Assembly: GCA_947585425.1 (NCBI GenBank)
Contig: CANPWZ010000017.1
Span: 1-41,636, forward strand
DNA length: 41,636 nucleotides
Reading direction: 5' to 3'
DNA from: an uncultured Oscillospiraceae bacterium
Lineage (GTDB): Bacteria > Bacillota > Clostridia > Oscillospirales > Oscillospiraceae
How positions within the stretch are numbered: position 1 is the stretch's first letter; every line of letters starts with the position of its first letter. Positions 1-41,636 of the stretch are shown one piece after another. Below the pieces are notes generated by a model. It searched no databases. It saw only the letters and a program-made list of their open reading frames with translations, and had not been told where the DNA came from. A program made the position numbers and the translations under genes.

Positions 1-837
1 AAGCTGCCCTTCGGCGTGTGCCAGGTGGGCAAGTCCTTCCGCAACGAGATCACCCCGGGCAACTTCACCTTCCGCACCCGGGAGTTCGAGCAGATGGAGC
101 TGGAGTTCTTCTGCACCCCCGGCACCGAGCTGGAGTGGTTCGCCTACTGGAAGGACTTTTGCCACAAGTGGCTGCTGGACCTGGGGATGAAGGACGAGAA
201 CCTGCGCCTCAGGGACCACGAGCCCGAGGAGCTGTCCCACTACTCCAACGCCACCACCGACTTCGAGTTCGTGTTCCCCTTCGGCTGGGGCGAGCTGTGG
301 GGGGTGGCCTCCCGCACCAACTTCGACCTCACCGCCCACCAAAACACCTCCGGCAAGGATCAGACCTATTACGATCAGGAAAAGAACGAGCACTATATCC
401 CCTACGTCATCGAGCCCTCCCTGGGCGCCGACCGGGTGACCCTGGCCTTCCTGGTGGACGCCTATGACGAGGAGGTGGTGGACGCCGCCAAGAACGACGT
501 GCGCACCGTCCTCCATCTGCACCCCGCCCTTGCCCCCTTCAAGTGCGCCGTGCTGCCTCTCAGCAAGAAGCTGGCGGACAAGGGCAGGGAGGTCCAGGCG
601 CAGCTCTCCAAGTATTTCATGGTGGATTACGACGACGCCGGCTCCATCGGCAAACGCTACCGCCGGCAGGACGAGATCGGCACGCCTTACTGCGTCACCG
701 TGGACTTCGACACCGTGGGCGACGGGGAGAAGGCCGGGGACGACTCCGTCACCATCCGGGACCGGGATACCATGGAGCAGGTGCGGATGCCCATCAGCGG
801 CCTGAAGGCCTGGCTGGACCAGAAGCTGGATTACTGA
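1..837 (+). CDS. glyQS: glycyl-tRNA synthetase, 3' part (cut by window edge)
   Basis: Charges tRNA-Gly with glycine in the cytoplasm. The visible 278 residues begin inside the class II catalytic core ([18 protein letters not shown], the block around motif 2), include the class II motif 3 ([11 protein letters not shown]) and end with the anticodon-binding domain (starting near [14 protein letters not shown]). The sequence matches the single-chain α2-type enzyme of Firmicutes, not the α2β2 glyQ/glyS type. The reading frame is open to base 1, so the start lies left of the window. It is a chromosomal housekeeping gene, which marks this end as host. A short spacer of about 50 bases separates it from the next gene. 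Identification is secure. Confidence 0.96.
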
Positions 838-886
838 TGTTTGAAGCGGCGGGCCCCGGCCTGCCGCCGGAAGGGGGTGCGCCGCC

Positions 887-2833
887 ATGAAGCATATCAT
901 CGCCGCCCAGGACCGGGTGACGCCGCCCGTGCCCTGGCGGTGGGCGCTGACGGTCCTGGCGGGGCTGCTGTCCGGGCTGGTATGGGCCGCCGCGGTGTGG
1001 CTGATCGAGACCCAGTCTCTCCACGCGGTGGCCGCGGCGCTGACCGCCCCGCAGATGTGGTACACAGTCCTCTTCCTGGGGCTGCTGACCCTCGCCCTTT
1101 CGCTGCTGTTCCACAGCCTGTTCGCCGGCAACCTGATCGTGGGCGCCGCCGCCGTGCTGCTGGCCTTTGTCAACTATTTCAAAGAGCTCATCACCACCCT
1201 CCCCCTGACCATCGGGGACTTTACTCTCATCGGCCAGGTGGGGCAGATCGCTGGGCTGAACAGCGCCGCCCTCACCCTCAGCCGGAACAGCGTTCTGGCC
1301 ATCGCGGGAGGCGTGGCCTGGCTGCTGCTGGCGCTGTTCTTCTCCAGGCCCCTGCGGCTCCGATGGCGCTGGAGCGCCCTGGGCGGGTGCGGGGCCGCGC
1401 TGGCCTTTGGGCTGCTTTTCTGGGTGGGGGCCGGCCCGCTGGTCTACCGTCCGCTGGGGGCGCCTGTCGCCTCCGCCGTTCCCCAGTGGTCCGCCAACCA
1501 GTCCTGCGGGGTGGTGCTGGGCCTGTGGCGGTCCCTGTACCAGAATTTTACCCGCGATTTGGGAAAGGACTATACCCCGGGCCGTATGGAGTCGGTGCTG
1601 TCAGAGGTCCAGCTTCTCACGGCGGACCAGTCCGATCCGTCGGAGGAAAAGCCCCGCCCCAACGTGATCCTCATCCTCTCCGAGTCCTTTTTTGACGTGG
1701 CCTCTCTGGACGGCGTGACCTTTGAGGAGGACCCCATCGCCGACTTCCGGGCGCTGAAGGAAGAGGGGGTATCCGGCTCCTTCTTCACCCGCACCCTGGG
1801 CTACGGCACCTGCAACATCGAGCTGGAGGTCCTCACGGGGATGAACAGCGGCCTGCTGTCAGGGGAGGACCTGTACAGCTGGGCGCCTGAGGTGTTCACC
1901 CGGCTGCCCTCCGTCCCCGCCGTTCTGCAGGAGAACGGGTACTACACCGCCATGCTCCACACCTTCAACGACACCATCTACCACCGCGCCGGCATCTTCA
2001 GCCGGCTGGGGTTCGACGACCTCTATTTCTCCTCCGACTTTGCCGATTTCTATGGACCGGCCGCCCAGGCGGAGGACTACTGGAGCTACATGAACAGCCG
2101 CATTTCCGGCCAGTTTTATTCGGACGCGCTGATGTCCGATCTGCTGATCTCCCTCTACGAAAAGCACGACGCGGACGGCCCGGTGTTCCTGTACGGCATC
2201 TCCATGGAGAACCACTCTACCTATCAGGACAAGTACGCGCCGGAGGAGCTCACCGTGTCCCTCACGTCCCCCCTCACCGGCGAGGCCGCCAACGACCTGC
2301 TCAATCTCTCCCAGGGCATCCACAACGCCAGCGCGGCCCTGGGGAAACTGGCGGACTACTTCCGAACGGTGGACGAGCCCACGGTCATCGTCTTCTTCGG
2401 CGACCACCGGCCGGGGCTGGGCCTCTCTGACGGCGGCACCGTCTACTCCGAGCTGGGCATGGTCCCCGCGGACACCCGCGTCTGGGGGCCGGAGGACTAT
2501 GTCCGTACCTATTCCACCGAGTATCTCATCTGGTCCAACGATCCGTCCTGCCTTCCCGCCGAGCCAGGCAGCGAGGCCGAGACCAGCTGCAACTGTCTGG
2601 GGGCCGGGATCCTGGAGCTGACAGGGATCGATATGCCGCTTTATTGGAAGCTCATCCGCGCCATCGCCCGGGACCGGGTGATCGACACCGCCCTTTATCA
2701 CCGCGGCAGGGACGGGGTGACGACCATCCCCGCGCCCACCGAGGGGGCCGGGATCAGGGGCCTTGAGCTGCTTACGGCGCTGCTGAACGACGCGGTGTAC
2801 GGCAAGCAATATGTGACGGAGTATCTGCGATGA
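887..2833 (+). CDS. LTA-synthase-family membrane phosphoglycerol transferase (sulfatase fold)
   Basis: 648 residues. Five hydrophobic segments fill roughly residues 18-40, 57-80, 83-105, 134-152 and 162-186, followed by an outward-facing sulfatase-fold domain beginning at RPNVILILSESFFD (about 257-270). In LtaS-family enzymes a threonine is the nucleophile and a Glu, Asp and His bind the metal. Here the matching residues appear to be Glu266, Thr308 (in GYGTCNIE) and the Asp-His pair of FFGDHRPG. By family it should move glycerol-phosphate from phosphatidylglycerol to a cell-surface polymer or glycan. The exact acceptor cannot be read from sequence, so LtaS versus another phosphoglycerol transferase is open. 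The ATG at 887 follows a GGGGG-type ribosome binding site. A terminator follows directly. Confidence 0.87.
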   Translation: MKHIIAAQDRVTPPVPWRWALTVLAGLLSGLVWAAAVWLIETQSLHAVAAALTAPQMWYTVLFLGLLTLALSLLFHSLFAGNLIVGAAAVLLAFVNYFKELITTLPLTIGDFTLIGQVGQIAGLNSAALTLSRNSVLAIAGGVAWLLLALFFSRPLRLRWRWSALGGCGAALAFGLLFWVGAGPLVYRPLGAPVASAVPQWSANQSCGVVLGLWRSLYQNFTRDLGKDYTPGRMESVLSEVQLLTADQSDPSEEKPRPNVILILSESFFDVASLDGVTFEEDPIADFRALKEEGVSGSFFTRTLGYGTCNIELEVLTGMNSGLLSGEDLYSWAPEVFTRLPSVPAVLQENGYYTAMLHTFNDTIYHRAGIFSRLGFDDLYFSSDFADFYGPAAQAEDYWSYMNSRISGQFYSDALMSDLLISLYEKHDADGPVFLYGISMENHSTYQDKYAPEELTVSLTSPLTGEAANDLLNLSQGIHNASAALGKLADYFRTVDEPTVIVFFGDHRPGLGLSDGGTVYSELGMVPADTRVWGPEDYVRTYSTEYLIWSNDPSCLPAEPGSEAETSCNCLGAGILELTGIDMPLYWKLIRAIARDRVIDTALYHRGRDGVTTIPAPTEGAGIRGLELLTALLNDAVYGKQYVTEYLR

Positions 2834-2838
2834 CCGCG

Positions 2839-2875
2839 CCGGCCCCGCGTTTTCGCGGGGCCGGTGTGCTTTTTT
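2839..2875 (+). terminator. rho-independent terminator of the LtaS-like gene
   Basis: An 11-bp perfect GC-rich stem (CCGGCCCCGCG pairing with CGCGGGGCCGG) with a TTTT loop is followed within six bases by a run of T. It starts six bases after the stop codon. Confidence 0.93.
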
Positions 2876-2895
2876 GGATTCCCCGCAAAAAAATA

Positions 2896-2924
2896 TTGAC
2901 AACCGCCCTAAAACAGGATATACT
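2896..2924 (+). promoter_or_regulatory. sigma70-type promoter of the tRNA cluster
   Basis: TTGACA at 2896-2901 and TATACT at 2919-2924 are separated by exactly 17 bp, in an AT-rich patch 30 bases upstream of the first tRNA. No other gene lies between it and the tRNAs, so it should drive all three. Confidence 0.88.
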
Positions 2925-2954
2925 AACTCTCGCCCCTGTTCAGGGCGGCACTAT

Positions 2955-3031
2955 GGCGGCGTAGCTCAGTTGGCTAGAGCACTCGGTTCATACCCGAGTT
3001 GTCACCGGTTCGAATCCAGTCGCCGCTACCA
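2955..3031 (+). tRNA. tRNA-Met (anticodon CAT)
   Basis: Complete 77-nt cloverleaf. The acceptor GGCGGCG pairs with CGCCGCT (first pair G-U), the anticodon stem is CTCGG/CCGAG around TTCATAC, the T-loop is GGTTCGAATCC, and CCA is encoded. The paired first base and the lack of the initiator's three G-C anticodon-stem pairs favour elongator Met. A CAT anticodon modified to read Ile-AUA is the alternative. Confidence 0.93.
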
Positions 3032-3100
3032 TCCCGGAGAAGCGGCGAGGGAGCCGCCTCTCCGGGAGCCCTTCAAATACCCGCCCGCTTCGGGCACCGC

Positions 3101-3175
3101 GGCCCGGTGGTCAAGCGGCTAAGACACCGCCCTTTCACGGCGGTAACACGGGTTCGATTCCCGTCCGGGTCACCA
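3101..3175 (+). tRNA. tRNA-Glu (anticodon TTC)
   Basis: Complete 75-nt cloverleaf with acceptor GGCCCGG/CCGGGTC, anticodon stem CCGCC/GGCGG around CTTTCAC, T-arm GGGTTCGATTCCC and encoded CCA. The 69 bases before it carry no other recognisable element. Confidence 0.95.
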
Positions 3176-3179
3176 ATAC

Positions 3180-3255
3180 GGAGGCTTAGCTCAGCCGGTA
3201 GAGCGCTTGCTTCACACGCAAGAGGTCACAGATTCGAGTTCTGTAGTCTCCACCA
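3180..3255 (+). tRNA. tRNA-Val (anticodon CAC)
   Basis: Complete 76-nt cloverleaf with acceptor GGAGGCT/AGTCTCC, anticodon stem CTTGC/GCAAG around TTCACAC, T-loop GATTCGAGTTC and encoded CCA. Its 3' end points at the prophage, which begins within about 150 bases, so it is the most likely chromosomal target of the phage integrase. The second attachment copy is not in the window, so this is inferred. Confidence 0.94.
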
Positions 3256-3257
3256 AC

Positions 3258-3295
3258 AAAACACCGCCCAAATCAAGGAATTTGGGCGGTGTTTT
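3258..3295 (+). terminator. bidirectional terminator after the tRNA cluster
   Basis: A 16-bp perfect stem (3258-3273 with 3280-3295, core ACACCGCCC/GGGCGGTGT) with a short loop has a T run on its 3' side. The mirrored A run on its 5' side gives a T tract for leftward transcripts too. It can end tRNA transcription and also insulate the host from the leftward phage late operon. Confidence 0.92.
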
Positions 3296-3392
3296 CTCGT
3301 TTCTGGTAACATTTTTAACGAAAATGCAAATGTGCAGAAATAGAACAAGCGTGCTAAAATGGCCGGTTTTGGGCCCGTTTTTGCCCTGTTTT

Positions 3393-3425
3393 TTGACACC
3401 TATTTGATACCTACTTGATACCTGG
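3393..3425. repeat. three tandem 11-bp repeats at the prophage edge
   Basis: TTGACACCTAT, TTGATACCTAC and TTGATACCTGG follow one another without a gap. Nine of the 11 positions, or more, match between neighbours. One helical turn per repeat, next to a tRNA and at the end of a prophage, suits arm-type binding sites for a tyrosine integrase. That function is inferred. Confidence 0.7.
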
Positions 3426-3441
3426 TCCAACCAGGGGCCGC

Positions 3442-3768
3442 TTAGATACCCACCCCGTCTTCCACGTCGTCGGCGGAGCTCGCCGGCTTGCGGGACCACG
3501 GCAGCGCGTCGCTGCCGAGGATCTGTCGGGCGGCCAGGATCAGCAGCTCGCCGCCCCACATCCCCATCAGGGCCGTGATGACGCTGGCGGGCATGGGCGT
3601 GTCCAGGCGGTGGTACTCCCAGATGGCGGCGCCGGTCACAAGGGCCCCCATGCCGATGCAGATCAGCACGATGAGGTCCGCGAAGATGTTACCCCGCCGG
3701 AGCTTGACGGGCGGCTTCTCCGCCTTCTGGGTCTTCTCCGGCATGGCCTCACGCTCCCCGCGCTTCAT
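3442..3768 (-). CDS. small two-segment membrane protein of the lysis module (holin-like)
   Basis: 108 residues. A basic, charged N-terminus is followed by two hydrophobic segments (about residues 29-49 and 60-80) and a charged C-terminal tail, which is the general build of a two-span holin. The first ATG at 3768 overlaps the stop of the endolysin gene as ATGA. A second ATG at 3744 (MPEKTQ) has a GGGGAG nine bases upstream and may be the true start, giving 100 residues. It is the last gene of the leftward late operon. The role is inferred from position and topology; no family was recognised. Confidence 0.62.
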   Translation of the reverse strand: MKRGEREAMPEKTQKAEKPPVKLRRGNIFADLIVLICIGMGALVTGAAIWEYHRLDTPMPASVITALMGMWGGELLILAARQILGSDALPWSRKPASSADDVEDGVGI

Positions 3769-4553
3769 GCCGTGCCCGTCCTTTGGGCGTTGCGGTACTC
3801 GACCACAGCCAGCTCCTCCCGTGTAATGGGAGCCCGCCAGCAGAAATTGCCGTTATCGCCGCCCCGGATCAAGCCGGTCTCCGCGGCCCACTGGCGCTCC
3901 TGCTTGCCCCAGGATTGACTCTCGGGCAAAGCGGCCCGCTCCGCCTCGTATCTGGTCATGTACGCTTTGAACTGCTCATAGGTCAACATATCATCGTCTC
4001 CTCCCGGTGTTGGTGTGGGTGCCGGTACGGGCTCCGGCGTCGCCATGCTCGCGTAGTCGGGACAGCCATAACCCCGGATATACCGCCCGTTGACCGTCAT
4101 AGGCCGGCGGGCCACGCTGTCCGGCTTCCCGCTTTTGTTGCCCTCGATGACCGTGATGGAGCGGCCAGACACCTTCTCCACCATGCCCACGTGGTTCGGC
4201 TGACCGGTGCAGTCTCCCTTGCCGTCGTCCTCCCAGTCGTAGACGATGTAGTCCCCAGGAGCGGGCGTGTAGCTGTCAGACTCCACCCAGCGCCCCTTGC
4301 TCTTGTAAAGCTCGATCAGCTTTGTACAAGAGCATTCCACGGGGATGATGTCCGTCAGGCCCGCCTTGATGCCGGCGGCGGATGCGGTGGCGGCGCACCA
4401 GTCGTCACTCATGGTGAGGATGTGGCCCCTGGGGTGGGGCAGATAGGTGTTGTAGGTGTCCACGATCTCTTTGTGGCCGGCGCTGCCCTCTTTGACGCCC
4501 ACCCAGCCCTGCATGACGGAGACGGCCGATTGCCGCAGCTGCGCCTCGGTCAT
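3765..4553 (-). CDS. endolysin, CHAP amidase/peptidase with SLH-like C-terminus
   Basis: 262 residues. It cuts cell-wall peptidoglycan from inside at the end of the lytic cycle. The N-terminal domain fits the CHAP (NlpC/P60 clan) plan: catalytic Cys53 in DDWCAATAS, His121 in PNHVGMVEK, and a polar third residue in VIEGN (137-139). The sequence PAPGDYIVYDW before the His is typical of the fold. A Pro/Thr-rich linker (about 173-184) leads to a C-terminal region ending GLIRGGDNGNFCWRAPITREELAVV, which resembles one SLH-type wall-binding repeat. No signal peptide is present, so export would need a holin. It overlaps the genes on both sides by four bases. Confidence 0.88.
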   Translation of the reverse strand: MTEAQLRQSAVSVMQGWVGVKEGSAGHKEIVDTYNTYLPHPRGHILTMSDDWCAATASAAGIKAGLTDIIPVECSCTKLIELYKSKGRWVESDSYTPAPGDYIVYDWEDDGKGDCTGQPNHVGMVEKVSGRSITVIEGNKSGKPDSVARRPMTVNGRYIRGYGCPDYASMATPEPVPAPTPTPGGDDDMLTYEQFKAYMTRYEAERAALPESQSWGKQERQWAAETGLIRGGDNGNFCWRAPITREELAVVEYRNAQRTGTA

Positions 4554-4753
4554 GCCGCATCACCCCCGCCGTTGGCGTTCTTGACGGTCTGGACGCCGAA
4601 GTAGAACGAGATGATCACCGTGTAGATGGTCATGTAGCTCTGCTCGATCTTGCCCATCACCGTGAGGACGGCGAACACCACCGTCAGGATGATGGTCACC
4701 AGGCTCTTCACGCTCAGCAGCGCGGCCAGCCTCTTGAAAAATAGATCTTTCAT
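4550..4753 (-). CDS. putative holin, 67 aa
   Basis: Starts at ATG 4753 behind AAAGGGG with eight bases of spacing; the reading frame is open further upstream but that part overlaps a promoter and an opposite gene. The short basic N-terminus (MKDLFFKRLAAL) is followed by two hydrophobic segments (about residues 17-33 and 40-55) and a hydrophilic end. Its stop overlaps the endolysin start (ATGA), the usual holin-lysin arrangement. By position it is the best holin candidate in the window. The assignment rests on size, topology and context. Confidence 0.7.
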   Translation of the reverse strand: MKDLFFKRLAALLSVKSLVTIILTVVFAVLTVMGKIEQSYMTIYTVIISFYFGVQTVKNANGGGDAA

Positions 4754-4802
4754 GTGGATTTCCCCTTTCAAAAAAGTTTTTAAAAATTTTTGCGAAAACC
4801 CC

Positions 4803-4831
4803 TTGACAATACGCCGATATAGGCGTATAAT
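4803..4831 (+). promoter_or_regulatory. consensus sigma70 promoter of the rightward cassette
   Basis: TTGACA (4803-4808) and TATAAT (4826-4831) are perfect consensus boxes with 17-bp spacing. It points right, against the late operon, and lies 46 bases before the first cassette gene. It should be active in the lysogen unless repressed. Confidence 0.93.
4809..4828. promoter_or_regulatory. operator palindrome inside the cassette promoter
   Basis: ATACGCC (4809-4815) and GGCGTAT (4822-4828) form a perfect inverted repeat of seven bases with a six-base centre. It fills the spacer and enters the -10 box. A protein bound here would block RNA polymerase. The HTH protein encoded in the same cassette is the obvious candidate, by inference. 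Confidence 0.75.
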
Positions 4832-4876
4832 GAAGGATGTAAACAAGAGAGGGGCACAGCCCCGGGAGGTAGCGAA

Positions 4877-5434
4877 ATGGTGTATCGGAATTGCTTGGGC
4901 GGTCTCGAAGCGAAGGCCGACATCAGTGTTTTTGACAGCTTTTCTGGGAAGTACTACTCCCTCCATACCGTGATCGACGGCTACACCAGCAAGCGCTGGA
5001 GCTTCGACACCTCCGTTGAGGACATCGTGCGCGAGATGGAGGCCGATGGCTTCACCTGCACAGTGAGCAGGGACGGCTTTGGCCAGCCCCGCATCGCCTG
5101 CACCCATACTGAGACCCAGGCGGTCATCGACGCGATGAAGGCCGAGCAGGCCAGGAAGTTCGCCGGCGCTACTCGCGGCTATGTGCGCTACGGCGAATTG
5201 CCCGAGGACGGCCGGTCCCGCAACTACCGGGACAATGTGCAGGAGAACGGCGTCTCCTGCTTTGAGGCCGAGTTTGCCGCCGATGGCTCCTACCGGCTGC
5301 TGCTCAACCCCGTGCTGGAGGTCAGCTACCTGACTGTTGTTACCCGTCAGGCCTACCGGCTATACGGCGAGGTCGTCGGCACCGGCGCCGACGGCGAGCC
5401 CCTGCTGAAGGTCGAGAAAACCGAGAAGATTTGA
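4877..5434 (+). CDS. hypothetical protein, first gene of the rightward cassette
   Basis: 185 residues, behind a good site (GGGAGGTAGCGAA then ATG). No family recognised. It is soluble, with no signal peptide or membrane segment. The middle (about 60-95) is polar and mixed charged; the C-terminal third (LLLNPVLEVSYLTVVTRQAYRLYGEVVG) looks like a β-rich domain. It is the first gene after a perfect promoter and is followed, with only a 12-base gap, by an HTH gene and then a zinc-ribbon gene. The strand is opposite to all neighbouring late genes. It is probably expressed in the lysogen, as cargo or as part of a regulatory unit. Confidence 0.75.
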   Translation: MVYRNCLGGLEAKADISVFDSFSGKYYSLHTVIDGYTSKRWSFDTSVEDIVREMEADGFTCTVSRDGFGQPRIACTHTETQAVIDAMKAEQARKFAGATRGYVRYGELPEDGRSRNYRDNVQENGVSCFEAEFAADGSYRLLLNPVLEVSYLTVVTRQAYRLYGEVVGTGADGEPLLKVEKTEKI

Positions 5435-5446
5435 GGAGGAAATCAT

Positions 5447-5728
5447 ATGCGGAGAAGATACGGCGACTGTCAGCGGGACGACGGCAACTGTGCCGTCTGC
5501 TCCCTGGTGAGCCGCGGCCTGGACTGTCACAACCGGCCCATCGTCCCGCTGGCCTGGTCCCGGATGGCGGCGGAGCTGGACCAGCCCACCCTGGCCGAGC
5601 GAAGCGGGGTCAACCTCCGCACGATCCAAAAGGTGGAGTCCGGCGAGGCTGAGGCCGGCAATCTGACCGCCCGGAACCTCCTGGCCCTGGCCGACGCCCT
5701 GGGCGTCGACCCCCACGCTCTGATCTGA
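5447..5728 (+). CDS. XRE-type HTH regulator with N-terminal cysteine cluster
   Basis: 93 residues, with a strong GGAGG site overlapping the stop of the previous gene. Residues about 36-93 form an XRE helix-turn-helix (TLAERSGVNLRTIQKVESGE, then NLLALADALGVDP). In front sits a cysteine-rich stretch: Cys8, Cys15, Cys18 and Cys27 followed by His28, spaced C-X6-C-X2-C-X8-C, which could hold zinc or a redox centre. It most likely binds the palindrome in the promoter of its own operon. Its stop overlaps the next start (TGATG), so the two are translationally coupled. DNA binding is well supported by the motif; metal binding is inference. Confidence 0.85.
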   Translation: MRRRYGDCQRDDGNCAVCSLVSRGLDCHNRPIVPLAWSRMAAELDQPTLAERSGVNLRTIQKVESGEAEAGNLTARNLLALADALGVDPHALI

Positions 5729-6273
5729 TGGCCACCGTCGTCAAGGACCGGGTCTGCCGGCAGTGCGGCAAGACTTTTCCCGGCGGTCCCCGTGCGTGGT
5801 ACTGCCCGGAGTGCAGGGAGGAACGCAGGCGGGATGCGTGGCGCAGGTTCGCCCGAAAAGGCCGCCATGCGGACCGACCCCTGGGCTCCATCGATCACTG
5901 CTCACGCTGCGGCAAGGAGTATGTGGTCAACTCCGCCCGGCAGAAATACTGCCCGGACTGCGCCTATGAGGGGGTGCGGGAGGTGGACAGGCCCATGAGC
6001 CGGGCCTGGAACCAAGCGAACAAGGATACCTACTACCCCGCCAAGAACGAAAGCCGAAGGACGGAGCGGCTCTGCATTATCTGCGGCAGACCTATCACAG
6101 CCAAGACCGCCACTGTCACCTGCGACAACCCCGATTGCAGGCGGGAGCGCATCCGGCAGCGTCAGCGGGCGGCCGACGCGAAGCGGAGAGGCAAAGCGCC
6201 GCCCCCGGACTACACGCCGACGAAAGAGACGTCCTTCAGCCGTCGGAGAAAGCCATCGCCTAACGCCCCATGA
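5728..6273 (+). CDS. triple zinc-ribbon protein
   Basis: 181 residues with three evenly spaced Cys4 units: CRQCGKTF...WYCPEC (about 10-31), CSRCGKEY...KYCPDC (about 59-80) and CIICGRPI...CDNPDC (about 112-134), followed by a basic tail rich in Arg and Lys. Such ribbons in phage proteins usually bind nucleic acid or act as protein hubs, and the basic tail fits nucleic acid. It is the third gene of the cassette, overlapping the HTH gene by one base, and is followed at once by a terminator. No precise function can be given. Confidence 0.8.
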   Translation: MATVVKDRVCRQCGKTFPGGPRAWYCPECREERRRDAWRRFARKGRHADRPLGSIDHCSRCGKEYVVNSARQKYCPDCAYEGVREVDRPMSRAWNQANKDTYYPAKNESRRTERLCIICGRPITAKTATVTCDNPDCRRERIRQRQRAADAKRRGKAPPPDYTPTKETSFSRRRKPSPNAP

Positions 6274-6299
6274 CCCCCGGTCCGCGCCGGGGGCCTTTT
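6274..6299 (+). terminator. terminator of the rightward cassette
   Basis: A seven-bp CCCCCGG/CCGGGGG stem with a six-base loop, then CCTTTTC. It starts immediately after the stop codon and ends at the stop of the converging gene, so it separates the cassette from the leftward operon. Confidence 0.87.
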
Positions 6300-6556
6300 C
6301 ATGCCCTCTCGGCCTGCCGTTCCAGGTCCTTGATACGGTTGTTCGCCACTTTGATCTTCTCGTCTTGGATCGCGTCTTTTTCCTCCAGACGGTAGACCCG
6401 CTCCACCAGGTTGTTGTGTTTGTTGACTTTCAGCTCCAGCTGCTCCAGCCGGTAGGCGATCAGCGCCGCGCTCTTGCGGTTGGAGAAATAGACCCCGGCC
6501 AGCGTGCCCACCAGGGCCAGCACGCCGGTGATGACGGCCACGATGATGCTTTCCAT
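6299..6556 (-). CDS. XhlA-like membrane protein with coiled coil
   Basis: 85 residues. One N-terminal membrane segment (about residues 4-24, IIVAVITGVLALVGTLAGVYF) is followed by a charged heptad-patterned helix to the end (LEQLELKVNKHNNLVERVYR and onward). This is the usual build of the small XhlA/holin-associated proteins of Gram-positive phages, which sit in the membrane and work with holin and lysin. It lies between the fibre gene and the inserted cassette, in the late operon. The GGAG site before it lies inside a tiny upstream reading frame. Confidence 0.75.
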   Translation of the reverse strand: MESIIVAVITGVLALVGTLAGVYFSNRKSAALIAYRLEQLELKVNKHNNLVERVYRLEEKDAIQDEKIKVANNRIKDLERQAERA

Positions 6557-6563
6557 GATCGCC

Positions 6564-6602
6564 TCACTCCTTCCATACCTTGACGTCGTTCAGCTTGTCC
6601 AT
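6564..6602 (-). CDS. 12-codon leader reading frame (MDKLNDVKVWKE)
   Basis: ATG at 6602 follows a strong AAAGGAG site with seven bases of spacing, and the frame stops at 6564-6566 after 12 codons. Its last codons contain the GGAAGGAG that serves as ribosome binding site of the XhlA-like gene, whose ATG is only seven bases past the stop. Translation of this leader could open or time the downstream site. It may be a degenerate remnant of a small tail-end gene. Expression is inferred from the ribosome binding site only. Confidence 0.5.
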   Translation of the reverse strand: MDKLNDVKVWKE

Positions 6603-6630
6603 GTTCATTCTCCTTTGTTCCAAAGATTTA

Positions 6631-8994
6631 TTAGCAGGGGATATAGTACACTCCGCAGTCCGATTCTCTGTAGTCCACCCAGCGGACATGCAAGCTCGAA
6701 TTGAACGCCTTTACCACCTTGCTATCCTTCGCAGCAAGCGTAATTTGTGAGCCGCCGTCCAGCCTGTAATAGTTTTCGGAGGCATTGCACGACACCAAGC
6801 GGACAAAAATGCCGGAGCCGGAATACACGGTGTCATAACGCCACACATTCTCGTTTGCCGGGTTAAACCGAACGATCAACGGGCTGGCAAGCAAGGCGTT
6901 GTAGGCTGTCGTGGACGCCGCCAGGGCGTTCATGGCGGTGTCGGACGCCCGTATGACGGCCAGAGTAGACGAGCTGGCGGCAACGACCGTCATAGCCGTC
7001 GAAGAGGCGGCAACCGCCGTCATAGCCGTCTTAGACGACACCACGGCGGACAGAGCGGTGGGGCTGGCGATCACCGCCGCCATAGCCGTCGAAGAGGCGG
7101 CAACGGCCGTCATAGCCGTCGAAGAGGCGGCAACCGCCGTCATAGCCGTCTTAGACGACACCACGGCGGACAGAGCGGTGGGGCTGGCGATCACCGCCGC
7201 CATAGCCGTCGAAGAGGCGGCAACGGCCGTCATAGCCGTCTGGTCCGCCGCTACATCGTCAAAGGACTTGTAGGGCGTGGGGTCCAGGCCTGCCATAATG
7301 ACCACCACTTTAGGGGGCAGGGTGGCGTCATTGATGGCTCCGCCGCCTTTGGCGATGGCCTCGTCTACATAGGTTTTGATGCCCTCGGACTCCACCGGGT
7401 TTTTGCTCCCGGCCGTAGGCTTCGGGTCAAAAATGAGGATATTCTGCTTTTTCTCCAGGGCGGCGGTGACGTCGGCCTGGTTTGCTTTTTTCCCGAGCTC
7501 GGTCCTGATCTCGGACAGGTCCACTTTGGCGGTCTCCAGCCGGGCCACCTTGTAAAAGCCCATCTGCACCTCGCCCTTGGCCAGGTCATCCATGAGCGTG
7601 TCATCGTCGGCGTATTCGTAGGGCTGAGGATCCTCTGCGACAGCGGACACCCACAGATCGGGCACGTCCATGGTGAGGATGTAGATGTTGTCTCCCAGCC
7701 TGTAAACGCCCGCTTCCGCCCCGTTGAGGTCGTCCACAGCGGCCTGGTAGCTCGGGAATACCACGCCCCGGCTGCGGCCCTCGGCGATGCTCTTGGCGTC
7801 GTCCGCGGCGGCCTGTACGGTCTGAATGGCGGTGTAGATCCCTCTGGACTTCACCGGGTTTTCGGACAGCGCCATGGGCTGCTCATCAAGGATGAGCTTG
7901 TCCTGCTTCTTCTCGATCTCGGCGGTCAGCTCGGCCTTGACGTCCTCGGCGGCCCCGGCGGGGTCATAATCAAGGGGCGGCAGCTGCTCCGTCTTGACCT
8001 TGCCGTCCGCGCCCAGATCGGCCTTTTTTGCGAGGGACTCCCGAATATCCTTGTGGGATGCGGGGCTTCCGTTGTGCTCTGCGACGGCGCCGTCGGCATA
8101 TTGCTGGAGCTCGGTCGTGGCGTCGTTCAGCTCGTCGTGGGTGGCGAAGTCGCCTCCGGCGATCCTCTCCGCATCCTTCGCGGCCTGTTCCGCCCGGTCT
8201 GCGGCCTGTCCCGCGGCGGTCTCGCTCTCCTTTGCCGCCGTGGCCTTTTTCGCGGCCTCAGAGGCGCTCCCGGCGGCAGCGGTGGCGGAGCCCTTGGCTT
8301 CGTCTCTGGCGCCCTCTGCGGCTTTCTGAGAGGCCGCAGCGTCCTTCTTTGCCGCTTCTGCGGCGGCAGCGCTCCCCGCCGCGTCGGTGGCGGACTTTCC
8401 GGCCGCATTTTTGGATCCCTCTGCCGCCGTCTCGGATGTTTTGGCTTCCTTCGCCGCCGCCTCTGCCGCCTCTTTATTGGCGGTGGTGTCGGCCACATAG
8501 CCGGACAAGAGCGTTTCGGCGTCCTTCACGGCCTGATCCGCCGCCTCTTTGGCAGCGGTCCCGGCTGCGGCTTCGGCCCGCTGGGCGGATGCCTCGGAAG
8601 CGCCGGCGGCGCTTCCCGCCACACCAGCGCTGGTCCCGGCGCTCGCCGCATCCGCCGCTGCACTGCCCGCTGCCGCTACCGCCGTGTTTTCGGACTGTTT
8701 TGCCTTCGCCGCAGAGCCCGCCGCGACAGTCTCGCTGCCAGCAGCCGCTGCCGCGCTCTTGCCGGCGTCGTCCCTGGCGGTCTCCGCGTCCTGCTGGGCC
8801 TTTTTCGCGCCCTCGGCGGCGGTCTTGGCTTCCTCAGTCAGGGGGGTCACCGCGCCCTTGACGAAAGCGGACAGCTGGCCGCCGGTGAAGTGCTGGGACT
8901 CTCCCTTCCGCTCTCCGGGGATGAGAGTATCCTCAAAGATCTCCGGCGCGGCCGGCAATTCGCCGACCTTCACAATGACGAGCTTATCTGCCAT
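6631..8994 (-). CDS. tail fibre protein, Ala-rich shaft plus decapeptide repeats
   Basis: 787 residues. A short N-terminal attachment domain (about 1-45, ending near HFTGGQLSAFVKG) resembles those on other clostridial fibres. Residues 55-290 are an Ala/Ser/Lys/Glu-rich coiled-coil shaft, and the middle (about 330-580) holds repeated blocks with KKQ(D/N)xLIxDxxP and NPVxSxGI. Residues 585-704 are twelve copies of a ten-residue unit (consensus TAMxAVxASS). The last 83 residues form a distinct, likely receptor-binding tip. It is expected to trimerise at the tail end and choose the host surface. It overlaps the tail hub gene by 11 bases. The repeat block contains an exact DNA duplication, described separately. 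Confidence 0.85.
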   Translation of the reverse strand: MADKLVIVKVGELPAAPEIFEDTLIPGERKGESQHFTGGQLSAFVKGAVTPLTEEAKTAAEGAKKAQQDAETARDDAGKSAAAAAGSETVAAGSAAKAKQSENTAVAAAGSAAADAASAGTSAGVAGSAAGASEASAQRAEAAAGTAAKEAADQAVKDAETLLSGYVADTTANKEAAEAAAKEAKTSETAAEGSKNAAGKSATDAAGSAAAAEAAKKDAAASQKAAEGARDEAKGSATAAAGSASEAAKKATAAKESETAAGQAADRAEQAAKDAERIAGGDFATHDELNDATTELQQYADGAVAEHNGSPASHKDIRESLAKKADLGADGKVKTEQLPPLDYDPAGAAEDVKAELTAEIEKKQDKLILDEQPMALSENPVKSRGIYTAIQTVQAAADDAKSIAEGRSRGVVFPSYQAAVDDLNGAEAGVYRLGDNIYILTMDVPDLWVSAVAEDPQPYEYADDDTLMDDLAKGEVQMGFYKVARLETAKVDLSEIRTELGKKANQADVTAALEKKQNILIFDPKPTAGSKNPVESEGIKTYVDEAIAKGGGAINDATLPPKVVVIMAGLDPTPYKSFDDVAADQTAMTAVAASSTAMAAVIASPTALSAVVSSKTAMTAVAASSTAMTAVAASSTAMAAVIASPTALSAVVSSKTAMTAVAASSTAMTVVAASSSTLAVIRASDTAMNALAASTTAYNALLASPLIVRFNPANENVWRYDTVYSGSGIFVRLVSCNASENYYRLDGGSQITLAAKDSKVVKAFNSSLHVRWVDYRESDCGVYYIPC
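6991..7230. repeat. exact 120-bp tandem duplication inside the fibre gene
   Basis: Bases 6991-7110 and 7111-7230 are identical over 120 bp, and the identity continues for ten bases more (to 7240). Each copy encodes four decapeptides, so one unit can be gained or lost without a frame change. Identity at synonymous sites implies recent duplication. Confidence 0.95.
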
Positions 8995-11290
8995 CCATCA
9001 TCGCCTCCAGTTTGTTCAGCCTTTGATCCATTGTTTCAAGGCGCGTTTCCTGCTCCTTGACTTTGGACCAAAGAATAGAGATCAGCTCCTCATAGCGGAG
9101 CATATAGATGTCCTTTTTGGTATCCGGGTCCACGTCCTTGATGTACGCGGCCAGCTCCTCGGAGCTTATCCCCGCCGCGTCCATGGCCTCTTTGACCTGC
9201 TGGGCGATGAACCCGGTATGATAGCGCCCGGATGTGCCGTCCACCCGCCTGAAGCGTACCGGCTCGATACCGTCAAAGAGGGCCAGGTATTTCTCCGGCA
9301 GCGGCTCGATGTCGGTCTTCTGCTCCCGATCGGACACCTGGATGGAGCCATTGGTGGAGTAGACGTCGCCCCACAGCTTTGAGGCGGTGCCGAGCGTCTG
9401 TTGACTGCCGGTGACCAACGGTCCGCCATTCACTTGCACCAGGTCAAGGTTCGAATCTACCTGTATGGATGGGCCGTATCCGTTACCAGATTGCAGGAAT
9501 ACGTTGCCATTGGCCTGGAGCTTCATGCCGCCAGTGGTCGCGTCGAGTTCGACGCCGACGCCGGTAGAGGTCCACGTAAGGGTCATAGACCCCACCTGTC
9601 TCTCGTTGTAGTCCAGCAGCTGCACCGTACCGCCCTGGAGCTTTGTGGCCCGGACGGTATCTGTCGCCAGCATATCGCCGTTGATGAGAGTGGTGCCACC
9701 ATACGTCCAACTGTCCACCCTGTTTTTGGCGGTATTCGCACGGCTGAGCGCGGTGCTTGCGTTTGAGGTCGCCGTTTTGACCTTGTCCTGCGCTCCGCTG
9801 TCCAAATCGTCCCAGGTGATGGCCCCGGTCAGATTAAGGCTGCCGTTTTTGATCAACACCCTGCCCTGGTCGTCGGTGTAGACCAACCCGTTCACAGTCT
9901 GCTCCAGCAGCGAAAATTGGCCGTCCAGGCCGTTGACCTTTGTGGAGACGCCGCCCACCTCAAGAGACAGCGCCGCATAAGCGTCATCCAGGCCGTTGAC
10001 CTGCGCTGTGATGTTTTGCAGCCCCACCGTAACCGTGGCGGACAGGCCGTCGACCTCGTCCCGGACAAAGCCCTCGATGCGGTCCTCAAATTTGACGATG
10101 CCGGCATCGATCTCCACCTTCATCCGCTCGATCCTGCGGGTGACCGGGCCCATATAGTCCTCTTCGCTGGCGCTCTCGCTTTTGCCGGCGGCGGAGATCT
10201 CCGTGATGAGGCCGCCGTCGTACTCGTGGCGGATGGTCATGCAGGGCACCGCGCTGGTCTGCCCGTCCCGGGCGGTCACCAGGATCATGTCGCCGGGCTC
10301 CAGGCGGGGGTCGCCCAAAAAGCGGAGACCCGTCACCGGCCGGTAGGTGAAGCCGCCCACGGCGGCCCAGACGGCCTCCAGCCGCTCCTGGGTCATCCAG
10401 GGGCACTTGATGTAGATCCCCTGGGCCCTGGTGGTGTCCCCGGCCAGCAGGGTCTCCTCCAGCGGCTCCGCGTAGCACTTGAGGTACCCGATGGTGTACT
10501 CGTAGGCGGCCAGCGTCAGCTCGCCGTCGTAATACCGGCCGGGGCCCACGGACCGGGCCGGCGGGGTGTGCCCGTCGTTCTCCGCGGCCTCGGCCACCGA
10601 GATAGCGACGCCGCCGATGTCCAGCACCGCCCGCACCTCGTTGCCCAGCACCTCGCCCTCGTCGGACCAGATATTTGCGTACCACTGGAGCGTCAGCCGG
10701 CCCTCCGCGTCGACGCGGGCGAACCGGCCCCACATACACCCCAAAAAAGCGATGATCTCCCGATAGGTGTACCCGGCGGGGCTGGCGTATCGGAGCTGGA
10801 TGGGCGGCAGATCGGCCGCCGCCAGCTCCACGCCCCGCTCCTGGCAGATGGCCCGCAGCAGCGTCTCCCCATCCACGCCGGCCTCCCAATCGAAGCCCAG
10901 GGCGGCGTCGTCCAGGGCGTACTCCGCGCCGAAGGCCCACACCATGGCGTCGCAGGCGGACACCGTGAGCTTGTCGTCATCGGCTTTGACGTTGTCCACC
11001 CGGAGCCTTGCCACCGGGACGGTGTCGTCGGCGCCGTCGATGGTCAGCGTGGCCGTCAGATCCATGTCGGCCAGGATCGACTCGCCCAGCTTTGCCCGGT
11101 CCAGCTCGGCCTTGAGCTGCACCGCCACCGTGCTGCCCAGGGTGATGTCGTCCCCGGCGTTGCTGCCGCCTGTCCACTCCGCCGACCTGATGGCCGCACG
11201 GGGGATCTCCGTCCCGTCCGCGAGGGTCAGGTGCAGCCGGAGCGGCGCCGTATCCAGCAGCGCCGCGAAAGCGGCGGATGTTTTCAGCAT
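8984..11290 (-). CDS. tail hub / minor structural protein with C-terminal S74 chaperone
   Basis: 768 residues. The N-terminal half (to about 380) looks like the hub or tail-associated protein of siphophages: a β-rich start, then a region around YTYREIIAFLGCMWGRFARV, as in prophage tail proteins of the gp27/endopeptidase-tail type. The middle is β-helical and repeat-poor. The last 116 residues are a Peptidase S74 intramolecular chaperone: SDREQKTDIE begins at residue 653, with Ser653-Asp as the usual self-cleavage point and Lys658, followed by the conserved GFIAQQV and a C-terminal coiled coil (SKVKEQETRLE). The chaperone helps trimerise the protein and is then cut off. A GAGGAGGG site precedes the ATG at 11290. 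Confidence 0.85.
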   Translation of the reverse strand: MLKTSAAFAALLDTAPLRLHLTLADGTEIPRAAIRSAEWTGGSNAGDDITLGSTVAVQLKAELDRAKLGESILADMDLTATLTIDGADDTVPVARLRVDNVKADDDKLTVSACDAMVWAFGAEYALDDAALGFDWEAGVDGETLLRAICQERGVELAAADLPPIQLRYASPAGYTYREIIAFLGCMWGRFARVDAEGRLTLQWYANIWSDEGEVLGNEVRAVLDIGGVAISVAEAAENDGHTPPARSVGPGRYYDGELTLAAYEYTIGYLKCYAEPLEETLLAGDTTRAQGIYIKCPWMTQERLEAVWAAVGGFTYRPVTGLRFLGDPRLEPGDMILVTARDGQTSAVPCMTIRHEYDGGLITEISAAGKSESASEEDYMGPVTRRIERMKVEIDAGIVKFEDRIEGFVRDEVDGLSATVTVGLQNITAQVNGLDDAYAALSLEVGGVSTKVNGLDGQFSLLEQTVNGLVYTDDQGRVLIKNGSLNLTGAITWDDLDSGAQDKVKTATSNASTALSRANTAKNRVDSWTYGGTTLINGDMLATDTVRATKLQGGTVQLLDYNERQVGSMTLTWTSTGVGVELDATTGGMKLQANGNVFLQSGNGYGPSIQVDSNLDLVQVNGGPLVTGSQQTLGTASKLWGDVYSTNGSIQVSDREQKTDIEPLPEKYLALFDGIEPVRFRRVDGTSGRYHTGFIAQQVKEAMDAAGISSEELAAYIKDVDPDTKKDIYMLRYEELISILWSKVKEQETRLETMDQRLNKLEAMMDGR

Positions 11291-11302
11291 GGCCCGCCCT
11301 CC

Positions 11303-11686
11303 TCACTGCTCGATGGCGGAGACGGCCACGTCGGTCACCTTCCACTCGCCGGCGACCCAGTCGAAGCAGGTGTACGTCGGCGCGTCGAAGTAGACGTTCA
11401 TCGTCCGCCGGTGCCCGGTCTGGTCGGTAAACGACATGGACACGAAGGGCCTGCCTTTATTGGACACGGTCTGTTCGATCAGCGTCACCTGCTCCACCGT
11501 CAGGGGCGGCCAGCTGATCTCCACGGTGCTCTTGATGTCCAGGATGGTGCCCACCATCGTCACGGCGGCGGTCCGCCCGGTGTTTTTTGACCACACCTTA
11601 TTCGGGGTGATCTTCATCCCGCCCACCTTCGGCTGCGGCATCGTCACGCCGTCGATGGTCAGCTCTGTGATGTTCAGCAGCGGCAC
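11303..11686 (-). CDS. small tail protein between tape measure and hub
   Basis: 127 residues, soluble and β-rich (MPLLNITELTIDGVTMPQPKV; FTDQTGHRRTMNVYFDAPTY). Position between the tape measure and the hub is that of a distal tail or baseplate protein in siphophages, though it is shorter than classical Dit. It resembles a small uncharacterised family often found at this place in clostridial and lactococcal phages (possibly DUF6711, from memory). An AAAGGAGG site lies 16 bases before the start. It is probably a structural ring component; the function is inferred from gene order. Confidence 0.68.
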   Translation of the reverse strand: MPLLNITELTIDGVTMPQPKVGGMKITPNKVWSKNTGRTAAVTMVGTILDIKSTVEISWPPLTVEQVTLIEQTVSNKGRPFVSMSFTDQTGHRRTMNVYFDAPTYTCFDWVAGEWKVTDVAVSAIEQ

Positions 11687-11706
11687 AGGCGCCGCCTCCT
11701 TTCCGC

Positions 11707-11741
11707 TTCAGGGCCGCGCCCATGCCGGACGCGACCCTGAA
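11707..11741 (-). other. hairpin between tape measure and next tail gene
   Basis: An imperfect 12-bp stem (11707-11718 with 11730-11741, core TTCAGGG and CGCG blocks separated by one mismatch) lacks a T run, so it is not a terminator. It may protect or direct processing of the tail mRNA. Confidence 0.5.
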
Positions 11742-11744
11742 CGC

Positions 11745-14102
11745 TCAGATGTTGATCGGACAGACGCCGGTCGTCCTGGTGATGTCGTTGATGTCCTCGA
11801 TGACGTACTCCGTCACCTTTTTCCCGCCGATGTACACCGGGATGGTCAGCGACCGGGGGCCCCGCTCCTTCCCGGCCAGCCCCTCGGAGCGGATGGCGGT
11901 TTTGAAGGCGTCTACCATGGTGGCAAGCGGCGTCTCCACGTTGGTCCCGTGCTTCTGGTCGTTCACCACGGCCAGGAAGGGGTCGTTGCCCTTCAGCACG
12001 GCGCCCTCCGCCAGCCGGGGCAGCTGGATGGTGCTAAGCGTGCGCAGGTTAAAACCGAACCGTTTGCCGCCGATGACGGGCACCCAGGACGGGATGTTGA
12101 AGGAGATCTTATTCAGGGCGTTGATGATGGAGTTAGCGCCCCGGATCGCGCCGTTCGCCAGCCCCTCAAAGAACCCGATGATCCCGTTGATCGGCACCTT
12201 TACGGCGGTCATCAGCCCCTGGAACATCTGGCCGATCCCGGCCAGGGCCTTGTCCAGGTCGCCGGAGAATACGCCGCTGACGAACTGACAGAGCCCGTCC
12301 AGCACCTGGCGGACGCCCTCAACCGCGCCGTTCACCATCTGGCCGATTCCAGTGAGGATCTCGGAGAACTGCCCGTTGGTTTTTTCGTCCAGCCAGCCCA
12401 GGAACATGCTCGCCGCGGATTCGATGCCGTCCAGCACACCGTTTGCCGTCCGAACGAGACCGGCGAATATCTCGCCGATGCCCTGGGCGGCCCGGTCCAT
12501 GTCGCCGGAGAACACGCCGCCGAAAAAGTCGGCCACGCCCTGCATGGTGTCCTTCAGGCCGTCGAACAGCTCGGAGTTCTGCCGCACCCAGTCGGCGATC
12601 CCGTGGAGCGCCTCGGCCAGCAGCTCCAGGCGCCGCACGATCACGCCGCCGGTCCACTTGGCGAGGGGGACCAGGAAGTTGTCCCACAGCCACTCGCCCA
12701 GGGGCTTAAAGGCGTCCACGACAGCGCACAGCACGTCCAGCGCTCCGCCCAGGACATCCAAAAATGCCGGCAGCGCATCCTCGATAGTCCAGTGGGCCAG
12801 CGGGTCCAGTACGTTGTCATAAAACCAGAGGAGTCGGGAGAAAATCTGCTTCCCCAGGGGCTCAGCGGCCTTTTTCAGCCGGTCAAAGGCGGCGGACAGG
12901 TGGGAGAAGTCCAGGCTGTCCGCGGTGGCCTTCAGCCGGGACAGCAGCGTCTCCAGCCAGCCGATGGACGCCCCGGCCTCGTCGGCCCCCTCAAAGGTCT
13001 CGGAGATGAGCCCGCCGGCCACGCCGGCGACGCCACTCCCGGAAGAGCCACCCCCGGACGAACCGCTGGAGTCCTTGTCGGCCAGCTTGGTGATCTTATC
13101 GAAGCCCAGCAGCTGCTGGGCCTCTTTTGCGGCCTTCTTGGCGGCTCCGCCGGCGCCTTCGGTGGCGTCGGCCAGGTCGTCCATGCCGCTGGCCGCCGCG
13201 GCGGTGTAGCTCACCGTCTTGGCGCCCTTGGCGGCCCCGCCCCCGAACACGTTGGCGATAGCCTGGGCCACCCGGTTTGCCAGGGTGGCGATGGCCGCCA
13301 GCACGGAGGCCACGGTGTTCAGCACCGGCAAAAACACGGTGCCGATCTTCGCGATGGCCCCGCCGAAGCTCTCCTGGATGTCCCCCAGGGCGTTGCTCAC
13401 CTGCTGGAGCCGCCCGGACGGGGTGGCCGCCAGGGCGGCGTTCATGTGGCCCACGTTGTTGGTGATGATCTGGGCCAGCATGGCGGCCCGCTGCTCCTCT
13501 GAGCCGTACTTCAGGGCCGCCTCTTCCGCCGCGCTGAAGGTGATGCCCACCCGGCGGAGGGCGGATGTCTGGCCCTGCATCACCTTGCCCATCATGTTGC
13601 CCACCGTCACCGCGTCCTGGGCGGTGGCGGTGTAGCCCTTCTGCTGGGCCAGCAGGTCGTTCATGGCGGGGATCAGCGTCCTCAGGCTGTCCGTCTGGGT
13701 CAAAAAGGTGGCCAGCTGCTGGGCGCCGGACTTCTGCACGTCGTCCTCCACCACGCCCAGTTTCTGCTGGGCGGTGGTCAGATCCATGATGCTCTGGATC
13801 TCGGCGTCGGAGGCGGCCATCCGCTGCCGCATAACGGTGGCCAGCTTGGTCTCGCCCTCGCTGGCGGCGTCGTAGGCCTCCTTGGCGGCCTTGCCGGCGG
13901 CCACGATGGCGGCCACCGAGATCAACGTTCCCAGCCGGGAGAACACCTTACCCAGCCCGCCCACGGCGGAGGACATCTTGGAGCAGGAGGCGCTCACCGA
14001 CTTCTGCATCCCGTTCATGGACGCCTGGGCCTTTTTCGTGGCCTTGGTCAGCCCGGAGAAGTCCGCGCCGGCGCGTACCATCAGATTTTTTACGACTGCC
14101 AT
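11745..14102 (-). CDS. tape measure protein
   Basis: 785 residues. It spans the tail lumen and sets tail length. The N-terminal 40 residues (ADFSGLTKATKKAQASMNGM) are the common start of siphophage tape measures. The body is long, Ala/Gly-rich and mostly helical, with hydrophobic stretches near 57-72 and 245-285 (VLNTVASVLAAIATLANRVAQAI). The C-terminal third has repeated pieces of the type IGxxxxGxxxxxxGVLDGI, and a conserved-looking end (FNIPSWVPVIGGKRFGFN). At roughly 1.5 Å per residue it predicts a tail near 120 nm. Its ATG overlaps the stop of the tail chaperone extension (TGATG). This is the usual tape measure position, directly after the chaperones. Confidence 0.92.
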   Translation of the reverse strand: MAVVKNLMVRAGADFSGLTKATKKAQASMNGMQKSVSASCSKMSSAVGGLGKVFSRLGTLISVAAIVAAGKAAKEAYDAASEGETKLATVMRQRMAASDAEIQSIMDLTTAQQKLGVVEDDVQKSGAQQLATFLTQTDSLRTLIPAMNDLLAQQKGYTATAQDAVTVGNMMGKVMQGQTSALRRVGITFSAAEEAALKYGSEEQRAAMLAQIITNNVGHMNAALAATPSGRLQQVSNALGDIQESFGGAIAKIGTVFLPVLNTVASVLAAIATLANRVAQAIANVFGGGAAKGAKTVSYTAAAASGMDDLADATEGAGGAAKKAAKEAQQLLGFDKITKLADKDSSGSSGGGSSGSGVAGVAGGLISETFEGADEAGASIGWLETLLSRLKATADSLDFSHLSAAFDRLKKAAEPLGKQIFSRLLWFYDNVLDPLAHWTIEDALPAFLDVLGGALDVLCAVVDAFKPLGEWLWDNFLVPLAKWTGGVIVRRLELLAEALHGIADWVRQNSELFDGLKDTMQGVADFFGGVFSGDMDRAAQGIGEIFAGLVRTANGVLDGIESAASMFLGWLDEKTNGQFSEILTGIGQMVNGAVEGVRQVLDGLCQFVSGVFSGDLDKALAGIGQMFQGLMTAVKVPINGIIGFFEGLANGAIRGANSIINALNKISFNIPSWVPVIGGKRFGFNLRTLSTIQLPRLAEGAVLKGNDPFLAVVNDQKHGTNVETPLATMVDAFKTAIRSEGLAGKERGPRSLTIPVYIGGKKVTEYVIEDINDITRTTGVCPINI

Positions 14103-14461
14103 CAGTCCACCTCTTCCCCGCCGAAGAGCCGGTTCAGCGCCACCACCTGGGCGTACATCTGTTCATCGGTCATTTCCTTTTGGGGTTCCTTCCGCGTGGC
14201 CTGCGGGAACACTCTTTCAAGGCGGGGCGGGTGCTTGCTCCACACCATGGGGCGGATCAGCGCCGCCAGGTTGTAGAGATTGATCTGCTCCAGCCGCAGC
14301 GCCTCCCGCCGGCGCTCCACATAGGCGTCGGCGTAGAGGTTCAGCTCCGCCGGCGTCATCCGCTCCCAGTCCGGGACGGAGATCCCCAGTTTGGCGGCCA
14401 GGCTCAGGCTTTCCCGCCAGTCCCAGCCGCCGTCGGAGGGGTCTCGCCCGTATCCTGGGCC
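14102..14461 (-). CDS. tail assembly chaperone, frameshift extension (T part of G-T)
   Basis: This frame is open from 14461 to the stop at 14102 and lies in the -1 frame relative to the preceding chaperone gene. It has protein-like sequence well before its first ATG (14359): DWRESLSLAAKLGISVPDWE runs straight into MTPAELNLYADAY. That ATG has only a crowded GGGAG three bases away. Together these show a product made by -1 ribosomal frameshifting, giving a G-T fusion that loads the tape measure. The shift must fall between 14461 and 14407. No canonical X-XXY-YYZ heptamer is in phase there. An independent 85-residue protein from ATG 14359 is the alternative. Confidence 0.72.
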   Translation of the reverse strand, partial: GPGYGRDPSDGGWDWRESLSLAAKLGISVPDWERMTPAELNLYADAYVERRREALRLEQINLYNLAALIRPMVWSKHPPRLERVFPQATRKEPQKEMTDEQMYAQVVALNRLFGGEEVD

Positions 14462-14802
14462 TCATCGCCGCTGCCGAAGGATGCGATTACCGCCGCGGCC
14501 ACGGTGTCCATCATCTGGCTGATGGTGAGCCGCCCTTCCCGCTCCGCCTGGTCGATCAGGTCGTCCAGGCCCTCCGGGGTCAGGTCCTTGTCGTCCTGGC
14601 TCAGCATCACGTATAGCAGGGTGGCCACGGAGTCATAGTGGCCCAGCAGGACCTTCATATCCGCCATGCTCGCGCCGGTCAGGGCGGAAAAGCGCTTCAG
14701 CGCCTTGTGTCCCAGGCGAAGCTCCCTGGGCCTGTCCAGCTCCAGGATGACCACGTCGTTTTGATCCTTCTGGCCGGACGGGTTCACGCCTTTGTTGTCC
14801 AT
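14404..14802 (-). CDS. tail assembly chaperone (G-like)
   Basis: 132 residues. Translation starts at ATG 14802 behind AGGAGG. It is charged at the N-terminus with a helical core (LGHKALKRFSALTGASMADM, LYVMLSQDDKDLTPEGLDDL) and a low-complexity tail rich in Gly, Thr and Pro, where frameshifting is expected. In siphophages the protein coats the tape measure during tail assembly and is absent from the virion. It sits between the major tail protein and the tape measure, the standard place. The identity rests on gene order, size and the overlapping frame. Confidence 0.82.
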   Translation of the reverse strand: MDNKGVNPSGQKDQNDVVILELDRPRELRLGHKALKRFSALTGASMADMKVLLGHYDSVATLLYVMLSQDDKDLTPEGLDDLIDQAEREGRLTISQMMDTVAAAVIASFGSGDEAQDTGETPPTAAGTGGKA

Positions 14803-14813
14803 GGTGTTCCTCC

Positions 14814-15227
14814 TTACTCGCCCGCGGTGGCGGCCAGTTCGGGCTTGCCGCTCACGGCCAGGGTGATCTCAAAGCCGACGGCGTCATCCACGTCGGCGTT
14901 GGTGGAAAAGCCGACGACGCCAGCCTTGAACTTCCAGGACTTGCCGATTTTGGCGGGGAACTCGATCTCACAGTCCACCACTTCGCCGGACGCCAGCAGG
15001 GCGTAACACTCGGTCTGCCCCTCGTCCTCGCCGTCCATGAAGCCGGTACCGTTCACCTCGCCGGCGTCCTTGAAGCCGGGCAGCTTCTCCCGGTAGCCGT
15101 CCTTGTTGTCCAAGGCGGTCACGTCGTGGGTGTCGGCGCTGATCTCGATGCCGTTGATGGTCTTCAGGGCGCCCACGACTTTCTGGTTGATCTTCAGCTT
15201 GGTCCCGACAGATGCGGATTTAGACAT
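14814..15227 (-). CDS. major tail tube protein
   Basis: 137 residues, β-rich, of the size and style of the small TP901-1/clostridial tail tube proteins: KINGIEISADTHDVTALDNKDGYREKLPGFKDAGEVNGTGF is split over residues 22-62, and the motif 'D(T)TxLDxxDGxREKLPGxxDAGE' is typical. It polymerises into the tail tube between connector and tip. A strong AAGGAGG site and a preceding hairpin are consistent with high expression. Neighbours are the tail completion gene and the chaperone. Confidence 0.88.
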   Translation of the reverse strand: MSKSASVGTKLKINQKVVGALKTINGIEISADTHDVTALDNKDGYREKLPGFKDAGEVNGTGFMDGEDEGQTECYALLASGEVVDCEIEFPAKIGKSWKFKAGVVGFSTNADVDDAVGFEITLAVSGKPELAATAGE

Positions 15228-15246
15228 TGCTGATTCCTCCTTGTAG

Positions 15247-15264
15247 GGGCCGCCTCAGCGGCCC
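15247..15264 (-). other. small hairpin upstream of the major tail gene
   Basis: A seven-bp stem GGGCCGC/GCGGCCC with a four-base loop, no T run. It sits just upstream of the ribosome binding site of the tail tube gene and may act in mRNA stability or processing. Confidence 0.45.
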
Positions 15265-15266
15265 GT

Positions 15267-15650
15267 TTAGTCGATTTGATACTTGATGTCCGCCATGTAT
15301 AGCCGCCGCCAGAGCCCTACCTCGGTCTCTTTGAGGTCCGGGGATGCCCGCAGCGTCACCCGCTCCACCAGCAGGTTGTCATAGGTCTTGCCCTGCATGG
15401 AGCGCAGCGCCCCCTGGACCTGGGCGGCCAGCACCACCATGGCGGCGTAGGTCTTGGCCACCGCGTTCACCTCGAAGGATGCGCTCAGCAGGCCCGTGGG
15501 CCCGTCCAGGGCGTCCTCCTCGCTCTGGGTGTTCTGAAGGTAGATCACAAACCGTTCTCCAGCCGTTTTCAGGGCCTCGCCGGGGTATACATCGTGTTCC
15601 AGTCCCGCTATCCGCTCCAGAACGGTGGGGATCAGCTCGTCGATGGTCAT
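15267..15650 (-). CDS. tail completion / tail terminator protein
   Basis: 127 residues from ATG 15650 (MTIDELIPTVLERIAGLEHD). That ATG overlaps the stop of the upstream gene as ATGA, and is preferred over an ATG four codons earlier. The pattern of an N-terminal helix, a β-rich middle and a C-terminal strand (LYMADIKYQID) fits the neck/tail-terminator proteins (gp11/U-like) that stop tail growth and join the tail to the head. The position right before the tail tube gene supports this. It was identified by order and fold impression, not by a clear motif. Confidence 0.68.
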   Translation of the reverse strand: MTIDELIPTVLERIAGLEHDVYPGEALKTAGERFVIYLQNTQSEEDALDGPTGLLSASFEVNAVAKTYAAMVVLAAQVQGALRSMQGKTYDNLLVERVTLRASPDLKETEVGLWRRLYMADIKYQID

Positions 15651-16279
15651 TTTTGGGCCCACTCCTTCTCCAGTTCGGTGACCATGGTGTCTATGATGGT
15701 CTTTTCCACCTGGGGCTCCGCCTGCTCAGCCGCTCGCCGGACGAAGTGCTGTCCTTCGATATGCTGGCTTTGCCAGCCCTTGACCGTCTCCACCGCTTTA
15801 ATGCGGTGCCGGGTAAACCCGGTCACCCGGAAGGTGTTAGAACTCTCCACAGCAGCCTTGATGTCCGTGCTGCCCAGGGACCGGCCAATGCTGTGGTAGG
15901 CGATCCCACCGCCCTTGGCGCGGGCGAGGAAGCCATACTCGACGCTGTTCGGGTAATAACCCCACCCTCCTTTGTGTTTTCCGCCCAAAACGCCAGGATT
16001 TTTTATAGGCTTCTGGAAGATGTCGTTTTTTGCGGAATCCATCGCGTAGTCATAGACCGCTTTGGACGCGATCTTTGACCGTTCTTTTTTCCGCTTGAAG
16101 CCCTTTTTCAGTTGGCCGGTCTCGCCCTTTGGCGCATTGGCCCGGATGGCCTTGCCGACGATCGTCGCTCCCTTACCGGCTGCCTTGACCACAGTTTTTT
16201 TCGGCAGTTGGCCGATCCGATTAATGGACTGTTCCAGCCGCTTAAAGTCACTGACGTCCACGTTAAATTTCAGCGCCAT
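15647..16279 (-). CDS. HK97 gp10-like head-tail joining protein
   Basis: 210 residues. The family start 'LDVSDFxRLEQSINRI' is visible at residues 7-22, followed by the basic stretch (AIRANAPKGETGQLKKGFKRKK) that includes the typical APxxTGxLxxG signature, and a C-terminal helix (PQVEKTIIDTMVTELEKEW). Members act at the neck between head connector and tail. It is longer than usual because of an insert around residues 85-150. It overlaps the adaptor gene as TAATG and the next gene as ATGA, so the four neck genes are translationally coupled. Confidence 0.84.
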   Translation of the reverse strand: MALKFNVDVSDFKRLEQSINRIGQLPKKTVVKAAGKGATIVGKAIRANAPKGETGQLKKGFKRKKERSKIASKAVYDYAMDSAKNDIFQKPIKNPGVLGGKHKGGWGYYPNSVEYGFLARAKGGGIAYHSIGRSLGSTDIKAAVESSNTFRVTGFTRHRIKAVETVKGWQSQHIEGQHFVRRAAEQAEPQVEKTIIDTMVTELEKEWAQK

Positions 16280-16614
16280 TATTTCACCAGCTCAAAGCAC
16301 ATGAGGGCCAGCTCCTCGTGCCGCTCGCCCGAGTCCAGGATGGAGACGACCTTGAAGATCCGGCTGCCGTACTTGATCCGCATGGCGGTGGTCAGGCCCG
16401 CCCGGTAGCGGACCCCCACCCGGTGGGTGACCTCGGCCTGGACCTGCATGGCGGCATAGAAGGTCTTGCCGCTCACCGGCCCGATGGATGCCCACACGGT
16501 GCAGACGTCTTCCCACTCGTTCTCATCCCGCACGATGGGCTCGCCGTACACGTCCCGCTCCCCGGAGAACTGCTGGAAGGTGATCCGATGCCGCAGCTTC
16601 CCCGCGTCGTCCAT
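16279..16614 (-). CDS. head-tail adaptor (SPP1 gp16-like stopper)
   Basis: 111 residues from ATG 16614, which has GGGAGG seven bases upstream; longer in-frame starts lack a site. The family pattern is clear: LRHRITFQQFSGERDVYGEP, WASIGPVSGKTFYAAMQV, then VRYRAGLTTAMRIKYGSRIF, a β-barrel that closes the connector and holds DNA in the head. It lies between the gp6-like connector and the gp10-like protein, which is the standard order. Confidence 0.86.
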   Translation of the reverse strand: MDDAGKLRHRITFQQFSGERDVYGEPIVRDENEWEDVCTVWASIGPVSGKTFYAAMQVQAEVTHRVGVRYRAGLTTAMRIKYGSRIFKVVSILDSGERHEELALMCFELVK

Positions 16615-16630
16615 GATCCCGCCTCCCTCG

Positions 16631-16957
16631 TCAGCCGCCGGAGGCGGCCCGGCGGGCCGCTCCCAGCAGCTTGAGTTGGTTGATGATGGGCCTGAGGCCC
16701 ACCGGGAAGGCGGCCTCGTTCCCCACCGCATCCCGGTGGTCGTAGTAGTGCAGGGTCAGGCTCCACAGCGCCAGGTTGTAAAGATCCAGGGTGTCGTCAT
16801 CCGGCGTGATGCCGGCGTTGGTCAGGTAGACCTTGGCGGCCGCCAGCGCAGCCTTGATGACCTTGTCGTCCGCGTCCTCGTCCACCCGCATGTATAGCTT
16901 GACGGCGGCCAGTTCTTCAGCGGCGGCCGCCGCAGCAGCGGTCTTTTTTACTGCCAT
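16631..16957 (-). CDS. gp6-like head-tail connector
   Basis: 108 residues. After an Ala/Lys-rich lead (about 1-17) the helical core reads LYMRVDEDADDKVIKAALAA, VYLTNAGITPDDDTLDLYNL and LHYYDHRDAVG, as in phage connector proteins of the gp6-like family, which form a ring under the portal. It is preceded by GGGGAGG with eight bases of spacing. It follows the major capsid gene directly, as in HK97-type phages. Confidence 0.86.
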   Translation of the reverse strand: MAVKKTAAAAAAAEELAAVKLYMRVDEDADDKVIKAALAAAKVYLTNAGITPDDDTLDLYNLALWSLTLHYYDHRDAVGNEAAFPVGLRPIINQLKLLGAARRAASGG

Positions 16958-16978
16958 ACCGGCGGCCTCCCCTCAGGC

Positions 16979-18211
16979 TTACTCGCCGTCGGCGATGGTG
17001 GCCTTGAAGGCCGCCGTCTTATCCGTGGCCTGAGCGTCCAGCCGGCACAGGACCCGCAGCTCGGTGCTGTCGGTGGCCCAGGAGTCGCCGCCTACGTTGG
17101 TGGTGGCCATCTCAAAGCCCTTGCGGACGAACAGGGTGCCCAGGGCGGCGAAATTGCCCACGAAGATGGGAGTCTTGGTCTCCTCGATCTTGCCAATCTC
17201 GGAGTCGTCGCCGTAGACCACCGTGCGGCCGCGATAGCGCAGCACCTGGGGATCGGCGGGGTTAGGCACCAGCAGGGGCCGGCCGTTCTTGTCCTCCCAG
17301 CCGTCCATGGCGGCGTAGCCGGTCTGGTTGGTCAGCAGGGTGGCGGCGCGGCTGTGGGCGGTGTTCAGCTTGGTGATGAGGGCGCTGCGCAGGGTCTTGT
17401 CCTCCTCGCCCGCGGGCAGGACCACCTCGGTCTCCAGCCCGGTGAGCAGGGGCAGCAGCAGGGAGTTCTTGGTGAGGACGTACTTCACCGCAAACCACTT
17501 GGCCACATAGGCCAGCAGATTGGCGGCGTTGTCGTCCAGCAGCTCGTCGGAGATCACCAGGCGCTCGCCGTACTTCTTGACCTTGTAGTCCACGCGGGAG
17601 AACTTGGGCTGAGAATCCTTGGTGAGCTGGCCCATCTCCTCCAGGGGAGGCAGGGCCTTGGGGGTGCCGGCCTCGATGACCCGCCAGCCGCTCAGGGTGC
17701 GCACCGTCTCGACGTGGAAATACCGGGACAGGTCCAGGTACTCCTTGGACAGCTCGATGATCTGGTTGTCGAAGTCGATGGGCACCAAGAAACCGCCGTC
17801 CGCGCCCTCGGGGGCCCCGCCGGTCTCCTGGAGAGCCTTGTACAGGGGGGCGAAGTCGGCCACGCCGGCACAGGTCTTCACGGCGGCGTTGGTCTTCATG
17901 GCCTTGGCGAAGGACCGGGCGTACTCGTTGGAGCCGCGGATCTCGTCCACGGTCTTCTGGCGCTGCTCGTCCTCCTTCTTCTGCTTCTGGGCGGCAGCCA
18001 GGCCCTTCATGCGCTCATCGTCGTCGTCGAAGTCGCCCCGCATGGCCTGGATCTCTTCCTCGCCGTCGATCCGGGCGGCCAGCTCCTTGGCCTTCTGCAG
18101 CTTGTCCTTGTAGGTGGCGTCCTCAGCGCCGCCCTTGGCCAGGGCCTCGCTGGCCTCGTCCAGCAGGCACTTCTTCTGGTGTTTGAGGTCGTACAGTTCC
18201 TCTTTGGTCAT
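16979..18211 (-). CDS. major capsid protein, HK97 fold
   Basis: 410 residues. The first about 105 residues are a charged helical delta/scaffold domain (LYDLKHQKKCLLDEASEAL through the Asp/Glu/Lys-rich segment), normally removed by the prohead protease. The shell domain begins near GGFLVPIDFDNQIIELSKEY and includes the typical SRVDYKVKKYGERLVISDEL and AAMDGWEDKNGRPLLVPNP blocks of the family. It packs into the icosahedral head with portal and protease encoded just upstream. AAAGGAG lies 11 bases before the start. No separate scaffold gene is present, in line with an in-built scaffold. Confidence 0.94.
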   Translation of the reverse strand: MTKEELYDLKHQKKCLLDEASEALAKGGAEDATYKDKLQKAKELAARIDGEEEIQAMRGDFDDDDERMKGLAAAQKQKKEDEQRQKTVDEIRGSNEYARSFAKAMKTNAAVKTCAGVADFAPLYKALQETGGAPEGADGGFLVPIDFDNQIIELSKEYLDLSRYFHVETVRTLSGWRVIEAGTPKALPPLEEMGQLTKDSQPKFSRVDYKVKKYGERLVISDELLDDNAANLLAYVAKWFAVKYVLTKNSLLLPLLTGLETEVVLPAGEEDKTLRSALITKLNTAHSRAATLLTNQTGYAAMDGWEDKNGRPLLVPNPADPQVLRYRGRTVVYGDDSEIGKIEETKTPIFVGNFAALGTLFVRKGFEMATTNVGGDSWATDSTELRVLCRLDAQATDKTAAFKATIADGE

Positions 18212-18231
18212 GATTTTTTCTGCTCCTTTCG

Positions 18232-18945
18232 TCAGCGCAAATATTCCAGCTCCAGGGCGAGCTTGGCCGCCCGGAGTTTGCTGGTCTCGTTCCCGGGCGG
18301 GTGCTCCGCCCCCTTGTGCTCGGGCTCCCTGGCCTCTTTGGCCCCGTAGCGCTTGATGACCCCCGCTTCCGGCTGGGCCGGCACCGCCACGAAGGACACC
18401 TCGTACACGTCATCCACGCCGTCCAGCTCCACGCAGCAGGTCTTTCCGTCGTACTCCTGGCCCCGGTGGTGGGTGCAGCCGGCGTCGAAGTAGTCCCTCC
18501 CGCAGATGGAGCAGCGGTGGACGCTCACCGCCACCCCCACCGATACCTCCCGCAGGATGCCGCCCTCGATGGCGTCGATCACCGGCTGGGTGTCCTCGGT
18601 GCGGAGCATATAGGCCCGCAGCACCAGGCGCTTCACGCCGTTGCCGGCGTCTTCCACGCTGGCGGCGTAGATCCGGGCGGTCTGCTTGGCGGTGACCCAG
18701 TGGTGATCCTGGAGGATCGGGTGCCCGGGGTACAACTGGGCCATCTTGGCCAGAGCGTTGTCGGCGAAACGCTCCAGGTCCCGGTCCATCTGGTTGTCGC
18801 AGGCTGCCACCCGGAACACGAAGACCTCTTCCTCGGTCAGCGGCCGCAGGCTCCACTGGTTGATGAGGGCCAGCTCGTCCGCGTCCAGGGCCTGCTTGGC
18901 CACCTGGGCGCTCTTGTAAAGGGCGCCCTGGATGGGCTCATCCAT
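18232..18945 (-). CDS. prohead protease with zinc-binding insert
   Basis: 237 residues. It cuts the scaffold domain from the capsid protein during head maturation. The serine-protease core is recognisable: HPILQDHHW (catalytic His candidate near residue 75) and ILREVSVGVAVS with the catalytic Ser near residue 135, followed by YEVSFVAVPAQPEAGV. After the Ser strand there is an insert with CSICGRDYFDAGCTHHRG and a later paired Cys (KTCCVEL), a zinc-finger-like insertion seen in clostridial phage proteases. The C-terminal tail is charged. It lies between portal and capsid. A terminator-like hairpin precedes it. Confidence 0.87.
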   Translation of the reverse strand: MDEPIQGALYKSAQVAKQALDADELALINQWSLRPLTEEEVFVFRVAACDNQMDRDLERFADNALAKMAQLYPGHPILQDHHWVTAKQTARIYAASVEDAGNGVKRLVLRAYMLRTEDTQPVIDAIEGGILREVSVGVAVSVHRCSICGRDYFDAGCTHHRGQEYDGKTCCVELDGVDDVYEVSFVAVPAQPEAGVIKRYGAKEAREPEHKGAEHPPGNETSKLRAAKLALELEYLR

Positions 18946-18970
18946 TTACCTCACTCCTTTTTCGCAAAAT

Positions 18971-19017
18971 GAAAAACGGGCCAAACCGGGGCGGCATCCC
19001 GTCCCGATCTGGCCCGT
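18971..19017 (-). terminator. terminator-like hairpin inside the head operon
   Basis: On the leftward strand ACGGGCCA (19017-19010) pairs with TGGCCCGT (18983-18976), enclosing a second stem (CGGGACGG/CCGCCCCG), and is followed by TTTTTC. It lies between the portal and protease genes, where termination would cut off the rest of the late operon. It may be an attenuator overcome by antitermination, or a processing site. Confidence 0.78.
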
Positions 19018-19048
19018 AGTCCTAACGACATTCGGCTCTGTTCTCTGT

Positions 19049-20350
19049 TCAGTTTTCTCCCTCGGGCTCCCGGCCCAGGGCCCGGATCACGCTCAGACGG
19101 TCAAAGTCCGCCAGCGGCCCGTAGTTCCAGCTGGCGTACCGGCTCTGGCCGCCGGGCACCGCGCCCAGGTCCTCCAGCGCCCGGATCTCGTTAACGTTGT
19201 ACGCGCCGATCTCCCGCATGGCCCTGTACCATGCCGCCTGGGCGGTGGAGTCGCCCCGGAGAAATACCTTCATCTCCCGCTTGATCCTGAGCCCGTCCGC
19301 CCGTTCCGACGGCACCAGCAGCTTGGCGGTGTCCTCCTGCTCCCGCTGGCTCACATCGGCCTGGAGGGTATACTTGACGAACTCCAGGGAGTTCTGCTCG
19401 TTGCTGTTATAGCTCTGTTTTCCGGCGTAGACCAAATGGAGCGGAGTGCGGAAGAACCGGCAGATGTCGGCCACCCGGACCTCTTCGCTCTCCACGAACT
19501 GGGTATCGGCGTTGGATGGGGCAATGGCCTGATACTCCAAACCAAGATCGAGAACGGCCACCCGGAACTGGTTGCCCGGCCCGCTGTGGACGCTCTCCCA
19601 GCTCTGCCGGACGATGTCCCGCAGAGACATCTCCTTGGTGCCGCCGCTGCCGTCCGGCACGGGCTTCACCCCACTGAGGTCGGTGTTGGTTTTCAGCACC
19701 CCGGAGGGCCGCCCGCCGTTCTGGTAGAGGTCGTTCTCATACCGCTGGGCGGCCTGGGCAGTGGACAGGGTCAGGGCCGCCCGCCGCAGGACGGAGATGC
19801 CCTCGATGCCGTCGTCGCTATACTCCTTGTAGTGGAGCACATCCTGGGGGTCCAGCCGGGTCATATCGCCCGTGCGGGGGTGGAAAAACACGTACCACAG
19901 CTTTCCCCGGTCGTCGATGTAGGGGGTGACGCACTCCGGCGGCAGCGGCACAAGCTCTCTGGCGTAGCCGGAGCCCCGGTCCCGGTAGATCCAGGCATAG
20001 GCGTTTCCCCTGAGGAGCTTGTTGGCCTCCATCAGCTTTTCATAATCGAAGCGGGTCATGGCCTCGTTGACGTTGCCCCACAGCAGGCGGGCCAGCCGGT
20101 GCTTGTCCAGCCGCTCCTTGGTCGTCTCATTCATCACATAGCAGGGGAGGACGGCCACCGAATTGGAGCGCACCTCCACGCAGGAGGACACGGTGGAGAT
20201 CTTCATGGCCCGGTCGGTGCTCAGGCCGATGATGTCCTCCCCCGTGGTCCATCCGGCGGGGTTATCAAGGGTGAGCTGCTGCACCATGCCCCGCCCGCCG
20301 GCGCTCTTCCGCGTGGGTACCGCCCGGGCCAGTCCTGCCATCAGGCTCAT
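19049..20350 (-). CDS. portal protein
   Basis: 433 residues, of the HK97/SPP1-like portal family that forms the dodecameric DNA channel at one head vertex. Recognisable stretches include VSSCVEVRSNSVAVLPCYVM, YEKLMEANKLLRGNAYAWIY and DVLHYKEYSDDGIEGISVLR, and the late block VADICRFFRTPLHLVY, typical of the family. Size is usual. The start overlaps the preceding small gene as ATGA; an internal ATG four codons on is possible. Neighbours are a small membrane protein and the prohead protease. Confidence 0.93.
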   Translation of the reverse strand: MSLMAGLARAVPTRKSAGGRGMVQQLTLDNPAGWTTGEDIIGLSTDRAMKISTVSSCVEVRSNSVAVLPCYVMNETTKERLDKHRLARLLWGNVNEAMTRFDYEKLMEANKLLRGNAYAWIYRDRGSGYARELVPLPPECVTPYIDDRGKLWYVFFHPRTGDMTRLDPQDVLHYKEYSDDGIEGISVLRRAALTLSTAQAAQRYENDLYQNGGRPSGVLKTNTDLSGVKPVPDGSGGTKEMSLRDIVRQSWESVHSGPGNQFRVAVLDLGLEYQAIAPSNADTQFVESEEVRVADICRFFRTPLHLVYAGKQSYNSNEQNSLEFVKYTLQADVSQREQEDTAKLLVPSERADGLRIKREMKVFLRGDSTAQAAWYRAMREIGAYNVNEIRALEDLGAVPGGQSRYASWNYGPLADFDRLSVIRALGREPEGEN

Positions 20351-20526
20351 TTGCCGCCACCCCCGCCCATGGAGGCCAGCACAGCCCCGGCGATGGCCAG
20401 CACGCCGCCCACGATGAGCCCCGCGGGGATGTAGATCATCAGCACCCCCGCCGTCACCGACGCGGCGCCGGCCAGCAGGACCAGGTCGCCGGCGTACTTA
20501 CACAGCGCGTCCTTCAGTCGCTTCAT
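20347..20526 (-). CDS. small membrane protein between terminase and portal
   Basis: 59 residues from ATG 20526, which has AAGGAG eight bases upstream; a longer frame exists but has no site. It carries one or two hydrophobic stretches (about residues 16-51, LVLLAGAASVTAGVLMIYIP and onward) and a Gly-rich end (SMGGGGGK). It overlaps the portal start. No family recognised. A membrane protein placed within the packaging genes is unusual; the role is unknown. Confidence 0.72.
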   Translation of the reverse strand: MKRLKDALCKYAGDLVLLAGAASVTAGVLMIYIPAGLIVGGVLAIAGAVLASMGGGGGK

Positions 20527-20764
20527 CTGTTTCGCTCCTTCCATCGGATATTTATCCGCTTAGGCCTTCCCCGCGGGCGGGGAAGGTGCCCCGCAGGGGC
20601 GGATGAGGCCCGGTGTCCGAATCGGACACAATTTGCACATCCGGCCCTCTGCCGGGAGCCGGAGCGGGGAGAAAAGAAGGAAAGATCCCGCTCCGGGCCG
20701 GCGCAAAAGGAGATTGCACCATGAGCCGGGCGTGCCCTCGCCCGGCAGAAGGTCGGATAGATAT
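20527..20764. other. hairpin-rich non-coding gap between terminase and portal operon
   Basis: This 238-base stretch holds no convincing gene but at least five inverted repeats: CGGATA/TATCCG (20545-20558), CCTTCCCC/GGGGAAGG (20565-20586), GCCCC/GGGGC (20588-20600), a perfect 17-bp palindrome (20613-20629), and CCGGAGCGGG/CCCGCTCCGG (20659-20696) nested in CCGGCCC/GGGCCGG (20641-20701). The series ends with GCCGGGCG/CGCCCGGC (20725-20746). None has a clear T run. In a late operon where other gaps are under 60 bases, this looks like a structured RNA or a multi-site regulatory region. Confidence 0.6.
20613..20629. promoter_or_regulatory. 17-bp palindrome, copy 1 (GTGTCCGAATCGGACAC)
   Basis: Perfect inverted repeat of eight bases around a central A. 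The same 17 bases (18 with the following A) occur at 39880-39896, in front of the GIY-YIG cargo gene. Exact recurrence by chance in 41 kb is very unlikely, so a shared DNA-binding protein is inferred. Confidence 0.7.
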
Positions 20765-22570
20765 TCACATACCCCACACGCCCTGTTCGATGCGCTCGGC
20801 GAGGGTGGGCTGCTCCGCCATCTTCACCATCGCGGCCGCCATGGCGATGATCCAGGCCACCGTGATGTCGATACGCCCGATGCTGCGGTTCTTCATCGGC
20901 CGGATGTTCTCCTTGTCGTCCACATAGCAGCGGACGTTGCCGAAGGTCCACCGGGCGCAGGTGTTGTGCTCGTGGAGCATCTGGTGGAGCCGGATCAGCC
21001 GCTCCAGCTCCTTCATGGCGGGGCTCATGTACTGCATGGTCTGGGGGACCTCGATCACGTTGATGCCCCGGTCCATGAGCCTGGGCGTCAGCGTCCGGCT
21101 CATATAGGGGTCCACGCCCAGGATCTCCAGTTTGAAGTCGGATGCAGCCTGGGCCACGGAGTCTTCCACCTGGCCGAAGTCCACCATATCCCCGTCGCAC
21201 AGGGTTATAAACCCGGCTCGCTCCCAGTCCCGGTAGGGCACGTGGTCCCGCTGTTCCGCCTCCAGCACCCCATCCCTGGGCCGCCAGGCCTGGAACAGGG
21301 CCACCCAGGACTCCAGCCCAGGCTGGGGCGGGAAAATGAGGGTGAAGGCGGTCAGGTCGGTGGTGGTGGACAGGTCCACGCCCCCGTAGCACTTCTTGCC
21401 CCGCAGCCACTCCCGGACAGCCTGCCGCCGGATGGGAGAGGTCAGCTCCGCCCACTCGGGCCGGTTGAACTGGGTCTTGTCGTACAGGGTGAGGGGGAGC
21501 CAGCCCACCGCCTGCACCGAGATCCACTGGTTGAGCCGCAGCCAGCGGAACAGCTTTTCCGCAGCTTCGGACCGGCGGGCCTCCCGGGCCTCCTGGCGGA
21601 CCACCCGCAGGGGCACCGTCACGCCCAGGGATGGGTTGCAGGCCCGCCACACCCGCTCGTCGTAGATGTCGATGGAGGCCAGGGCCTCGTCGTCGTCCCC
21701 GGTGAGCATGCTCATGCCGTAGATCACCGGCAGCCAGATGGGATTGTCCTGGCATGGGATGAGCATGCCGTCATCCCCCGCCCGTTTTGGGGCCTGACCC
21801 CGGGCCCGGAGGATGTCCATGGCCTTGGAGTGGATCTCCCAGCCGATGGACTTGCGGTCCGGGTCGTCGCCGGCGGTGGTCAGCACGATCCACACCGGCT
21901 GCTGCCGGGCGTCGCCGGCGCCGAAGGTCATCACGTCCCAGAGATCCCGGTTGGGCTGAGCGTGGAGCTCGTCGAAGATGACGCAGCTCGGTTTATACCC
22001 GTGCTTGGAATATGCCTCGCTGGACAGCACCCGAAACACGCCGCCGTTGGGCTTGTACACTATGGTCCGCTGGCTCTCCTTTACCTTCAGCAGGCCCTTT
22101 TTGCGGAGGTTGGTCAAGGATGGGGAGTGGTCGATCATGTAAAGGGCCGCGCCGAAGCAAATGGAGGCGTTATCCTTGTCGGCGGCGCACACGTACACCT
22201 CTGGCCGCTCCTCGCCGTCGGCCAGCAGGTGCTTCAGGCCCAGCCCGGCGGCTACCTCGGTTTTGCCGTTTTTCTTCGGCAGCTCCTGGTACAGATACTG
22301 GTACTGCCGGATGGCCCGGCCCTGATCGTCCCTTGTGAGGGTCCCGTAAAACTGCTCCAGCGGCCTCCGCTGCCAGTCCTGGAGCTTCAACCGGCCCTCC
22401 CCGTTGGAGAGGGGGAGCAGCTCTAAAAAGTCACAGGCGAAGGCGGCCTCGTCGGCGTCGTACCAGGCCCCCACGGGCAGATACGGTCCGCCGTCGGCGG
22501 CCATGGCTACGCGGGCCTGCTGGGCGGCGTCCTCCATCTCTGCGCACAGCAGCTCGTCCTGGATGTCCAT
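20765..22570 (-). CDS. terminase large subunit
   Basis: 601 residues. The packaging motor and nuclease. The ATPase domain has Walker A in QELPKKNGKTE (Lys103) and Walker B in CVIFDELHA (Asp200-Glu201), followed by the coupling stretch IVLTTAGDDPD. The C-terminal nuclease begins at KCYGGVDLSTTTDLTAF, whose Asp is the first metal ligand. This is the Terminase_1 (HK97/phiC31-like) type. It starts inside the stop of the small-subunit gene (TAATG). Length and motifs are complete, so it should be functional. Confidence 0.95.
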   Translation of the reverse strand: MDIQDELLCAEMEDAAQQARVAMAADGGPYLPVGAWYDADEAAFACDFLELLPLSNGEGRLKLQDWQRRPLEQFYGTLTRDDQGRAIRQYQYLYQELPKKNGKTEVAAGLGLKHLLADGEERPEVYVCAADKDNASICFGAALYMIDHSPSLTNLRKKGLLKVKESQRTIVYKPNGGVFRVLSSEAYSKHGYKPSCVIFDELHAQPNRDLWDVMTFGAGDARQQPVWIVLTTAGDDPDRKSIGWEIHSKAMDILRARGQAPKRAGDDGMLIPCQDNPIWLPVIYGMSMLTGDDDEALASIDIYDERVWRACNPSLGVTVPLRVVRQEAREARRSEAAEKLFRWLRLNQWISVQAVGWLPLTLYDKTQFNRPEWAELTSPIRRQAVREWLRGKKCYGGVDLSTTTDLTAFTLIFPPQPGLESWVALFQAWRPRDGVLEAEQRDHVPYRDWERAGFITLCDGDMVDFGQVEDSVAQAASDFKLEILGVDPYMSRTLTPRLMDRGINVIEVPQTMQYMSPAMKELERLIRLHQMLHEHNTCARWTFGNVRCYVDDKENIRPMKNRSIGRIDITVAWIIAMAAAMVKMAEQPTLAERIEQGVWGM

Positions 22571-23073
22571 TATTCCTCACCGGCTGCGGCCCGCCGGCGA
22601 TTGAGGAAAGCGGTGAACTCGTCCTCCTGCTCCTCCTCCTTCGGCGGCAGCACCAGCCTGCACCGGCTGGTGATGGTCAGGCCCATGTCGTTGGCGCAGG
22701 CCCTTGCCTGTTTGAAGTACCGCTCCTGGATGGAGGACCAGTCCCTGGCGCCGTCTACGTCTCCAGCCGCGATGGCCGCGCTGGCCCGCTTGCCGGCGTT
22801 GGTGTACTCTGTCCGGGCCACCAGGTAAAAGCCCAGGACGTCCCGGTCGATCTGGGCGATGAGGCCCCGCTCGGTGAGGGCCTTGCGGTACCAGGCGTAC
22901 TCCTTTCGCAGCTCCTTCGGCAGCCAATCCGGGGCCTGGAACTTGTCGGACTCGCCCTCGCTCTTTTTCCGGGCGGCGGCGTCGGAGGCCATGCGCTGCT
23001 CCTTCTCCGCCTGGGTCAGGTGCTTGCGGCCATTGGCGATGATCACCTCGGCGGCCTGTCTCGGTCCGGCCAT
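22570..23073 (-). CDS. terminase small subunit, P27 family
   Basis: 167 residues from ATG 23073, behind AAAGGAGG with six bases of spacing; the frame is open further up but lacks a site there. The sequence follows the P27 pattern: start MAGPRQAAEVI, PDWLPKELRKEYAWYRKALT, LGFYLVARTEYTNAGK, and a conserved helix before SRCRLVLPP near the end. It binds the packaging start site and recruits the large subunit. The HNH gene two genes upstream and the P27 type together point to cos-type packaging. Confidence 0.92.
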   Translation of the reverse strand: MAGPRQAAEVIIANGRKHLTQAEKEQRMASDAAARKKSEGESDKFQAPDWLPKELRKEYAWYRKALTERGLIAQIDRDVLGFYLVARTEYTNAGKRASAAIAAGDVDGARDWSSIQERYFKQARACANDMGLTITSRCRLVLPPKEEEQEDEFTAFLNRRRAAAGEE

Positions 23074-23086
23074 GGGACTCCTCCTT

Positions 23087-23764
23087 TCATTCGCCCCACA
23101 GGGCCGGCCTGGGCTCGCCCCAGGACAGCGCCCGCATGGGCTCAGATCGATCTGCCAGGGAGGGCATATCCTCCGGCTGGGCAGAGGGCTCTCCGTCAAT
23201 CCGGGCGGCATAGGCGAACATCTCGTCTACCACGGCCGCATACCAGCGGTGCAGATCTCCGTCCTGCTGGAATACATACTGCTCCCAGTTGGGCGCGTCG
23301 TTGAGGTTGGCGCTGGATTCCAGCACAAACTTCCCGGCGTCGGTGTCAAACAGGATGAGCTTAGCGTGGTTGTTGATGGCGCAGGCCTGCCAGCCGAACT
23401 CCCGGCACAGGCCGACGAGCCTGTCCCAGTACTCACGCTCCACGTTGTGCCGGTGGTGAGATGCCGCAAGCCGGCCCACCACAAACCTGGCGCCGCCAAG
23501 TCTGCCCTGAGCGTGGAGCCCGCTCAGCATCTTGAGGGCCCGCGGCCCCACCCGGAATGTGACCAGATCCATGTGCCGGATGACGGTATTGTCCGACACC
23601 CAGCGCACAAACGCCGCCGCCGAGATCCCGCAGAAAGACACGATGCAGTGTTCGCAGGTTTCGCCCGGCAGTTCGCCCATCAGCGCATCGATGGCCTCGG
23701 CTTCTTTGCACACCGTCAGGATGCGCCGGTGGCGTTTCGTCCGCACAAAAATCCGATCGTCCAT
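23087..23764 (-). CDS. phospholipase-D-like (single HKD) protein
   Basis: 225 residues. It carries one HKD motif of the PLD superfamily: His133-Ala-Lys135-x4-Asp140, followed by ESSANLN (Ser150/Ser151, Asn153). The N-terminal half has the alternating strand-helix pattern of the PLD fold (CIVSFCGISAAAFVRW, LVTFRVGPRALKML). Proteins with one HKD normally pair as dimers, and many are nucleases (Nuc/BfiI type). Between HNH and terminase it could trim or protect DNA ends, or act against competing DNA. The superfamily call is good; the substrate is unknown. Confidence 0.78.
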   Translation of the reverse strand: MDDRIFVRTKRHRRILTVCKEAEAIDALMGELPGETCEHCIVSFCGISAAAFVRWVSDNTVIRHMDLVTFRVGPRALKMLSGLHAQGRLGGARFVVGRLAASHHRHNVEREYWDRLVGLCREFGWQACAINNHAKLILFDTDAGKFVLESSANLNDAPNWEQYVFQQDGDLHRWYAAVVDEMFAYAARIDGEPSAQPEDMPSLADRSEPMRALSWGEPRPALWGE

Positions 23765-23983
23765 TCCACCCGCCTTTCACGTCCCGCCCATGGGGAAATT
23801 TTTTCACGCGGAGGGGGAGCCGGGGTATTGTGCGCCTCGCCCCGAAGTTTTTACCCCCGGGGGGAGGGCCCGCAAGGAATCCCCGCCCGCGTGTTTTCGA
23901 GCTATCGTCCGCGCCCGCTGCGCACACCGCGCCCAAGCCTGGCCAGGTTTCGGGCCAGATGCGCCCCGAACTCTTCCCGGCTC
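23765..23983. other. GC-rich non-coding gap, candidate cos region
   Basis: 219 bases with no convincing gene. It has an AT island (AAATTTTTTCACG, near 23800), a CCCCCGGGGG palindrome (23854-23863) preceded by TTTTTA, and several GC-rich blocks. It lies between the HNH gene and the terminase small subunit side, where HK97-like phages carry their cohesive-end site. An alternative frame ending near 23900 (LARNLARLGRG) has only a weak TTG start and was not called. Confidence 0.45.
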
Positions 23984-24127
23984 TCACCGTCCCTCAATGC
24001 GTACCTGGTCGTCGATCTCCCGGACCTCGGTGACCCGGACGCCGCCCAGGCCATCCAGCCGGCAGGCGATGGCTTCCTTGGCGCCCTGGATCTCCGGGCC
24101 GTAGACTTCCACCGTCACGATCAGCAT
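23984..24127 (-). CDS. small hypothetical protein, 47 aa
   Basis: Starts at ATG 24127 behind an excellent GGAGGTG site. It reads as a compact β-α-β unit (MLIVTVEVYGPE, AIACRLDGLGGVRVTEVREI). No family recognised. It is separated by only four bases from the HNH gene and precedes the candidate cos gap, so it belongs to the packaging group. Coding is supported by the ribosome binding site and protein-like sequence; function is unknown. Confidence 0.65.
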   Translation of the reverse strand: MLIVTVEVYGPEIQGAKEAIACRLDGLGGVRVTEVREIDDQVRIEGR

Positions 24128-24131
24128 GGAC

Positions 24132-24485
24132 TCACCTCCGCCCCTGGCGCTGCTCCAGCGCTGTCTTGCGGTCGTGGCAGCGCTTGCACAGGGATTGCAG
24201 GTTCTCCCGGTCGGAGAACAGCCGCCAGTCGCCCCGGTGGGGCTCCACGTGGTCCACCACCGTGGCCCGGGTGCGGATGCCCCGCTTGGCGCACTCCCGG
24301 CAGAAGGGCTCCCGCAGGAGCTGCCCCGGCCGGAGATCGTCCGTCCACTCGCGCCTGGAGTACAGGCCGTGATACCCGGCGCTGTCGCCCCGGACGTACT
24401 TGGGCTTGTGGGCCGGGCACCAGCCCTCACGGGTCAGCGCGGCGCACCCCGGATGTTTGCAGGGTCTCATGGGCTTCATGGCCAT
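24132..24485 (-). CDS. HNH endonuclease of the packaging module
   Basis: 117 residues from ATG 24485, which follows GGAGG with ten bases of spacing. An N-terminal zinc-like motif (CKHPGCAAL...WCPAHK) leads into an HNH domain: FCRECAKRGIRTRATVVDHV, PHRGDWRLFSDRENLQSLC and KRCHDRKT, with the paired CxxC zinc ligands, DH and the final H. In HK97-like phages such a nuclease acts with terminase in specific cos cleavage, and its place next to terS supports that here. Confidence 0.9.
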   Translation of the reverse strand: MAMKPMRPCKHPGCAALTREGWCPAHKPKYVRGDSAGYHGLYSRREWTDDLRPGQLLREPFCRECAKRGIRTRATVVDHVEPHRGDWRLFSDRENLQSLCKRCHDRKTALEQRQGRR

Positions 24486-24507
24486 CGGGCTGTCACCTCC
24501 GGGCAAA

Positions 24508-24559
24508 ACAAAAAGGCCACGGTTCCGTGCAACGTCTTGGCGTCGCGTGGACCGTGGCC
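24508..24559 (-). terminator. terminator between early/middle and late genes
   Basis: On the leftward strand GGCCACGGT (24559-24551) pairs with ACCGTGGCC (24523-24515) and is followed by TTTTTGTTTTG. It starts right after the stop of the small KTR-like gene. It would end leftward middle transcripts before the HNH and terminase genes. Confidence 0.85.
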
Positions 24560-24748
24560 CTATTGGCTCTCGTCTCTGGCAATATCGAGTTTTAACTCCC
24601 GCTTGCAGACCCGGCAGAAGACCTGGATGTTCCGCCCGAAGGTGTCGGGCCTGATCTTCATCAGCCGCCGGTTCCGCCGGCAGTACGGACAGGATATATA
24701 CCCATCCTCCACTGGTAACAGTCTACCACACTCTCGCACCGTTGGCAA
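24560..24748 (-). CDS. small Cys4 zinc protein (KTR/Com-like)
   Basis: 62 residues. The best start is TTG at 24748, behind GAGGTG with seven bases of spacing; a GTG three codons on is possible. It has CPYCRRNRRLMKIRPDTFGR then IQVFCRVCKRELKLDI, i.e. two CxxC knuckles with a hinge of basic residues, resembling the cysteine-rich KTR and Com translational-regulator types. In phages such proteins often bind RNA. It is a single gene between an AT-rich putative promoter and a terminator, so it may be transcribed as a short unit just before the late operon. Confidence 0.78.
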   Translation of the reverse strand: MPTVRECGRLLPVEDGYISCPYCRRNRRLMKIRPDTFGRNIQVFCRVCKRELKLDIARDESQ

Positions 24749-24813
24749 GTGTTTTCACCTCTTTTTTACGTTAACTGTCCAATTATTATTACATGTTTCA
24801 AGAGCAAAAATTA
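24749..24813 (-). promoter_or_regulatory. AT-rich region, possible leftward promoter
   Basis: About 65 bases with long A/T runs, strikingly different from the GC-rich surroundings, upstream of the KTR-like gene. No good -35/-10 pair with 17-bp spacing was found in the leftward direction, so it may be an activator-dependent promoter or a replication-related site. Confidence 0.35.
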
Positions 24814-25623
24814 TTAAATATGCGGTTTTCTCCGGCCAACCGTGTACGACCAGGCCGGCCTTGGCTCCGACGGCCACAGCAGGTACCGGGCGCCCACGCA
24901 TGGGGCGAAGCCGTAGGGGTTGACGGCGGTGAAGCTCTCGTAGTCCACGGCGCCATCCGGCGGGGCCAGGGTGACGGAGTCGCTGGGGATCTCCACGTAC
25001 TCCACCTGGTAGGGCTTCATGTTCCGGCTGGCCCGCCAGGAGCGCTCCCCCGGTCTGGCCCGGCCAAACTCCCGGGCTTCCTTGGTCATGTACTTGGCCA
25101 GCTCCCGCACGTAGTGGATGTCAAAGGGCTCCGCCCGAAGGTACCCGCCGAAGGGCCAGAGGGATTGGAGCTCTTCCATCATCCCCGGCCCGGTGCCGTT
25201 GATGACGAGGTGGATGTGGAGCCGCCGGTCCTCCAGCTCCCGGTCGTCGCCCAGGACGGAGTCCGGCGTGGCTCCGTGCCAGCCCTCCACGCAGTAGATG
25301 TAGCGGAGCTCCTGGCCCCGTTTTCGCCGGGCGGCCCGCACCTTCCGCACGAAGGCCCCGAAGGCCTTGCCGGCGGCGGCCTTGTTCTCCGGCAGATGGG
25401 CGTCGTCGAAGGTGGCGGTGATGACCATGTCGCCGGCGCCGAAGTTGGCGGCCAGGGTCAGCTCCAGTTCCCGCCAGGAGCACTTGTCGTTCCAAAACTG
25501 CATCGCCCGGCTGGTGGGCTCGCCCCGGCGGGTCCTCGTCCGGCCGGACGGGCCCTCCGGGACGGAGCCCAGGATCTCATAATTGAGCAGCCCCGCGGTG
25601 ATGTGCTTGATGGCCTTGGCCAT
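24814..25623 (-). CDS. HUH endonuclease, rolling-circle type Rep protein
   Basis: 269 residues. Motif order is that of rolling-circle Rep proteins: a strand MVITATFDDAHLPEN (66-80, motif 1), the HUH motif in RRLHIHLVING (His136 and His138), and a tyrosine helix YVRELAKYMTKEA with Tyr171 and Tyr178-x-x-Lys181. Such enzymes nick one strand at an origin and stay attached through the Tyr. A replicative DnaB system is also present, so a second, nick-based step is implied. The GGAGG site is good. The Rep assignment is strong; its use by this phage is inference. Confidence 0.83.
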   Translation of the reverse strand: MAKAIKHITAGLLNYEILGSVPEGPSGRTRTRRGEPTSRAMQFWNDKCSWRELELTLAANFGAGDMVITATFDDAHLPENKAAAGKAFGAFVRKVRAARRKRGQELRYIYCVEGWHGATPDSVLGDDRELEDRRLHIHLVINGTGPGMMEELQSLWPFGGYLRAEPFDIHYVRELAKYMTKEAREFGRARPGERSWRASRNMKPYQVEYVEIPSDSVTLAPPDGAVDYESFTAVNPYGFAPCVGARYLLWPSEPRPAWSYTVGRRKPHI

Positions 25624-25684
25624 ACGGTCGTCCTCCTCGATGTAGATGGACCGTAGGCCTATAGCCCTGCGTCACTGATTGATT

Positions 25685-25879
25685 TTAGTTCTTGTCGCTT
25701 TTGCAGGCGCTCAGCACCCAGTGGACCAGCATCAGCACCAGCCAGATGCCGGTGGCGACGAGCAGATCAAAGGACCAGCCAAAGCACAGACAGATGAGCT
25801 TGATGATGACCGCCGTGGCGCTCCAGGACAGGAGATAGCAAGCGAGGTACACAAATACCATAACGATGAACTTAATCAT
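25685..25879 (-). CDS. small two-span membrane protein
   Basis: 64 residues from ATG 25879 behind GGGTGG. Two long hydrophobic segments (about 3-32, IKFIVMVFVYLACYLLSWSA on; and 38-57, LLVATGIWLVLMLVHWVL) and a short basic tail. The start overlaps the end of the upstream gene by eight bases. No family recognised. It is an early/middle gene far from the lysis genes, so a role in excluding other phages or altering the host membrane is possible. Confidence 0.7.
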   Translation of the reverse strand: MIKFIVMVFVYLACYLLSWSATAVIIKLICLCFGWSFDLLVATGIWLVLMLVHWVLSACKSDKN

Positions 25880-26375
25880 GCGGCCCACCCTTTCCCAGCA
25901 GCCAGGCAATGGAGGTGGGCGTGGGGTCGTCCCACTGGATAAACTGGAGACCACCGTCCACGTTTATTTCGTGGACCGTATTGTCGTAGTTCCATACACT
26001 ATCCAGCTTTATAGGCTTGGAATAATATGCGTAGAGCTGGCCGCCACAGTCCCGGGCGATCCAGCGAAATCCGGCGTTATAGGCGGCTCTCAGCTGCTCC
26101 GTCTCGGCGGCTTCCAGCACAAGGGGCGCCGGGGCCGCGCCCTCATCCGGCTCCAAATACCCGGCCTTCTCCAGCACAGCGGCGATCTCGTCCACCGTCA
26201 TCCGCAGAATCATATGTGTCCCGCTGATCAAGTGGACGGTGGCATATGACTCAGGGCCATTTTCCTGTACTTCCCGGTCAAAAAGGGGGTTCCCCCCAAG
26301 GGCATCTTTTTTGAGCGTCGTCACACAATCGATCTGCTCGGGGTCGACGATGCAGTTACCCAGTCGAATCAGCAT
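25872..26375 (-). CDS. hypothetical early/middle protein, 167 aa
   Basis: Start at ATG 26375 with AAAGGAG eight bases upstream; longer in-frame starts lack sites and overlap the neighbour. The first half (LIRLGNCIVDPEQIDCVTTL, YATVHLISGTHMILRMTVDE) looks like a small β-domain; a Glu/Ala-rich link (about 88-110) leads to a second part with FRWIARDCGGQLYAYYSKPI and SVWNYDNTVHEINVDGG, which resembles small uncharacterised domains common in Firmicute phage proteins. No enzyme motif seen. It is part of a dense run of small genes. Confidence 0.72.
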   Translation of the reverse strand: MLIRLGNCIVDPEQIDCVTTLKKDALGGNPLFDREVQENGPESYATVHLISGTHMILRMTVDEIAAVLEKAGYLEPDEGAAPAPLVLEAAETEQLRAAYNAGFRWIARDCGGQLYAYYSKPIKLDSVWNYDNTVHEINVDGGLQFIQWDDPTPTSIAWLLGKGGPHD

Positions 26376-26697
26376 TTTGCTTTCTCCTTTCGTCCTGGTA
26401 CCTTGAGCGCCCGTGGTTGCAAAAGTCGTCCGGGCCCATGGGAGCGGTAGTGAGCCCACACATGGAGTTTGGCCCTTCAAGTCCCTGGGGAGCATAGAAA
26501 TACCGGCACTGCCAACAGCGGACGATGGTCATCTGAAAGCGCAGGGCCTGGACGACAAGAGCCATGGCGGCAAGGACGTCCTCAATGCCCACGTTGTGCG
26601 GGCAGGCGTCGCAGTGTGGGGCTCCGCATTCGGCCATCGGGATGGCCTCGCAGGCCAGCCTCTTTTCCAGGGCCGCGAGTGCCTCTTCATTGGTCAT
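26356..26697 (-). CDS. small zinc-binding protein with two Cys clusters
   Basis: 113 residues from ATG 26697 (a GTG one codon earlier is possible). Two clusters are visible: CGAPHCDACPHN (about 24-35) and CWQCRYFYAPQG...MCGL...DDFCNHG (about 60-93), the second typical of small phage zinc-ribbon proteins. A helix (EDVLAAMALVVQALRFQM) lies between. It overlaps the next gene by 20 bases. Likely a nucleic-acid or protein-binding accessory factor. Confidence 0.75.
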   Translation of the reverse strand: MTNEEALAALEKRLACEAIPMAECGAPHCDACPHNVGIEDVLAAMALVVQALRFQMTIVRCWQCRYFYAPQGLEGPNSMCGLTTAPMGPDDFCNHGRSRYQDERRKQNADSTG

Positions 26698-26713
26698 CAC
26701 ACGGCACCGCCTG

Positions 26714-26848
26714 CTATTTTGTGAGCAGCCATTTCAACCACGTCGGCATATCGGATTGCCAGATCAGAACCGGCCCAATGATGCAGGCGGCGACGATCAG
26801 CACCATAAAGATCAGTGGGAATTTATTGTTGTTATAGTCATCGTTCAT
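26714..26848 (-). CDS. 44-residue single-span membrane protein
   Basis: Starts at ATG 26848 behind GGGAGG with nine bases of spacing. An Asn/Asp-rich N-terminus (MNDDYNNNKF) is followed by one membrane segment (about 11-30, PLIFMVLIVAACIIGPVLIW) and an amphipathic end (MPTWLKWLLTK). It overlaps the upstream zinc-ribbon gene by four bases (ATGT...), so is part of the same transcript. No family known to me. Confidence 0.7.
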   Translation of the reverse strand: MNDDYNNNKFPLIFMVLIVAACIIGPVLIWQSDMPTWLKWLLTK

Positions 26849-27111
26849 GTTATTTTTCCTCCCGGCTCCACGCCGTTGAATTTCATATCCGGCACGCCTT
26901 TGCCGGTATCCTTCGCTTCGGCATCCTTCCTTCTGCCCATCAAATCACCGTGAATCTCCACGGCGCAGTCAGGACAAAACTGAAAATTTGGGCGGCCCTG
27001 AATCCTTGCCCGAAACCCGGAAACGCCAAAATAATTGAAGTCGACGTTTACCTGGTCTTTACGCTCTGGGTCAAGTTCCTTGCCGCAGCGGTCACAAAAT
27101 ACTCTGGTCAT
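26845..27111 (-). CDS. small zinc-ribbon protein
   Basis: 88 residues. One Cys4 ribbon: FCDRCGKEL (Cys6, Cys9) and FCPDCAVEI (about 46-49), with polar linkers and a charged C-terminus. It starts inside the 3' end of the ASCH gene, behind AAGGAGG. Probably a minor DNA-, RNA- or protein-binding factor; no defined family. Confidence 0.75.
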   Translation of the reverse strand: MTRVFCDRCGKELDPERKDQVNVDFNYFGVSGFRARIQGRPNFQFCPDCAVEIHGDLMGRRKDAEAKDTGKGVPDMKFNGVEPGGKIT

Positions 27112-27916
27112 TTTTCGTCACATCCTCCTTGCTGATCCGCTCAAACTCGATGGCCCACACCCAGGGATTGGCCGCCCAGCCGTACAGGTCACGGTCGGCG
27201 GGCTTGATGGTGCTGTCCCAAAGGTCAGAAAAATCTCCGCGAATGTCATCCAGCAGCCCGCACTCTCCGCCGTACATATCGGAGCCATCTTCATCAACCG
27301 TGTCAACACAGCACGGATTCCCGTAAGCATCAATACACTCCCGGCAGTCGTCGCCTATATCCATACCCTCTGCCAGCAGCTCAAAAATCGGGCTTATGGG
27401 TTCTGAGAAACTGTCCTGCAACCGCTCCACCCGCACGGCCTTGACCCGAAGGAAGATCCGGGCGGCCTCGCGGGGCATATGGATGGAGGGGTGCCAAACA
27501 TCAACGCTTGGTTGCTCATTTTCCCGACACGACGCCTTGTAGCAGTAGCAGCCCCATTCGTATTTGGCCTTGGAGTACACCCGCTCCACGTTGTCCTCTT
27601 GGCACGTCGTTTCATCCTCAGGCAACATCCCGCAATCCCAGCAGGGACACCAGCACCACGTCTCCCGGACATATAGCACATCGCCGGGGAAAAGCATCTG
27701 TTTGGCGGCCCCCGCATAATAACCGGCAGGGCCGTAGAAATTCGCACACGGGCCGTAGCGATTCCTGCATGGGAACGTAGCGGTGGCACAGGCTGCGTGG
27801 TCTACCTTCTCGCCGTCGTTCACGGTGATTTTGCACACCCGCCGCGTCACCGTCTTGCGGCCGTCCAGGATGGCCTGCACCATATCGGTGTTAAACAGGA
27901 TGGGCTTAATCGCCAT
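27092..27916 (-). CDS. ASCH/PUA-like domain protein
   Basis: 274 residues. The N-terminus PILFNTDMVQAILDGRKTVT followed by RR is the hallmark of phage ASCH-domain proteins, supported by GDVLYVRETW (about 78-87). ASCH domains have the PUA fold and bind RNA or nucleotides. The C-terminal part is unusually rich in Cys (WCWCPCWDCG, CYCYKASC, CRECIDAYGNPCC), so metal binding is likely. It may act on RNA or modified bases during infection. It overlaps the MazG-like gene by 11 bases. Confidence 0.83.
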   Translation of the reverse strand: MAIKPILFNTDMVQAILDGRKTVTRRVCKITVNDGEKVDHAACATATFPCRNRYGPCANFYGPAGYYAGAAKQMLFPGDVLYVRETWCWCPCWDCGMLPEDETTCQEDNVERVYSKAKYEWGCYCYKASCRENEQPSVDVWHPSIHMPREAARIFLRVKAVRVERLQDSFSEPISPIFELLAEGMDIGDDCRECIDAYGNPCCVDTVDEDGSDMYGGECGLLDDIRGDFSDLWDSTIKPADRDLYGWAANPWVWAIEFERISKEDVTKNDQSIL

Positions 27917-28265
27917 CGCCCGTCACCTTGCCTTTCCCCAAACGCTCGGCCAGACGCTTCATTTTCTGGGCCCGGATCCGCTTCACGTCGTCCTCGGCGT
28001 GAAGTATCATCTTCAGAATATCCAGCGTGATCTCCACATCTGCGGTCTCTTCGGCGATGGCGGCGGCGTTGTTCCGGCCCCGCCACCGCTTGCAGATCTC
28101 CTTTTGAAGCTCTGACATTTCTTCCAAGACCAGTTTGAGCTCGGCGTCCTCGCCCCAGGTTTTGATGGCAAGGGCGAGGACTTCCCGCTCCGTCACATAC
28201 TGTTTCTGGGCCTCCGCCCGCTGCTTTGCCAGCGACGGGAACAGCCCGCATCTTCCGCCAGGCAT
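27906..28265 (-). CDS. MazG-like nucleotide pyrophosphohydrolase
   Basis: 119 residues. The metal-binding pattern of all-α NTP pyrophosphatases is visible: LVLEEMSELQKEI (ExxE) and IAEETADVEITLDIL (ExxD), on two helices. It should hydrolyse NTPs or dNTPs, and in phages it tunes nucleotide pools or lowers alarmone signals. The first ATG at 28265 has a weakly spaced site. A basic C-terminal tail is present. It lies in the nucleotide/zinc-ribbon block of middle genes. Confidence 0.82.
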   Translation of the reverse strand: MPGGRCGLFPSLAKQRAEAQKQYVTEREVLALAIKTWGEDAELKLVLEEMSELQKEICKRWRGRNNAAAIAEETADVEITLDILKMILHAEDDVKRIRAQKMKRLAERLGKGKVTGDGD

Positions 28266-28266
28266 A

Positions 28267-28683
28267 CTATGTCACATCCTTTCCTTCGGCGCATTCGCTG
28301 CACAGGTCATCCTCTACCCAATAGCACCCGCCGAGGCATGCGTTGTCATCGGTGCATCCGCACACCCGGCACCGCCGCTGTGCATCAAGGGCCTTCTCCA
28401 GCGCCGGCATGTGGGAAACGATCAACAGATCGATTCGGGCATTTTTCGGAGCGTGGGCGGCCTGTTGGAGCATAAACATCCAAATTTCCTCTGGCCGCGT
28501 CCCGTCTTTCCAAAAAGGCTGAAGGACCGAAAAAACCTTTGCTTGTTCAGTTGTCTGCGCGTATGCCGAAATCTCCCGGACGATCTCGGTGGCTCGCGCC
28601 GGGAACTTCGGCACGCTGGTTCTATTGTCGACGGCGGCCATCAGCCCCGCCATCAGGGCAGGCAGTTCACGTATATCAGTCAT
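28267..28683 (-). CDS. hypothetical protein with C-terminal zinc cluster
   Basis: 138 residues from ATG 28683 behind GGAGG; an upstream in-frame start lacks a site. The helical N-terminal part (PALMAGLMAAVDN, ATEIVREISAYAQTTEQAK) is followed by a Cys-rich end, CRVCGCTDDNACLGGCYWVE then DDLCSECA, seen in many Firmicute phage proteins. No enzyme motif. It overlaps the next gene by eight bases. Confidence 0.73.
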   Translation of the reverse strand: MTDIRELPALMAGLMAAVDNRTSVPKFPARATEIVREISAYAQTTEQAKVFSVLQPFWKDGTRPEEIWMFMLQQAAHAPKNARIDLLIVSHMPALEKALDAQRRCRVCGCTDDNACLGGCYWVEDDLCSECAEGKDVT

Positions 28684-28888
28684 GCACCGTCGCCTCCACA
28701 TCAATGCAGTCGCCGCCTCCCTCGTTGTAGTCACTCATCACCTGGCACAGCTCGTGAATGGTCGCCGGGAACCGTCTGGCCTCGTTGATCCAGCTCAGCA
28801 GGTATAACACATCGGGTTTGTCGGTCTTGATGGGCTGCCCGCAGCAGGGGCAGGAGTCCCCGGTCTTCAGCAGTTTTGTGGGTCTCAT
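28676..28888 (-). CDS. small CxxC protein, 70 aa
   Basis: 70 residues, with one CPCCGQP knuckle (about 13-19) and a following helix (VLYLLSWINEARRFPATI). A lone CxxC cannot make a complete zinc ribbon unless Cys48 and Cys61 join. Overlaps the next gene as ATGA. No family recognised. Confidence 0.68.
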   Translation of the reverse strand: MRPTKLLKTGDSCPCCGQPIKTDKPDVLYLLSWINEARRFPATIHELCQVMSDYNEGGGDCIDVEATVHD

Positions 28889-29154
28889 GGCATGTCCCCC
28901 TTTTTCAGCGGCGCTTCGATCGTCATCCCGTGGCCGGATGTCGGCTCGATGGGACCGGCGGCAGCGAGAGCCAGCAGCAGCTCCCGGTAGTCGGCCTTCA
29001 TATTTTCAGCGACGTGCGAGACCGCGATAGCCAGCATCAGGATCTGCTCCTTTTCCGTCCCGAGAGTTTCCACATTGCTCTCCGTGTGGAGGACACCGTT
29101 TACAGACGCCGCAAGCGGGTCGATCTCCACATGCAAAAACCGTTTGTCGTTCAT
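28885..29154 (-). CDS. hypothetical early/middle protein, 89 aa
   Basis: Starts at ATG 29154 behind GGAGG with nine bases of spacing. Sequence is a β start (KRFLHVEIDPLAA) then a long helix (KEQILMLAIAVSHVAENMKA, YRELLLALAAAG). No motif recognised. Lies between PcfJ and a run of zinc proteins; probably an accessory protein. Confidence 0.68.
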   Translation of the reverse strand: MNDKRFLHVEIDPLAASVNGVLHTESNVETLGTEKEQILMLAIAVSHVAENMKADYRELLLALAAAGPIEPTSGHGMTIEAPLKKGDMP

Positions 29155-29168
29155 CGGATGTCGCCTCC

Positions 29169-30869
29169 TCACGCCGCGCCGGCGGCCTGTTTTCTGGGCC
29201 GGATGATGGGCTCGCCCTGCTTGTTTCGCCGGCTCCCGTCTTTCAGCCACTCCAGCCAGGTGTCCAAAAACTCCCGGTAGACTTCCCGCGGGTCCGGGGC
29301 GATCCGCCCGCCCGTGGAGTACATCCCCTCGTTCCTGAACCCGTGGATCTGTCTCAGCTTGTTCACGTCCATTTCGATGGTCAGCCAGGGCTTGTCCGGC
29401 TGCTTCGCCTTCCGCATGAACAGGATGGTGGTGGTCCCCTGCATGTGCCTCTGGGCATAGCCGCCCACGCAGTGCTTCAGCTTCCGCCCCTCATCCCGGA
29501 TCTCCTCCTCGTTGGCGGGTACCCGGATGATGTAACCGTCCAGGGCAAAGGCGTACTTCTTCTCCAGCTTTGCCCGGCGCTTCTTGTAGCTCTTATCCCG
29601 GAGCCTTGCCCGCTCCCGCTCCTCGGCGGCCCGCTCCCGGCGCGCCTTTTCAATGCGAAGCCGGACGGCCTCGTCGTGGGCGGCGCCCAGATCTTTCGGC
29701 ATCAGCACGTTCTCCTGGTGGAGAGGCCAGCCTATGTCCTCTGCAGACCGCAGATAGTCCTGCCAGAAGACCAGCGTCCCGCCGATGTCAGGATGATTCG
29801 ACCCGCTGCCGCCGCAATGGCCGTCCAGGTAGCGGATCATCCGCTCCAGGGGGACGTTCCACTTCTTCGCCGTCACCTGGGCGCTCCTTATGCTCAGCCC
29901 CCTGGCGATCCAGCCGTCGCACTCGGCGATGGCTGCCCGCCCTTTCAGAGCCCGGTAGAGGGTGATGGTGTCCACGTCCCGGCGGGTCTGCAAAAACTCC
30001 TTTACCTCCTGGCCGTTTAGCCGGAGGCCCCGGCCTGGATCGTCCCAGTTGATGGCGGCGTTGTTCTTCACGCCCCGCTCCACCAGGTCGAACACAACCC
30101 GGTGCATATGCGCCTTCATCAGCATTTCGATCTGCCGGGGATAGAAGCAGCAGGCCTCCAGGAACTCGATCACCTTTGGATACCGCCGCCCGTATTCCCC
30201 GGTCCCGCAGTAGCGGAAGGGGGACTTGTCCACCGCGTCCAGGCCGATCACGCTATACCCCACGCCATACTCGCCGTTGGCGTAGAACGGCCCGTGGACG
30301 TTCCATTTTCCTTTTTCCAGCGGCCCCGTCTGCCGGGCGATCTCGTGCCAGGCCGATTTGGACCATACCCGATGTGTTCCCTCGGTCAGTCCGGGCCGGA
30401 AGCGGTACACGCCCACCAGACTGCAGGACGGTGGATCTGTCAGCTCGGCCTCCGCTGGGTATGTTTTACCGCAGTCGTAGGCCCTGGCCCACAGGGCCTT
30501 CCCGTCCCATTTGAGGGTGACGGCCCGGCGCCACTTGGCCAGGTTGTCCCGATTCCCCGTCCGGCCCAGCTCCTTGACGATGACCTTCTTCCCGCAATAG
30601 GGGCAGGGCGTATCCTCCGCCGGCGGTTCATCCCAACGGGAGTCCGGCTCCCGCTGGTGTACCGCCGCCATCACCTCCTCTTCAGCGGGGCTCTGGAGCG
30701 CCGGATTTGGCAGCTTAATGTACCGCCGGCAGCAGGTGGTCCACAGCTCCCGCGTCCTTTTCCGGCGGAAGATGTATGTGGGGAACAGCCCGTTGATTTT
30801 CTCCAGCTCCTGCTCGTCCATGGCCGGGGCCGACTCCGCGAACCGCTGGGCTTCGTTCTTTTCTCTCAT
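29169..30869 (-). CDS. PcfJ-like protein
   Basis: 566 residues from ATG 30869 behind GAGGGG; the frame extends upstream but that part is the shadow of the PcfK gene. A zinc pair (PCPYCGKK, with Cys later in ARAYDCGKTY) lies near residues 85-125. The C-terminal PcfJ core shows EGRKLKHCVGGYAQRHMQG followed by TTTILFMRK and KPWLTIEM. PcfJ and PcfK first came from the conjugative plasmid pCF10 and are frequent in Firmicute phages and ICEs, always paired. Molecular function is unknown. The pair here is intact and adjacent. Confidence 0.85.
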   Translation of the reverse strand: MREKNEAQRFAESAPAMDEQELEKINGLFPTYIFRRKRTRELWTTCCRRYIKLPNPALQSPAEEEVMAAVHQREPDSRWDEPPAEDTPCPYCGKKVIVKELGRTGNRDNLAKWRRAVTLKWDGKALWARAYDCGKTYPAEAELTDPPSCSLVGVYRFRPGLTEGTHRVWSKSAWHEIARQTGPLEKGKWNVHGPFYANGEYGVGYSVIGLDAVDKSPFRYCGTGEYGRRYPKVIEFLEACCFYPRQIEMLMKAHMHRVVFDLVERGVKNNAAINWDDPGRGLRLNGQEVKEFLQTRRDVDTITLYRALKGRAAIAECDGWIARGLSIRSAQVTAKKWNVPLERMIRYLDGHCGGSGSNHPDIGGTLVFWQDYLRSAEDIGWPLHQENVLMPKDLGAAHDEAVRLRIEKARRERAAEERERARLRDKSYKKRRAKLEKKYAFALDGYIIRVPANEEEIRDEGRKLKHCVGGYAQRHMQGTTTILFMRKAKQPDKPWLTIEMDVNKLRQIHGFRNEGMYSTGGRIAPDPREVYREFLDTWLEWLKDGSRRNKQGEPIIRPRKQAAGAA

Positions 30870-30882
30870 CCCGGCGCCCCCC

Positions 30883-31245
30883 TCAGAAGAAGTCCGCCAG
30901 GTCCAGGACGATGCCGCGCCCGGCCGCACCCGGCTCATCGTCCACGCTGGCGCACAGGTCGATGAACATCTGCATACGGATGCCGGCGCCGGGGAAGTAG
31001 AAGGCCACCGCCTTTTTGTAGGCATCCAAATCGGAGATGCTGGAGCCCACGCCCTTGGCCACGGCGGCCATGCAGTCCTTGAAGGTCCCGCCCTGGACCA
31101 CAGCCTGGGCAAACTCCTCGTCCTGCTCGCAGAAGCTCAACAGCGTGTCCTTCACCGCGCCCTTCATGGCGCTCTCCTTGGAGCCGGACACGTCCTTGAC
31201 CTCTTTTTCCAGCCGATTTCTCGCCTGTTCCAACCACAGATTCAT
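30883..31245 (-). CDS. PcfK-like protein
   Basis: 120 residues. The PcfK pattern is clear: MKGAVKDTLLSFCEQDEEFA, GGTFKDCMAAVAKGVG, then SISDLDAYKKAVAFYFPGAG. Directly upstream of PcfJ with a 13-base gap. The upstream gene's stop overlaps its start (ATGA). Small, helical, soluble. Function unknown in the family. Confidence 0.88.
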   Translation of the reverse strand: MNLWLEQARNRLEKEVKDVSGSKESAMKGAVKDTLLSFCEQDEEFAQAVVQGGTFKDCMAAVAKGVGSSISDLDAYKKAVAFYFPGAGIRMQMFIDLCASVDDEPGAAGRGIVLDLADFF

Positions 31246-32303
31246 GCCGTCGCCCCCTCTCTGATCTTATCGGCCAGGGCATTGAGGGCGGCCACCAGCT
31301 TTTTGGCGTCCTCGGCATCCCGAAGGCGGACCTTCATCAGCAGCCCGATCATCTTGTTGATGTCGCTTTGAATACCGTCAAACAGCAGTTTGAACTGTGC
31401 GATTTCGGCGTCGGCGGCGATGGTATTGTTTCCCTCCGCCTTCTTGGCCTGCTCCCTGGCGGCGTCCAGCTGGGCCTGGAGAGCGTCCCGCTCCGCCTCG
31501 GCGGTTTTTTGGGCCTCTTTAGCCTTGGCCAGCTTGTCCTCCAGGGCCTTCCGCCTGGTTTCGGCCTCTGTCTCGGACTTTTTCACGGCCTCATTGGCGG
31601 CCTTAATATCCTGCTGGAGCTTGAACCGCACCCGGTCATTCTCCATCTGGTTCTGCTTAACGGCGGCTTCGATGGCCGCCTGGTCGGGCACCTCCTGGAT
31701 TGCCACATCCTGGGGCTTCTCCCGGAGCTCTTTCAGCTCGGCGGACAGGCGCTCGGCCTCGGACCGGGCCTTTTCGGCCTCGGCGGTCTTGAGCTCCAGG
31801 TCGGCGGTCAGCCCCTCGATGCGCTCGTTGGCGAACTTCATGTCGGCGGACATCTTCTCCTGGGCGGCCCGGGCCTCGTCCCGCTCCTTGATGGCCTGCT
31901 TCAGCTCCCGGGTGGACATCTCGTCCACCGTCTTCTCCCGGCCGCCCACCACATGGGTGGCCGCCACAAAGTCATCCCGCTCCTGCTCAGGAAGGGCCAG
32001 CAGCGCCAGAGCCTTGGATGCCCCCAAATCCGCAAGCGTCTGCGGATTTGAATATGCCCGGGCCAGGGCCATGAAGCCCTGGGCGGTGCGCTCGGAAAAC
32101 TCCACCCGATCGTCCAGCCAGGGCAGCCACTCCCCGTGGGAGAGCACGGCCTTGGCCTCAATGAGCCGCCGGCCGATGTCCAGGATGGCGTTTCCGGCGG
32201 TACGCTTCAGCTCCAGCACCTCGGCGGTGATGGTCTCGATGTCCCGCGGCGCGGCGGGGGCGGTGGCGGCGATCTGCTCCGCCAAACTAAACTCCTTAGG
32301 CAT
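31242..32303 (-). CDS. DUF3102 domain protein with long coiled coil
   Basis: 353 residues from ATG 32303, behind GGGAGGTG. The N-terminal DUF3102 domain shows VLELKRTAGNAILDIGRRLI and HGEWLPWLDDRVEFSERTAQ, a motif resembling KorB/ParB-like DNA-binding helices. Residues about 140-300 are an Ala/Glu/Lys heptad coiled coil. It starts inside the end of parA (eight-base overlap), so the two are made together. In place of ParB it may be the DNA-binding partner of the ParA ATPase, or a replication-linked factor. The domain call is good; the function is inference. Confidence 0.82.
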   Translation of the reverse strand: MPKEFSLAEQIAATAPAAPRDIETITAEVLELKRTAGNAILDIGRRLIEAKAVLSHGEWLPWLDDRVEFSERTAQGFMALARAYSNPQTLADLGASKALALLALPEQERDDFVAATHVVGGREKTVDEMSTRELKQAIKERDEARAAQEKMSADMKFANERIEGLTADLELKTAEAEKARSEAERLSAELKELREKPQDVAIQEVPDQAAIEAAVKQNQMENDRVRFKLQQDIKAANEAVKKSETEAETRRKALEDKLAKAKEAQKTAEAERDALQAQLDAAREQAKKAEGNNTIAADAEIAQFKLLFDGIQSDINKMIGLLMKVRLRDAEDAKKLVAALNALADKIREGATA

Positions 32304-33123
32304 GCTGGAGCACCTCCCCGGATGCGGGCGCTGCGCCGCCCTGGTCGGCGGGCAGAAGCACCTCAGTATCCACAAGCTCCCGGACCCAGGCCCGGTAGTC
32401 CTGGGCGGCGGCGGACCTGGGAGACCAGATCAGCACCGGCTCCTTGGCCCAGGTGGATTCGATGACCTTGACGGTCCGGCGTATGACGTTTTTGTACACC
32501 GGGCAGGGGGCGTTCTCCCGGATGTAGGCGGCGGCGTCGTCCACCACACCGGCCCGCTGCACCTGGTTGATGAGGATCCCGGCCACCCGCACGTCGGGGT
32601 TGATGGACTTCACGCCCTCGATCTGGCGGGTCAGGTCGGCCATGCCCTCGGCGGAGTAGGCGTCGGGCAGCATGGGGATGATGATCCCGTCGGATGCCAT
32701 GATGGCGGCGGCGGTGGCGGCGCCAAAGTTGGGCGGGCAGTCGATGACGGCCACGTCGTAGGTCTGGCCCTCGGCGGCGGCGGCCAGGAAGTCCTTGAGC
32801 CGGTGGACGGTCCAAAACTTGCCGGTGGGGTCGGCGTCCAGCCCCCACAGCAGGTCGGAGGCGGGCACCATGTCCAGGCGCTCGATGTCGGTGGGCTGGG
32901 TGGCGTCCATCCAGTAGCTCACCAGCTCGGAGCCGGTGAGTATCTCGTACAGGGTGGGGTAGTCCCCGGCCTCGATGAGGGCCCGGGTGGCGTTGCGCTG
33001 GGCGTCGGCGTCGATGAGCAGGACGTTGAGGCCGTGCTCGGCGGCCAGCAGATAGCTGAGATTGATGGCGGTGGTGGTCTTGCCCACTCCGCCCTTCATG
33101 TTGAGGATGGCATAAGTTTTCAT
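32296..33123 (-). CDS. parA: ParA/Soj-family ATPase
   Basis: 275 residues from ATG 33123, AAAGGAG eight bases upstream. The deviant Walker A reads KGGVGKTTT with Lys10 and Lys15; Walker A' (VLLIDADAQ) and Walker B (VAVIDCPPNF) follow, then ILINQVQR. Such ATPases bind DNA cooperatively and position plasmids or chromosomes. No ParB or centromere was recognised, but a DUF3102 protein is translationally coupled. It could serve phage DNA segregation or placement during lysogeny or replication. Confidence 0.9.
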   Translation of the reverse strand: MKTYAILNMKGGVGKTTTAINLSYLLAAEHGLNVLLIDADAQRNATRALIEAGDYPTLYEILTGSELVSYWMDATQPTDIERLDMVPASDLLWGLDADPTGKFWTVHRLKDFLAAAAEGQTYDVAVIDCPPNFGAATAAAIMASDGIIIPMLPDAYSAEGMADLTRQIEGVKSINPDVRVAGILINQVQRAGVVDDAAAYIRENAPCPVYKNVIRRTVKVIESTWAKEPVLIWSPRSAAAQDYRAWVRELVDTEVLLPADQGGAAPASGEVLQHA

Positions 33124-33146
33124 GGTGATTTCTCCTTTTCGCAGAT

Positions 33147-34541
33147 TCAGAATGGCAGGGGCGTGTCGTTGCCGGAGATCTCCGAGAACTGCTCCTGGAC
33201 TTTGAGGGCATCCTGGGCCTTGCGGCGGTTCTCGGATTTGACGTGCCGGCCTTTGTCGATGAGGTCCCGGGCCACGGACGAACCCATGGGCTCCTCCCGC
33301 ACCAGCTCGGTCATGGTCTGGATCCCCGGCTGGAAGCGCAGGTCCACGACGGCCCGGCCGCCTTCCTTGTTCTTGCCGATCTTCAGCCGGCGGTTGCTGG
33401 TGTTGTCGTTGTTGTCCGACGGCCACAGCAGCAGGGCGATGTCGGCGTCCTGCTCCAGCTGCCCGCTCTCTTTGAACGAGTGCATGTTGGGCGGGACGGG
33501 GTTTTTGCCCTTGTCGGTGTCGGGGCGTTTGAGCTGGGCAAGCTCAACGATGGCGATGGCCTGGGACTGCGCGAAGCGTTTAAGGGTCTGACTGTTTCGG
33601 GTGACTTTCTCGTACTCGCTGGAGTTACGATCGTAGGGCGAGGACAGCAGCTGCACGTAGTCGATGTAGGCGATCTGGTACCCGTGGCCGATGGCGTCAT
33701 CCGCGATGTCCTCGGCGGAGGAGCCGCTGGCCCGGATGAAGTCAATGGGGCAGACCTCGGTGAACCGCTGGGTGGCCTCGGCGAAGCGGCCCCAGGTGTC
33801 ATCTGAGAAATTGCGGGTCTTGATGTCGCTGAGGCTCACCCGGGCCAGATGGGAAAAGAGCCGGTCGGCCATCTTGGCCTCGGATGTTTCCAGGGTGTAG
33901 TAGCCCACCTTGTAGCGCCGGGCCTGGGCGAGAGCGGTCTGGATGGACAGCAGCGTCTTGCCGGCGGAGGCGTACCCGCCCAGCAGGATCACGTCGCCCA
34001 GCTCGGCGTAGCAGCGCCGGTCCAGAGTGGGGATGCCCCAGGGCAGGTACTCCGGCTTTTTCTCGGCCCTCATGCGGACCAAAAAGTCGGCGGCCAGATC
34101 CGCGGCGGTCATCCGGGGCATGCGGTCGGTGGCGGAGAGCTGGGCGGTCATCTTGCGGACCAGCGCCTCGGCGTCGTCCAGGTCCCGGCAGGCGATCATC
34201 TGTCCGGCCAGGTCCTGGATCCGCAGCAGGGCGGCGCCACGCCGGACGATGGGGACATACTCCATCACGTTGGCGGCCGAGGGCGTCAGCTCCATGCACT
34301 GTCGGAGAAACTGTACCGTGTCCTGGCCGGCGTGGATGGCGTCGCAGATGGTGACCAGGTCGGCGGCTTTGCCCGCTCTGGCCAGGCCCCGGATAGCGGC
34401 GAAGACGGCCCGGCTGGGCCCGTGGGCGAAGTCCTCCGGCCGGAGAGCGGCCAGCACCTTGGGGATGGTCCGCTCGTCGATGAGCATGGAGCCGATGACA
34501 GCCACCTGGGCCTGGTCGTTGACGGAGGGGACGCTATCCAT
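33147..34541 (-). CDS. dnaB: replicative DNA helicase DnaB
   Basis: 464 residues from ATG 34541 (one ATG six bases earlier is less well spaced from AAGGGGG). The N-terminal DnaB domain (QVAVIGSMLIDERTIPKVLA) is followed by the RecA-like core with Walker A at LGGYASAGKTLL (Lys195), Walker B at AYIDYVQLL, and the family blocks YTLETSEAKMADRLFSHLAR and LAQLKRPDTDKGK. It unwinds DNA at the phage fork, loaded by the initiator proteins encoded upstream. Overlaps the Cys-rich gene by eight bases. Confidence 0.94.
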   Translation of the reverse strand: MDSVPSVNDQAQVAVIGSMLIDERTIPKVLAALRPEDFAHGPSRAVFAAIRGLARAGKAADLVTICDAIHAGQDTVQFLRQCMELTPSAANVMEYVPIVRRGAALLRIQDLAGQMIACRDLDDAEALVRKMTAQLSATDRMPRMTAADLAADFLVRMRAEKKPEYLPWGIPTLDRRCYAELGDVILLGGYASAGKTLLSIQTALAQARRYKVGYYTLETSEAKMADRLFSHLARVSLSDIKTRNFSDDTWGRFAEATQRFTEVCPIDFIRASGSSAEDIADDAIGHGYQIAYIDYVQLLSSPYDRNSSEYEKVTRNSQTLKRFAQSQAIAIVELAQLKRPDTDKGKNPVPPNMHSFKESGQLEQDADIALLLWPSDNNDNTSNRRLKIGKNKEGGRAVVDLRFQPGIQTMTELVREEPMGSSVARDLIDKGRHVKSENRRKAQDALKVQEQFSEISGNDTPLPF

Positions 34542-34863
34542 GGCCATCGCCCCCTTGATCTTCCAACTTGCGGAGGATGCGCCGTATGTAGGTGGGGGTA
34601 GTTGCCATCTCCATGGCGATGCGGATGGCATTCCAGCCTACCTCGTGGTGGAGGCGCCAGATCTCGTTCCAGTCCAGCTTGCGGGCGTTGGGCCTGCCGT
34701 GCTGGCGGCGCTTGCGTCCGTCCTGGGGCAGGGCGCCGTCCGCTGCGCATTTGCAGCGGGATGGGCTGTTTTTGCAGCGGTCAGGGCAGTCGGTGTCGGT
34801 GCATCCCAGACAGCAGGGCTGGTACGGGTACCGCCGGCAGGAATAGATCTTGCAGCGGATCAT
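34534..34863 (-). CDS. Cys-rich protein with C-terminal HTH
   Basis: 109 residues from ATG 34863 behind GGAGGTGATG. The N-terminal third holds nine cysteines (YSCRRYPYQPCCLGCTDTDC then RCKNSPSRCKC), probably one or two metal sites. After a basic link comes a helix-turn-helix (LDWNEIWRLHHEVGWNAIRI, TPTYIRRILRKLE), of a form common in small phage DNA-binding proteins. It sits between the initiator and DnaB, where a helicase loader or DNA-binding accessory would be expected. Its start overlaps the initiator stop. Confidence 0.78.
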   Translation of the reverse strand: MIRCKIYSCRRYPYQPCCLGCTDTDCPDRCKNSPSRCKCAADGALPQDGRKRRQHGRPNARKLDWNEIWRLHHEVGWNAIRIAMEMATTPTYIRRILRKLEDQGGDGHG

Positions 34864-35678
34864 CAGCTCATCACCTCCGGGTCGGCGGCCCAGCCGCCGG
34901 TGTCCCCGGAGGGTGCGGCGGGCAAGTTCCTCACCCCTTCGTTCTCCCAGAGGCGCCGATTCAGCCATTTCGAGAAATACGGAATGTACTGCCCGCCCTC
35001 TTTTGTCCAGTCCCGGGAATGCTTCTGCTTGACAAGTGCGTCGAACATGATGTGGCACAGGTCGCGGTCAGGCTTCAGCTTGTCCCACGCTTTTATGGCG
35101 TCCTGTTTGCCGTCGCCGCGGGGGTATGCCTGCCAGAAGACCTCAAACCAGTCCGGGTGATATTTGGGAGCGGACTTGGACGGCCTCGGCGGCGCGTCAT
35201 CCCCCTCCGGGGGGACTATAGGGGGGAATATGTCAGTATTATCATGTGTATTACATTGTAATGCTGTGCTGGTTTCCGCATCTGCGTGTGTCGTTTCTGA
35301 CATTTGCATTTGCTGATTTTCGCAAATGCTCTCGCCGGGGGTGGGCTCACCGTAGAGGGTCAGCAGCTCGTCACTGGGGGAGTACCAGCTGGTGCGGTCC
35401 CGCCGGTCCGGGTTGAAGTCCCCCACAAGGAGGGCACCCTTGGCCTTGCACCGATCGATGATCCGCCGAATCTGGGCCATGGACCACCAGGGGTACAGTG
35501 CAGTGTAGGTTTTCATGGCGTTGTAGGTCCACCAGCGGCCCTCGTGGTAGTTGATGTTCTCACTTCGGTTGGTGCGGTACCAGAACATGATGGAGTCCAG
35601 GAAGATGGCCTCCTCTGTGCCGTACTTGACGGCAACGCAGCCCTCTCCGTGTAGGTGCATGAGCGGACTACGAGCCAT
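34863..35678 (-). CDS. phage replication initiator / primosome protein
   Basis: 271 residues from ATG 35678 behind GGGAGG with eight bases of spacing. N-terminal winged helix (TEEAIFLDSIMFWYRTNRSE, YPWWSMAQIRRIIDRCKAKG) as in Firmicute phage initiators; a Ser/Thr/Gln-rich linker (about 120-165) in an AT-rich part of the gene; then a C-terminal DnaD/loader-like domain (FEVFWQAYPRGDGKQDAIKA, YIPYFSKWLNRRLWENEG). It likely binds the phage origin and hands DnaB to it. It overlaps the paralogous small gene upstream. Confidence 0.87.
   Translation of the reverse strand: MARSPLMHLHGEGCVAVKYGTEEAIFLDSIMFWYRTNRSENINYHEGRWWTYNAMKTYTALYPWWSMAQIRRIIDRCKAKGALLVGDFNPDRRDRTSWYSPSDELLTLYGEPTPGESICENQQMQMSETTHADAETSTALQCNTHDNTDIFPPIVPPEGDDAPPRPSKSAPKYHPDWFEVFWQAYPRGDGKQDAIKAWDKLKPDRDLCHIMFDALVKQKHSRDWTKEGGQYIPYFSKWLNRRLWENEGVRNLPAAPSGDTGGWAADPEVMS
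35208..35330. other. AT-rich island inside the initiator gene, candidate origin
   Basis: Inside the linker-coding part of the initiator gene the base composition drops sharply. It contains a palindrome ATTACA-T-TGTAAT (35250-35262), an inverted repeat GCATTTGC/GCAAATGC (35306-35329), and overlapping CATTTGC direct repeats (35301-35313). Origins within the initiator gene are known from lambda O. The function here is inferred. Confidence 0.5.
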
Positions 35679-36036
35679 CTTTTTCACCTCCCGGCGGGTA
35701 GATTACGGCGTACCACTGCTTGACCGGGCTGTCCGGCGGGGTGTCATAGTAGGCCATTTTCAGCAGGCCCTTGTGGACACAGCGGAGCTCAATCTCTCTG
35801 ATCTGAGCCTCGTCCCACCAGGGCAGCTCCCGGCACAGCTCGTCATAGGACCAGGCACCGAAGGTGTAATTGGGGATGACGGCCAGCTCCATGCCCTTCT
35901 CCAGGCCGGCGTTATGCAGCTCCACGGCCTTGCCGATCTCCTGGCTGATGTGCATCATAAAGACCGCCTCGGCCAGTCCGCAGTCCACGGCACACTGAGC
36001 GTCGAACATGCGGACGTCATTCCTGCGGATGATCAT
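35668..36036 (-). CDS. stand-alone winged-helix protein, paralogue of the initiator
   Basis: 122 residues from ATG 36036 with AAAGGAG eight bases upstream. The whole protein matches the N-terminal winged helix of the neighbouring initiator: CGLAEAVFMMHI against YGTEEAIFLDSI, and LPWWDEAQIREIELRCVHKG against YPWWSMAQIRRIIDRCKAKG. It probably arose by duplication and may compete for, or help open, the origin. It overlaps genes on both sides. Confidence 0.76.
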   Translation of the reverse strand: MIIRRNDVRMFDAQCAVDCGLAEAVFMMHISQEIGKAVELHNAGLEKGMELAVIPNYTFGAWSYDELCRELPWWDEAQIREIELRCVHKGLLKMAYYDTPPDSPVKQWYAVIYPPGGEKDGS

Positions 36037-36295
36037 GTGCGTGGCTCCTTTCTTCATACTGCTGCAAAATCGCAGCGTTCAAATCTTCGTGCAAGTGATC
36101 CAGCGCCCAGATGATGGCGTAGATCCCCGTGATGTACTCCATGGCCCAGTCCACGCCGGGAGCCGGGCGCTCGGCCTGCCAGTTGTGGAGCCCGGTGGAC
36201 AGATTCTCCAGCAGGAGACGGAGCGCGGTGGTGATGGCCTCAATCTGACAGGCATGGCTTTCCATGTCGCACACAAAATCAAACGGATCGTGCAT
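36017..36295 (-). CDS. hypothetical protein, first gene of the replication operon
   Basis: 92 residues, start at 36295 behind AAAGGAGGGG. Helical and acidic, with HDPFDFVCDMESHACQIEAI and a Trp/Ile-rich stretch (YITGIYAIIWALDHLHEDLN). No family recognised. It is the first gene after the leftward promoter at 36320-36348, which carries the RHH operator array, so its expression should follow that switch. Confidence 0.7.
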   Translation of the reverse strand: MHDPFDFVCDMESHACQIEAITTALRLLLENLSTGLHNWQAERPAPGVDWAMEYITGIYAIIWALDHLHEDLNAAILQQYEERSHAHDHPQE

Positions 36296-36312
36296 ATTTA
36301 CCCCTCCTTTGA

Positions 36313-36373
36313 TAGCACTATGTTAGCACCTTGTTAGTAGAATGTCAACAAGAAATTTGCTAACATAGTGCTA
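36313..36373. promoter_or_regulatory. helically phased RHH operator array
   Basis: A 16-base sequence (TAGCACTATGTTAGCA, 36313-36328) recurs as a perfect inverted copy at 36358-36373. Each arm holds TAGCA twice at 11-bp spacing, and a third, TAGTA, follows in phase at 36335. Five-base subsites repeating every helical turn are the usual target of tetrameric ribbon-helix-helix repressors, two of which are encoded next door. Confidence 0.8.
36320..36348 (-). promoter_or_regulatory. leftward promoter of the replication operon
   Basis: Read leftwards: TTGACA (36348-36343), 17 bp, TAACAT (36325-36320). The -10 lies inside the left arm of the operator array, so binding there should shut the promoter. 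Confidence 0.78.
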
Positions 36374-36389
36374 AAGGAGTGGTAACGCT

Positions 36390-36566
36390 ATGGCAACGAA
36401 CAAAATACAGACAGGGCTCCGGCTGGACGAGGTCACCTATGACAAGGCGCTGGCCCTGGCAAAGAGCGAGCGCCGCTCGCTGAACAACCTGGTGGAGTAC
36501 GCCCTGCAAAAGTACATCGGGGAGTATGAGGCCCAGCACGGGCCGATCACTCTCCCGGATGAATGA
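36390..36566 (+). CDS. ribbon-helix-helix repressor (rightward)
   Basis: 58 residues, ATG 36390, AAAGGAGTGG just upstream and partly inside the operator array. Arc/MetJ-type fold: β-strand KIQTGLR (residues 5-11), helix A (DEVTYDKALALAKSER), the turn and helix B (SLNNLVEYALQKYIGEYE). It should dimerise and contact DNA with the strand. It is transcribed away from the replication operon and towards a second RHH gene whose end it overlaps by 20 bases. It is expected to regulate its own region. Promoter not identified. Confidence 0.85.
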   Translation: MATNKIQTGLRLDEVTYDKALALAKSERRSLNNLVEYALQKYIGEYEAQHGPITLPDE

Positions 36567-36717
36567 TGTGCGTCTTCTCACGGACGGCCAGGCCCAGGTC
36601 GATCAGCGTGAGGATCAGCGAGTTCACCGACACGCCAATGGTGGCGGCCAGGTTGGACAGCTCCTCATAGCGGACGGCGGGGACGCGGAGGCCGGTCTGA
36701 ATTTTATCGTCCTTCAC
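36547..36717 (-). CDS. ribbon-helix-helix protein (leftward, convergent)
   Basis: 56 residues. The likely start is GTG at 36717, behind AAGGGGGTGAG; a TTG further up has no site of its own. RHH fold with β-strand KIQTGLR (residues 5-11), identical in all seven residues and in position to the converging protein, then helix A (AVRYEELSNLAATIGV) and helix B (SVNSLILTLIDLGL). The helices differ strongly, so the two are old paralogues that keep the same DNA-reading strand. It probably reads the same TAGCA sites and may compete or form mixed dimers. Confidence 0.82.
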   Translation of the reverse strand: MKDDKIQTGLRVPAVRYEELSNLAATIGVSVNSLILTLIDLGLAVREKTHIIHPGE

Positions 36718-36729
36718 GGGCTCACCCCC

Positions 36730-36758
36730 TTGCAAAAGATTTCACTCTGTGGTATACT
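36730..36758 (+). promoter_or_regulatory. rightward promoter beside the RHH genes
   Basis: TTGCAA (36730-36735), 17 bp, TATACT (36753-36758). Predicted start of transcription near 36765. No protein gene lies before the terminator at 36790-36830. Confidence 0.6.
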
Positions 36759-36764
36759 GACAAA

Positions 36765-36830
36765 GTCTTTGGTGGTCTTTTGACTGCCCGGCCTCTGCTG
36801 GATGTTGGCGCGTCCGGCAGGGGCCTTTTT
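36765..36830 (+). ncRNA. candidate small RNA of about 65 nt
   Basis: Bounded by the promoter just upstream and a strong intrinsic terminator. It has a short 5' part of about 25 nt and then the terminator stem. It has no reading frame. Its 3' end abuts the stop codon of the opposite-strand gene at 36829 and, if that gene's mRNA continues left towards the second RHH gene, the RNA is antisense to it. Existence is inferred from signals only. Confidence 0.42.
36790..36830 (+). terminator. rightward terminator beyond the RHH genes
   Basis: GGCCTCTGCTGGA (36790-36802) pairs over 13 bp, with two G-U pairs, to TCCGGCAGGGGCC (36813-36825), followed by TTTTTATT. It can end the candidate small RNA and also readthrough from the rightward RHH gene. 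Confidence 0.85.
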
Positions 36831-37086
36831 ATTGCCTGATGAGGCCATAGCTCTCAGCCTCCTCGGTGGTGATGGGGACCATATCGTTGTCCACGTTCAG
36901 CGCGGGCGTCCCGCTATAGACGGAGTAGTCCGCCCAGTGTAACTGGCCATCTCTGTCCCGCCAGCTCAGGGTGTACCAGGATCGGCTCATGTGGCGAGAA
37001 AAGCGCACATCCCGGCTGGATGGGATGTCCAGGCCCCTGGAGCGTAGGAACTTGGTTAGGCTGGTCTTGGTGGCGTAGGCGATCAT
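36829..37086 (-). CDS. hypothetical early protein, 85 aa
   Basis: 85 residues behind TAGGAGGTG. Basic N-terminal half (TSLTKFLRSRGLDIPSSRDV, SRHMSRSWYTLSWRD) and acidic C-terminal half. No family recognised. It follows the excisionase-like gene in the early leftward operon. The stop codon touches the T run of the opposing terminator. Confidence 0.68.
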   Translation of the reverse strand: MIAYATKTSLTKFLRSRGLDIPSSRDVRFSRHMSRSWYTLSWRDRDGQLHWADYSVYSGTPALNVDNDMVPITTEEAESYGLIRQ

Positions 37087-37097
37087 AGTGTCACCTC

Positions 37098-37325
37098 CTA
37101 ATGGATTCGATAAATCACATTTTTGCGGGCGTAGGTCTGCTTGCGGTACTCGGCGGCGGTATTCTCGGCCTCATACTTCTTGACGGCCTCGGCGGAGATC
37201 CTCCAAAGGGCCCCCACCTTGACGCCAGACAGCTTGCCGGTGCGGAGCAGCCGGCGGACAGTATCCACGCTGCACTGCCAGCGTCGGGCCACATCCTCGA
37301 TAAGCAGCAGTTTGTCCTCGCTCAT
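37098..37325 (-). CDS. excisionase-type HTH protein
   Basis: 75 residues behind AAAGGAGG. Winged helix of the HTH_17/excisionase type: LLIEDVARRWQCSVDTVRRL, then RTGKLSGVKVGALWRISAEA. It is either the Xis that directs excision or an early regulator; a gene of this type in the early operon with the integrase elsewhere fits both. A basic tail (AARKNV-type, YRKQTYARKNVIYRIH) is present. It follows the XRE gene with three bases between. Confidence 0.8.
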   Translation of the reverse strand: MSEDKLLLIEDVARRWQCSVDTVRRLLRTGKLSGVKVGALWRISAEAVKKYEAENTAAEYRKQTYARKNVIYRIH

Positions 37326-37328
37326 GGT

Positions 37329-37787
37329 CTAATCCTCCTTTCGGTGTTTAGTGGCGAAGCTCAGCGCCATGGCGGCGGCCATAATGCCCTGGAGCTTATC
37401 CACGATGCGGTCGTACCGGGGGCGCTCGGCGTCGTCGATGACGCCGTCCCGGGCGATGTCGATGAGGGCCCGGTCGGACTTGTCGTCGGCAAAGTCGTAC
37501 ACGGCGTCGATGAGCTCCAGCACGGCCTGGGGCAGGGCAATGTCCCTCACCTCGGGCAGCAGGAGCCGGGCGGCGTTGCTGGACGCCCTCACGTGCTGGA
37601 TGGCCAGGCCCAGGTTGTTGTAGACCACGGTCATCTGGTCGACCACGTCGTTGGGCGGGATGCGCTGGCCGGTCTCGTAGTCGGCCAGACAGCGCACCGA
37701 CATATTGAGCAGCTCCGCGGCCCTCTCCCGGGTCAGACCGGCAAGTTTCCGGGCATTTTGGTAGATGTTTGTGCTGACATCCTGCAT
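37329..37787 (-). CDS. XRE-type regulator with helical C-terminus
   Basis: 152 residues behind TTAGGAGG. XRE helix-turn-helix at about residues 8-48 (ARKLAGLTRERAAELLNMSV, then RCLADYETGQRIPPNDVVDQ). The rest is a helical domain (LPQAVLELIDAVYDFADD, YDRIVDKLQGIMAAAMAL) typical of phage early regulators of the Firmicutes. It is the second gene of the early leftward operon, after the Cro-like gene. Probably a CII- or antirepressor-like regulator; direction of effect unknown. Confidence 0.8.
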   Translation of the reverse strand: MQDVSTNIYQNARKLAGLTRERAAELLNMSVRCLADYETGQRIPPNDVVDQMTVVYNNLGLAIQHVRASSNAARLLLPEVRDIALPQAVLELIDAVYDFADDKSDRALIDIARDGVIDDAERPRYDRIVDKLQGIMAAAMALSFATKHRKED

Positions 37788-37827
37788 GGCGTTGCCTCCT
37801 AAAATTTGCTACACTGGGGACGGTGGA

Positions 37828-38064
37828 TCAGCAGGCTTCCAGCTGGTCGGGCGGGCCGGCGGCGTCGGCCTCGGCGTCGGATGCAAAGAGGGCGTCGATG
37901 GAGCAGCCCAGCACCCGGGCCAGCAGGGGAAGGTCGCGGGTCTTCGGCAGCGAGATCTCCAGCTCCCAGTTGGCGACGGCGGAGCGAATGACGCCCACGC
38001 TGTCGGCCAGCTGCTGCTGGTTCATGCCGGCGGCCTCACGGCGGGCTTTGATTGCCATAATCAT
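37828..38064 (-). CDS. Cro-like XRE regulator
   Basis: 78 residues, start at 38064 behind TAGGAGGTG. Compact XRE domain: IKARREAAGMNQQQLADSVG, VIRSAVANWELEISLPKT, RDLPLLARVLGCSIDALF, followed by a short acidic tail. It is the first gene of the leftward early operon and diverges from the S24 repressor across the operator region, the standard place of Cro. It likely binds the same 17-bp operators and favours lytic growth. Confidence 0.86.
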   Translation of the reverse strand: MIMAIKARREAAGMNQQQLADSVGVIRSAVANWELEISLPKTRDLPLLARVLGCSIDALFASDAEADAAGPPDQLEAC

Positions 38065-38081
38065 GTTGTCACCTCCTATTG

Positions 38082-38223
38082 CGTCAATGCGAATGACGTT
38101 CTGATAGCCAAAAAGTCAGAATGTCATAAGCTATGACAACAGATATACCACGTCTGTTTTTGGTTGTCAAGTATTTTGACAAAAATATTTCTAAGCAATC
38201 TTGCGGTGTCATTTTTAATGACA
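38082..38223. promoter_or_regulatory. four 17-bp repressor operators
   Basis: O1 CGTCAATGCGAATGACG (38082-38098), O2 TGTCATAAGCTATGACA (38122-38138), O3 TGTCAAGTATTTTGACA (38165-38181), O4 TGTCATTTTTAATGACA (38207-38223). Shared form is YGTCAWW-N3-WWTGACR. Starts are 40, 43 and 42 bases apart, close to four helical turns. O2 and O4 are perfect. O3 covers the -35 of the early promoter and O4 fills the spacer of the repressor promoter. Confidence 0.88.
38142..38170 (-). promoter_or_regulatory. early leftward promoter
   Basis: Read leftwards: TTGACA (38170-38165), 17 bp, TATATC (38147-38142). The -35 is part of operator O3 and the start site falls near O2, so repressor bound at these would silence it. 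Confidence 0.87.
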
Positions 38224-38229
38224 TATAAT
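38201..38229 (+). promoter_or_regulatory. repressor promoter
   Basis: TTGCGG (38201-38206), 17 bp, TATAAT (38224-38229). Operator O4 occupies the whole spacer, so the repressor should control its own gene. Confidence 0.83.
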
Positions 38230-38247
38230 CGGGGTGAGGTGAAGCAC

Positions 38248-39144
38248 ATGACCCGCGTGAAGCAAATCCGAAAATTTTTCGGTTATACCCAGGATAAGCT
38301 GGCCAAACTGCTGCATGTCTCCCGGTCCACGGTGGCCATGTGGGAGACCTCGACACAGGCCCCGGACTACAACACCCTCAAAACGCTGTCCCAGATTTTC
38401 AACGTCCCGCCCGATCTGGTGCTGGGTGTCGGCATCTTTGAGCGGTGGGATGATATTCTGAAGTACTATGAGCCTCTGTCTTACCACCTGATGGCCCCGA
38501 TCCCGAAAACGTTGGACCTGCCCTCGTTCTGCGGGGACAAGTGTCTGGTGGCCTGGCTGGACACCAGGCACTACTTTGAGCCCGACGAGATGGCGCTTGC
38601 CCGGTGGTTCGACTTTGCGGTGGAGAAGATCAGCTTTACCGTCACCGACGACCCTGAGAATCCCTTGGATGACGTGGAGATCCGTTTCACCACAGAGTTT
38701 CAGGCCCTCATTGAAGCTGAGAAACGGCGGCCCCAGGGGATGCGCAGACTGGGAGAGAAGGTGCCCGTCTTGGGGGACGTGGCCGCCGGCATCCCCATCG
38801 AGGCCATCACCGACATCGTAGACTATGAGGAAATCGACGCCGCTTTGGCCGCCACCGGCGAGTTCTTCGGCCTGCGCATCAAGGGCGCCAGCATGGAGCC
38901 CCGGATGCACGAGGGGGACGTGGTCATCGTCCGCCGGCAGGAGAAGGCCGAGACCGGCGACACCGTGGTGGTGCTGGTCAACGGGGACAGCGCCACGGTA
39001 AAAAAGATCAAGTACGGCCCCGATGGAATCACCCTGCTGCCCACTAACCCGGCCTTCGACCCGCTGTTCTACTCAGCGGCGGAGGTGGAGGCCCTGCCGG
39101 TGCGGGTCATCGGCAAAGTGGTGGAGCTGCGGGCAAAGTTTTGA
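38248..39144 (+). CDS. S24-type lysogeny repressor (CI/LexA-like)
   Basis: 298 residues from ATG 38248 behind GAGGTG; the frame is open upstream but runs through the promoter. N-terminal XRE domain (about 3-60: KQIRKFFGYTQDKLAKLLHV, SRSTVAMWETSTQAPDY). A middle linker domain, longer than usual (about 65-165), precedes the S24 peptidase: cleavage pair Ala180-Gly181, catalytic Ser215 in GASMEP and Lys252 in ATVKK. It keeps the prophage silent by binding the four operators and is inactivated by RecA-triggered self-cleavage. The rightward gene after it follows at once. Confidence 0.92.
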   Translation: MTRVKQIRKFFGYTQDKLAKLLHVSRSTVAMWETSTQAPDYNTLKTLSQIFNVPPDLVLGVGIFERWDDILKYYEPLSYHLMAPIPKTLDLPSFCGDKCLVAWLDTRHYFEPDEMALARWFDFAVEKISFTVTDDPENPLDDVEIRFTTEFQALIEAEKRRPQGMRRLGEKVPVLGDVAAGIPIEAITDIVDYEEIDAALAATGEFFGLRIKGASMEPRMHEGDVVIVRRQEKAETGDTVVVLVNGDSATVKKIKYGPDGITLLPTNPAFDPLFYSAAEVEALPVRVIGKVVELRAKF

Positions 39145-39147
39145 ACC

Positions 39148-39876
39148 ATGCGACAGCGCATTTATGAGGTGATCGAGCTTGCCGAGGGCAAGGATCGGCT
39201 GAGCCGACTCTATGATCTGACAATGATGGCGGCGATCATCGTCAGTCTGATTCCGCTGGCGTTCAAAGGAACAAATGTGGTATTTGACTGGATTGACCGG
39301 GTCACTGTCGGCATTTTCATTTTGGACTATCTTCTGCGTCTGCTTACCGCAGACAAAAAACTGGCCAAGGGGGCAGGATCATTTTTGCTCTATCCCTTCA
39401 CCCCAATGGCTATTGTTGATTTGCTTGCGATTCTTCCGTCTTTTACAGACATCTTTCCCGGACTGCGGATGATAAGACTTCTGAGACTGTTCCGCACCTT
39501 TCGGGTATTCCGCACCCTTAAAATGTTCCGCTACGCTAAGAGTTTCCAAATTATCCTTGATGTCATCCGGGATCAGCGGGTGCCTCTGTTGGCAGTCTGT
39601 TCGTTGGCGGTCGGCTATGTACTCGTTTCCGCACTCATTGTGTTTAACGTGGAGCCGAATACATTTGAAAACTTCTTTGAGGCGGTCTACTGGGCTACCG
39701 TAAGCCTGACAACAGTGGGCTACGGTGACATTTACCCGGTCACAACCATTGGGCGCGTCGTTACCATGGTGTCCTCGTTTGTAGGGATTGCAATCGTCGC
39801 ATTACCAGCCGGCATCATTACCGCTGGGTATATGGACAGGATTCAAAAAGATAAGCATGAGCAGCTGGACGATTAG
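39148..39876 (+). CDS. voltage-gated potassium channel, full length
   Basis: 242 residues, the size of bacterial Kv channels such as KvAP. Six membrane segments: S1-S3 in 25-95; S4 with arginines at 107, 110, 113, 116, 119 and 122 plus Lys125 and Arg128, spaced every three; S5 about 145-167; pore helix with filter TTVGYGD (188-194); S6 about 203-229. The gene starts three bases after the repressor stop without a clear ribosome binding site, so its translation is probably coupled. Base composition is visibly lower in GC than the phage body, which suggests later acquisition. It would be expressed in the lysogen. Channel identity is strong; the role for the phage is open. Confidence 0.93.
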   Translation: MRQRIYEVIELAEGKDRLSRLYDLTMMAAIIVSLIPLAFKGTNVVFDWIDRVTVGIFILDYLLRLLTADKKLAKGAGSFLLYPFTPMAIVDLLAILPSFTDIFPGLRMIRLLRLFRTFRVFRTLKMFRYAKSFQIILDVIRDQRVPLLAVCSLAVGYVLVSALIVFNVEPNTFENFFEAVYWATVSLTTVGYGDIYPVTTIGRVVTMVSSFVGIAIVALPAGIITAGYMDRIQKDKHEQLDD

Positions 39877-39879
39877 AAT

Positions 39880-39896
39880 GTGTCCGAATCGGACAC
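39880..39896. promoter_or_regulatory. 17-bp palindrome, copy 2 (GTGTCCGAATCGGACAC)
   Basis: Identical to 20613-20629. It lies between the channel stop and the ribosome binding site of the GIY-YIG gene, right after a TAGAAT that resembles a -10 box but lacks a good -35. It could be an operator or an mRNA hairpin controlling that gene. Confidence 0.72.
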
Positions 39897-39910
39897 AGTG
39901 AGGTGTACTT

Positions 39911-41548
39911 ATGGATAACAAAAAAACACCCGTTTGGGTATGGGTACTTCGCGTTGTTGCGGTACTGTTTCTGATTGCGGCTCTGATGGTCGGGCCAGAG
40001 GCTTTTTTCGTGGTCCTGTCCATCATCCTGTTGGTTCTGTGGCTGAAAGCCAGGCGGGATGCAAAATCCGGGGGCGTTCAGGCTGCAAATATGGCGGCCG
40101 AATTGGATGCGGCAAAACAGCGGGCTGGCGAGCTGGAAAAATATCAGGCGATCATTGATGTGGAGCAGGAGTGTAAAAACCTGCGGGATCTCGCGGATAT
40201 TGAGATCGCGAACGATAAGGCGGCAGCCAAATCAGAGCGCAGCACAGCTCAGCTGTTGCTGAAAAATGCGGAAACTCAATCCGCAAATATCATCGGCAAG
40301 GCGAAGAACGAAGCGGCCGGCATCATCTCTGCGGCGGAGACGGAGGCGCGGAAAATTGCGGGCGACGCCTACGACGCGAAACTAAAAGCAGCCGAATACG
40401 AAGCAACAGTTATCGCGCTGAAAAACACGATTGACGGCTATGGCGATGAATGGCTAAAACCCACCTACTCTTTGCTGGATGAATTGGCGGAAGATTTTGG
40501 CTTTGCGGAGGCTGGTCAAAAATTAGCTGAAGCCAGGGCCAAAACGGCCAGGATGATCAAGCTCAAAGAGGCCGCAACCTGCGAATATGTTGAGGAAAAC
40601 CGGCGAGTGACGGCGATCAATTTTGTAGCAGACGCCTTCAACGGGAAGGTAGACTCCATCCTCGCCAAGACGAAAAAGGATAATTACGGTAAGCTGGAGC
40701 AGCAGATAAAAGACGCTTTTTACCTGGTCAATGCCAATGGTCGGGCGTTTCGCAACGCGCGGATCACCAATGCCTATCTTGATGCCCGCCTGGATGAGCT
40801 GAAGTGGGGCGTTGTATGCCAGGAGCTGAAGGCCCAACAGCAGGAGGAACAGCGCAGGATCAGGGAACAGATGCGGGAGGAAGAAAAGGCCCGCCGGGAA
40901 TATGAGCGGGCGCAACGGGAGGCTGCCAAAGAGGAGGAAATGCTCCGCAAGGCTATGGAAAAAGCGCAGGCTATGCTTGAAACAGCCAATGCTGAGCAGA
41001 GAGCTGAATATGAGACGCAGCTTGCCGACCTCCGCCAGAAGCTCACCGAGGCGGAGGAGAAAAACCAGCGCGCCCTCTCCATGGCCCAACAGACCAAAAA
41101 GGGGAACGTGTATGTCATCTCCAATATTGGCTCCTTTGGAGAAAACATCTATAAAGTCGGCATGACCCGGCGGCTTGATCCTCTGGATCGGGTGCGGGAA
41201 CTGGGCGACGCCTCTGTCCCGTTTGGATTTGATGTACATGCAATCATAGAGAGCGACGATGCGCCCGCTCTGGAGACCGACCTACACAAGGCGCTCGCCC
41301 TGATGCAAGTCAACAAAGTCAACCCCCGCAAGGAGTTTTTCCGGGTCAATCTGTCGGACATCCGCAAACTGGTAGAGAATAAGGGCCTCACAGCTAACTG
41401 GACCATCGAGGCGGCAGCGGCCGAATACCGGGAGACCCTTGCCATCGAAGCAGCCATGGCAAACGACCCAGATGCAAAGCGGCGCTGGGAAGAATACAAC
41501 GCCAGCTTGGTCAACAGCGAAGCCGCAAAAGCAGTAGCAGCCGAATAA
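39911..41548 (+). CDS. membrane-anchored coiled-coil protein with T5orf172 (GIY-YIG) domain
   Basis: 545 residues, DUF4041-like. Two hydrophobic segments at about 9-28 and 31-46 anchor it. A long charged helical region (about 60-160 and 300-390) includes heptad stretches rich in Glu/Lys/Arg; the piece between matches the DUF4041 type (TYSLLDELAEDFGFAEAGQK, AFRNARITNAYLDARLDELK). The C-terminal T5orf172/MUG113-type domain starts near 395: GNVYVISNIGSFGENIYKVG, MTRRLDPLDRVRELGDAS, then HKALALMQVNKVNPRKEFFRV, with the YVISN, YKVGMTR and E/F-F elements of the GIY-YIG clan. Site GAGGTG upstream. Possibly a DNA-cutting, membrane-tethered effector. Confidence 0.84.
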   Translation: MDNKKTPVWVWVLRVVAVLFLIAALMVGPEAFFVVLSIILLVLWLKARRDAKSGGVQAANMAAELDAAKQRAGELEKYQAIIDVEQECKNLRDLADIEIANDKAAAKSERSTAQLLLKNAETQSANIIGKAKNEAAGIISAAETEARKIAGDAYDAKLKAAEYEATVIALKNTIDGYGDEWLKPTYSLLDELAEDFGFAEAGQKLAEARAKTARMIKLKEAATCEYVEENRRVTAINFVADAFNGKVDSILAKTKKDNYGKLEQQIKDAFYLVNANGRAFRNARITNAYLDARLDELKWGVVCQELKAQQQEEQRRIREQMREEEKARREYERAQREAAKEEEMLRKAMEKAQAMLETANAEQRAEYETQLADLRQKLTEAEEKNQRALSMAQQTKKGNVYVISNIGSFGENIYKVGMTRRLDPLDRVRELGDASVPFGFDVHAIIESDDAPALETDLHKALALMQVNKVNPRKEFFRVNLSDIRKLVENKGLTANWTIEAAAAEYRETLAIEAAMANDPDAKRRWEEYNASLVNSEAAKAVAAE

Positions 41549-41563
41549 ACAGGAGGCCAATCC

Positions 41564-41636
41564 ATGTTTTGCAGTAACTGCGGCACACAGCTCCCAGAGG
41601 GGGCCAAGTTCTGCCCCGGCTGCGGAGCCCCGGCGG
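41564..41636 (+). CDS. zinc-ribbon protein, 5' part (cut by window edge)
   Basis: Starts at ATG 41564 behind AGGAGG. The 24 visible residues are one complete double-knuckle zinc ribbon (MFCSNCGTQLPEGAKFCPGC). Such ribbons often head membrane or signalling proteins in Firmicutes, with the main domain downstream. It follows the GIY-YIG gene by 15 bases, in the same direction, and probably belongs to the same cargo operon. The rest lies outside the window. Confidence 0.85.
   Translation, partial: MFCSNCGTQLPEGAKFCPGCGAPA

Follow-up and report, generated by a model that had tools for sequence, protein, structure and literature searches.

Two small ribbon-helix-helix (RHH) genes in a prophage of an uncultured Oscillospiraceae bacterium converge with overlapping 3' ends, encode an identical putative DNA-reading strand, and adjoin an array of operator-like subsites that recurs upstream of one of them, RHH1, in related elements. 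In our best overall explanation, toward which the sequence evidence tips the balance only just, RHH1 and the array would form an autorepressing cassette, and the second protein, RHH2, would share the array and take RHH1's place on it. The window, as we use the term, is the whole stretch of DNA that was analyzed (41,636 nucleotides).

Prophage and gene neighborhood

Family matches to terminase, major head, tape measure, and tail fibre proteins, together with CI-like and Cro-like genes, identify the window as tailed-phage prophage; its source genome comprises 2.0 Mb in 58 contigs. A search of window DNA 33147-38400 against phages gave zero matches. The genes around the pair are as follows.

32296..33123, minus strand: ParA-family ATPase (Pfam AAA_31, E 8e-37)
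33147..34631, minus strand: DnaB-like replicative helicase (Pfam DnaB_C, E 2e-33; PHROG 19, E 2e-69)
34863..35687, minus strand: RepO-like replication initiation protein (PHROG 9474, E 2e-21, and others)
35668..36057, minus strand: 129-aa ORF with weak likeness to replication initiation proteins (PHROG 11233, E 0.064)
36017..36295, minus strand: 92-aa ORF, gene 1 of the putative leftward operon (from the ORF list)
36390..36566, plus strand: RHH1, RHH protein of 58 aa with KIQTGLR as residues 5-11 (Arc-like repressor, PHROG 3180, E 5e-7); transcribed away from the replication operon
36547..36717, minus strand: RHH2, Arc-type RHH protein of 56 aa with KIQTGLR as residues 5-11 (Arc-like repressor, PHROG 582, E 5e-5)
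37828..38064, minus strand: Cro-like XRE repressor (Pfam HTH_3, E 2e-12), within the run of leftward genes of which RHH2 is the last
38164..39144, plus strand: CI-like repressor with HTH and S24 peptidase domains (Pfam HTH_3, Peptidase_S24)

In gene order, a leftward run leads from the Cro-like gene to RHH2, RHH1 is opposed to it, and a promoter within the array then reads leftward into replication. An initial reading of the DNA, made from the sequence only, had the array gating replication, and this stands in part: in this prophage the array's leftward promoter precedes the RepO-like, DnaB, and ParA genes, whereas the genes behind the array differ in other elements. A terminator-like site (37028-37007, minus strand) between the Cro-side genes and RHH2 could cut RHH2 off from cotranscription with them. 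The prophage also carries a second replication-type gene (24814-25623, minus strand; Pfam REP_ORF2-G2P and a PHROG replication initiation protein). Directly behind the CI-like gene lies an ORF (39148-39876, plus strand) that by eye has the look of a voltage-gated potassium channel with a TVGYGD filter, and its expression in the lysogen is possible.

The two RHH proteins

Matches to Arc-like repressors in PHROGs place both proteins in the RHH family; their Pfam matches fall below the curated cutoffs. As the sequence-only reading had proposed, the two are small, convergent, and identical in one strand, with KIQTGLR at residues 5-11 in the 58- and 56-residue chains alike; the 3' ends of their genes share 20 bp. 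RHH2 starts with GTG and has an alternative, longer TTG start at 36735. The accompanying claim that their helices differ strongly was overstated, as BLASTP aligns RHH1 with RHH2 at 43% identity over 35 residues, a resemblance from which identical strands could also follow through common ancestry. Searched against the PDB, a profile of RHH2 finds the Arc repressor first, weakly (E 0.11), and a profile of RHH1 finds the antitoxin EndoAI (E 0.034). We rejected RHH1 as the antitoxin of a type II toxin-antitoxin system: it has no toxin-like neighbor, being flanked by RHH2 and by the 92-aa ORF at 36017..36295, which has no family match in Pfam, PHROGs, or NCBIfam.

In alignments of relatives, the second helix begins with RSxNN in RHH1 and GxSxN in RHH2, and all 15 RHH2 rows and all 18 RHH1 rows keep K5, QTGLR, and Y17. 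The RHH2 alignment has 13 invariant columns in all and a mean column identity of 49%; its rows were picked by a KxQTGLR motif, so that the invariant strand is partly a product of selection. In a motif-free profile search, the partners of all 15 paired RHH1 proteins had QTGLR.

The array and its promoters

The elements between RHH1 and the leftward genes are as follows.

36310..36350, no strand: putative operator, left block, four TGYTARCA-like subsites 11 bp apart (36310, 36321, 36332, 36343); a like layout lies upstream of RHH1 in relatives
36320..36348, minus strand: leftward promoter TTGACA-17-(TGC)TAACAT (consensus promoter scan), with TG before the -10
36358..36366, plus strand: presumed extended -10 of the RHH1 promoter, TGC-TAACAT, also a subsite (read by eye; absent from the promoter scan)
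36358..36376, no strand: putative operator, right block, TGCTAACA at 36358, followed by weaker subsites at 36369 and 36380; repeats part of the left block in inverted form

The 11-bp spacing of TAGCA/TAGTA motifs (starts 36313, 36324, and 36335) and their inverted copies (36358 and 36369), as first described from the letters, were confirmed at those coordinates. The subsites are best written as an 8-bp near-palindrome, TGYTARCA, at the four left-block positions and 36358, with weaker ones at 36369 and 36380. Five subsites with at most one mismatch fall in the 94 bp that separate RHH1 from the leftward genes, against a mean of 0.32 and a maximum of 3 in dinucleotide shuffles (0 of 2,000 reached 5). 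There are 21 TGYTARCA-like subsites in the whole window, and the array is their densest cluster. The 16-mer TAGCACTATGTTAGCA forms a perfect inverted pair (36313-36328 and 36358-36373); at up to 3 mismatches it has 3 matches in the window, and the three-subsite pattern at up to 2 mismatches has 4, each against 0.03 expected. The array is the only exact match of the 16-mer in the 2.0-Mb genome. Its next-best genome matches are two copies of TGCTAACAAAATGCTAACA (contig C5, 98987-99002 and 99158-99173; L160), which are spaced 171 bp apart within a duplication that by eye seems to adjoin a tRNA.

The proposal that the array covers the -10 of the replication-operon promoter held up: the -10 of TTGACA-17-TAACAT falls on subsite 36321, which, read on the opposite strand, is the extended -10. 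The same arrangement (a -35 matching at no fewer than 5 of 6 positions, a spacer of 17 bp, and a -10 on a subsite) was found in 16 of 17 loci, a count that takes in one near-copy of the window, L015. The -10 subsite is an exact TGYTARCA in 13 of these loci and is one letter off in three (L020, L024, and L043); the exception is L022. In L015, likewise from an uncultured Oscillospiraceae bacterium, RHH1 is identical to that of the window and the DNA is 90% identical over 831 bp. The array also lies on the RHH1 side and looks like a divergent operator. Its layout is of the CopG/omega type, with subsites about one helical turn apart over the gene's own promoter region and kept in relatives; the RHH1 promoter itself is read by eye only.

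The array goes with RHH1 in relatives

Within 150 bp upstream, TTAGCA occurs on either strand in 20 of 21 distinct RHH1 genes (18 of them with at least two copies) and in none of 18 distinct RHH2 genes, and we rejected an array of RHH2's own on the latter count. Among other RHH genes, it occurs in 4 of 44 of the RSxN type and 1 of 51 of the Arc type, with two or more copies in 0 of 44 and 0 of 51; these counts exclude genes with an HMM score below 25, with less than 110 bp upstream, or with a repeated 45-residue core. Querying viral contigs with RHH1 gave eight loci, of which six (L001-L006) share the upstream layout and the distant L007 and L008 (strand QTAFR) do not; genome contigs L015-L025 share the array layout, weakly in some. 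An operator-plus-promoter pattern run against the viral collection returned six contigs, namely L001-L006, and no further contig; it was drawn from those same loci, is unfit for the spacing in the window, and missed the pairs L076 and L077, so that only the absence of others counts. RHH2 accompanies 15 of the 21 distinct RHH1 genes, and none was found in L019, L025, L042, L043, L044, and L045. Five of these six (L019, L025, L042, L043, and L045) still have TTAGCA upstream of RHH1, so that the array does not require RHH2.

Recurrence of the convergent pair

The search of related prophages that the sequence-only reading had suggested finds both the gene pair, convergent and end-overlapping, and the array again. 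In an RHH2-led scan of viral contigs, all eight loci face RHH1 in convergent orientation with overlapping ends, although six of the eight lie on contigs already known from RHH1 and two are near-copies. Seventeen of 18 distinct RHH2 genes converge on an RHH1-type gene with a 3' overlap of 20 to 86 bp, a proportion biased by the origin of most loci in RHH1 queries; the 18th (L014) is at a contig edge. The RHH2 strand in L030 reads QIGLR. Among the hosts that the records name are Oscillospiraceae, Lachnospiraceae, and Diplocloster. As lone queries against viral contigs, the window RHH2 and the two second-pair proteins of L021 gave zero matches, and RHH1 of L022 gave only two weak matches in 50,697 phage records and zero in plasmid records. 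RHH autorepressors with phased operators are an already known kind, as are phage RHH pairs; searches of open-license PMC papers turned up none on two RHH genes that converge, overlap at their ends, and share a reading strand.

Other arrangements of RHH genes came to light in these searches. Directly behind its first pair, L021 carries a second convergent RHH pair (603-942) with a different but common strand, STQMR/STQIR. The Clostridioides phage phiC2 (L163, 37608-40709) has an RHH triad, consisting of a 45-aa Arc-type ORF outside the feature table (39084-39221), phiC2p53 facing it, and the divergent phiC2p54, with 11-bp repeats between phiC2p53 and phiC2p54. In two inoviruses (L161 and L162), a lone RHH gene in opposite orientation sits between an RstB-like gene and the replication initiator.

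Strand residues and site classes

In the wider RHH family, the sites found upstream are associated with the amino acids at strand positions 7 and 9. Within 140 bp upstream of RSxN-type genes, TG[CA]TAACA accompanies 29 of 36 QxG faces and 1 of 27 T9 faces, and TGACRYCA accompanies 0 of 36 QxG faces and 17 of 27 T9 faces (Fisher p = 4e-10 and 8e-9, on related sequences that are not independent). S9 faces have TGATATCA or TGAATTCA upstream in 7 of 11. Two further groups stand outside the QxG/T9 comparison: HxG faces (four genes) have none of the sites, and QxA faces (four genes) are mixed. The genes were picked by a motif script among loci L001-L169, the rule and the classes were formed on the same data, and the table keeps spurious reading frames (e.g., the L033 and L114 rows). 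The window RHH1 is an example of a QxG strand, and a Brevibacillus phage protein (L166) of a T9 strand. In the RHH-DNA structure of AmrZ, base contacts are made by three alternate strand residues, Lys18, Val20, and Arg22 (PMC3325190), with which the apparent association of residues 7 and 9 with the site agrees.

The strand does not specify the site completely. Whether the heptapeptide is common to other RHH proteins with different sites bears on the claim, made from the sequence at the outset, that both proteins use one array, and that claim is partly weakened: Bacteroidales KVQTGLR proteins have TTATCA/TGATAA upstream in 6 of 6 cases (at least two copies in five) and TTAGCA in 0 of 6. TTATCA/TGATAA-type sites also accompany four of seven QTGIR proteins, and the heptapeptide class is found beside TGATAACA sites too. 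Given that the same heptapeptide occurs with TTATCA or TTAGCA sites, the strand marks a class of sites and not one exact site; the choice of site inside the class would be set by something other than the strand.

Convergent pairs match at positions 7, 9, and 11 more often than expected (4 of 9 versus 0.89 expected, p = 0.002; without L030, 3 of 8, p = 0.009), in a count that takes the QTGLR clade as a single case and rests on manual reading of the faces and pairs (nine convergent, eight divergent). The strands of other convergent pairs include STQMR/STQIR in the second pair of L021, QTGLR/QIGLR in L030, and RYTLR/RLTLR in L151. Mismatching convergent pairs were found in L062, L080, L098, and L138, and in part in L139; divergent pairs match at chance level (4 of 8 versus 3.1 expected). 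Strand matching as a universal rule is ruled out by the mismatches in L062, L080, L098, and L138 and by the chance-level divergent pairs. Two later finds stand outside these counts: the convergent pair of phiC2 matches incompletely (RYTLR/KYTLS), and the divergent pair of Jimmer2 (RFTLR/SFTLR) differs at position 7.

A candidate small RNA beside RHH2

A further element lies on the far side of RHH2.

36730..36758, plus strand: promoter-like element of the small RNA, TTGCAA-17-TATACT with TG (promoter scan), just upstream of the RHH2 start; similar in L015-L018 and L003
36765..36830, plus strand: candidate small RNA, 66 nt, two hairpins and a U tract (fold z -7.1), against the early operon and divergent from RHH2

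A two-hairpin unit stands at the equivalent place in the window, L015-L018, and L003; all six fold (z -4.4 to -7.5), and their sequences have diverged. Of 16 pair loci searched with a model built from these six, 6 have the unit next to RHH2; the unit is therefore not part of every cassette. With six further loci (L172, L173, L175, L178, L181, and L185), the model has 13 matches in 12 loci. These six entered the extended model out of 19 relative loci, in 11 of which the best promoter score was below 9 of 12; L177 and L179, which have promoter-like scores and other neighbors, were left out. Covariation is consistent with the structure, with 9 of 14 pairs changed on both sides and 87.6% of cells able to pair versus 75.8% after shuffling (0 of 500 shuffles; slid controls far lower), in an alignment that was itself fitted to the structure it counts. 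Searched as a family, the model has a match at E ≤0.01 in 44 of 300 genomes, and many of these matches may be plain terminators. Rfam gave no match on 33000-41636 at E up to 1.

For placement, the system of comparison is the OOP RNA of lambda (PMC5869508). The candidate is like OOP in being short, terminator-ended, directed against early genes, and situated between the Cro side and the replication genes; the OOP-like position, a short terminated unit against early genes and beside replication genes, is found here. It is unlike OOP in sequence and hosts.

Sister prophages and a portable cassette

In L172, L173, L175, L178, L181, and L185, the small RNA unit lies directly beside an initiator-like gene. 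The replication-side regions of five of these six (7.9 to 8.0 kb each) have RepO and DnaB in five of five, ParA in four of five, and a tblastn RHH1 match in none; L172 was judged by eye only. RepO, DnaB, and ParA occur together without a tblastn RHH1 match in L194, L195, L196, and L197 (8.0 kb each); the closest of the five regions, L196, from the same genus (G247), shares 50% (RepO), 57% (DnaB), and 57% (ParA) identity with the window. The RHH2-RHH1-array unit of the window, L015-L018, and L003 separates the small RNA from the RepO-like gene. Conversely, RHH1 occurs without RepO, DnaB, or ParA matches in L127, L128, L191, L192, L193, L001, L004, and L022 (4.9 to 14.6 kb examined, with L004 and L128 being near-copies), and L124 has RHH1 without a ParA match in a stretch that ends near its DnaB. 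Because RepO/DnaB/ParA and RHH1 occur apart across prophages, the RHH1-array cassette looks portable, and it would here give the replication genes an RHH1-repressible promoter.

Proposed mechanism and alternatives

From these patterns we infer binding by either protein, the operon structure, the role of RHH2, and the direction of its effect. RHH1 and the array would make up a portable operator cassette that represses itself and sits in inverted orientation within the early lytic region. RHH1 dimers would align on the 11-bp subsites, cover the -10 boxes of both divergent promoters, and turn off RHH1's own gene and, here, the replication operon, leaving it off or low; that RHH1 is a repressor at both promoters is a part of which we are quite confident. 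By position, RHH2 would be the last gene of the Cro-side run, presenting the same reading face (Q7, G9, and R11) on a different, Arc-type body. Made once the Cro-side genes are on, it would most likely bind the same array and displace RHH1 with another body, hence another strength, and promoter output would change, as in an RHH counterpart of CI and Cro on one operator. The case for RHH2 on the array is circumstantial (identical face, upstream sites of its own in 0 of 18, the strand-site association, and pair matching at p = 0.002 amid mismatching pairs) and makes its reading of the array somewhat probable; that it takes the array over from RHH1 is less so. We are doubtful, and propose only tentatively, that the whole amounts to a portable immunity cassette carried by phages of gut Clostridia, where two same-strand RHH repressors, made from convergent overlapping genes, contest a single operator with -10 subsites and time replication downstream of CI/Cro, with an OOP-like RNA at the join in some prophages, in a family whose alternate strand residues predict the operator.

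RHH1 might instead be the sole regulator, a CopG- or RstR-like autorepressor that limits the replication operon, with RHH2 a related traveller that acts elsewhere or weakly and owes its strand to ancestry. The five loci that keep TTAGCA where RHH2 was not found, and the inoviruses L161 and L162 with their lone RHH gene between RstB-like gene and initiator, would suit this account, but the convergent overlapping partner retained in all eight RHH2-led loci and the lack of such sites upstream of RHH2 (0 of 18) speak against it, and we consider it unlikely, if far from negligible. RHH2 could also act as an antirepressor through mixed RHH1/RHH2 dimers or co-assembly and not by independent binding. 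Each subunit contributes one strand to the RHH sheet, so that identical strands would fit a sheet built from both proteins, and the two genes adjoin in the pairs found; against this, the second helices start differently (RSxNN and GxSxN), and we hold mixed dimers to be improbable.

Convergent transcription might be the main control, with RHH1 subject to interference from the 3' overlap and from the early operon that runs against it, and with the proteins secondary. All 17 QTGLR-type pairs do overlap by 20 to 86 bp, and a terminator-like site in the RHH1 direction lies beyond RHH2 (36790-36825), but interference alone leaves the conserved protein residues and operator sites unexplained, which makes this account very improbable. 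The ParA-family ATPase in the same gene run (32296-33123) raises the reading of RHH1 as a centromere-binding partition protein, omega- or ParG-like, with the array as parS and ParA as its partner, and RHH-type partition proteins also repress from promoter arrays. Even so, RepO, DnaB, and ParA occur without an RHH1 match in L194, L195, L196, and L197, and RHH1 occurs without a ParA match in L127, L128, L191, L192, L193, L001, L004, L022, and L124 within the stretches examined; with ParA and RHH1 found apart, partition is ruled out as the main reading and keeps the slightest of probabilities.

Comparison with known systems

The preferred reading, an autorepressing RHH1-array cassette shared by RHH2, has partial parallels in several known systems. 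The immI region of P22, with Arc and Mnt, is alike in having two RHH repressors in one phage regulatory region, and Arc is what the RHH2 profile finds first in the PDB. Arc and Mnt have different operators, and their genes are not convergent and overlapping; here the strands are identical and there is one array. In place of a divergent layout of the Arc/Mnt type with separate operators, the pair here is convergent and overlapping, with the operator on one side only. Knight and Sauer reportedly found in 1989 that the specificity of Arc and Mnt is set by a short N-terminal region. CopG of pMV158 and omega of pSM19035 resemble RHH1 as small RHH autorepressors on tandem, promoter-overlapping subsites. 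They control replication or maintenance genes, their subsite sequences and spacing differ from those of the array, and we know of no second RHH protein with the same strand in either system.

The likeness to CI and Cro of lambda is one of logic, in that two repressors whose transcription units oppose each other would share their sites; the lambda proteins differ in being helix-turn-helix proteins with divergent genes. Because the prophage has its own CI-like and Cro-like genes, the RHH pair would be a second switch. RstR of CTXphi is a repressor whose gene is opposed to the replication genes under its control, and the RHH genes of the two inoviruses sit in such a place, a likeness by gene position.

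Implications

The strand rule (QxG with TG[CA]TAACA, T9 with TGACRYCA, and S9 with TGATATCA or TGAATTCA) bears on how RHH proteins choose their sites, and the sister prophages without the cassette offer a ready comparison. If both proteins read the array, the pair would be a natural test of two RHH bodies with one reading strand sharing an operator, and it would give temperate phages of gut Clostridia a compact second decision point.
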